In this document: positions 1 through 35,039 of the stretch, one piece after another
Layout of the letters: every line of letters begins with the position of its first letter
Position numbering within the stretch: position 1 is the first letter of the stretch
Assembly (NCBI GenBank): GCA_020431405.1
Contig: JAGQIK010000291.1
Location: 1 to 35,039 of the forward strand
DNA length: 35,039 nt
Source: Myxococcales bacterium
Lineage (GTDB): Bacteria > Myxococcota_A > Polyangia > GCA-2747355
Direction: 5' to 3'
Translations under genes and position numbers: made by a program
The notes under the pieces: model-generated
Told to the model about the DNA's origin: nothing
Seen by the model: only the letters and a program-made list of their open reading frames with translations
Databases searched by the model: none

Positions 1-2
1 CG

Positions 3-377
3 GCAGGCGGCGGCGGCGGCTCGCGCACCAAGAAGAAGAAAAAGAAGAGCGCCGGCGTCGACGCCGACGCGCTGCTCGCCGCGGGCGCTGGCTCGCGCGT
101 GCGCAAGAAGAAGGGCCTCTCGCGCGGTGAGGTCAAGCGCGGCATGCGGCGGCTGATGGGCCGCGTGCGCAGCTGCTTCGACAAGTACAAGGTGCCCGGC
201 CAGCTGGTGCTGCGCGTGACGGTGCAGCCGAGCGGCCGCGCCAGCGCCGTGCCGCGCGGACAGTTCGCTGGCTCCGCTACCGGTCGCTGCGTGGCGGCGG
301 GCGTCGCGCGCATCGTCAAGTTCCCGAGCTTCGCCGGACCGGCGATCAGCTTCAGCTACCCCTTCATCCTGCAGTAG
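3..377 (+). CDS. C-terminal part of an AgmX/PglI-type (TonB-like) protein, 5' end outside the window
   Basis: The reading frame is open from the first bases, so the start lies upstream. It begins with a Gly/Lys-rich low-complexity linker. The last 90 or so residues form a compact domain with a conserved Cys (SCFDKY), a PSGRA turn, a second Cys (GRCVAAGV) and a FPSFAG...YPF ending. This pattern matches the AgmX/PglI C-terminal domain common in Myxococcota, which resembles the TonB C-terminal domain. Known relatives include gliding-motility and energy-coupling-like envelope proteins. Which relative this is cannot be told from the tail alone. The TAG stop overlaps the GTG start of the next gene by one base (TAGTG), suggesting translational coupling. 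Confidence 0.75.
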   Translation, partial: AGGGGGSRTKKKKKKSAGVDADALLAAGAGSRVRKKKGLSRGEVKRGMRRLMGRVRSCFDKYKVPGQLVLRVTVQPSGRASAVPRGQFAGSATGRCVAAGVARIVKFPSFAGPAISFSYPFILQ

Positions 378-1183
378 TGCCGATGCACCATCGCCACACC
401 GTCTGCGCCCTGCTCGCGGCGCTGGCGCTGTGTGCTTCGCGACCAGCGCTGGCCACCGCGCAGGAGCCCGACGAGATCATCTACCAGGGCAAAAAGCAGC
501 AGCTGTTGTCGGTGCCGCTTTGGACCTATCCCGTCGACAAGAAGCGCCCGCTGTTCAAGCCCGAGGTGGGCAGCACGGGGTGCTGGCGCGGCTACAACGC
601 GCTGTGGGAGGTCAAACAGGGCGCGCTATGGCTGCGGGGTCTCTACCCATGCGGCGGCATGGCGATCAGCCCGCGCCCCCTCCCGTGGCACGGGCCCAAG
701 CTGCCGTTGCGCGCCACGTGGTTTTCCGGGTCGCTCCGCTTGCCGCAGGGCAAGCTGCTGCGCTACGTGCACGTCGGGCACGCGTCGATCTACGAGCGCG
801 CGCTGGTGCTCTACGTGGTGCGCGGCAAGATCGTGCGTCATCGTCTCTTCGACAACCGCGCCGACAAACGAGCGAAGCTTGGCCAGCGTCCGAGCCAAGA
901 CGCCGTCGCGCGCAGCGTGCGTGCGTTGCATAAGCGTGCCCGCGCGTGCCTTCCGCGCGCCAAGGCCAAGCGCGCTCGCCTGCCGCGTCAGCTCTCGGCG
1001 TCGCTGTGGATCTCGCGCTACGGCGCGCCGCAAAGCCTGATACTGCCGCGCGGCATCGTCACGGAGCAGAGAAGGCGCGTACTCTACGACATCATCGGAT
1101 GCGTGCACGCGTCGGCGACGCAGAGCAACTTCGGCGCGGCGCGCTACCGCTATCGCGTGCGCCTCGCGCTCTCGCTCTACTAG
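377..1183 (+). CDS. Exported protein of unknown function, coupled to the AgmX-like gene
   Basis: This 268-residue protein has a Sec-type signal peptide (hydrophobic residues about 9-27, small residues before Gln) and no lipobox. The start could be GTG at 377, overlapping the upstream stop, or ATG at 383. The first half contains a CWRGYNALWEVK segment, then WFSGSLRLPQGKLLRYVHVGH, a pattern I associate with uncharacterised exported proteins that carry GYxAxWEI and WFSGxLRIPxG signatures. The last 100 residues are Arg-rich and have two Cys. They faintly resemble the AgmX-type tail of the gene upstream (RYGxPxSL...LYDIIGC), which could make the two proteins related partners. No catalytic motif is evident. 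Confidence 0.7.
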   Translation: MPMHHRHTVCALLAALALCASRPALATAQEPDEIIYQGKKQQLLSVPLWTYPVDKKRPLFKPEVGSTGCWRGYNALWEVKQGALWLRGLYPCGGMAISPRPLPWHGPKLPLRATWFSGSLRLPQGKLLRYVHVGHASIYERALVLYVVRGKIVRHRLFDNRADKRAKLGQRPSQDAVARSVRALHKRARACLPRAKAKRARLPRQLSASLWISRYGAPQSLILPRGIVTEQRRRVLYDIIGCVHASATQSNFGAARYRYRVRLALSLY

Positions 1184-1222
1184 CTGCTGCGTTGCTGCGC
1201 TGCTGCGCTGCTAGCTGCTGCA
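1184..1222. repeat. GCTGCTGC short-period repeat between convergent genes
   Basis: The gap between the 377-1183 gene and the convergent cpoB is filled by a slippage-prone GCT/GCTGC repeat. The first copies follow the TAG stop, and the repeat runs into the 3' end of cpoB. It contains no T-tract, so it is not a classic terminator. No function is assigned. Confidence 0.6.
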
Positions 1223-2017
1223 GAAGTTCTTGTTGCGGCGGTAGCGGCGGATCAAGCGCAGCACCTTGCGGGCGGCGCGCGCGTTGCTGTTGCGGCGGAA
1301 TCGCCGCACGAAGGGGCGCAGGAACTTCTTCGCGTCGGTGCAGAACTTGAGCTGGTAGAAGCCCATCCCGCTTCGATAGTAGGCGTGGGCGACGTGCTTG
1401 GACTTGGGGTACTGCTCGATGATCTTGCCGTACTCGAGGATGGCCGGCGCGAACTTCTGCTGCTGATAGTAGCTGTCGCCGATCAGCCGCTGCGCTTGCG
1501 AGCAGCGCTTCTTGTCGGTGGGCATGGCGTTGATGAACTTGCGCAGCAGCTTGCGCGCCGAGACGTGGTCGCCGGCGTTGAGCAGGCGCTTGCCCTCGCT
1601 GAACATCTCGTCGGGCGTCTTCGCCTTCTGCTGCTGCGCGTTGCCCTGCGTCGTCTCGGTGTTGACCTCGACCTTGGCCTTGAGCTTTTCCAGCTTGCCG
1701 TTGAGGTCGTTGATCTGCTTGGCCAGCTCTTGGATCTGACCGATGAGCTTGTTGTTGTTGTGCTGGATGCGCTCGACCTGCGCTCCGACGTCGGCGCTAT
1801 TGCGCGTCAGCAGCGCGGTCGCCTTCTCCATCACGCTCTTGAGCTGCTTGCGCTTGTCCTCGGCGCGACCGATCTCGGTGGCGACCTTCTTCTTGAGGAC
1901 GGCGACTTGCTTCTTGAGCGCTTCGCCCTCGGACGCCGAAAAACAGGCGCCGAGGGCGAAGGACACGACGAGCACGCTCGCCAGCAGGCGAGCGTTGGCG
2001 GAGGCGCGACGCTTCAA
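1211..2017 (-). CDS. cpoB: CpoB/YbgF-like Tol-Pal-associated TPR lipoprotein
   Basis: This 268-residue protein has a lipoprotein signal with lipobox LGAC (Cys25). Residues about 30-115 are Lys/Glu/Gln-rich and look like a coiled coil, matching the N-terminal oligomerisation helix of YbgF/CpoB. Residues about 130-268 hold TPR-type helices (GDHVSARKLLRKFI, APAILEYGKIIEQYPKSKHVAHAYYRSG), the usual YbgF C-terminal repeats. In E. coli CpoB is periplasmic and links Tol-Pal to peptidoglycan synthesis at division; here a lipid anchor is predicted. The start is TTG at 2017, four bases after the pal stop, with GGGAG inside the pal 3' end as a likely ribosome site. The pal-cpoB order matches the usual tol cluster, but tolQRAB are not in the window. 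Confidence 0.85.
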   Translation of the reverse strand: MKRRASANARLLASVLVVSFALGACFSASEGEALKKQVAVLKKKVATEIGRAEDKRKQLKSVMEKATALLTRNSADVGAQVERIQHNNNKLIGQIQELAKQINDLNGKLEKLKAKVEVNTETTQGNAQQQKAKTPDEMFSEGKRLLNAGDHVSARKLLRKFINAMPTDKKRCSQAQRLIGDSYYQQQKFAPAILEYGKIIEQYPKSKHVAHAYYRSGMGFYQLKFCTDAKKFLRPFVRRFRRNSNARAARKVLRLIRRYRRNKNFCSS

Positions 2018-2021
2018 GCGG

Positions 2022-2774
2022 CTACTCCCAGACGAAGAGGACCTTGCGGTCGCGCGCCCAGCTCGACGGGCCGGTGCCGGTCGCTTCGAGCTTGCCCTTG
2101 GAGACAGGGCGCATCCGCTTGGTGGAGATGCCGAGCCGACGCAGATATTTGCGCACGGCGCGCGCGCGGCGGTCGCCGAGCGCGAGGTTGTACTCTTCGG
2201 TACCGCGCGGATCGCAGTGGCCCTCGAGACGGATCGTGCGGCCAGAGACCTTCTTGATGCACTCGGCGGCCTTCTGCAGCGCGGCGGTCGCCGACGACGT
2301 CAGCACGAACTCGTTGAAGTCGAAGTAGACCGGCTCGGGCGTACAGGGACCAGCGGCGGCCGGCTTGGGCGGCGCGACGCAGGTGCCGTTCTGGCACTCG
2401 TGGTTGGCCGGACAGTCGTCATCGTTGACGCACTGGCCAGGCTGCAGACAGCGACCGCTCTTGCATTTGGCGCCCGCGCCGCAGTCGGCGTCGGACGTAC
2501 AAGGCACGCAGCGGTTGTTCTTGCAGGCGCCCTGGTTGGGGCAGTCAGCAGCGGTTTCGCAGTAGCCTGGGATCTTCTGACAGGCACCGCTCTTACACTC
2601 CTGGCCTTTCTCACAGTCCTTGTCGTTGCGGCACTGCTGGCACTTCTTGTTGACGCAGAACTCGCCCTGTCGACAGTGGCTGTCTTTTTCGCAGTTGGGG
2701 TATTTGGGTGTGCAGCCTGGGGCTACGAGAGCTACGAGGCCGCCCAGCAAGAGCACGTGAACCAGTCGCGACAT
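2022..2774 (-). CDS. pal: Pal-type OmpA-domain lipoprotein with five Cys repeats
   Basis: This 250-residue protein starts at ATG 2774, behind a strong AGGAGG four bases upstream; in-frame codons further upstream are ignored. The lipobox is VAPGC (Cys21). Residues 28-132 contain five units of C-x5-C-x5-C-x4-C, 20 cysteines in perfect register, separated by short linkers. Residues about 146-250 are an OmpA/Pal peptidoglycan-binding domain, with VYFDFNEF, LEGHCDPRGTEEYN and LALGDRRARAV containing the Asp and Arg that contact diaminopimelate in Pal. It is expected to tether the outer membrane to peptidoglycan and act with Tol proteins. Canonical Pal is about 170 residues and lacks the Cys repeats, which should be disulfide-bonded in the periplasm or at the surface. 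It is the first gene of a pal-cpoB operon. Confidence 0.9.
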   Translation of the reverse strand: MSRLVHVLLLGGLVALVAPGCTPKYPNCEKDSHCRQGEFCVNKKCQQCRNDKDCEKGQECKSGACQKIPGYCETAADCPNQGACKNNRCVPCTSDADCGAGAKCKSGRCLQPGQCVNDDDCPANHECQNGTCVAPPKPAAAGPCTPEPVYFDFNEFVLTSSATAALQKAAECIKKVSGRTIRLEGHCDPRGTEEYNLALGDRRARAVRKYLRRLGISTKRMRPVSKGKLEATGTGPSSWARDRKVLFVWE

Positions 2775-2799
2775 GCCGCCTCCTAATTGAGTGGCCAGA

Positions 2800-2828
2800 A
2801 CCCTATTCCTCTCTTGATGCCCTGTCAA
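2800..2828 (-). promoter_or_regulatory. Sigma70-type promoter for pal-cpoB
   Basis: On the minus strand, a perfect TTGACA (2823-2828) is followed after exactly 17 bases by TAGGGT (2800-2805). It lies about 25 bases upstream of the pal start codon. The -35 is consensus and the -10 is weak (3 of 6). No competing signal was seen in the pal/regulator divergent gap. Confidence 0.6.
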
Positions 2829-2957
2829 CGCGTCCCTGACGGGCTTCTTTCACCTCGATTTCGCGTCGTTGCCCTGCCAGAACCGCCGCCCGTGGAGCGG
2901 TGTTAGACTCGCCGAGCCGGGGCCGGGTTGGCGGTCCGCAACGAGTGAAGGGAAAGC

Positions 2958-4331
<1,374 letters not shown>

Positions 4332-4365
4332 TATCGGCAACGAGCCATCGAAAGGAGCTACCGGT

Positions 4366-5529
4366 ATGAGGTGTCTCGTCTTCGGCCTCGCGGCGCTCGC
4401 CTGCAGCTTCGCAGGCAACGCCATTGCTGCTCCCGCGCGCTCGCCGTCCGCGGCGAAGCCAGCGGCTGCGAAGTCGCCGCGCATCGAGCTGTCGCCGGTC
4501 AAGCTCGGCGTGGTGCCGTCGTGGGCCGCGTCGCTCGGCCCGAGCGTCGACGTGCCGCGCCGTCTATCCGATCGCAGCTGGCGCCTCGCCCAGGCGGGCA
4601 GCGACGAGCCGAGCAAGCCGGGCGCCAAGAAGAAGCCTGGCAGCGACGAGCCGGCCAAGCCGGGCGCGAAGAAGAAAACCGACGAGCCGAGCGCGCCGAG
4701 CAAAGGCACCGGCGCCGCGACGCCGGCAGCCAAGCCGTCCGACGAGCCGGGTAAGGGCGGCTCGGGCTCCGACGAGCCGGGCAAGAGCGGCGGCACCGAC
4801 GAGCCCAACAAGGGCGGCGGCAAAGGCGAGCCGGCTGGCGGTCCGCCGACGGTGGCCAAGAAGGCCTCGGCCAAGGTGCAGTACGGCATCGGCCTGCACG
4901 TGCGCGCGATCTTCGTGCACCAGTGGCTGCTCAACCTTTTTCTCGACGAGAGCACCAACCTCAACTCGGTGGCCTTCGGCGGCGAGTTCATCCGCCGCAA
5001 AGGCAACTTCGATCTGATCGCCTCGGTGGACTTCGGCTTCTACAGCCCCGCCAACGGCAACTACCTCGGCAACGGCAAGAACCCCGCCGTCGACACCGAC
5101 TACATCGACTTCCGCGGCCTCAACGTGCTGTCGTTCTCGGTGCACTTCATCTGGCACCACTACTTCACCAACTGGCTGTCTTTGGTGTGGGGCGCCGGCG
5201 TCGGCCTCGGCATCGTGCTCGGCGAGATCTGGCGCATCAGCAACCAGGGCTGCACCGTCGACAACGCGGGCGACGAGAACACCTGCTACCCGCGCTCGCT
5301 CGGCTCGCCGAAGAGCCCCGAGCAGTGGGCCGAGAAGTGCACCAAGGAAGGCTCCGACAGCGTGGCCAACCCGTGCTTCTACAAGGAAGACGACGTGTGG
5401 CCGGTGGTGCCGATGATCCACCTGCTGATCGGGCTCAACTTCAAGATCAGCGAGCAGTTCAGCGTGCGTCTCGACGGCGGCTTCCGCAACGCCTTCTACA
5501 TCGGCACGACCGGGCATTACTTCTTCTGA
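4366..5529 (+). CDS. Outer-membrane beta-barrel candidate with a (S/T)DEPxKxG linker
   Basis: This 387-residue protein has a signal peptide (1-22, ending AIAA). AGGAG lies eight bases before ATG 4366. Residues about 75-165 are a low-complexity linker of repeated SDEPGK, TDEPNKG and PGAKKK units, highly charged and probably disordered. Residues about 168-387 alternate hydrophobic and polar residues in Gly/aromatic-rich strands ([51 protein letters not shown]) and end in Phe-Phe, as outer-membrane barrels often do. An insertion with four Cys (about residues 305-345) could form loop disulfides. A barrel tethered by a flexible N-terminal arm is inferred, and the substrate is unknown. It follows the sigma54 activator by 34 bases. 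Confidence 0.7.
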
Positions 5530-5921
5530 CCGCGCGTCGCGCTAGGCGTGTATATCGCGCGAAACGCGTGATTCGTGCCCGCACACAGCTCGCCTAACCT
5601 CCCGTAACCAAACCAGCCCACATGACGGTTTCTGCGTGGCCATCTCGAGGTCACGCAGTCGCCTCGAATCGTGCATTTTGCTTGTGGATAGCCTGTTGAT
5701 AAGGCCTGTGGAAAGGGGGCCTATCAACACCCAGGCGAGCTAGAAGTGGCTGATATTTATCAGCTAAGAGACGCTAATCCCCAGCCTGTGGATAAACCAG
5801 TCCACATGTTGGCATTCTTACCAAACACGATCACGCCGACCGTGACTATGTGCGCCGACCTACGGATGGAGCGCCCGCCGCCGAACCCTATCGCGAGGCG
5901 GGCAAGGGGCCAAATTTTCGA
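5530..5921. other. Gene-free convergent gap with DnaA-box cluster (oriC-like candidate within 5610-5808)
   Basis: This 392-bp gap between convergent genes is visibly richer in AT than its surroundings. Using TGTGGATAA as the DnaA-box reference, it holds a perfect copy at 5787-5795 and near copies at 5683-5691 (TGTGGATAG), 5694-5702 (TGTTGATAA), 5707-5715 (TGTGGAAAG) and 5721-5729 (reverse, CTATCAACA). The first three direct boxes are 11 and 13 bases apart. A near-perfect inverted repeat pairs 5694-5706 with 5718-5729. A perfect palindrome lies at 5749-5764 (7-bp arms, TT centre). A 15-base direct repeat, AAACCAGYCCACATG, occurs at 5610-5624 and 5794-5808. These are features of a replication origin or DnaA-binding locus. 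Against oriC, flanking genes point toward the region and dnaA/dnaN/parA are not seen. A bidirectional terminator is the main alternative for the hairpin. Confidence 0.45.
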
Positions 5922-7859
5922 CTATCTCAGCCGCCGTACGTCCCCGTCGCGCACCGTGACGAGCGCCGCGTCGAAGTGCTCGGCCAGTGGGATGACGTAC
6001 TTTCGTGACTGGCCGACCATCGTCTTGAAGTCTGCCGCCGTGATCTCGCCATGCGCTTGCAGGTAGCTGCGCAGCCGCGACTCGAGCTCGTCGAGCACCT
6101 CGCGATGAAACAGCAGCGTCTGCACGCGCACCAGAGTGCCGCGCGACAGCAGCAGCTTGCGGGCGCCATCGATGCGTTGGTCGTCGGCGTCGATGCGATC
6201 CGAGAGCTCGCTGTCCCAAGGCGGCGCGAGGCCAGCGCTCCGGTAGAGCGCCGCGATCTGGTCGGCCACCGGGCCAAGCGCGCCGTGCACGCGCTCGCGG
6301 TGGGCCGGACGCAGACAGACGTCTTGCTCGCTGGCGAGCTCGCCGCGCTGGTTTAGCTCGTCGAGCAGCCGTGAGAAGAGCTTGGGCGCCACGCCGTCAG
6401 GCAGGCGCGAGTGAAGCTCGGCGCGGCTGATGCCGAGCTTGAGCGGCTGCTGGCGGTGATGCGTGTCGACAAGCTCGAGCATCTCGGCGCGCAGGGCCGC
6501 GGCGTGCTCGCCGTGTACGACGGCGAAGCTCGGCTCGTCGAAGCGTAGGAGGCGCCCGTCCGCGACCAGCTCGCGCAAGAGCTCCGCGATCTGCGTCGCG
6601 CCGAAGCGCAGGCGCGGCTCGAGGTCGGCGCGCTCCATGCCCGCTTCGCCCGCCTCGTAGACCTCGGCGAGCAGGCGCTCGGCGGGCGCGGCGTGCTCGA
6701 GCGCGGCGAGGCGCGCGACGGCGTCGCGATCGCGCGCGCGCAGCTTGCTCGACAAGACGCGCAGCACCTCGCCGCCGCCGATGGTGGTGCCGTGGTTTTG
6801 CTGCTTGGCGAAGCCGCGCAGCACGAAGCGATCACCGGGCAGCGCCACCACCGGCACGTCGAAGCGAAGCTGCGCTAGCGCGCTCTTGCCGGCCTCGAGC
6901 GGCTCGCGCTGCGACAGCAGCACCAGGCTGCACATCTGCTGGCGCGTGCCGAGGTGAAAGAGCACCTTGCTGCGCGCCTTGAGCGCGCTGCGCGTGCTGC
7001 CGAGCAGCTCGACGCGCACGTCGAGCATCGACGAGCAGCGCAGCCGCCCGACGTGCGCGACGACCTCGCCGCGCGCGATGGCGTCGCGGTCGACGCCGCC
7101 GAGGTTGAGCGCGGTGCGCTGGCCAGCGACGGCCTGCGCCACGCTCTCGCCGTGCACCTGCACCGTGCGCACGGTGGCGCGCTCGTTGACGGGCAGCACC
7201 TCGATGGCGTCGCCAGCCTTGATGGTGCCCGAGATCAGCGAGCCGGTGACGACGGTGCCGAAGCCCTTGAGCGAAAAGACGCGGTCGAGCGGCAGGCGCA
7301 GCGGGCCGTCGATGGCGCGGTCGTCGAGGGCCGCGATGTGCTCGGCGAGTGTCTTGCGCAGCACGTCGATGCCATCGCCGGTCTGCGCCGAGCAAGGGAT
7401 GATCGGCGCTTCGGCGAGGGCGCCCGCCTCGCGCAGCGTCTCGCGCACGTCTTCGATGGCGAGCTCGCGAAAGTCGTCGTCGACGAGGTCGCTCTTGGTC
7501 AGCGCCACGATGCCGCGCTGCACGCCGAGCAGCCGGCAGATGTCGAGATGCTCGCGGGTCTGCGGCATTACGCCTTCGTCGGCGGCGATGACGAGCATCA
7601 CCAGATCGATACCGCCAGCGCCGGCGACCATCGCTTTGATGAAGCGCTCGTGGCCCGGCACGTCGACGATGCCGATGCGCGCCGGCGGGTCGAGCCCGTC
7701 GTCGCGGCCGAGATCGAGGTGCGCGAAGCCGAGCTCGATGGTGATGCCGCGGCGCTTCTCTTCAGCGAGCCGGTCGGTATCGACGCCGGTGAGCGCGCGC
7801 ACCAGCGACGTCTTGCCGTGGTCGATATGACCGGCGGTGCCGACGATAAACGATCGCAT
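5922..7859 (-). CDS. selB: Selenocysteine-specific elongation factor SelB
   Basis: This 645-residue protein starts at ATG 7859, immediately before the G domain. G1 is [11 protein letters not shown] (residues 7-17), G2 lies in the [11 protein letters not shown] region, G3 is DVPGHERF and G4 is TKSD. EF-Tu-like domains II and III follow, and the last 250 or so residues carry repeated winged-helix units that bind the SECIS mRNA hairpin. The [10 protein letters not shown] spelling and the long C-terminal extension separate SelB from EF-Tu and IF2. It delivers Sec-tRNA to in-frame UGA codons. It lies 35 bases after the stop of the large GYF/TPR gene in the same direction, so co-transcription is likely. 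selA, selD and tRNA-Sec are not in the window. Confidence 0.95.
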
Positions 7860-7894
7860 CGAGGTCACCGTTGGACGCGGGTCGCGAGCTGACC

Positions 7895-10800
7895 CTAGTC
7901 GTCTTCTTTCTTGGGGGGCTTCCAGCCGAGGCCGCGCAGGATCTTCTCGGCGACCGAGCGCGCGGCGTCGGTCTTCTTCGAGATCTGCATGTAGGTGGCG
8001 AGGGCGGCCTTGGCGGCGGCCTTGCGACCCAGCTTGTGCAGCACGGTGCCGAACAGATAGAACGCCTCGGGGCGCCACATGTCGGTGGGCTTGGCGTAGG
8101 TGGTGGCCATCTTGAGGTGCGTCGCGGCGCGCGGGTAGCGGTGCGTGTCGCTGAGGATCTGTCCCAGCTTGAGGTGCGCCTCGCCGAGGGTGGCGTCCTT
8201 TTTGACGGCCGTCTCGTAGGCGGCGCGCGCGAGGCGCTCCTTGCCGAGGTCACCCAGCGCGATGCCTTTGTAGAGGTAGGCGTCGCCGCGCTCGGGCTCG
8301 CGCTTGATCACCGAGTCGATCTCGCGCAGGCCGTCTTTGACGGCGCCGCCCTTGATCAGCAGCTTGGCGCGCTTGAGGCGCAGGTCGACGCGCTTGGGCT
8401 CGAGCTTGAGCGCCTGCTTGTAGGCGTCGGTGGCCTCGGCGGTGCGGCCTAGCTGCTCGAAGATCTTGGCCTGGATCTCGAAGAACTCGGCGCTCTTTTC
8501 GCGGTTGATGGCCTGGTTGATCTCGACCAGCGCTTCGCCGAGCTGACCTTGCGCCAGCCGCGCCTCGGCGCGCAGCGCGCGCGCGCGCGCCATCGTGGGG
8601 TGATCGCGCAGCACCGTCTCGGCCTGCGTGAGCGCCTTCTTGACCGCGCCGGCGGCGATGTAGGCCTTGGCGGCGGACATGCGCGTCTCGGCCGAGGGGT
8701 GGTCGACGAGCACGGCCTTGTCGAACTCGGCGGCAGCCTGCTTGTACTTCTTGGTCTCGAGGTAGAGCCTGCCGAGCGCCGCGGCGAGGCCCGAAAAGCG
8801 CGCGTCGCGAAGTTTCAGCTCCTCGAAGCCCTTGAGCGCGGCCTCGAGCTTGCCCTGTAGAAAGAGCGTTCGCGCGATGTTGAAGCGCGCCATGTTGAGG
8901 TTGCCGTCGAGGGCCAGCGCCTCTTGAAACGCCTTGTAGGCCTCGTCGAACTGCTTGGTGGCGAGGTTGGCCTCGCCGATGGCGTTGCGCACCTCGGCCG
9001 AGCGCGGCATCGCCGTCGAAGCCTGCTTGAGCGTGGCGAAGGCGTCGGTGGTCTTGTTGCGGCGCAGGTAGACCTTGCTGAGCTGGTAGTAGGGCTCGAA
9101 GTAGGTCGGCTTGAGCTTGATCGAGGCCTCGTAGTTTTTGATCGCGCCCTGCACGTTGTGCGCTTCTTCGGAGCGGCCGAGCAAAAACCGGATCTGCGCG
9201 TCGCGCGGCGCCGTCTTGGCGAGCTGCAGCAGCACCTTGCGCGCGTCGAGCGTCTTGCCCATCGCCAGGTGCGTGCGCGCGATCATGATCGTCGCCTCGC
9301 GTTTGCCCGAGCGCTCGGCCTTGCTGAAGTGGACGAGCGCCTCCTTGTAGGCACCGGCGGCGAATTGCAGCCGGCCCATGCCGAGGTGCGCGCGCGTGTT
9401 CTGCTGGCGGCTGAACTGCAGCGCCGACTGGAAGCGCGCGCGGGCCTGATCGACGCGGCCTTCTTTGGCGTGAAGCTCGCCGATGCGCGTGTGCGCGGCG
9501 CTGATCTCGCTGCGCGCCGCCGACGTCTGCGGCATCTTCGCTACGCGTTGCCAGGCGGCGAGCGCCTCCTTGGGCTTCTTGTCGACGAGCAGATCGCCCG
9601 ACAGCAGCAGCAGCCCTGGGTGGTTGGGGGCGACCTGCAGACCGGCCTGCACGTGCGCCTGCGCTTGGCGGGCGTTGTTGAGGTGCTTTTCGACCTGCGC
9701 GGCGCCAAACAGCGCCGCCGGCAGCTTGGGTTTGACCGCCAGCGCGCGCTTGAAGGCGGTCTGCGCGCCGGCGTAGTTCTTCTTCTCGAGCTGCGCCCAG
9801 CCGAGGTAGACGGCGGCCTCGGGATCGGAGGGCTCGCGGTCGGAGATCAGGCGCAGGTTGGCCACCGCCTCGTCGACCTTGTTGTCGGCGAGCTTGTAGA
9901 GCGCGCGCGCCTTCTGCAGCTCGATCTTCGGCTCGGCGACGGTCGCCAGCGAAGCGATGAGCGTGTTGGCTTGGTTGAGCTTGGAGACGCTCGGGCCGAA
10001 GCGCACGATACGCGCGAGCAGCGCCTGCGCCTGCAGCGACTTGGCGTCTTCGACGGAGGCGACCTTACGCGCCGTGATGAACGCGCCGTGCGCCATGCGG
10101 TAGCCGCCGAGCGTGTCGCGCCGAAGCTGCGCGCGGCCCGAGCGCAGCGCGTTTCGCGCCTTGCTCAGCGCCGAGGACTTGCCGGTGATGAGGTTGATGC
10201 CGAAGAAGCCGTAGTCGGTGAGCAGGCCCATGGCCAGGCCGGCGACGATGAGGAACACGCCGGCGCCGACGCCGATCATCATCGGCGCCTTGCCGCGCGT
10301 CTTCTTGCGGCGCGTCTTGCGCTTCTTGTCGAGCGCGTCGAGATCGGCGTCGACCGCGGCAGCGTCGGCGGCGGCGCGCATCTCGAGCTCGCCCGACGAT
10401 GGCGCCTCGAAGCGCACGATCTCGTCGTCGCCGTACTCCTTGGGCGCGACGACGTCGATGTGCGGGCCGCCGTGGCCGCCCTTGGGCCGCAAGAGATCGG
10501 TGCCGCCGCCCATGCCGCCGGCGGGCGCCGGCAGATCGATCGTGCCGCCGGGCAACCCGGTCTGGCCCACCGCGGGCGTCGGGTAGTCGATGCCGCCGGC
10601 GGGCGCCGGCAGACCCGTGGTGTGCGCGGGCGTCGGCAAGTCGATGCCGCCCGACGGCGCGGGCAGGTCGATGCCGCCCGAGGGGGCGGGCAGGCCGATG
10701 GTGTTTGCCGGCGTGGGCAGATCGACCCCGCCGGCAGGCGCGGGCAGGCCGACGTTTCGCGACGGCGTGGGCAGATCGATGCCGCCCGCGGGCGCCGGCA

Positions 10801-11713
10801 GCCCGATCTGGCCGGCTGGCTGCGGCAGGTCGGTGATCTCGCCGCGCGGCATCGGCAGATCGTCGAGGTCGAGCGAGATGTCGTCGCCGCCGAGGTCGAG
10901 CTGGCCGTACTCGAGGCCGGTGCCGGCGGGTGCCGCGCGCTTGGGCGTCGGCAGATCGAGCACACCGCCGCCGCCGCCTGCTTTGGGCGTCGGCAGGTCG
11001 ACCAGCTCGGGCAGGCCCGCGCCCGCGTGCTTGGGGGCGGGCAGGTCGGTCAACCCGGGCATCGCGCCGTGGCTGGGCCCCACGGGGGCGGGCAGGTCGG
11101 TGATGCCGCGCGGCTGATGACCGACAGGCACTGGCAGATCGATGCCGCCGGCGTCGCCGCCGTCGAAGTCGAACTCGCCCGGGCCCGCGTCGAAGTCGGA
11201 GAGGTCGATGCCGCCGCCGCCGCGGCCGCCGGCGCCGAGCCCAGGCGGTGGCGGTGCAGCGGCCGGCCGAGCGCCAGGCAGCCCAGGCAGATCGACGACG
11301 TCGCGCGGGCGCGCGCTGGGCAAGCCGGGCAGGTCGACGAGCTCGGGCCCGCCAGCTGCCGGTGCCGGCGTGGCGGCGGCGCCGCCGCCCTGACGCTTCT
11401 TGGCGTAGGGCGCCAACGTCGGCACGTCGGCGAGGCTCATCCAGCTCTGGCTGTCGAGCGAGACCTGCTCGGCGCCGCTGAGCTTGTTCTGCTCGAGCAT
11501 CGAGAGGATCGCCTTCTCGAGAAACGGCCCGAAGACCTTTCCCGAGCTGCGTTTGACATAGTAGCGCTGGCCAGCGCCAGACGGTGGTGGCGGGGCGATG
11601 GGGCTACGGGGAGGCGGCGGTACGATGGCGTTGCCGCCGCCGCCGCCCGCTCCGCCACCCGAGTCGCCGAGGTCGAGCTCCCAGCCGTCGTCGAACTTGC
11701 TTTCGTCGCTCAT
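7895..11713 (-). CDS. GYF-domain/TPR membrane protein with a (GLPAPxGGIDLPTP)n linker
   Basis: This 1272-residue protein starts at ATG 11713. After an acidic N-terminus, residues about 50-108 form a GYF_2-like domain (RYYVKRSSGKVFGPF...SWMSLADVPTLAPYAKKR). Residues about 110-430 are Pro/Gly/Leu/Asp-rich with repeated DLPxPxG motifs. A basic stretch (KKRKTRRKKTRGK) precedes one transmembrane helix at about 475-500, so the N-terminal part should be cytoplasmic and the rest periplasmic. Residues about 500-1272 are continuous TPRs (for example AAVYLGWAQLEKKNYAGAQTAFKRAL). GYF plus low-complexity plus TPR architectures occur in Myxococcota and are sometimes linked to motility or secretion, but the role is unproven. 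It is probably the first gene of an operon with selB. Confidence 0.85.
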   Translation of the reverse strand: MSDESKFDDGWELDLGDSGGGAGGGGGNAIVPPPPRSPIAPPPPSGAGQRYYVKRSSGKVFGPFLEKAILSMLEQNKLSGAEQVSLDSQSWMSLADVPTLAPYAKKRQGGGAAATPAPAAGGPELVDLPGLPSARPRDVVDLPGLPGARPAAAPPPPGLGAGGRGGGGIDLSDFDAGPGEFDFDGGDAGGIDLPVPVGHQPRGITDLPAPVGPSHGAMPGLTDLPAPKHAGAGLPELVDLPTPKAGGGGGVLDLPTPKRAAPAGTGLEYGQLDLGGDDISLDLDDLPMPRGEITDLPQPAGQIGLPAPAGGIDLPTPSRNVGLPAPAGGVDLPTPANTIGLPAPSGGIDLPAPSGGIDLPTPAHTTGLPAPAGGIDYPTPAVGQTGLPGGTIDLPAPAGGMGGGTDLLRPKGGHGGPHIDVVAPKEYGDDEIVRFEAPSSGELEMRAAADAAAVDADLDALDKKRKTRRKKTRGKAPMMIGVGAGVFLIVAGLAMGLLTDYGFFGINLITGKSSALSKARNALRSGRAQLRRDTLGGYRMAHGAFITARKVASVEDAKSLQAQALLARIVRFGPSVSKLNQANTLIASLATVAEPKIELQKARALYKLADNKVDEAVANLRLISDREPSDPEAAVYLGWAQLEKKNYAGAQTAFKRALAVKPKLPAALFGAAQVEKHLNNARQAQAHVQAGLQVAPNHPGLLLLSGDLLVDKKPKEALAAWQRVAKMPQTSAARSEISAAHTRIGELHAKEGRVDQARARFQSALQFSRQQNTRAHLGMGRLQFAAGAYKEALVHFSKAERSGKREATIMIARTHLAMGKTLDARKVLLQLAKTAPRDAQIRFLLGRSEEAHNVQGAIKNYEASIKLKPTYFEPYYQLSKVYLRRNKTTDAFATLKQASTAMPRSAEVRNAIGEANLATKQFDEAYKAFQEALALDGNLNMARFNIARTLFLQGKLEAALKGFEELKLRDARFSGLAAALGRLYLETKKYKQAAAEFDKAVLVDHPSAETRMSAAKAYIAAGAVKKALTQAETVLRDHPTMARARALRAEARLAQGQLGEALVEINQAINREKSAEFFEIQAKIFEQLGRTAEATDAYKQALKLEPKRVDLRLKRAKLLIKGGAVKDGLREIDSVIKREPERGDAYLYKGIALGDLGKERLARAAYETAVKKDATLGEAHLKLGQILSDTHRYPRAATHLKMATTYAKPTDMWRPEAFYLFGTVLHKLGRKAAAKAALATYMQISKKTDAARSVAEKILRGLGWKPPKKEDD

Positions 11714-11778
11714 CGTCTACCGTTTCGCGCACGGGTGCGCGTACGCCACGCGGTCACCCGCACGAGCCTCTGAGCCAA

Positions 11779-11808
11779 AACAGGAATTCAGAACGATATC
11801 ATCCTGTT
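11779..11808. promoter_or_regulatory. Inverted repeat AACAGGA-N16-TCCTGTT upstream of the GYF/TPR gene
   Basis: Seven-base perfect arms (11779-11785 and 11802-11808) enclose 16 AT-rich bases, the most AT-rich spot of the 129-bp gap between the GYF/TPR gene start and the serS stop. Its place upstream of ATG 11713 suits an operator or promoter. A weak serS terminator is also possible, although no T-tract follows. No clear -35/-10 pair was identified. Confidence 0.35.
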
Positions 11809-11842
11809 AATTCGAATGCAAAGCCAGCGCGCGCGCGACGCG

Positions 11843-13126
11843 CTATCCACGCGACGGAATCTGCGCGATGCCGCCCATCAGCGGGCGCAGCACCTCGGGG
11901 ATCTCGATGGACGCATCCTCGCGCTGATAGTTCTCGTAGATCGCCAGCAGGGTGCGGCTGACGGCGATGGCGGTGCCGTTGAGCATGTGCACGATGCGCG
12001 GCGAGGCCTTGGCCTCGGGGCGATAGCGGATGTTGAGCCGGCGCGCCTGGTAGTCCGTACAGTTGCTGCACGAGGTGACCTCGCCGTAGCGGCCGCGTCC
12101 CGGCATCCAGGCCTCGATGTCGTACTTCTTGAAGGCCGGCGCGCCGAGGTCGCCGCTGCAGACGTTGACCACGCGGTACGGCAGGGCGAGCCCCTTAAGC
12201 AGAGATTCCTCGATTTCTCTGATTTCCTCGTGATGCTCGATAGAGCTCTCGGGCGTGCAGAGCACGAACATCTCGGCTTTGGTGAACTGGTGCACGCGAT
12301 AGAGGCCGCGCGACTCCTTGCCGTGCGCGCCGGCCTCGGTGCGAAAGCAGTGCGAGTAGCCGAGGTAGCGCAGCGGAAGCGACTCGGCCTCGAGGATCTC
12401 GCCGCCGTGGTAGCCGCCGACAGTGATCTCGGCGGTGCCGACCAGCGACAGATCGCTGTTTTCGACGCTGTAGACCTGTGTCTCGGGGCCGCGCGGCGCG
12501 AAGCCGATGCCGTCGAGGATCTCGTCTTTGGCCAGATCGGGCGTCGCGATGGGTATGTAGCCACGCGGCATCAGCTCGCGCGCGGCGTAGGCGAGCAGCG
12601 CCTGCTCGAGCAGCACGGCCTCGCGCTTGAAGTAGTAAAACGCCGCGCCGGCGACCTTGGCGCCGCGCTCGAAGTCGATGGTGTCGGTGAGCTGGCCGAG
12701 CTCGACGTGGTCGCGCGGCTCGAAGCCGAGCTGGCGCGGCTCGCCCCAACGCGAGATCTCGGCGTTGTCTTCGTCGCTGTGGCCGCCGGGCACGTCGTCG
12801 GCGAGCAGGTTGGGCATGGCGCGCAGCAGGCGGTCGCGCTGCTCGCTGCGCTCGGCGAGGCCCGCTTCGATGCTGGCGAGCTCGTCTTTGAGCGCCTTGA
12901 CGCGCGCGATGGCGGCTTGGCGGTCGTCGCCGGAGAGCTTCTTGATCTCGGAGGAGGCGGCGTTGCGCTCGGCGCGCAGCTCGTTGACGCGCTGCTGATC
13001 GGCGCGCCAAGCGGCGTCGAGCGCGATCAGCTCGTCGAGGCCGGCCTTGGCGGGATCGAGATTGCGGCGCTGCAGCGTCGTGCGCACCAGATCGGGGCTG
13101 TCGCGAATGAGCTTGATGTCGAGCAT
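11843..13126 (-). CDS. serS: Seryl-tRNA synthetase
   Basis: This 427-residue class II aminoacyl-tRNA synthetase starts at ATG 13126 (MLDIKLIRD, the typical SerS N-terminus); in-frame codons further upstream are not used. Residues about 25-105 form the antiparallel coiled-coil arm that contacts the long variable arm of tRNA-Ser. Motif 2 is visible around residues 258-278 (CFRTEAGAHGKESRGLYRVHQF region). Motif 3 is near 382-400 (AVSRTLLAIYENYQ). The length fits the family (E. coli 430). It charges tRNA-Ser, and in selenium-using bacteria also tRNA-Sec, which fits with selB lying in the same strand block. No strong ribosome site precedes the ATG. Confidence 0.97.
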   Translation of the reverse strand: MLDIKLIRDSPDLVRTTLQRRNLDPAKAGLDELIALDAAWRADQQRVNELRAERNAASSEIKKLSGDDRQAAIARVKALKDELASIEAGLAERSEQRDRLLRAMPNLLADDVPGGHSDEDNAEISRWGEPRQLGFEPRDHVELGQLTDTIDFERGAKVAGAAFYYFKREAVLLEQALLAYAARELMPRGYIPIATPDLAKDEILDGIGFAPRGPETQVYSVENSDLSLVGTAEITVGGYHGGEILEAESLPLRYLGYSHCFRTEAGAHGKESRGLYRVHQFTKAEMFVLCTPESSIEHHEEIREIEESLLKGLALPYRVVNVCSGDLGAPAFKKYDIEAWMPGRGRYGEVTSCSNCTDYQARRLNIRYRPEAKASPRIVHMLNGTAIAVSRTLLAIYENYQREDASIEIPEVLRPLMGGIAQIPSRG

Positions 13127-13336
13127 GTCCGAGACGCTACGGCACCCGAGAGGGCGCGGCAAGGCCCGCGGGCGGGGGTTTTTTCGACGCGATTACAGGG
13201 ATTTTGCACGACGCGGGAACCTATCGGGCGCGGCGGCCTCTAAGGCCGGTGGTTTGGCGCGTGCTTCTGGGGGGAGGCGGCGCAACACGCGGCGGACGCT
13301 GGGTGGCCGCAGGGTCCGCGGGAGGCACCACCACCG

Positions 13337-16300
13337 ATGTTTCGCTGGCTCGCAGCGCTGTGCGCAGCGCTCGTCCCCTTCGGCGCGGCGCACGCCTCGC
13401 CCCCTTCTTCCGTCAAGACACCGCAGCCCCTCGCAGACTTCGCGCGCGACGCGCGGCGCTTCGGCGCTTCGGCGCGTCAGTATCGCGCCACCATCGCGCG
13501 CGTGGTGTGGCGTGCCTATGGCGCGCGGCGACGCGCGATCCTCGCGCGCTACCACAAGCGCGTGGGCGTCGCCGAGCGCGGAGAACGGCGGCTGCGGCGT
13601 GCGGCCATCGCGCGCTTCGAGCGCTTCGTCAGCCAGCATCGCGGCGCCGGCCGTTTCGGCGCCGAGGTGATGTTCAGGCTCGCCGAACTCTATCGCGACG
13701 AGGCCGGCGATACCTACCTCACAGCGATGCAGCGCTACGAGCACGAGCAGGCGCGCTTCGATCGCGGCGCGCGCGCGCGTGCGCCGTCGATGCCCAAGCC
13801 CAACTACCAGCGCAGCATCGCGCTTCATCAGCGCATCGTGCGCGAGCACCCGCGAAGCCGCTTGCGCGCGGCTTCGACCTACCTGCTCGGCATCCTCTAC
13901 GGCGAGATGAGCGACGAGAAGCAGGCGATGGCCGCGCTCGCCGCGCTAGTCTGCCAAAGCGCTAGCGGGCAAAAGCGCTACCAGGGCTGCCGTCCGATGC
14001 GCGGCGCCGGCGTGCTGCTCGCCGACGCCTGGCTTCGGCTGGGCGAGCAGCACTTCGATCGCAACGAGCTCGCGCGCGCCATCGCTGCCTACAGCGCGTC
14101 CGCGCGCTACGCCACCACGTCGAGCAGCGTCTATGACAAGGCGCTCTACAAGCTCGCCTGGAGCCACTACCGCGCCGACCACTACGCCGAGGCGATCAAG
14201 GCCTTCGACGCGCTGGTGGTGTTTTCCGATCGACGCGCGCGCGGCACGTCGCGTCGCGCCGGCTCGCTGCTGCGGCCCGAGTCGGTGAGCTACCTCGGCA
14301 TCTGCTTCGCCGAGCAAGACTGGGATGGCGATGGAAAGCCCGACGGCAAGCGCTCGCTGGCGCGCCTCGAGACGTTCTACCAGCGCCGCCGCGCCGAGCC
14401 GCACGTGCGCGAGATCTACCGCGCGCTCCAGCGCGTGCTCTTCGACACGGCTCGCTATGCCGAGGCCGCCGCGGTGGGCCAGCGCGTGCTGGCGCTGTGG
14501 CCGCTCGATCGCAAGAACCCGCACGTGGCAGCGCGCGTGGTGTCGGCTTACGAGCAGGCGATGCAGCCCAAGCGGGCCGCCGCGGCGCGGCGCGCGCTGT
14601 CACAGCGCTTCGCTGCAGGCTCGCCGTGGGCCAGACGGCACCGCCGTGATGCCAAGGCGCTGGCCTCGGCGCGCGCGCTGCGCTTGCAGATGCTGCTGCG
14701 CGCGGCGCTCTATCGCCACGAGCAGGCGCGGTCGCAGCCCTCGGTGGCGCGCTACCTCGCCGCGGCGCGCGCCTACCGCGAGCTTCTCGGCGAGCAGGCG
14801 TCGAGCGCGCTCGACGGGGCGCCGCGCGCCATCGCCTCGCGTCGCGTGGCGCTTTGGCGCGCGCTGGCGAGCTGTCTTTTCGCGGCGCATCGTTACGAGC
14901 AGGCCGCACGCGCGTATCTCGCCTTGCGCGACGACGCGCGCGCGCCGCGCCGCGATCGCGAGCTCGCCGCCTTCATGGCGACCAAGGCCCACGAGGCGCG
15001 CGTTGACGTGCACGAGGCCACCGCCGCGGCCGGCGCAGCCGACGTGCTGGCGCCGATGCCGCAGCCGCGAGGCCGCGCGGGCCATCGCCGCGCGCTGCCG
15101 CCGCTCTATCTCAGCTGGCAGCGCGCCCTCGATGGGTACGTGGAGCGCTTCGCGGACAGCGCGCGCGCGCCGGCGCTCGCCTATGGCGCGGCGATCCTCG
15201 ATCTACGCGCGCGTGACCTCGTCGCGGCGCGCCGTCGCTTGATGGCGTTCGTCGCGCGCTACCGTCACAGCCCGCTTCGCAAGCAAGCCGCGCAGGCGCT
15301 GCTCGTCAGCTACCAGATCGATCACACGCTGCCCGCCACGAAGCGTTACGCGGCGCTCGCGCGCTGGGCGCGGCTCGCCGGCAACGCGGCGCTGCTGCGC
15401 GGCCTGCGCTTCAAGGGCGCCTCGGCGCTTCACCGGCGCGGCGAGGCGCTGCTGTCGGCGGGCAAGTCGAAGCAGGCGCACGCGCTGCTCGAGCGGGCGG
15501 CGCGCGGCTATCTCGCGCTGGTCAACGCGGCGCCCATGTCGCGCGACGCCGAGGTGGCGCTTCACAACGCGGCGCTCTGCTACGAGCGCTCGAGGCGGCT
15601 CGAGAGCGCGCGCGATCTCTACGATCGACTGGCGCGGCGCTATCCCAAGAGCAAGCTCGCCGCGCCCGCGATGTGGCGCGCGGCGCAGGTGTCGGAGCGG
15701 TTGATGTCTTTCGACGACGCGCTGGCTCGCTATCTTCGCGTCGCTCGGCAGCGCTCGCTCGCAGCCGCCGCCGAGCAGCGCGAGGCGATGCTCGCCGCGG
15801 CGCGCATCTTGCGCTTCGGCGGCAAGCACCGCCAAGCAGCGGCGCTCTACGCGCGCTTCGCCGCCAGCGGCGCCTCGTCAGGTGACCGGCGTGCGGCCCC
15901 GGCCGAGCTCGAGGCGGTGCGCAGCCTGCGAGCGGCCGGCGATATCAGCGCGGCGCTCGGCGCGCTGCGGCGCTTCAGCGCGACGTTCAAAGGTCGCGTG
16001 TCGATCGAGCAGCGCCTCGAAGCGCTCGCGCTCGAGGCGGCGCTCTATCACCAAGGCAAGCATCGACGCCGCGCGCTGGCGGCTGACCGACGCGTCGTCG
16101 CGGCGTTCGCTGCAAGCGGCTTGTCGGCGACCCGTGCGCCGCGCGCCGCCGAAGCCGCGGCGCGTTCGGCGTTTCGTCTCGCCGAGCGACGGCTGGCGCC
16201 GTTTCTTGCGCGGCGCCTGTCGGGCAGCGCCGCACGCGTGGTGGCCGAGCTCACGCGCCTCGAGCGGAGCGCGCTGGCGCTCGAGCGCGCCTACGAGGCA

Positions 16301-16645
16301 GTCTACGTCTACAAGAGCGCGCCCTGGACCGTCTCGGCGGTGTGTCGCACGAGCCAGATCGATCATCACATCGCGCGCAGCTTCGAACGCCCGATGCGCG
16401 CGGCCCCGCTGCCCCGGGCGTTGCGCCGTCTCTGCGCCGACGGGATCCGCATCTATCGCCAGCGGCTGAGCCGCGCCGTGGCACAGCGCATCGCGCCGCG
16501 GTTGCGCTTGGCGAGCGCGCGCCTGGCGCGCTGCGCCGCCGGGGCGCGCCGCTACGGCGTCGTCAGTCGCGCCGTGAGCGCCGCGCGCGCGCGTGTGGAT
16601 CGCTCGCGCGAGCACCCGCCGCGCGTCGAGCTGCTCGCGCCCTAG
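13337..16645 (+). CDS. Very long exported TPR-repeat protein
   Basis: This 1102-residue protein has a signal peptide (about 1-21, ending AHA-SPP). ATG 13337 follows GGGAGG at 11 bases. The mature part is almost entirely Ala/Arg/Tyr-rich helical repeats of TPR/BamD type, such as RFGAEVMFRLAELYRDEAGD, YDKALYKLAWSHYRADHYAEAIKAFDALV and SARDLYDRLARRYPKSKLAAPAMWRAAQVSE. The C-terminal 150 residues lose the repeat pattern and contain four Cys. It is probably periplasmic or outer-membrane associated as a protein-interaction scaffold. It resembles large Myxococcota TPR proteins of unknown role. The TAG stop is part of a repeated element end (CTAGCAGG). The gap upstream to serS (13127-13336) holds only a G-run plus T6 and no clear promoter. 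Confidence 0.85.
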   Translation: MFRWLAALCAALVPFGAAHASPPSSVKTPQPLADFARDARRFGASARQYRATIARVVWRAYGARRRAILARYHKRVGVAERGERRLRRAAIARFERFVSQHRGAGRFGAEVMFRLAELYRDEAGDTYLTAMQRYEHEQARFDRGARARAPSMPKPNYQRSIALHQRIVREHPRSRLRAASTYLLGILYGEMSDEKQAMAALAALVCQSASGQKRYQGCRPMRGAGVLLADAWLRLGEQHFDRNELARAIAAYSASARYATTSSSVYDKALYKLAWSHYRADHYAEAIKAFDALVVFSDRRARGTSRRAGSLLRPESVSYLGICFAEQDWDGDGKPDGKRSLARLETFYQRRRAEPHVREIYRALQRVLFDTARYAEAAAVGQRVLALWPLDRKNPHVAARVVSAYEQAMQPKRAAAARRALSQRFAAGSPWARRHRRDAKALASARALRLQMLLRAALYRHEQARSQPSVARYLAAARAYRELLGEQASSALDGAPRAIASRRVALWRALASCLFAAHRYEQAARAYLALRDDARAPRRDRELAAFMATKAHEARVDVHEATAAAGAADVLAPMPQPRGRAGHRRALPPLYLSWQRALDGYVERFADSARAPALAYGAAILDLRARDLVAARRRLMAFVARYRHSPLRKQAAQALLVSYQIDHTLPATKRYAALARWARLAGNAALLRGLRFKGASALHRRGEALLSAGKSKQAHALLERAARGYLALVNAAPMSRDAEVALHNAALCYERSRRLESARDLYDRLARRYPKSKLAAPAMWRAAQVSERLMSFDDALARYLRVARQRSLAAAAEQREAMLAAARILRFGGKHRQAAALYARFAASGASSGDRRAAPAELEAVRSLRAAGDISAALGALRRFSATFKGRVSIEQRLEALALEAALYHQGKHRRRALAADRRVVAAFAASGLSATRAPRAAEAAARSAFRLAERRLAPFLARRLSGSAARVVAELTRLERSALALERAYEAVYVYKSAPWTVSAVCRTSQIDHHIARSFERPMRAAPLPRALRRLCADGIRIYRQRLSRAVAQRIAPRLRLASARLARCAAGARRYGVVSRAVSAARARVDRSREHPPRVELLAP

Positions 16646-16663
16646 CAGGCTGCTGAAAAAGTC
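16642..16663 (+). repeat. Solo end resembling the inverted end of the 17275-17499 element
   Basis: This 22-base stretch starts CTAGCAGGCTGCTGAAAAA and matches the left end of the inverted-repeat element (CTAGCAGCCCGTTGACAAA) at 16 of 22 positions, including the CTAGCAG start. Its TAG is the stop codon of the long TPR gene. No matching right end was found before the next gene, so it is either a degenerate remnant or chance similarity. Confidence 0.35.
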
Positions 16664-16728
16664 GCTGCGCGCCTTTTCCTGCGCCGGCTCGGCCTATTCG
16701 GGCTCGCAGCATCCGCCGCGAGCGCGGC

Positions 16729-17265
16729 TCAGCGCAATCGCTGCTGCGCCTCGACCAGGGCGAGGCTGACGCGCTCGAGCAGCGGCCAGCGTAACAGCGC
16801 CGCGTCGTGTGCCACGGCGAGCGTGCGCTGAACCAGCGCTTGCAGCGGTGTGCGTTCGAAGTCATGACGCCGAAGCTCGGTGGGCACGCCCGGAAAGAAC
16901 GCGCGCGCGAGCATCGCGACCTTTGTCTCGCGCACGGCGTCGCAGAAGACCACCGCGCGGGTCGGCGTGATGCCGCGCTCGCGCAGCGCACACGCGCTGT
17001 TGCGGAAGTTCTCGAGCGTGGTGCGCGAGCGACCCTCGACGATGATCGCGCGCTCGTCGAGGCCGGCGTCGACGAGGTGGTCGGCCATCAGCTGCGCCTC
17101 GCTGACGCCGGGCGCCGTGCGCTTGGCGGTCACACCGCCACTCGTGACGATCACCTCGTCGCTGCTGGCGCGGACGTGGGCCAGCTCGCGCGCCACCTGC
17201 GCGAGATAGCGCGCGAGGACGCCTTCGCGCCGTTCCTGATAGCCGAGGACGATGAACACGCGCAC
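16729..17265 (-). CDS. YdcF/SanA-like DUF218 protein
   Basis: This 178-residue protein is predicted to be mainly soluble. It opens with a hydrophobic strand (VFIVLGYQ), then VIVTSGGVT, SEAQLMADHLVDAGL, IIVEGRSRTTLENFRNS and RAVVFCDAVRETKVAMLARAFFP. The SGG, SEA, E..S.(T)TxEN and late R signatures are those of the DUF218/YdcF fold. Members bind nucleotides or act in envelope functions such as vancomycin tolerance (SanA), but their reactions are poorly defined. The start is GTG 17265 or, better spaced from GAGGG, GTG 17259. The inverted-repeat element begins only 10 bases upstream of 17265, so its own promoter must lie within or beyond that element. Confidence 0.8.
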   Translation of the reverse strand: MRVFIVLGYQERREGVLARYLAQVARELAHVRASSDEVIVTSGGVTAKRTAPGVSEAQLMADHLVDAGLDERAIIVEGRSRTTLENFRNSACALRERGITPTRAVVFCDAVRETKVAMLARAFFPGVPTELRRHDFERTPLQALVQRTLAVAHDAALLRWPLLERVSLALVEAQQRLR

Positions 17266-17274
17266 CCCTCGACT

Positions 17275-17499
17275 CTAGCAGCCCGTTGACAAACCCTCCC
17301 GTCGCGATGCACGCCCCTGCGCACCGCTAACTGCGTTGCCGCTCGCTCCGCTCGCTCTCGCGCTTCGCGCTCGCGACTCCGCGGCTCGGGCGGAGTTGCT
17401 CGTCGTCGACGTATGCCCCGATATGCCTCCTCCTCGCGCCTTGCCAGCGGCACGCGGGGGCGCACCTCGCTCGGTCCGGGTTTATCAACGGGCTGCTAG
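17275..17499. mobile_element. MITE-like 225-bp element with 22-bp terminal inverted repeats
   Basis: The left end 17275-17296 begins CTAGCAGCCCGTTGACAAAC. The right end 17478-17499 is its reverse complement at 21 of 22 positions (the single difference is GACAAA versus GATAAA). The roughly 180-bp interior has no gene-like frame and contains its own GC-rich partial palindromes. Size, perfect-looking ends and lack of coding capacity fit a non-autonomous transposable element or a large palindromic intergenic repeat. Target-site duplications are not obvious beyond the CTAG ends. It sits between the DUF218 gene and the glycosyltransferase operon. Confidence 0.6.
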
Positions 17500-17510
17500 C
17501 AGCGTTGCAT

Positions 17511-17540
17511 CGCGCGCTACGCGCTAGTGCGTAGCGCGCG
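17511..17540. repeat. Perfect 12-bp hairpin next to the MITE-like element
   Basis: The arms CGCGCGCTACGC and GCGTAGCGCGCG are exact complements separated by GCTAGT. It lies 11 bases beyond the right end of the MITE-like element and has no T-tract. It could be a bacterial interspersed palindrome or a processing/termination structure. The function is unknown. Confidence 0.55.
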
Positions 17541-17597
17541 CGCCGACGCGGCGCACACTCGCGAGCGCAAGCACGCGAAAGCACGTCGTCGGATCCG

Positions 17598-17613
17598 TGG
17601 CACACGTCTTGTA
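17598..17613 (+). promoter_or_regulatory. Possible sigma54-type promoter for the glycosyltransferase operon
   Basis: TGGCAC is followed by five bases and TTGTA, close to the sigma54 consensus TGGCAC-N5-TTGCA. The -24 part is perfect and the -12 part lacks the conserved C. It ends 33 bases before ATG 17647. The defective -12 makes it a weak candidate. No sigma70 pair was clear nearby. Confidence 0.25.
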
Positions 17614-17646
17614 CTTCGTGGTTGGCGAACCCACCGGAGGTGGCCC

Positions 17647-18558
17647 ATGACGCGCCCCAAGACGCGCTCCAAGACGCTGCATTGCGACGTCGTTCGATCC
17701 CTTCCCGACGTCGGCGCGCGCTTCGATCGCCGCGTCGCCATCGTCATCCCCGCCCACAACGAAGCCCGCCACATCGCTGACGTCATCGCGCGCTGCGTGG
17801 CGCTCGCGCCCACGTGCGTGCTCGTCATCGACGACTGCTCGAGCGACGGCACCGCCGACGTGCTCGCAGCCTGCAGCGCGCTGCATCGCCGGCGCCACCC
17901 CGGCGTCGTGCGCTGGACGCGCAACAGCCAAAACCTCGGCAAGCAGGGCGCGGTGCGGCGCGGGTTGGCCGAGCTGCTGGCGACCTTCGGCGTCGACGGC
18001 CTCGACGCCGTGGCGCTCATCGACGGCGACGGCCAGCACGATCCGGCCGAGCTTCCCGCGCTGGCCGCGCTGCTCTCAGCGCCGCGCGCGCGTGATCGCG
18101 CCGCGCTGCCAGCGTACGCGCTGGTGCACGGCTACGACGTGATCATCGGCGCCCGCGCCCACGACGAGATGCCCGTGCAGCGCCGCGTCTCCAACTGGCT
18201 CGTCAACACCGGCTTTCGCGTGATCGCGGGCATCGATCTCGTCGACGTGCAGTCCGGGCTGCGCATCTACAGCGCCGAGCTGGCTGCCGTGCTCGCCGAG
18301 CGTCTGGGCGACCACGGCGGCTACGGCCTCGAGCACGAGTCGCTGTCCGTGCTCGCCAGCTACGGGCGCGAAGCGCGGCGCACTGTGCGCATCGCCGCGG
18401 CGCCAGCGAGCTGCGGCTACGGCGTCGCCGAGAGCGGCATCGGCCCCGACGAGGTGGTCAACCTCGCCGTCGCCACCGTGCAGCAGGCGATGCGCATCCG
18501 GCGCACGCGGCGTCACAGCGGCGCGCACGCGCTGTCCAGCCGTCGAGGTGCGCGATGA
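17647..18558 (+). CDS. Family 2 glycosyltransferase (polyprenyl-phosphate type)
   Basis: This 303-residue protein starts at ATG 17647, with GGAGG six bases upstream; in-frame codons further upstream are rejected on this basis. GT-A motifs in order are VAIVIPAHNEARH (nucleotide-sugar strand), VLVIDDCSSDGT (about 60-67), a basic NLGKQGAVRRGL, and the metal-binding DGDGQHDP (about 125-132). A later QSGLRIYS segment is typical of DPM1/GtrB-like enzymes. No clear C-terminal transmembrane pair is seen, so it should act at the cytoplasmic face and transfer a sugar, probably to a polyprenyl phosphate. It overlaps the next gene by four bases (ATGA), and the third gene is a GtrA flippase-like protein, which supports lipid-carrier use. 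The donor sugar is unknown. Confidence 0.88.
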   Translation: MTRPKTRSKTLHCDVVRSLPDVGARFDRRVAIVIPAHNEARHIADVIARCVALAPTCVLVIDDCSSDGTADVLAACSALHRRRHPGVVRWTRNSQNLGKQGAVRRGLAELLATFGVDGLDAVALIDGDGQHDPAELPALAALLSAPRARDRAALPAYALVHGYDVIIGARAHDEMPVQRRVSNWLVNTGFRVIAGIDLVDVQSGLRIYSAELAAVLAERLGDHGGYGLEHESLSVLASYGREARRTVRIAAAPASCGYGVAESGIGPDEVVNLAVATVQQAMRIRRTRRHSGAHALSSRRGAR

Positions 18559-19394
18559 ACGCGCTGACGGTCGAGATCCACGACGTGACGCCGGCGCTGG
18601 CGCCCGAGATCGGCGAGATCTACGACGCCCTGCGCGAGGCGGGGATCGAGCGGCCGACGCTGCTCGTGGTGCCCGCCTATCTCGACGCGCGCGGCCACAG
18701 CTGGGACCTGCGCGCCTACAACAACATGGCCCACTGGCTGCGCCAGCGGCAGGCTGAAGGCTGCGACATCATCCAGCACGGCCTGACGCACCGCGCGGCC
18801 GCGCCGCCACCGCCAGGGCTGCGCAACAGCTTCATGCACCACGTCTTCTCGCGCGGCCTAGCCGAGTTCGCGCACCTCGACGGCGTCGAAGCGCGCGCGC
18901 GGCTTGTCGTCGGCCGCAACATCCTCGAGGCCTGCGGGCTGCATAGCGAAGGCTTCATCGCGCCGGCGTGGCAGCAGAGCCCGGCGGCCATCGCGGCGCT
19001 GCGCGACTTGGGCTTTCGCTTCACGGCGTTCTTTGGCCACGTGCAGGCGCTCTCGTCGTCGCCGTCGTCGGCGTTGTCGCCGCCGTCGTCGTCGGCGTCG
19101 CTGCGCGAGGCGGGCGAGGCGATGCCGCCGCCGCTGCGCACGCCCGCTTTGACGTTCGACGCGGCCAACGCGCTGATCGACTACGGCAAGCGCGCGGTGA
19201 TGTGGCTGCGCGAGCAGTGGGGCCGCACGCGGCCGCTGCTGCGGGTGGCGCTGCACCCGGCCGACGTGCGTGGCCGGCGCCCGCTCGATCACATCGTGCG
19301 GCGCATCCGCCTGCTGGCCCGCGAGCGTCGCGTGGTGAGCTATGGCCAGTGGTTCGCCGCTGCCGAGCGCGAGGTCGTTCGTGACGCCGCGTGA
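18555..19394 (+). CDS. DUF2334-type polysaccharide-deacetylase-like protein
   Basis: This 279-residue protein has ATG 18555 overlapping the glycosyltransferase stop (ATGA). It begins VEIHDVTP (H9, D10), the DUF2334 counterpart of the NodB metal-site Asp. IIQHGLTH (about 73-79) resembles the NodB HSxxH metal ligands, GFIAPAWQQS resembles motif 3, and a late LHPADV carries another His. DUF2334 belongs to the glycoside hydrolase/deacetylase superfamily, so removal of an acyl group from a sugar is plausible. There is no signal peptide. A Ser/Pro run (about residues 166-184) encoded by TCG repeats interrupts the fold. It is the middle gene of a translationally coupled trio; its substrate may be the lipid-linked sugar made by the upstream enzyme. 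Confidence 0.85.
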   Translation: MNALTVEIHDVTPALAPEIGEIYDALREAGIERPTLLVVPAYLDARGHSWDLRAYNNMAHWLRQRQAEGCDIIQHGLTHRAAAPPPPGLRNSFMHHVFSRGLAEFAHLDGVEARARLVVGRNILEACGLHSEGFIAPAWQQSPAAIAALRDLGFRFTAFFGHVQALSSSPSSALSPPSSSASLREAGEAMPPPLRTPALTFDAANALIDYGKRAVMWLREQWGRTRPLLRVALHPADVRGRRPLDHIVRRIRLLARERRVVSYGQWFAAAEREVVRDAA

Positions 19395-19812
19395 GGCCCG
19401 TCGCGAGGCGTTCGCACTGAGGCTGCGCAGCGTCGGCGCCAGCGCGGCGAGCACGGCGCTCGACGTCGGCCTCTTCGCGCTGTTGACGCTGCCGGTCGCA
19501 GGGCTGGTGTACTCCACCGCGCTGCTCGCCGGGTTGCGCTGGCTCTGCGGCGCCATCGGCGCGGTGGCCAACTTCCTGCTCAACCGCTGGGCCTTCGGCG
19601 TCACGGGCGCCAAGGGCGAGCGCGCCGGCGCGCAGGGGCTTCGCTACGCGGCGGTGGCAGCGGGCGCGGTGACGCTCGCGGCGGGCGTGTTCTGGGCGCT
19701 GGCACGACTGACCGCGCTCGACGCGCGCCTGCTTTCGGTGCTCAGCCTCGCGCTGGTGTGGCTCGTCTTCACGTTCCCGATGCTGCGCGGCTGGGTCTTC
19801 GCCCGTCGCTAG
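19381..19812 (+). CDS. GtrA-family membrane protein (lipid-linked sugar flippase type)
   Basis: This 143-residue protein starts at GTG 19381, inside the end of the deacetylase gene (14-base overlap), with GAGGT five bases upstream. It has four predicted transmembrane helices and the GtrA signature ANFLLNRWAFG between helices 2 and 3. GtrA proteins are proposed to flip polyprenyl-linked sugars for surface decoration. Coupling to a GT2 enzyme is the classical gtrA/gtrB arrangement, here with a deacetylase-like gene in between. It is the last gene of the trio, and no T-tract terminator was seen before the tRNA promoter. Confidence 0.88.
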   Translation: MTPREARREAFALRLRSVGASAASTALDVGLFALLTLPVAGLVYSTALLAGLRWLCGAIGAVANFLLNRWAFGVTGAKGERAGAQGLRYAAVAAGAVTLAAGVFWALARLTALDARLLSVLSLALVWLVFTFPMLRGWVFARR

Positions 19813-19874
19813 CCGCCGCTTGATCCTACATCCACGAACATCCACGACCATACACCGAGCAAGCACGCGACGGA

Positions 19875-19903
19875 TTGACCAACGCCGCCGCGTCGACTAT
19901 GAC
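19875..19903 (+). promoter_or_regulatory. Sigma70-type promoter of tRNA-Ser
   Basis: TTGACC (19875-19880) and TATGAC (19898-19903) are separated by exactly 17 bases. The predicted transcript would start near 19910, about 40 bases before the mature tRNA. This is one of the better promoter matches in the window. Confidence 0.65.
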
Positions 19904-19949
19904 GAACGCGCTTACTTTCGAGGGCTTGGGCTGCTCGAGGTGAGCATCC

Positions 19950-20034
19950 GGAGGAGTGGCCGAGTGGTCGAAGGCGGCGGTCTTGAAAACCGCAGACGTG
20001 CAAGCGTCCGGGGGTTCGAATCCCTCCTCCTCCG
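19950..20034 (+). tRNA. serT: tRNA-Ser(UGA)
   Basis: The acceptor stem GGAGGAG pairs with CTCCTCC (20027-20033), with discriminator G20034. The D arm begins GGCCGAG. The anticodon stem GCGGT/ACCGC encloses CTTGAAA with anticodon TGA. A long variable arm (GACG/CGTC) marks a class II tRNA, and the T arm is GGGGG-TTCGAAT-CCCTC. CCA is not encoded (TCA follows). The anticodon and variable arm make it serine, reading UCA and related codons. Its last 24 bases plus five flanking bases are repeated at 20153-20181. Confidence 0.95.
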
Positions 20035-20105
20035 TCAGCCACAACAAGCGCTTGTGCCCTGGCCGCCACCAGTCCTCGCCTCACGCGAGCAGCGAGGCGC
20101 GACAG

Positions 20106-20137
20106 TCGCGGCAGGCCGGCGAGCGCCGGTGCCGCGA
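20106..20137. repeat. Long near-perfect hairpin between the two tRNA 3'-end copies
   Basis: The outer arms TCGCGGCA and TGCCGCGA are exact complements. The inner arms CCGGCG and CGCCGG are also exact, around an AG loop, with only a GG bulge between the two stems. The 14-bp stem has no following T-tract. It occupies the spacer between the duplicated tRNA-Ser ends and has no known assignment. Confidence 0.6.
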
Positions 20138-20152
20138 GGTGCCCGAGGGCTC

Positions 20153-20181
20153 GGGGTTCGAATCCCTCCTCCTCCGTCAGC
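20153..20181 (+). repeat. Duplicate of the tRNA-Ser 3' end (att-like direct repeat)
   Basis: These 29 bases are identical to 20011-20039, covering the T arm, acceptor 3' strand, discriminator and five downstream bases of tRNA-Ser. Upstream of this copy there is no acceptor 5' strand or anticodon arm, so it is not a second tRNA. Duplicated tRNA 3' ends are the hallmark of att sites of tRNA-targeting integrases. The enclosed segment is only 113 bp and has no integrase, so this would be a remnant. A 13-base direct repeat CAGCTCAGATGTC follows at 20178-20190 and 20194-20206, running into the end of the LRR gene. Confidence 0.6.
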
Positions 20182-20197
20182 TCAGATGTCCCGCAGC

Positions 20198-21079
20198 TCA
20201 GATGTCTCTATGGCTCAGGTAGCGCTCGTAGCCGTCGAGTAGCGCGTCGTCGTTGACCGGCTCGTTGGCGGCTTCGTCGAGGTAGCGCGCGAGCGCGCGC
20301 AGCTGCGTGTCGGGCAGCGGCGTGTCCCACAGCTCGACGCGACAGAGCTTGGGGCACTCGAGCAGCGGACCGATGTCTTGCACCTTGGTCGCGTCGAGCG
20401 CGATGTGGCTCAGCGTGGGGTGGCCGGCGAGGGGCGAGAGGTCGACGACCTCGGTCTTGCTGCAGTAGAGCTGGATCAGCGGCAGGCCGGCGAGGGGTGA
20501 GAGGTCGCTGACCTTCGAGCCGTTGATGTTGAGGGCGCGCAGCTGGCCGAGCTCGGCGAGCGGCGCCAGCGAGTCGACCTTCGAGATGTCGGTCCAGCGG
20601 AAGTTGAGACGCCGCAGGCCGCGCAGCGAGGCAAAGCGGTCGAACGTGTCGAAGGCGGCGTTGCGCAAGGCGACGTGGCGCACGAACATCCCGTGCGGAT
20701 CGGCGAGCAGCGCCAGCGCTTCATCGCGCTCGGCGGGCTTGTTCAAGCGGAACGTGTCGAGCTTTTCGACAAACCCGTAGCGCAAGCTCGCGTAGTACTG
20801 CCCGTCGAGAAAGTGCGTCATGTGCTGGGCGAGCAAGGGAAACGCCTTGCTCAGCACATCGCGCCGATAGGCTTCGAAGCACGCCTTGGCGTGCTTCTTG
20901 GCCTTGCGCTGGCGCGGCGGCTCGAGCTCCGCGGCCAGATCTGCCGCCACGAGCTCGCCGAGCGGATGCTTCTGATCGCCGAGCCAGCGCGCGTAGTCGC
21001 GCACGGCGTTATCATCGCCGGCGATAACGTGTGCCTCGTGCGTGGCGTCGCGCGGGATCTGTAGACGCGGAGCGTGCAT
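20198..21079 (-). CDS. Leucine-rich-repeat protein with TIGR02996-like N-terminus
   Basis: This 293-residue cytoplasmic-looking protein (no signal peptide) starts at ATG 21079. Its N-terminus DNAVRDYARWLGDQKHPLGELVAAD matches the repeat-companion (TIGR02996) pattern of a YAxWLxxxxxPxGE segment found beside repeat proteins in Myxococcota and planctomycetes. From about residue 150 there are irregular leucine-rich repeats of 20-23 residues (LRRLNFRWTDISKVDSLAPL, LRALNINGSKVSDLSPLAGL, LSHIALDATKVQDIGPLLEC). The role is probably protein interaction. Its 3' end is next to the duplicated tRNA end, so it may have arrived with an integrated segment, but base composition looks like the surroundings. 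Confidence 0.75.
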   Translation of the reverse strand: MHAPRLQIPRDATHEAHVIAGDDNAVRDYARWLGDQKHPLGELVAADLAAELEPPRQRKAKKHAKACFEAYRRDVLSKAFPLLAQHMTHFLDGQYYASLRYGFVEKLDTFRLNKPAERDEALALLADPHGMFVRHVALRNAAFDTFDRFASLRGLRRLNFRWTDISKVDSLAPLAELGQLRALNINGSKVSDLSPLAGLPLIQLYCSKTEVVDLSPLAGHPTLSHIALDATKVQDIGPLLECPKLCRVELWDTPLPDTQLRALARYLDEAANEPVNDDALLDGYERYLSHRDI

Positions 21080-21126
21080 GGGTGCGCCTTGGTGTGGAGC
21101 GACGTCTGCGCGGTCGGGCGATCGCC

Positions 21127-21648
21127 CTACGCGCAGGTGATCGTCACGTCGTGGGTGTGGCCGGTGTCTGGGGGCTTGTCGAAGCTGGTCTTGGTGACCG
21201 GCTGGCCGCCGCGCAGCGTCGCGAAGTCCGCCGCGGTGACGGTGATGTAGTGCGGGTGCGACGAGGTGCCCTGCAGGTTGTACTCCTTCTCGACGCCGGC
21301 GACGATGTCCGCGCGCGGCACCGAGAGGGTGTGGCCGACGCTGCTGGCGATGAGATTGGTGATGGTCGTGCCGCAGGTGCCGCTCGCCGAAAAGTCGCTG
21401 CCCGCCTGATCGGGCGACGTGCTCTGGTCGGGCGTGGTGCTCTGATCGGGCGTGGTGCTCTGATCGGGCGTGGTGCTCTGGTCGGGCAAGCCGCCCTCGC
21501 TGACCTTCTGGTCGACGGTGGCGTCCGCTTTCGGCTTGTCGCTGTCGTCGCTGCAGCCAGCGGCTGACAGCATACCCACACCCAGCACGGCGCCGACCCC
21601 CGCGGCGGCGGCACCTCGAACGAGCTGTTTTCGGCTAAGCGTCTTCAT
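21127..21648 (-). CDS. Lipoprotein with PDQST repeats and a His-containing C-terminal domain
   Basis: This 173-residue protein starts at ATG 21648, with GGGAGAG five bases upstream. The N-terminus SRKQLVRG followed by a long Ala/Gly hydrophobic run resembles a Tat signal with an RK in place of RR, and it ends in lipobox SAAGC (Cys32). An Asp/Lys linker then holds four tandem PDQSTT/PDQSTS copies encoded by an 18-bp repeat at 21421-21486. The C-terminal 90 residues form a compact domain with HPHYITVT and GHTHDVTITC, which could bind a metal, and two or three Cys. The family is not recognised. It is 25 bases behind the CxxCH lipoprotein gene, and the pair may share a redox role. Confidence 0.7.
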   Translation of the reverse strand: MKTLSRKQLVRGAAAAGVGAVLGVGMLSAAGCSDDSDKPKADATVDQKVSEGGLPDQSTTPDQSTTPDQSTTPDQSTSPDQAGSDFSASGTCGTTITNLIASSVGHTLSVPRADIVAGVEKEYNLQGTSSHPHYITVTAADFATLRGGQPVTKTSFDKPPDTGHTHDVTITCA

Positions 21649-21673
21649 CGATCTCTCCCTTAGGTCCAAGGCG

Positions 21674-22231
21674 TTAGTGAGTGCACCGCACGTCGTTTTC
21701 GTCGACGCAGGCGCGGCCCACGGCTTTCTGTGCGCCGCTGGGCGTGTGACAGGTGTTGCAGTCGCCATTGTCGGTGGATGGATACATCGAGTACGTCTTG
21801 GCGCCGAAGGTTACCTCGGTTCGGTAAGGCATGGCGAAATCCGGCGCGTCGCTTTGGCGAATGAAGAAGTTGCCCGTGGCGTTGGTCGTGCGCTCGTAGC
21901 GCACGCCGTTGTCGTCGATGACGAGCACCGTCGCACCCGCGGCGCCAGCGCAATCGCTGCGCTCGTCGGCGATGCGATAGATCGTCCCGGCGACGAGCAG
22001 CACCGGCGCGCGCCTGTTGGCTTGATGGCACTTGAGACACTCGCGACCGGGATGCATCAGCTCCGAGGCGACGTGATCGCCGCCCGACGCGAGCTTGCCC
22101 TCCGGCGCCACCTCCGCGTGGCTGCCCTGCCAGCCAACGCCTTCGCCGCAGCTCGGATCGGCCACGGTCGTGACGGGGTCGCTGCAGGCGGCAGCGCTAG
22201 CGCAGAGCAGGGCGAGCAGGGCGCGCGGCAT
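21674..22231 (-). CDS. Lipoprotein with two CxxCH heme motifs
   Basis: This 185-residue protein starts at ATG 22231 with a short signal and lipobox SAAAC (Cys16). It has two c-type heme-attachment motifs, CLKCH (65-69) preceded by MHPGRE, and CNTCH (158-162), separated by a beta-rich segment (VLLVAGTIYRIADE, GATVLVIDDNGV, YERTTNATGNFFIR) that looks like a carboxypeptidase-regulatory-like fold. It probably acts as a periplasm-facing or surface di-heme electron carrier or sensor. It is the first of two co-directed genes. The divergent gap upstream contains the GCGCAACG palindromes. No strong ribosome site was seen. Confidence 0.75.
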   Translation of the reverse strand: MPRALLALLCASAAACSDPVTTVADPSCGEGVGWQGSHAEVAPEGKLASGGDHVASELMHPGRECLKCHQANRRAPVLLVAGTIYRIADERSDCAGAAGATVLVIDDNGVRYERTTNATGNFFIRQSDAPDFAMPYRTEVTFGAKTYSMYPSTDNGDCNTCHTPSGAQKAVGRACVDENDVRCTH

Positions 22232-22253
22232 GCGCAGACTATACCGCCCCGCG

Positions 22254-22290
22254 GGCGCAACGCTCGTTGCGCCTCGCGCAACGTCCGTTG
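22254..22290. promoter_or_regulatory. Tandem GCGCAACG-NN-CGTTG palindromes (operator candidates)
   Basis: The first copy is a perfect palindrome: 9-bp arms 22254-22262 and 22265-22273 around CT. A second, imperfect copy (22276-22290) follows at a 21-base period, about two helical turns. A third related sequence (GCGCAACGGCTGTTGC) lies at 22637-22652 beyond the small gene. Their place in the divergent gap between the CxxCH lipoprotein and the small basic gene suits a dimeric regulator. No regulator gene is adjacent. Confidence 0.4.
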
Positions 22291-22394
22291 ACGCGTTCGG
22301 TGGCCACCGCTAGCGAAATTCGCCATCTAGCGCCGGCACGGCCCCTGCAACACAGCGCGGCGAGATACCCCCCCACTCGCTCAACCCGGAGAAG

Positions 22395-22559
22395 ATGATG
22401 GCGACGCCGACGAAGAAGACGAAGCGAAACAAGTCGAAGAAACGCCGCGTGCTGCACGCGCAGATCACCGACGTCACCCGCCTCGAAGACCGCAACGCCC
22501 CGATGACCATGCGCGTCGCCATGGAATCGGGCGACGAGCAGATGTTCCAGCAGCGCTAG
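22395..22559 (+). CDS. Small basic protein, 54 residues
   Basis: Two consecutive ATG codons (22395 and 22398) follow GGAGAAG. The second is better spaced. The protein begins with a very Lys/Arg-rich tail (TKKTKRNKSKKRR), then an acidic/Met-rich half (ITDVTRLEDRN, MRVAMESGDEQMFQ), ending with TAG at 22557-22559. It is followed at once by a strong hairpin, giving a compact single-gene transcript unit. The family is not recognised; a nucleic-acid-binding role is suggested only by charge. The ribosome site, clean stop and hairpin argue that it is real. Confidence 0.55.
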   Translation: MMATPTKKTKRNKSKKRRVLHAQITDVTRLEDRNAPMTMRVAMESGDEQMFQQR

Positions 22560-22564
22560 CACCG

Positions 22565-22598
22565 GCTGGCTGGCGTTTCGCGCGAGACGCCAGCCAGC
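22565..22598 (+). terminator. Strong hairpin after the small basic gene
   Basis: The arms GCTGGCTGGCGT and ACGCCAGCCAGC are perfect 12-bp complements around a 10-base loop that can pair further. It starts five bases after the stop codon. No T-tract follows, so it may be a stability element or a non-canonical terminator. The following 180 bp (22599-22779) contain nothing else recognisable except one GCGCAACG-like site. Confidence 0.5.
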
Positions 22599-22779
22599 GC
22601 GCTGCCACCCCGCACCTCGCCCCCCTCATCGCCCCCGCGCAACGGCTGTTGCTCCCACGCGCGCCGATATCTCGTCAGATGTAGGACAAGCGCCCGAGCA
22701 GCGGCTCCGTGCCCGCAGGCCCCTGTCGCGCGTGTTTTGCGCTACCGTCGCGACCCACGCGCCGACAGGAGCCTCGCCG

Positions 22780-23298
22780 ATGAAGATTCACATCCCGCGC
22801 CTGCCCAAGCACGCACGCTTCATGATGCAGGCGCACCTGGTAGCGACTCAAAACACCTGCGACCGCGGCCCCGAGCTGCTGCTCGACGCGGGTCGCCACG
22901 GCGTCGGCGCGGTGATCGTGCAGCAGGACCGCATCATCGCCGGCGGCTACAACGGCTCGGCGCCAGGGCAGCCGCACTGCAACGAGGACGGACACCTGCT
23001 GGTGGACGGCCACTGCGTGCGCACGATCCACTCCGAGATGAACGCCATCATCCAGTGCGCGCTCGACGGCACCAGCCCGCAGGGCGGCACGATCTACACC
23101 ACCGCCTCGCCGTGCTTCGACTGCGCCAAGGCGATCGCGCGCGCCGGCCTTCGCATGGTCTATTTCGGGCAGGGCTACGAGTCGCGCTACGGGCTCAGCT
23201 CGTCGGTCAAAGAGTTCCTCTCGACCTCCGGCGTCGAGATGGCGCCGCTGATCCTCGACTTCGACGACAGCGGCACGCTGGTGTGGAAGGACGCCTGA
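22780..23298 (+). CDS. Deoxycytidylate (dCMP) deaminase-like protein
   Basis: This 172-residue protein starts at ATG 22780, with AGGAG eight bases upstream. Zinc ligands of the cytidine/dCMP deaminase fold are visible as H84-S-E86 (HSEMNAI, with E86 the catalytic proton shuttle) and PCFDC (C112, C115). GGYNGSAPGQPHC and the VDGHCVRTIHSE segment are typical of dCMP deaminases (ComEB-like), which give dUMP for dTTP synthesis. Members of the same superfamily act on other pyrimidines, so the substrate is inferred. The FAD oxidase gene starts 20 bases after its stop and may be co-transcribed. Confidence 0.9.
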   Translation: MKIHIPRLPKHARFMMQAHLVATQNTCDRGPELLLDAGRHGVGAVIVQQDRIIAGGYNGSAPGQPHCNEDGHLLVDGHCVRTIHSEMNAIIQCALDGTSPQGGTIYTTASPCFDCAKAIARAGLRMVYFGQGYESRYGLSSSVKEFLSTSGVEMAPLILDFDDSGTLVWKDA

Positions 23299-23318
23299 GG
23301 GCACGCGAGGCTGCGCGC

Positions 23319-24689
23319 GTGCGCGAGCGGCGCTGCGATGTAGCCGTTATCGGCGCTGGCCTGTCCGGCCTGCGCGCCGCGCTGACGTTGCACGAGGCCA
23401 AGCGCTCGGTGATCGTCGTCGAGGCGCGCGAGCGGGTCGGCGGGCGCGCACACACCGTGCGGCTCGACGACGGCACGGCGATCGATCTCGGCGGCCAGTG
23501 GGTCGGACCGACGCAACGCGAGATCCACGCCACGCTGTGCGAGCTCGGCATCGCGACGTACGCGATGTACGACGCCGGCGCCAACGTGCTCTTGCGCCGC
23601 GGGCGGCTGCATCGCTACCAAGGCTCGATCCCGCGCGGCGTGGGGATCTTCGCCCTCGCCAGCGTGGGCCTATCGATGCTGCGGCTCGACCGAATGGCCA
23701 AAGGCGTGCCGCTCGAGGCGCCCTGGCAGGCCGCGCGCGCCGCCGAGCTCGACGCCCTCAGCCTCGGGGCGTGGGCCGATCGCCACGTGGGCTTGCAGGC
23801 GGCGCGCGACCTACTGCGCGTGGCGGGCTTGGCGGTGTGGGGCTGCGAGCTCGACGAGCTGTCGCTTCTGCACGCGCTGTTTTACATCCACGCCGCCGGC
23901 GGGCTCGACGCGCTGATCTCGTCGCGCGGCGGCGCGCAGCAAGACCTCATCGCTGGCGGCGCGCAGGGCGTCGCCGAGGCGATGGCCGCGCGCCTCGACG
24001 CCGACACGCTCGAGCTGGGGCAGCCCGTGCGGCGCATTCGCCAGGATGACGATGGCGTGCTGGTCGAAAGCGACGCGCTGTCGGTACGCGCCGCGCGCGC
24101 CATCGTCGCGCTGCCGCCCACGCTCGCCGGGCGCATCGACTACGCGCCGGCGCTGCCGCCGCGCCGCGATCAGCTGACGCAGCGCATGCCTCACGGCGCG
24201 ATCATCAAGTGCTTCGCCGTCTACGCGCGGCCGTTCTGGCGCCAGCACGGCCTCTCGGGCCACGCCGCGTTGCCCGACAGCCCACCGCTGGCGGTGACCT
24301 TCGACGCCTCGCCGCCCGGTGACGGCGCGGGCGTGCTGCTCGGCTTTATCGGCGGACGCGACGCCCGCGCCTGGGCCGCGCGCGACCCCGAGACGCGCCG
24401 CGCCGCCGTCATCGAAGCCTTCGCGCGCGTCTTCGGCGCCGAGGCGCGCACCCCGCGCCACTACGTCGACCACGACTGGACGTCGGAGCCCTTCACGCGC
24501 GGCTGTCCCGTGGGTCTGTTTGCCCCCGGTGCGCTGAGCGCCGTCGGCGAGGCGCTGCGCGCGCCGTGCGGCCGCATCCACTGGGCGGGCACCGAGACGG
24601 CGACCGTTTGGAACGGCTACTTCGACGGCGCGATCCAGGCCGGCCAGCGCGCCGCGCGCGAAGTCGGCGCGCGCCTCGACGCTAGTTGA
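23319..24689 (+). CDS. FAD-dependent amine oxidase (flavin monoamine oxidase family)
   Basis: This protein is about 456 residues from GTG 23319, chosen because the FAD motif starts seven codons later and GAGG lies eight bases upstream. The Rossmann motif is VIGAGLSG (residues 10-17), followed by VVEARERVGGRAHTVR and DLGGQWVGPTQ, all MAO-family signatures. The C-terminus has HWAGTETATVWNGYFDGAIQAGQRAA, the second FAD-contact motif. It should oxidise an amine with release of aldehyde and peroxide. The substrate is unknown. It lacks a signal peptide. Its stop overlaps the end of the convergent lipoprotein gene by eight bases. Confidence 0.9.
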   Translation: MRERRCDVAVIGAGLSGLRAALTLHEAKRSVIVVEARERVGGRAHTVRLDDGTAIDLGGQWVGPTQREIHATLCELGIATYAMYDAGANVLLRRGRLHRYQGSIPRGVGIFALASVGLSMLRLDRMAKGVPLEAPWQAARAAELDALSLGAWADRHVGLQAARDLLRVAGLAVWGCELDELSLLHALFYIHAAGGLDALISSRGGAQQDLIAGGAQGVAEAMAARLDADTLELGQPVRRIRQDDDGVLVESDALSVRAARAIVALPPTLAGRIDYAPALPPRRDQLTQRMPHGAIIKCFAVYARPFWRQHGLSGHAALPDSPPLAVTFDASPPGDGAGVLLGFIGGRDARAWAARDPETRRAAVIEAFARVFGAEARTPRHYVDHDWTSEPFTRGCPVGLFAPGALSAVGEALRAPCGRIHWAGTETATVWNGYFDGAIQAGQRAAREVGARLDAS

Positions 24690-25965
24690 CCTTGGGCAGC
24701 GTCAGGCAGACGGCGACCTCGAGCGTGACGTAGAGCAGCGCCTTCTCTTGCGGCAGCAGGCTCTTGCCCTGCGACTTGGCGCCCTCGGTGTGATAGCTCG
24801 AAAACAGCACGCGGCCGCAGCCGTAGGGGAAGCTCACGGTGGCGGGCTTGACGCCGACACCGGGCACGGCGCCCGAGACCCACACCGTCGGCGTCACGTC
24901 GTAGGTCTTGCCGTCGAAGCTCGGCGTGGGCACCTTGTGCACGCTGTCGATGATCGTCCACGACTGCTGCAGATCGAACGTCGTGACGCCCTGCGCGGCG
25001 AGCCACTGTTTCATGTCGGGGTCGTTGACCACCGCGGGTGCGTCGTAGGCGCTGTCGAGCTCGGCCGAGCCCGCCACGCCGCTTTGCCCCTGCCACGTGA
25101 TGTAGTCAGGCAGCAGCGTGCGGATCTGGTCGTACTGATAGTCGGTGGCGTAGAGGCGCCCGCCCTCGCGGATCCAGCGCAGCAGGTTGGCTTTGACCGT
25201 CGGGTCGGCGATCACGCCGTCGAGCCACTCGCTGTCGCAGGGCAGAAAGAGGATCTGGTACTGCGACAGCAGCGCGTAGTCTTTGAGCATGTCTTGCGGC
25301 GGGCGCGGCTTGCAGTCGACGACGGGCGGCAAGAGCTGCGTCAGCGTGCAGCGGTAGAGCGTGAACGTCTCGCTGCCGGCGACGAGGCTGCCGTTGGCGT
25401 CCACCTGGCCGAGGCCGAGCTTGGCCAGCGAGCTCTCGATGGCGTCCCAGGCGCCCTGGATGACCACCATCTTGGGGATGGTGTCGCCCTTGGTGGCGTC
25501 GGTCTTTTGCGGCAGCGTGGTGATGGCCGGGTCGACGGCGAGGCCTGCGGGCGGCACGACGATCTCGCGCACGCGGCGAAAGGCGCCCTTCTGCGTGACG
25601 AGCTTCCAGGTGCCCGGCGTGAGCTTTAGCTCGAACGCGCCGTCGTGGCTCGAGCGCGTGTTGGGTGTGCCCTGCGGCAGCTCGACGCAGCGGTCACAAA
25701 AGACCTTGTCCGGGATCGGCGCCGGGTCGCTGACCACAGCGTAGACCAGCGCGCCGAAGATCGGGATCGTGCCCTCGGGCGCGTAGACCTTGCCGCTGAC
25801 GGTGACCGGGATCGGCGCGTCGACGGGGCGCGCGTCGAGCTGTCCTTCGCTGGCGGCGTCTGCGGCGCCGTCGCGGCCGCTCGCGCCGTCGTTGTTGCTG
25901 AACGCGTCACCGCAGGCGGCGGCGACGAGGGCGACCAAGAGCGCGACCGAGGCTATCCGTGACAT
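24682..25965 (-). CDS. Lipoprotein with regulatory-like beta domain and GATase/ThuA-like domain
   Basis: This 427-residue protein starts at ATG 25965 behind GGGGAG; a longer in-frame reading upstream is not gene-like. Lipobox VAAAC (Cys18) is followed by an Asp/Ala linker. Residues about 55-130 resemble a carboxypeptidase regulatory-like domain (VTVSGKVYAPEGTIPIFGAL, SHDGAFELKLTPGTWKL). The remainder includes QILFLPCDSEWLD, LLRWIREGGRLYATDYQYD and FPYGCGRVLFSSYHTEG, a layout like ThuA/class I glutamine-amidotransferase-like domains found in surface proteins. A nucleophile-like Cys is present, but a full triad cannot be shown by eye. It is outer-membrane or surface anchored. It overlaps the amine oxidase end. 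Confidence 0.7.
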   Translation of the reverse strand: MSRIASVALLVALVAAACGDAFSNNDGASGRDGAADAASEGQLDARPVDAPIPVTVSGKVYAPEGTIPIFGALVYAVVSDPAPIPDKVFCDRCVELPQGTPNTRSSHDGAFELKLTPGTWKLVTQKGAFRRVREIVVPPAGLAVDPAITTLPQKTDATKGDTIPKMVVIQGAWDAIESSLAKLGLGQVDANGSLVAGSETFTLYRCTLTQLLPPVVDCKPRPPQDMLKDYALLSQYQILFLPCDSEWLDGVIADPTVKANLLRWIREGGRLYATDYQYDQIRTLLPDYITWQGQSGVAGSAELDSAYDAPAVVNDPDMKQWLAAQGVTTFDLQQSWTIIDSVHKVPTPSFDGKTYDVTPTVWVSGAVPGVGVKPATVSFPYGCGRVLFSSYHTEGAKSQGKSLLPQEKALLYVTLEVAVCLTLPKVN

Positions 25966-26057
25966 GCTGCTCCCCGCGGAAGCGGGCAGCATAGCAGCAT
26001 CGGCTGCGTCGCGGCGCTGAGCGCTGTCAGCCCGCGACGTTCGGGCCTCGCGTCGTG

Positions 26058-27098
26058 CTAGCGCGACTTGGTGGCGAGGCCGAGGGTCAGCACGCCGCGC
26101 GGCGCGCTGCGCTTTTGCAGCCGGCGCCCGAGCAGGCTCCACACGCCGACCGTGCGCGGCTCGGCGAGCCGGCGCTGGAAGTCGACGCCGCTCTGCACGA
26201 CGTAGAAGAACTTGCGGCCGCCCTCGGCACGGCGCTTGTTGTGGCGCGTGCGCAAGACGATCGAGCGCGCGTCCATCGGCAGCGCGCGCATGTTGCGGCG
26301 AAAGCGCGGCGTGTAGCGCCAGAACTCTTCGGCGTTGGACAGATACAGCGCGCGTACGGCGACCTTCATGCGGCGCGCGGTGGCGCCGATGCCGAGCAGC
26401 GCGTGCGGCCCGAGCAGGTCGCCGCCGAGGATGCGCACGCGGCCCTCGCGAAACATGCGTCGTACGAACGTGTAGTCGCTCGCGTCGTGCAGCCAGTGCA
26501 TGCGCCTGCCGCCGCGCCCGAGCCGCGCCACCAGCGCGTAGTGGCGGCGCAGCGTCTCGCGGTAGTCGAGGTAGCTGCCGATCAGTTGGCGCCGGCAGGC
26601 GGCTGCCGCCGACGTGGACGCGCTGCGCGCGCAGGCGGCGCGGATGGCGGCCACCGCGGCGCGCTTGCCTTGCTTTTGCCACATGCGGCGGAAGCGCGCG
26701 ATGTCGGGCGCCGCGAGCACCAGCGCGCGCGTGACGCGGTTGAAACGCACCACGCGCGGGTCGTAGTCGATGAGCCACGCCAGCTCGGCGCGCTGCCAGG
26801 CGACGAAGGTCAGCCCCTGGTCGGAGCCGACGCCGACATAGGCGCCGCCGAGCCCGCGCAGATACGGCCGCCACAGGTCGTGGTCGAGCTCGTTGCTCTT
26901 GACGTAGGCCGCCTTGTCGCGACAGCTGGCCGAGGCGCGCAGCTTGCTCTTGGTGGCGCTGCAGACCTTCTTGGTCAGCGCGTCGGGCGCGCTGGCGCGA
27001 AAGACGACCGCCTCGGCGCGCGATAGCGGCGCAGCGTGGGCTCTGGCGAGCGGCATCGCGAGCGCGAGGGCGAAGAGCGGCGCGGTGAGCTTATGCAT
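26058..27098 (-). CDS. Exported protein resembling the LIC_10091-type methyltransferase-like fold
   Basis: This 346-residue protein starts at ATG 27098 (MHKLTAPLFA) with a cleavable signal (about 1-22, AHA-AP). A Rossmann-like segment GGAYVGVGSDQGLTFVAWQRAELAWLIDYDPRVV recalls the GVYLGVGPEQNFTYIA...AFIVDI motif of LIC_10091-family proteins, and later ALYLSNAEEFWRY and ALPMDARSIVLRT match the expected positions of YVSNVEQY and LPLD segments. Such proteins look like SAM-dependent methyltransferases by fold, but their reaction is unknown. The recognition is from memory and moderate. The start region lies 38 bases from the 34-bp hairpin repeats. Confidence 0.6.
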   Translation of the reverse strand: MHKLTAPLFALALAMPLARAHAAPLSRAEAVVFRASAPDALTKKVCSATKSKLRASASCRDKAAYVKSNELDHDLWRPYLRGLGGAYVGVGSDQGLTFVAWQRAELAWLIDYDPRVVRFNRVTRALVLAAPDIARFRRMWQKQGKRAAVAAIRAACARSASTSAAAACRRQLIGSYLDYRETLRRHYALVARLGRGGRRMHWLHDASDYTFVRRMFREGRVRILGGDLLGPHALLGIGATARRMKVAVRALYLSNAEEFWRYTPRFRRNMRALPMDARSIVLRTRHNKRRAEGGRKFFYVVQSGVDFQRRLAEPRTVGVWSLLGRRLQKRSAPRGVLTLGLATKSR

Positions 27099-27136
27099 GT
27101 TTCGAGCACTATCACGGCGCCGCGGCCGCGTTAAGA

Positions 27137-27214
27137 AATCGGCCGCGGAAGACCTCTCCGCGGCCCGAACAATCGGCCGCGGAAGACCTCTCCGCGGCCC
27201 GAGCAATCGGCCGC
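27137..27214. repeat. Tandem 34-bp repeat (2.3 copies), each with a 9-bp hairpin
   Basis: Copies occupy 27137-27170 and 27171-27204, differing at one base near the end, plus a partial third (27205-27214). Each contains GGCCGCGGA and its exact complement TCCGCGGCC around the loop AGACCTC. The repeat lies in the divergent gap between the exported methyltransferase-like gene and the lipoprotein gene at 27235. It could be an operator array, an attenuator or a dispersed palindrome that has duplicated. Confidence 0.7.
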
Positions 27215-27234
27215 CACCGTGATACCGTTGAGCG

Positions 27235-28062
27235 ATGACGACCAAGCTGATGCGAATCGTGGCCCTCGTCGGGGTGGGACTTTGGTGCGGCTGCAGCGAC
27301 GAGCTGCCGCCCGTAGCGGACGCGGCGCCCGACGTCGCGCCCAAACGCGACGGCACGTCCGATGCCCCGCCCGCCGACGGTCTGCCCGCCGACGCCGAAG
27401 ACGACCGCACCATCCGCGACACCGTCCCGCCCGACACCACCGGCGACGGTCGCCCCAGCGACACGACCCACGACGGCATCATGGACACCGTCTCGCCGGA
27501 CACCACGGCCGACGCGCCCAACCCCTGCGCTGGCCAGAACCTCACCGTCGACCTCGACAACAACAACGTGCCCGACTGTCAGGAGAACCTGCTGATGAAC
27601 GGGCAGTTCAGGGCCAATGTCGCCGGCTGGATGCCCGGCGGGAACACCAACGCCATCGTTTGGAACTCGATGGATGCGCAAGGCTCGAGCGGCTCGGGGT
27701 CGGCCCGTGTCGTCAACATGAGCCCCAATGCAAACCCCAACGTCAACGGCGCGACGCAGTGCTTGCGGCTCAGTGGCGCCAAGACGTACACGCTGCGCGC
27801 CCAGTTCTTCATCCCGTCCGGCCAGCAGGGCCAGCCCGGCGCCAGCCTGCAGGCCGTCGCCTACCCGGTCAACAACTGCCTCGGAACGGGCACGGTCAAC
27901 AACTCGCCGACCAGCACGAGCCCATTCAACACGTGGACACTGATGACGTACACGTTCAGCGTGCCGGCAACCACCAACTCCGTGCGCATTCGCATCAACA
28001 GCAGCAAGAACAACACGACGAACAACGTGTCGGTCCAATGGGATAACGTCTTCCTCAAGTAG
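27235..28062 (+). CDS. Lipoprotein with Asp/Pro linker and carbohydrate-binding-like jelly-roll domain
   Basis: This 275-residue protein has lipobox WCGC (Cys20). An ATG at 27250 is an alternative start. Residues about 22-95 form an Asp/Ala/Pro/Thr linker (DTVPPDTTGD, SPDTTADAPN). The rest has ENLLMNGQFRANVAGWMPGG, a signature opening of CBM4/9- or CBM-like jelly rolls, and ends VRIRINSS...VSVQWDNVFLK, the typical final strand. It is therefore likely to bind glycans at the surface. The Asp/Ala/Pro linker, lipobox and jelly-roll arrangement is shared with the 29611-30543 protein, suggesting a repeated gene design. Confidence 0.75.
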   Translation: MTTKLMRIVALVGVGLWCGCSDELPPVADAAPDVAPKRDGTSDAPPADGLPADAEDDRTIRDTVPPDTTGDGRPSDTTHDGIMDTVSPDTTADAPNPCAGQNLTVDLDNNNVPDCQENLLMNGQFRANVAGWMPGGNTNAIVWNSMDAQGSSGSGSARVVNMSPNANPNVNGATQCLRLSGAKTYTLRAQFFIPSGQQGQPGASLQAVAYPVNNCLGTGTVNNSPTSTSPFNTWTLMTYTFSVPATTNSVRIRINSSKNNTTNNVSVQWDNVFLK

Positions 28063-28172
28063 ACGTAGGCTCCCGGCGCACACCTACCTAGGCCCATGGC
28101 CGGGGCCGCGGAGCGCGCTTGTGCGGCGAGCTCGCTCAAGATTCATCGTGGCTGGTCGATGTAGATCCCACG

Positions 28173-29555
28173 ATGCACGCGTCGCTTTCTCTCGCGCCGT
28201 CTTCGAGCGCCTTCAACGTTGTAGAACGGCTCTGGTTTGCTGACGAGACGGACGAGGTCGCCGAGCAGGCGGCGGCGCGCAGCATGGCGGCGGCGGTGGC
28301 GACCGTCGTTGGGTTGCGGCCGTTTCCCATCGCCGCGCAGCGCTTGATCTCGGCCGTCCAGAACCCCAACTACCGCATCTCCGAGATCGTGCGCATCATC
28401 GAGCCGGATCCGACGCTGGCGGCGCGCGTGCTGCAGGGCGTCAACTCGGCGGCGTACTTCCTGGTGGCGAAGGTGACGTCGATCCGCCACGCGGTGGCGC
28501 TGCTCGGCGCGCGCAACGTGGGCGAGATCGCGGCGGCGCTGACCGTGCTCGAGCTGGTGGAGGACAACTCGGGGCTCGCCGAGGGGCAGCGGCTGCACAT
28601 GCAGCGCACGGCGACGCTGGCGCGCGTGCTGGCGGCCGAGTGTGGGCTGCCGCTCGACGCCGTCTACTCGTGTGCGCTGCTGCACGACATCGGCAAGCTG
28701 CTGATGCTGCAGGTGCAGGGCGACGAGTACGCGCAGCTGCTGCGCGACCACGACGACGATCGCGACATGCTGCACATCCTCGAGCGCGGCGCCTACGGCT
28801 ACGACCACGCGGTGCTCGGCGGACACGCGCTGCGCACGTGGGGCATCCCCGACCTGGTGGCGACGGTGGTCTCGTGGCATCACCAGCCGGCGCGCGCCTT
28901 TGCCGAGGGCGGCACCGTGGCGCGGCTAGTCAGCCTGGTGCGGCTCGCCGACCGGCTGTCGTATGACTTGGCCGCCTACGACGAGCCCGACGAGGCGCTG
29001 ATCGAGGCGCTGGCGCGCGACGAGTCGGCGACGTACCTGCGCATCTCGGGCGAGTCGATCGCGCGCGTGTGGGACGAGCTGCAGTCGATGGCCGCCGAGA
29101 CGGCGCCGACATTCAACGGCCGTCGCCGGCTGCGGCTGACGCGCAGCACGGTGCTGCCGGGCGGCGAGCTGGCGACCACTGGCGAGACGGTGTTGGTGCC
29201 CGCCTGTCGCGACTGCGGCAGCGCCAGCCACGGCACCTGTCCGCGCTGTCGCGCGCCGCTTTGCCGCAACCACGCGCCGCTCGACGACGACCTGCGCTGC
29301 GTGGAGTGCGAGCGCGAGTATGACTCCGCCACGTCGCTCTACGCCGCCTCGGCGCGGCACAGCAAGGCGCTCTTGGTCATCGCGCTGGCCGCGATGCTCG
29401 GCGCGGCGACGCTTGTGACGCTGACGCCGCTGCTGAGCTGGATCGCCGGCCTGCTGGTGGCCGCTACGCTGCCGCTGGCCGCGGCGCCGCTGGTCGGCTG
29501 GCGCCGCGAATCGGTCAGGCGTCGCGCCTTCCTCGACGAGCGCTACTTCAGCTAG
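28173..29555 (+). CDS. HDOD protein with Cys-rich zinc-finger-like segment and two transmembrane helices
   Basis: This 460-residue protein starts at ATG 28173, which is favoured; an in-frame TTG exists at 28119, and neither has a strong ribosome site. Residues about 45-290 are an HDOD domain. It begins PFPIAAQRLISAVQNPNYRI and EPDPTLAARVLQGVNSA, and keeps LLHDIGK (about 168-174), GGHALRTWGIP and WHHQP. The HD-type metal residues are thus still visible, whereas many HDOD proteins have lost them. Residues about 345-380 have CRDCG, CPRC, CRNH and CVEC, a zinc-ribbon-like set. Two hydrophobic helices (about 398-443) then anchor it. HDOD proteins regulate signalling; a membrane-tethered, metal-sensing version is inferred. 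Confidence 0.85.
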   Translation: MHASLSLAPSSSAFNVVERLWFADETDEVAEQAAARSMAAAVATVVGLRPFPIAAQRLISAVQNPNYRISEIVRIIEPDPTLAARVLQGVNSAAYFLVAKVTSIRHAVALLGARNVGEIAAALTVLELVEDNSGLAEGQRLHMQRTATLARVLAAECGLPLDAVYSCALLHDIGKLLMLQVQGDEYAQLLRDHDDDRDMLHILERGAYGYDHAVLGGHALRTWGIPDLVATVVSWHHQPARAFAEGGTVARLVSLVRLADRLSYDLAAYDEPDEALIEALARDESATYLRISGESIARVWDELQSMAAETAPTFNGRRRLRLTRSTVLPGGELATTGETVLVPACRDCGSASHGTCPRCRAPLCRNHAPLDDDLRCVECEREYDSATSLYAASARHSKALLVIALAAMLGAATLVTLTPLLSWIAGLLVAATLPLAAAPLVGWRRESVRRRAFLDERYFS

Positions 29556-29610
29556 CCCGTGCTATAAGCAAGCGCTGCGGTCGCAGCGATCGCTTCGGAC
29601 GGAGATCTGG

Positions 29611-30543
29611 ATGGCTGAGCTGGCGCGCGTCCTGTGTGTCATCGCTGTCGTGTTTTTCGTTCCATCCCTCGGCGGTGGTTGCTCTGACAGCAGCACGCCA
29701 GCTGCCGACACGCGGCGCGACGCGCCGCCGGATGTGAAGCTTGGCGAGACCGGCGCCGATGGGCCGCGGGATGGGCCGCGGGATGGCCCGGCGGATGGTG
29801 CCGCTGACATCGCTGCGGATGCGGCCGCCGACGTCGCCATGGACGGCGGCGCCGACGTCGCGCCCGATGCCGCGCCGTCTGTTTGCAGCGACGGCGGCGA
29901 CCCGAGCAGCGACGTGGGTACGCCGCTGTCAGACGCCGGCGTTGGCTGCGTGGCGACGGTGCCGTATTGCTGCGGCCAGCCCAACCTGCTCGTCAACGGC
30001 GGCTTCGAGACCGTGCCTAACGCGGGCACCGGCCAGGGCCTGCTGCCGAGCAGCTGGGTCACCACGGCGAGCATCGTGCCGGGCGCCGACACCTACAGCA
30101 ACGACGGCTCCTACGGCGCAGCGCCTTCGGCCTTCGGCAACTTCACCGGCGTGACCGCCTACGAGGGCATTCGCTGGGTCGCCGGCGGGTCGGTGGGGTT
30201 CAACGAGTCGTTTGGCCAGACGCTGGCCACGCCGCTCGTGCCGGGCAAGACCTACCGGCTCGAGGCGCGCATCCGCCCGTCGGTCAACCGACCCATCGCC
30301 GGCAGCTACGCGGTCTATCTACAGGACACGGCGACTGCGCCCACGACGCAGGTGGTGCTCGGCACGTTCTGCCACTCGGAGGCGCCGGCGTGGGTCTCGC
30401 GAAGCTTCACCTTCGTCGCGCCCGCCAACGCAGCGTCGCTGCCCGTGCTGAGCTTCTTGCCGGTGAGCGCCGACACGAGGACGACCTATCCGGGCCTCGA
30501 CGACGTCAGCCTCAGCGACGTCACGCCCTGCATGCAGCCGTAG
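29611..30543 (+). CDS. Lipoprotein with Asp/Ala/Pro linker and CBM-like domain
   Basis: This 310-residue protein has GGAG eight bases before ATG 29611 and lipobox LGGGC (Cys24). TATAAG (29563-29568) and a perfect 7-bp hairpin at 29573-29588 lie in the 55-bp gap upstream. Residues 25-110 are a low-complexity linker with repeated GPRDGP, AADVA and DVAPDA units. Then CCGQPNLLVNGGFETVP opens a jelly-roll domain like CBM4/9 (N-L-x-x-N-G-x-F-E), ending in DDVSLSDVTPC. It is likely surface-exposed and glycan-binding. The architecture matches 27235-28062 on the other side of the HDOD gene, but sequence identity outside the opening motif looks low. Confidence 0.75.
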   Translation: MAELARVLCVIAVVFFVPSLGGGCSDSSTPAADTRRDAPPDVKLGETGADGPRDGPRDGPADGAADIAADAAADVAMDGGADVAPDAAPSVCSDGGDPSSDVGTPLSDAGVGCVATVPYCCGQPNLLVNGGFETVPNAGTGQGLLPSSWVTTASIVPGADTYSNDGSYGAAPSAFGNFTGVTAYEGIRWVAGGSVGFNESFGQTLATPLVPGKTYRLEARIRPSVNRPIAGSYAVYLQDTATAPTTQVVLGTFCHSEAPAWVSRSFTFVAPANAASLPVLSFLPVSADTRTTYPGLDDVSLSDVTPCMQP

Positions 30544-30563
30544 CGCGCCAAGCGCCCGCGCAG

Positions 30564-32279
30564 CTACTCGGCGACGAGGATCAGCGCGCGGCGCGGCGCG
30601 ACGTCGACGCTGACGCCGCCGCTGTCATCGACGACCAGGCGCTCGCCAGCGAGCGCATCGCGCAACCGCGTGCCCGGCGCGAAGCCCGTCGGCACGCGCG
30701 CGCGCGCGTTGTCGATGGGGTGGCCGTTGAGCGCGACGAGCACGCGCGAGTCGCCGTCGGCGCGCTCGTAGGCCAAAAGCCCCGCGCCGGCGCCGCGCTG
30801 GCGCGCCGAGATCTTCGACGCGTAGCGCACCTGCAGCGTGCCGCGGCGCAGCGCGCGCTGCTCGCGCCGCAGCCGCGCCAGCGTCTGGATCGCGCGGTAG
30901 GTGCGCGCGCTCTCGTCGAAGGCGCGCTTGGCGCGCCACAGCGGCTCGCGCGAGAGGTTGCCCCAGCCGCCGTCGAGCGCTTGCTCGCAGCCGTAGTAGA
31001 TCGCCGGCACCGCGTCGACGGTGAAGACGACGGTCATCGCCAGCTCGGCGGCGAAGGGATCGTTTAGCCAGTAGCGCAGCCGCGGCATGTCGTGGTTGCT
31101 CGCCATCGCCACGCGCGCCTGCCAGGGCGACAGCTCGACGCCGCCGTCGTGGCCGCGCTGTGGGAAGTGGTCGCGGTAGCCGGCGAGCGCGCCGCGTGTG
31201 CTCGCGGCGGGGTTGCCGTCGTAGATGAAGCCGTCGATGACCTCCCACTTGAGCGGGAAGTCGAAGACGGCGTCGAGCCCGCCGTCGCGCGTGTAGCTAG
31301 CGAGCTTTTCGGCATCGCCGTCGAAGACCTCGCCGAGCAGCATGAAGCGGTGCTTGCCGCGATCGGCGAGGCGCTGGCGCAGCGCGCGCGCGAAGCGCTG
31401 CCAGAAGGCGCGCGGCACGTGCGGCACGGCATCGAGACGAAAGCCGTCGACGTCGGTGAGCTCGACCCAGCGCAGGTAGGTGTCGATCATCGCGCGCACG
31501 ACGTCGTCGCGCTCGGTGTCGAGATCGCGCAGGCCGGTGGGAAAGTCGCCGCGCTCTTTCTGCACGGGGTCGTCGTGGTCGGTGGTCTGGCCGCGGCGAT
31601 GAAAATGCTCGGCGCGCAGCGGCACGCGCTCGGGCGGCACGCTCGGATCGTCGCTGAGGTAGCGAAAGACGTGCGGCGGCTTGGGCGAGAGCCACACCAG
31701 CGGCGCGTCGATGGGGCCGCGCGCCGAGTAGGCCGGCTCGATCTCGCCCGGCGTGGCGCGACCGTCGCCGTCGAAGTCGTAGAAGAAGACGCGCCCCGCG
31801 TGGTTGGTGACGATGTCGATGATGACCTTGATGCCGCGGCGGTGCGCCTCGGCGACGAGCGCCTGCAGGTCGGAGAGGCTGCCGAAGCGACGGTTGACGC
31901 GCGTAAAGTCCGAGGCCCAGTAGCCGTGATAGCCGTCCTGGTAGTCGTTGCGCGCGACGTTTTCGACCACCGGCGAGAGCCAGATCGCGCTGGCGCCGAG
32001 CCGCTCGATGTAGCCCAGGCGGTTGATCACCCCGCGCCAGTCGCCGCCCTGATAGCGCGCGAGATCGCCTTTGATGACACCGACGCCGTCGAGGCGATCG
32101 TTGCTCGGGTCGCCGTTGTCGAAGCGGTCGACGACGATCTGGTAGATGACCTCGTCGCGCCAGTCGTCGACGTGCGTGCGCAGCGTGCCTTCGGGCTCGG
32201 CGGCGCAGCCCGCGGCCGCGGCGGCGGCGAGGGCGCATAGCGCGGCGGCGGCGAGCAGACGACGACGACAGCCGCGCAT
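30564..32279 (-). CDS. GH13 alpha-amylase, lipoprotein
   Basis: This 571-residue enzyme has lipobox AAGC (Cys25). The (beta/alpha)8 barrel starts DEVIYQIVVDRFDNGD. The four conserved GH13 regions are seen: DIVTNHAG, GFRLDAVPH (nucleophile D283), LLGEVFDG (acid/base E317) and SNHDMPR (transition-state D397). A C-terminal beta domain follows (about 485-571). It hydrolyses alpha-1,4-glucans, probably starch or glycogen, at the cell surface or periplasmic face. A DFDGDG insertion near residue 170 could bind calcium. ATG 32279 is three bases after the stop of the upstream glycan-binding lipoprotein gene, so the two form an operon and probably act together. Confidence 0.95.
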   Translation of the reverse strand: MRGCRRRLLAAAALCALAAAAAAGCAAEPEGTLRTHVDDWRDEVIYQIVVDRFDNGDPSNDRLDGVGVIKGDLARYQGGDWRGVINRLGYIERLGASAIWLSPVVENVARNDYQDGYHGYWASDFTRVNRRFGSLSDLQALVAEAHRRGIKVIIDIVTNHAGRVFFYDFDGDGRATPGEIEPAYSARGPIDAPLVWLSPKPPHVFRYLSDDPSVPPERVPLRAEHFHRRGQTTDHDDPVQKERGDFPTGLRDLDTERDDVVRAMIDTYLRWVELTDVDGFRLDAVPHVPRAFWQRFARALRQRLADRGKHRFMLLGEVFDGDAEKLASYTRDGGLDAVFDFPLKWEVIDGFIYDGNPAASTRGALAGYRDHFPQRGHDGGVELSPWQARVAMASNHDMPRLRYWLNDPFAAELAMTVVFTVDAVPAIYYGCEQALDGGWGNLSREPLWRAKRAFDESARTYRAIQTLARLRREQRALRRGTLQVRYASKISARQRGAGAGLLAYERADGDSRVLVALNGHPIDNARARVPTGFAPGTRLRDALAGERLVVDDSGGVSVDVAPRRALILVAE

Positions 32280-32282
32280 CGC

Positions 32283-32900
32283 TCAGCGACTACAGGGATC
32301 GGCGCAGCTGACGACGAGCTGCGAGTTGAGGCCGCCGAGGCCGTCGGAGACGGTGTTGGGGTTGGCCTGATCGTGAAACCAGCTCTCGCCGGCGAGGCCC
32401 TTATCGACGACGAACTTGTAGGTCAGCGTGGTGCCGTGCACGAGCAGCAGGTCGACGCGCCAGGTGTTGTTGGAGAGCGTCATCGCGCGGCTGACCCACG
32501 GCGTGGGCGACGGGCCGTCGAAGTCGCCGTGCACGGCGGCGGTGCTCTCGCTACCGATCTTGGCGAAGCTGAGCGTCACGTCGCAGGTCCAGCTGCTCGG
32601 CGGAACGCAGACGTCGGGCGTGGGCGGCGCGCTGTCGGCCGGCACGCCGGCGTCGCAGGGCGCGCCGCTGGCGCCGCTGGCGCCGCTCGGGCCGCCGCAA
32701 GGGCAAGGCTGCCCGGAGGCAGCGCCGGATTGGCCGGGCCCACAGCCAGCGTCGCGAAACCAGGGCACCGGGCCGTCGGGCTCGACGCCTTCGTCGAAGC
32801 GCAGCGGCTGCGAGTCGGGCGAGAGGGTGTCGCCGGCGCAGCCGGCGCCGGCCAGCACGGCGAGCGCGACGAGCGCGACACATGTCCAAAGACGCAACAT
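32283..32900 (-). CDS. Lipoprotein with AMPK/CBM48-like glycan-binding domain, partner of the amylase
   Basis: This 205-residue protein starts at ATG 32900 (MLRLWTCV); a longer in-frame start exists at 32975 but would place charged residues before the signal. Lipobox GAGC (Cys21) precedes a Pro/Gly/Ala/Ser linker with Cys pairs. Residues about 115-200 (VTLSFAKIGSES, WVSRAMTLSNNTWRVDLLLVHG, LTYKFVVDKGLAGESWFHD) look like an early-set CBM48/AMPK-beta glycogen-binding domain, where W and the YKFVVDG-like strand are characteristic. The stop is three bases before the amylase ATG. It probably captures alpha-glucan for the amylase. Confidence 0.75.
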   Translation of the reverse strand: MLRLWTCVALVALAVLAGAGCAGDTLSPDSQPLRFDEGVEPDGPVPWFRDAGCGPGQSGAASGQPCPCGGPSGASGASGAPCDAGVPADSAPPTPDVCVPPSSWTCDVTLSFAKIGSESTAAVHGDFDGPSPTPWVSRAMTLSNNTWRVDLLLVHGTTLTYKFVVDKGLAGESWFHDQANPNTVSDGLGGLNSQLVVSCADPCSR

Positions 32901-33034
32901 CGCTGCCAGACAGAGCAAGGCGCGCGCCAGCGGCACGGCAGCCGTAAGCCATCGGATCTCGTCGTGCGGAGGCATCGCGGCACGCGTGCGATGTTGCGTT
33001 TGGCAACGCCCGCGGGCGCGACGACAATGCCGCC

Positions 33035-33484
33035 ATGGCCGATGACGCGATCCACATCACCGCTGCACGCGAGGTCGACGACGGGCTGGTCGCCGCCTTC
33101 GCGCACCTGATGCCGCAGCTCGACGCGCACATCGCGGCCCCCGGGCGCGCCGAGCTCGAGGCGATCGTCGCCAGCGAGGCGACGACACTGCTCGTGGCGC
33201 GCGACGGCGCGGGGCAGATCGTCGGGGCGCTGTCGCTGGCGATCTATCGCGTGCCGACCGGCACCAAGGCCTGGATCGAGGACGTGATCGTCGACGCGCG
33301 CGCGCGCGGCCGTGGCCTCGGCGAGAAGCTCTCGCGCGCCGCGCTCGCCGAGGCGCGGGCGCTCGGCGCGAGCAGCGTCTCGTTGACCTCGCGCCCCGAG
33401 CGCGCCGCGGCCAACCGGCTGTATCAGCGCATCGGCTTCGAGCGCCGCGAGACGAACCTCTACCGCTATGCGCTAGAGGACTGA
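33035..33484 (+). CDS. GNAT-family N-acetyltransferase
   Basis: This 149-residue protein has the acetyl-CoA-binding segment ARARGRGLGEKLSRAALAEA (motif A, R-x-x-G-x-G/L) preceded by AWIEDVIVD, and the C-terminal PERAAANRLYQRIGFERRETNLYRY, a standard GNAT ending. The substrate is unknown. It is divergent from the amylase operon. The gap upstream contains TTGCGTTTGGCAA, a small inverted repeat. The start ATG 33035 lacks a strong ribosome site. Confidence 0.9.
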   Translation: MADDAIHITAAREVDDGLVAAFAHLMPQLDAHIAAPGRAELEAIVASEATTLLVARDGAGQIVGALSLAIYRVPTGTKAWIEDVIVDARARGRGLGEKLSRAALAEARALGASSVSLTSRPERAAANRLYQRIGFERRETNLYRYALED

Positions 33485-33500
33485 GACTGAAAGCAAGGGA

Positions 33501-33540
33501 GTTGCTGCGGGGGCAGTTGCTGCGGGGGCAGTTGCTGCGA
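33501..33540 (+). repeat. 15-bp tandem repeat, 2.7 copies
   Basis: The unit GTTGCTGCGGGGGCA occurs at 33501-33515 and 33516-33530, with a partial third copy to 33540. It fills the gap between the convergent GNAT and membrane-protein genes. It is a likely slippage repeat with no visible function. Confidence 0.65.
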
Positions 33541-33563
33541 GGGGTCGCTGCGCGCGCGCGGCG

Positions 33564-34358
33564 CTAGCGGCCGCGGCGCAGAAAGCGCGCCATCGGCGCG
33601 GCGAAGACGGCGAGGGCTGCGATGGCGGCGAGCGCGCCGGGCACGAAGCCGGAGCTCATCATCGCGCGCTCGACCAGCTCGATGCTGTAGCGCCAGGCGC
33701 CCGTGCCGCACATGAACTCGGGGCGGTGCGTCAGCATCTGCATCAGCGTGCCGCCGGCGGAGAGCGCCAGCATCGCGGTGAGCACGCCGCTGACGGCGAG
33801 CAGCAGGATGCCCGCGGTGCGCTGCAGGATCACCAGGCCCAGCGCCACGCCGAGCAGCACGGTCAACGCGCCGACGCTCAGCGGGCAGTGCGCGCTGCCG
33901 ATGTACTTGAAGATCATCGGCAGGGCGGCGAAGTTGAGCACCACGGCGACGCGCAGCAGCTTGACGGCCTTGCTGTCGAAGCGCCAGCGGTTGTGCGGCG
34001 AAGGTTTCTCGTCGAACTCGGTGCGCATGCTGCGGCCGGCGGTGAGCGCTAGCAGCGCGACGAAGCCGATCGCCTGTCCGCCGATCAGCCACGGCATGCT
34101 GACGAAGATCTGGTCGGCGCCGAGCAGCGCGAAGAACGCGGCGCAGTTGAGCAGGCCGACGACGGCGATGCCCTGCGTCAGCCAGCGCGCCCAGAAGGCG
34201 CGGCGCCAGAGCAGGATCGCGGCGGCGAAGTAGCCCAGCGCGAAGACGCCCGAACAAATCTGCATCCAGCTGCCGACCCAGCTCTGGGTTGCCCCGAAGC
34301 CGTGCAGCACGCCGAACGCACCTAGGATGAACGTGGTGAGGGCAATACGTAGACGCAT
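33564..34358 (-). CDS. Polytopic membrane protein of unknown function
   Basis: This 264-residue protein starts at ATG 34358. About eight hydrophobic segments are seen, including TTFILGAFGVLHGFG, YFAAAILLW, IAVVGLLNCAAFFALLG, AIGFVALLALTAG and VFAAPMARF, with a cytosolic-looking basic/His loop (EFDEKPSPHNRWRFDSK) after helix 4. Two Cys lie in loops. No transporter or enzyme motif was recognised, and neighbours (GNAT, tRNA-Met) give no clue. Confidence 0.7.
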   Translation of the reverse strand: MRLRIALTTFILGAFGVLHGFGATQSWVGSWMQICSGVFALGYFAAAILLWRRAFWARWLTQGIAVVGLLNCAAFFALLGADQIFVSMPWLIGGQAIGFVALLALTAGRSMRTEFDEKPSPHNRWRFDSKAVKLLRVAVVLNFAALPMIFKYIGSAHCPLSVGALTVLLGVALGLVILQRTAGILLLAVSGVLTAMLALSAGGTLMQMLTHRPEFMCGTGAWRYSIELVERAMMSSGFVPGALAAIAALAVFAAPMARFLRRGR

Positions 34359-34487
34359 ACCCCAAGTCTACGCCAAGCCAGACCGCCCGCTACCCGGCGG
34401 ACGCAAAAAAAGTACGCCTGCGATGGCTTGACGGCGCCGCCGAGGCGATCAGAAGGCTGACCGCTGCGCGCCCCACTGTGGGAGCCT

Positions 34488-34561
34488 ACAAACGTAGCTC
34501 ATTTAGGTAGAGCATCGGTTTCATACACCGGGTGTAGCGGGTTCAAATCCCGTCGTTTACT
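34488..34561 (+). tRNA. tRNA-Met(CAU), elongator type, with mispaired acceptor end
   Basis: The D arm is GCTC/GAGC, with anticodon stem TCGGT/ACCGG around TTCATAC (anticodon 34522-34524, CAT) and T arm GCGGG-TTCAAAT-CCCGT. The TCGGTTTCATACACCGGGTGT segment is typical of elongator tRNA-Met; initiator marks (three G:C pairs, R11:Y24) are absent. In the acceptor stem, 34488-34494 (ACAAACG) pairs with 34554-34560 (CGTTTAC) only over five pairs; positions 1:72 (A/C) and 2:71 (C/A) do not pair. The discriminator would be T34561 and CCA is not encoded. It could be an unusual functional tRNA, an edited one or a decaying copy. A tRNA-Ile2 assignment (lysidine) is less likely. Confidence 0.8.
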
Positions 34562-34603
34562 CACTTGTGCTTTCGCGACTCGCGCGCAGCTCACCTTTCC
34601 TTC

Positions 34604-34636
34604 ACGCCACCTGCAGCCGCGGGTGGCGTTTTTCTT
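34604..34636 (+). terminator. Rho-independent terminator after tRNA-Met
   Basis: The perfect 8-bp arms ACGCCACC (34604-34611) and GGTGGCGT (34622-34629) enclose a 10-base loop and lead directly into TTTTT then CTT. This is the clearest intrinsic terminator in the window. It ends 26 bases before the next start codon. Confidence 0.85.
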
Positions 34637-34661
34637 GGGCCAACCTGATAGCGTCGAGGCG

Positions 34662-35039
34662 ATGGCCTTCGACGACGTCGAGGCGCGGGCGCAGGCGATC
34701 TGGCCGGCGCTGCAGATCGAGCGCCGGCTGGCGCGCTCGTCCAAGAGCGATCTCTTCGCGGCGACCCTCGACGGCGAGCAGGTCGTGCTCAAGGCGCTCA
34801 GCTCCACACAGCCACTGTGGCGCTACTACCTGGCGCGCGAGATCGCGGCCTATGACGCGCTGCAGGGCGAGGCGCTGCCCTTCGCGATTCCGCGCTGCTA
34901 CGGCGCCGACCTCGAGCGCGGCCTGCTTTTGTTGTCAGCATGCGATGGTCGCCGCCTGGCCAACGGCCGCGCGGCCAGCCGCCCGCTGCCGCCCGCGATC
35001 GTCGAGCATCTGGTGCGGGGGCTGCGCGCGCTGGCGCGC
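34662..35039 (+). CDS. Kinase-fold protein, N-terminal part (cut by the window end)
   Basis: 126 residues are visible from ATG 34662. TLDGEQVVLKAL carries the Lys of the ATP-binding strand, and YYLAREIAAYDAL a conserved Glu on the following helix. AIPRCYGADLERGLLLLSAC resembles the hinge and N/C-lobe border of protein-kinase-like or aminoglycoside-phosphotransferase-like proteins. The catalytic loop would lie downstream. The family call is tentative because the C-lobe is missing. Confidence 0.55.
   Translation, partial: MAFDDVEARAQAIWPALQIERRLARSSKSDLFAATLDGEQVVLKALSSTQPLWRYYLAREIAAYDALQGEALPFAIPRCYGADLERGLLLLSACDGRRLANGRAASRPLPPAIVEHLVRGLRALAR

Follow-up and report, generated by a model that had tools for sequence, protein, structure and literature searches.

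Layout and predicted products of the cluster

The stretch of DNA analysed here (35,039 nucleotides, hereafter the window) carries a trio of overlapping ORFs, all on the forward (+) strand: a GT2 glycosyltransferase gene (17647–18558), a DUF2334 gene (18555–19394), and a GtrA-family gene (19381–19812). The four bases ATGA (18555–18558, +) contain both the stop of GT2 and the start of DUF2334, and the DUF2334 end (19394) overlaps the GtrA GTG start (19381) by 14 bases (19381–19394, +). Both overlaps are as the original prediction gave them. A purine-rich stretch lies directly 5′ of every start (GGAGGTG, GAGGTG, and GAGG, respectively). Longer ORFs exist for GT2, from a GTG at 17527, and for GtrA, from an ATG at 19342; the shorter starts are preferred because they fit the upstream purine-rich stretches better. 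A scan for promoters and terminators found none.

The first product (303 aa; Pfam PF00535, 8.5e-15) is an ArnC/DPMS/GtrB-like enzyme. Its DGDGQH motif (residues 126–131; 18022–18039, +) is kept in all six aligned trio GT2s, and we take it to be part of the GT-A nucleotide-sugar site. The PDB profile ranking places ArnC first (9hwj, 1.8e-16), followed by DPMS (5mlz), chondroitin synthase, and GtrB; the top rows of the fold comparison are ArnC, DPMS, and GtrB. ArnC is thus the best solved relative by profile and by fold, in line with the ArnC-type activity first proposed for this gene. The PHROG match is GtrB-like (1.9e-10). ArnC and GtrB each have a C-terminal membrane domain. By crude hydropathy, no such domain is detected in the trio GT2s, and the window GT2 has one stretch above the threshold, at residues 43–61. 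The NCBIfam scores of the window GT2 are all far under the cut-offs: 27.4 bits for ArnC (NF007986/PRK10714, cut-off 529), 43.0 bits for PpgS (NF058614, cut-off 370), and 43.8 bits for AglJ. A natural GT2–DUF2334 fusion (L003, see below) reaches 52.4 bits for ArnC and 47.1 bits for PpgS. Therefore, the donor and acceptor of the GT2 are not readable from its sequence.

The second product (279 aa; PF10096, 5.3e-24, 85.4 bits against a cut-off of 26) is a predicted de-N-acetylase. Its sole NCBIfam match is NF053788, the GlcNAc-PG deacetylase family, at 2.2e-31 and 109.1 bits, below the cut-off of 280; three trio relatives match the same family at 1.3e-37 to 2.4e-33, also below the cut-off. The closest named family of the trio DUF2334 proteins is GpgD, a GlcNAc-phosphatidylglycerol deacetylase. 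A sequence search against the PDB gave nothing significant. The structure model (pLDDT 89.2) has the NodB/CE4 fold and is therefore probably that of a metal-dependent amidase. ArnD (8t0j) is among its matches, with a TM score of 0.56 of the query at Foldseek rank 13 and a Z of 16.1 over 227 residues (rmsd 3.8), level with other CE4 enzymes. The first strand of the model begins at residue 3, and therefore there is no room for a signal peptide.

Three motifs stand out in a 32-row DUF2334 alignment: HD (residues 9–10; 18579–18584, +) with a candidate catalytic or metal Asp, HGLTH (H75 and H79, an HxxxH; 18777–18791, +) with candidate metal ligands, and HP (H234–P235; 19254–19259, +) with a candidate catalytic His. 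D10, H75, H79, and H234 are invariant in 32 of 32 rows, and are candidate metal-site or catalytic residues by alignment rather than geometry. Their roles (metal ligands, catalytic Asp and His) are presumably those of the NodB/CE4 fold, and the NodB-like character originally predicted for this gene holds in both fold and motifs. The 32 rows, used for structure and tree, are a selection that leaves out L008, L010, L018, L031 (= L037), and some others. A TCG-type repeat (19053–19100, +) lies within the sequence encoding the Ser/Pro-rich loop of the window protein; residues 172–187 and 189–192 are missing from the other trio DUF2334s, and model confidence is low there. By crude hydropathy, the DUF2334 of one trio genome (G282) has one stretch above the threshold, at residues 19–37 of the stretch used.

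The third product (143 aa; PF04138, 5.4e-6) is a small membrane protein and a candidate flippase or membrane partner of the GT2. Its PF04138 score of 27.0 bits exceeds the cut-off of 26.1 by a thin margin (model positions 7–117 of 117), while the GtrA proteins of four relatives score 38–47 bits. Crude hydropathy gives three hydrophobic segments, and no solved relatives were found. The name of PF04138, GtrA/DPMS transmembrane domain, points to a membrane partner of polyprenyl-phosphate sugar synthases. The gene was originally taken to encode a flippase: the family match stands, and flipping is itself only proposed for the family in the sources cited here (PMC11127046, PMC7389260). GtrA is described as a proposed flippase (PMC11127046), and GtcA, a GtrA protein, is needed for LTA glycosylation and is a proposed C55-P-sugar flippase (PMC7389260). 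The GtrA protein may equally anchor the GT2 as flip the lipid-linked sugar. That it would be an anchor or activator of a soluble GT2, with no flipping at all, is somewhat unlikely given these two proposals, and this explanation overlaps our main reading rather than excluding it. It draws on the lack of a detected C-terminal membrane domain in the trio GT2s, which ArnC and GtrB possess, on the family name, with the membrane domain of dolichyl-phosphate mannose synthase as a parallel, on the assistance that Rv3632 gives to PpgS (PMC9671496), and on Rv3789, another GtrA protein, for which the evidence is called conflicting (PMC7389260).

Recurrence of the trio as an ordered unit

Nine distinct loci carry the complete ordered trio. 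They span two classes of the phylum (the G282 genome being a member of another class) and at least three families, and so the trio extends beyond close relatives, as a check proposed with the original prediction had asked. Two close pairs aside, the trio proteins are 38–65% identical among loci. A motif scan of an 84,980-species collection returned eight loci, and all eight have the three genes in the same order. In the genome of the window there is one GtrA and one DUF2334 at E ≤0.001, and the trio GT2 scores 446 bits against 72.8 bits for the next GT2; the next-best GT2 does not exceed 89.9 bits in any of the nine trio genomes.

In four genomes of one genus (G007, G016, G024, and G032), GT2 and DUF2334 form one open frame. 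Both domains were found in L003, the only fusion scanned with Pfam, and no hydrophobic segment above the threshold was detected in any of the four fusions (crude hydropathy). The trio DUF2334s form a single clade with support of 100/100 in the 32-row tree. Mantel correlations of 0.90, 0.71, and 0.66 over the nine loci owe part of their size to two close genome pairs and lend weak support.

At the 38 other DUF2334 loci of the phylum, neither a trio-type GT2 nor GtrA was found (0 of 38). These loci were counted after removal of four duplicate gene copies (L057, L058, L059, and L064), with flanks of up to about 1.5 kb, shorter at contig ends; 13 of the 43 listed DUF2334 matches have no locus in this count, and genes from two of those genomes were fetched otherwise. 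The flanks of L028, a locus of lower GC, were taken separately. An A1 match was given by 36 of the 38. A GT4 lies near DUF2334 at 29 of them, on the DUF2334 strand in 27 of the 29 cases, and the two GT4s tested are GpgS-like. Two closely related genomes (G016 and G032) each have both a GT4–DUF2334 pair and the trio, which suggests that the two arrangements have different products.

Dense packing is frequent in bacteria, and one genome (G036) has a trio-type GT2 alone, with only a generic GtrA elsewhere and no DUF2334 found when it was looked for. It is nevertheless very improbable that three unrelated genes were packed together by chance. We reject chance clustering on the ordered recurrence at nine loci, the DUF2334 clade, and the absence of trio-type partners at the 38 other loci; the fusion also argues against it. 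The trio is an inherited unit in a few uncultured myxobacterial relatives, with co-inheritance, fusion, predicted folds, and conserved residues established.

As for carriage on mobile elements, no relative was confirmed in one scan of viral contigs, and tblastn on plasmids gave no GT2 at 1e-10 and four distant DUF2334 records (best 35.7% identity). The three of these records that were examined (H3 not among them) all adjoin glycosyltransferases.

A GT-C or other final transferase next to the trio was found neither in the original prediction nor in our Pfam scan of 26 window genes, from which the weak ORFs at 3–377, 23187–23621, 23811–24581, and 27579–27812 were left out. Around the relatives, no GT-C was found in 20 nearby ORFs of eight loci scanned singly, with a rough choice of ORFs in this GC-rich DNA, or among the best 25 of 92 families in a joint scan of 55 flanking ORFs of eight loci, where ORF choice was also rough. 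G016 and G032 have a YegS/DAGK lipid kinase (YegS_C/DAGK_cat) and a PF01553 acyltransferase upstream on the trio strand. Six window neighbours searched for in the eight related loci were not found there, nor was any tRNA.

Among the PMT_2 proteins of four trio genomes, no orthologue is common to all four, a limited test confined to PMT_2. It used 40 regions from 51 hits, with seven weaker G096 hits and one G007 hit not fetched. Three G000 proteins from this search have reciprocal best matches, none of them in all three other genomes. None of the 38 hydrophobic ORFs obtained from 34 of the 40 regions has a tblastn match in the window or at any of the eight related loci. The failure to find a common GT-C is weak evidence because PMT_2 was the sole family tried. 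A search for Arnt_C matched none of the nine trio genomes, and none of the control genomes either. LpxC is present in eight of the nine trio genomes, and it is possible that the sugar is placed on lipid A, though nothing points there.

Proposed route and the substrate of DUF2334

We lean, at slightly less than even confidence, to the reading that the trio makes and exports a free amino sugar linked to polyprenyl phosphate. As judged from its family, the GT2 would take N-acetylhexosamine from a UDP-sugar donor and join it to polyprenyl phosphate in the cytosolic leaflet. DUF2334 would then take off the acetyl group in the same leaflet and so leave a charged amino sugar, as its fold, conserved residues, and relationship to GpgD suggest. 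GtrA may bring this polyprenyl-phosphate-hexosamine across to the periplasmic leaflet, or it may hold the GT2 at the membrane. Finally, an unlinked GT-C, for which no candidate was seen here, might attach the amino sugar to a glycan or lipid of the envelope. We infer the sugar, the lipid, the flipping, and the acceptor alike. The GT2–DUF2334 fusion, in which no membrane segment is detected, supports a physical coupling of the first two steps in the cytosol.

A stronger form of this proposal is that the trio works as a self-contained device in which free hexosamine is formed on polyprenyl phosphate ahead of flipping and the synthase and de-N-acetylase act as a coupled pair (as one polypeptide in one genus). 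This form is possible but doubtful. If it is true, DUF2334 would belong to the enzyme type for which PpgS-type amino-sugar pathways still lack an identified protein, and a swap of GT4 for GT2 would have shifted one deacetylase family between substrates built on phospholipid and on polyprenyl phosphate.

CE4-fold enzymes take many acetylated substrates, and the substrate of DUF2334 is assigned by inference only, so that the protein could act on something else, such as a nucleotide sugar or a polymer, with the neighbours linked only by a common pathway. We consider this improbable, for the natural fusion speaks against it, as does the characterised relative GpgD, which is described as acting on the lipid product of an adjoining glycosyltransferase (PMC12713373).

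Comparison with known systems

Two precedents, absent from the original prediction, share the order synthase, deacetylase, membrane protein with the trio. The gpgSDF genes of Pseudomonas aeruginosa make GlcN-phosphatidylglycerol, and GpgD (COG3233) deacetylates the lipid product of the neighbouring glycosyltransferase, with cytosolic action suggested (PMC12713373). The hexSDF operon of Clostridioides difficile encodes a synthase, deacetylase, and flippase for an amino-sugar glycolipid; HexS is annotated as MGDG-synthase-like and HexF as MprF-like, the proposed acceptor is hexosyl-diradylglycerol, and HexD is proposed for both membrane sides, with deacetylation possibly before flipping (PMC10128005). 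The likeness to gpgSDF includes the NF053788 match of the window DUF2334. The differences lie in the partners: GpgS is a GT4 and GpgF a YbhN/UPF0104 protein, while the trio has GT2 and GtrA, which also differ from the MGDG-synthase-type HexS and MprF-type HexF. NF053787 (GpgS) is not among the 15 NCBIfam matches of the window GT2 at E ≤0.1. Membership in gpgSDF was rejected, as the GT2 is not a GT4 and PF04138 is not YbhN; the 109.1 bits of NF053788 fall below 280.

The trio could still be a counterpart of these systems, with HexNAc placed directly on phosphatidylglycerol or another glycerolipid, deacetylated by DUF2334, and flipped by GtrA with no later transferase. Since the substrate of GpgD is a sugar on phosphatidylglycerol, the trio could likewise end with the modified lipid as its product and no later transfer. 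The shared gene order (PMC12713373, PMC10128005), the sub-cut-off NF053788 matches in the window and three relatives, the GT4s near DUF2334 at 29 of the 38 non-trio loci (both of those tested are GpgS-like), and the failure to find an adjacent GT-C in the scanned ORFs all favour this explanation. The upstream lipid kinase and acyltransferase of G016 and G032 suit a glycerolipid setting and raised our estimate slightly. We still regard it as somewhat unlikely, because the GT2 is of the polyprenyl-phosphate type rather than GT4 or MGDG-synthase type, the membrane protein is GtrA rather than YbhN or MprF-like, and the same two genomes carry a GT4–DUF2334 pair as well as the trio. A polyprenyl-phosphate carrier is more likely than a phospholipid.

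The original prediction called the trio Arn-like. In the Arn pathway the N-acyl group is taken off on the lipid before export (PMC12748117). The analogy is valid for this logic and for fold: ArnC ranks first among solved relatives of the GT2, and ArnD shares the NodB/CE4 fold (fold only) with DUF2334. It is not valid for membership: the ArnC cut-off is missed, no counterpart of the membrane part of ArnC was detected in the trio GT2, and the third gene is PF04138 GtrA, not ArnE or ArnF. Membership in the Arn pathway proper was rejected on the family cut-offs and the third gene's family. The GT2 and the fold relative aside, no other Arn-type gene, including ArnA and ArnB, was found by Pfam among 26 window genes.

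The PpgS–Rv3632 galactosamine pathway of mycobacteria and corynebacteria resembles the trio in joining a polyprenyl-phosphate GT2 to a small membrane helper (Rv3632, which aids PpgS). Its amino sugar is deacetylated on the lipid, the flipping and deacetylation factors are called unidentified, and, by locus number, the gene for the final transferase is located apart from the ppgS cluster in each of the two species (PMC9671496, PMC3485146). The accounts cited present no DUF2334 in this system, which sets it apart from the trio. A PF10096 match, which may lie above or below the family cut-off, is present in Corynebacterium glutamicum, and DUF2334 is a candidate for the role of the deacetylase described as unidentified in PMC9671496. 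Three-component GtrA/GtrB/GT-C systems are similar in pairing a GtrB-like GT2 with GtrA (PMC11127046, PMC7389260); the trio differs in having a deacetylase between the two and in that no adjacent GT-C was found in the scanned ORFs.

Free amino sugars on envelope lipids or glycans can alter surface charge and sensitivity to antibiotics and cationic peptides. A fused ArnC-like synthase and deacetylase offers a simple handle on whether acyl removal comes before or after flipping, which the account cited above leaves open for HexSDF. The parts of the trio are of known types, and the way they are combined here looks like a fresh variation on an established strategy.

The cassette and its conservation

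The source assembly comprises 11.2 Mb in 733 contigs (~96% complete), and the window is its contig C58. Three plus-strand genes encode a GT2 glycosyltransferase (17647-18558; PF00535, 8.5e-15), a DUF2334 protein (18555-19394; PF10096, 5.3e-24) and a GtrA protein (19381-19812; PF04138, 5.4e-6, barely above the Pfam cut-off). As the original prediction held, GT2 and DUF2334 overlap by 4 bases (ATGA) and DUF2334 and GtrA by 14; a purine-rich stretch lies upstream of all three starts. The trio is bordered by a divergent DUF218 gene, a gene for a large TPR protein and a seryl-tRNA synthetase gene. Six window neighbours were sought at eight other trio loci and none was found. Therefore, the trio is a free-standing cassette.

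The DUF218 gene (16729-17265, minus strand; PF02698, 5.1e-16) adjoins the trio in the window and was not found at the other trio loci. A tRNA-Ser(tga) gene (19949-20036) lies 136 bases downstream of GtrA; no tRNA was found in the stretches covered at eight related trio loci. The window also holds genes for a SelB-type elongation factor (5922-8078, minus), a hint of selenocysteine use, a leucine-rich-repeat protein (20198-21079, minus) and a dCMP/cytidine-deaminase-type protein (22732-23298, plus). A 16-residue insert in the window's GT2 (residues 146-161) and a Ser/Pro-rich loop in its DUF2334, near a TCG repeat (19053-19100), occur in no other aligned trio member.

A DUF2334 protein search gave matches in 19 of 96 genomes (own genome counted), six of which carry the trio. 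In an evenly drawn sample of the phylum, 40 of 377 genomes had DUF2334 matches and three were trio-type (G000, G007, G282). A two-motif scan of the genomes of 84,980 species reduced 108 pattern matches to eight confirmed loci, all with GT2, DUF2334 and GtrA in order, from MAGs labelled Deltaproteobacteria, Myxococcales or Proteobacteria; the motifs were strict, and divergent trios may exist elsewhere. Once duplicates are removed (L031 and L037 encode three identical proteins), the conserved co-occurrence proposed as a check on the original prediction is found at nine distinct ordered loci, with G282 belonging to another class than the window's genome. Identities among the nine, two close pairs aside, are 47-59% for GT2, 44-59% for DUF2334 and 38-65% for GtrA. 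Such low identities with the order kept indicate that, judged from sequence, the arrangement is old.

One deacetylase family, two glycosyltransferase partners

The trio GT2 subfamily is sharply set apart: among 317 genomes of the class, eight reach 322-492 bits and the runner-up 103. Six of the eight carry trios. In G071, the contig ends within GT2, and the sole DUF2334 is of the GT4-linked kind. G036 has a GT2 of the trio subfamily alone (L114:1507-2328), with neither partner beside it; no DUF2334 was found in this genome, and its single GtrA is generic and located elsewhere. Linkage is thus strong seen from DUF2334, though not absolute seen from GT2.

At 38 further DUF2334 loci from the phylum, no trio GT2 or GtrA was found (flanks to ~1.5 kb), and a GT4 lies near DUF2334 at 29. 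In a tree of 32 rows, a single branch (support 100/100) separates all nine trio DUF2334s from the rest. Therefore, one deacetylase family has two unrelated glycosyltransferases as partners, and the clades are separate; G016 and G032 contain both kinds.

GT4-DUF2334 pairs are common in the phylum (L008, L012, L022, L027, L038 and others). Two tested pairs are gpgS-gpgD-like, their GT4s best matching N-acetylglucosaminyl-phosphatidylglycerol synthase (GpgS; NF053787, 7.8e-53 and 4.9e-56, below cut-off). Such pairs predict that relatives of the myxobacteria make glucosaminyl phosphatidylglycerol or a lipid like it. Distant plasmid DUF2334 genes (L065, Thermomicrobium roseum; L066 and L067, sphingomonads) are each directly followed by a glycosyltransferase gene.

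Predicted chemistry and the GT2-DUF2334 fusion

Against solved structures, the GT2 profile best matches ArnC (1.8e-16), followed by dolichyl-phosphate mannose synthase (DPMS; 1.4e-12), chondroitin synthase and then GtrB. Most structural matches of the DUF2334 model (pLDDT 89.2, pTM 0.88) are CE4/NodB enzymes; ArnD, at Z 16.1 for 227 residues, ranks level with several others. Residues invariant in all 32 rows include H9, D10, H75, H79, E104, W139, R230, H234 and D237, which presumably correspond to the metal-binding and catalytic residues usual in this fold. GtrA of four relatives scores 38-47 bits (PF04138).

A single open frame spans GT2 and DUF2334 in G007, G016, G024 and G032, all of the same genus, so a single fusion event is likely. 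The frames are 530, 522 and 542 aa in three genomes and 645 aa in G007, which has an earlier possible start; L003, the one fusion scanned by Pfam, contains both domains. A fold search with a fusion model (pLDDT 84.0, pTM 0.60; relative domain placement unreliable) gave ArnC, DPMS and GtrB as top rows. No segment of the fusions exceeds a crude hydropathy threshold for membrane helices. GT2 enzymes of this type draw on cytosolic nucleotide sugar, and the deacetylase on the same polypeptide should thus work at the cytosolic face.

Carrier, final transferase and known systems

That an ArnC/DPMS-type GT2 has a GtrA/DPMS membrane protein as its partner points to polyprenyl phosphate as the carrier and away from a glycerolipid-linked amino sugar. 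The latter draws on GpgD, the closest named relative of the deacetylase and the sole NCBIfam match to the window's DUF2334. It is also weakly favoured by the close pair G016 (L032:4239-6975) and G032 (L030:4145-6993), where a YegS/DAGK-type lipid kinase gene and a PF01553 acyltransferase gene are found upstream of the fused trio and on its strand; a DsbA-like thioredoxin gene is located there too. The two lipid genes slightly lower the weight of polyprenyl phosphate, our favoured but tentative reading of the sequences, and slightly raise that of a glycerolipid product, which we consider rather unlikely. They also take a little from a bolder, likewise rather unlikely reading, in which the cassette by itself would free a hexosamine on polyprenyl phosphate ahead of flipping, with synthase and deacetylase coupled.

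GtrA may be a flippase or a membrane anchor: the accessible text of PMC11127046 and PMC7389260 presents the family as proposed flippases, and that of PMC9671496 has Rv3632 assisting PpgS. The 26 window genes scanned by Pfam include no GT-C, in agreement with the predicted lack of an adjacent final transferase, and no further Arn-type gene. The missing GT-C is not fatal, since in the PpgS system, too, the final transferase is encoded outside the ppgS cluster, by locus number (PMC9671496 and PMC3485146, available portions). All nine trio genomes have PMT_2 matches (9-19 each), so candidate final transferases exist; in a search of limited scope, no PMT_2 protein proved common to four of them. LpxC was found in eight of the nine and not in G098, and its presence permits, though does not support, lipid A as a possible acceptor.

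No account of a GT2-DUF2334-GtrA set came up in the open-licence literature, most queries being aimed at other terms. Corynebacterium glutamicum, a control genome, has PF10096 matches; the deacetylase of its PpgS-type pathway is not yet named in the accessible text of PMC9671496. The gpgSDF (PMC12713373) and hexSDF (PMC10128005) operons encode a synthase, a deacetylase and a membrane protein and yield amino-sugar lipids. The trio resembles both in logic and gene order but differs in its glycosyltransferase and membrane-protein families; what it has in common with Arn is its type of GT2 and the fold of its deacylase.
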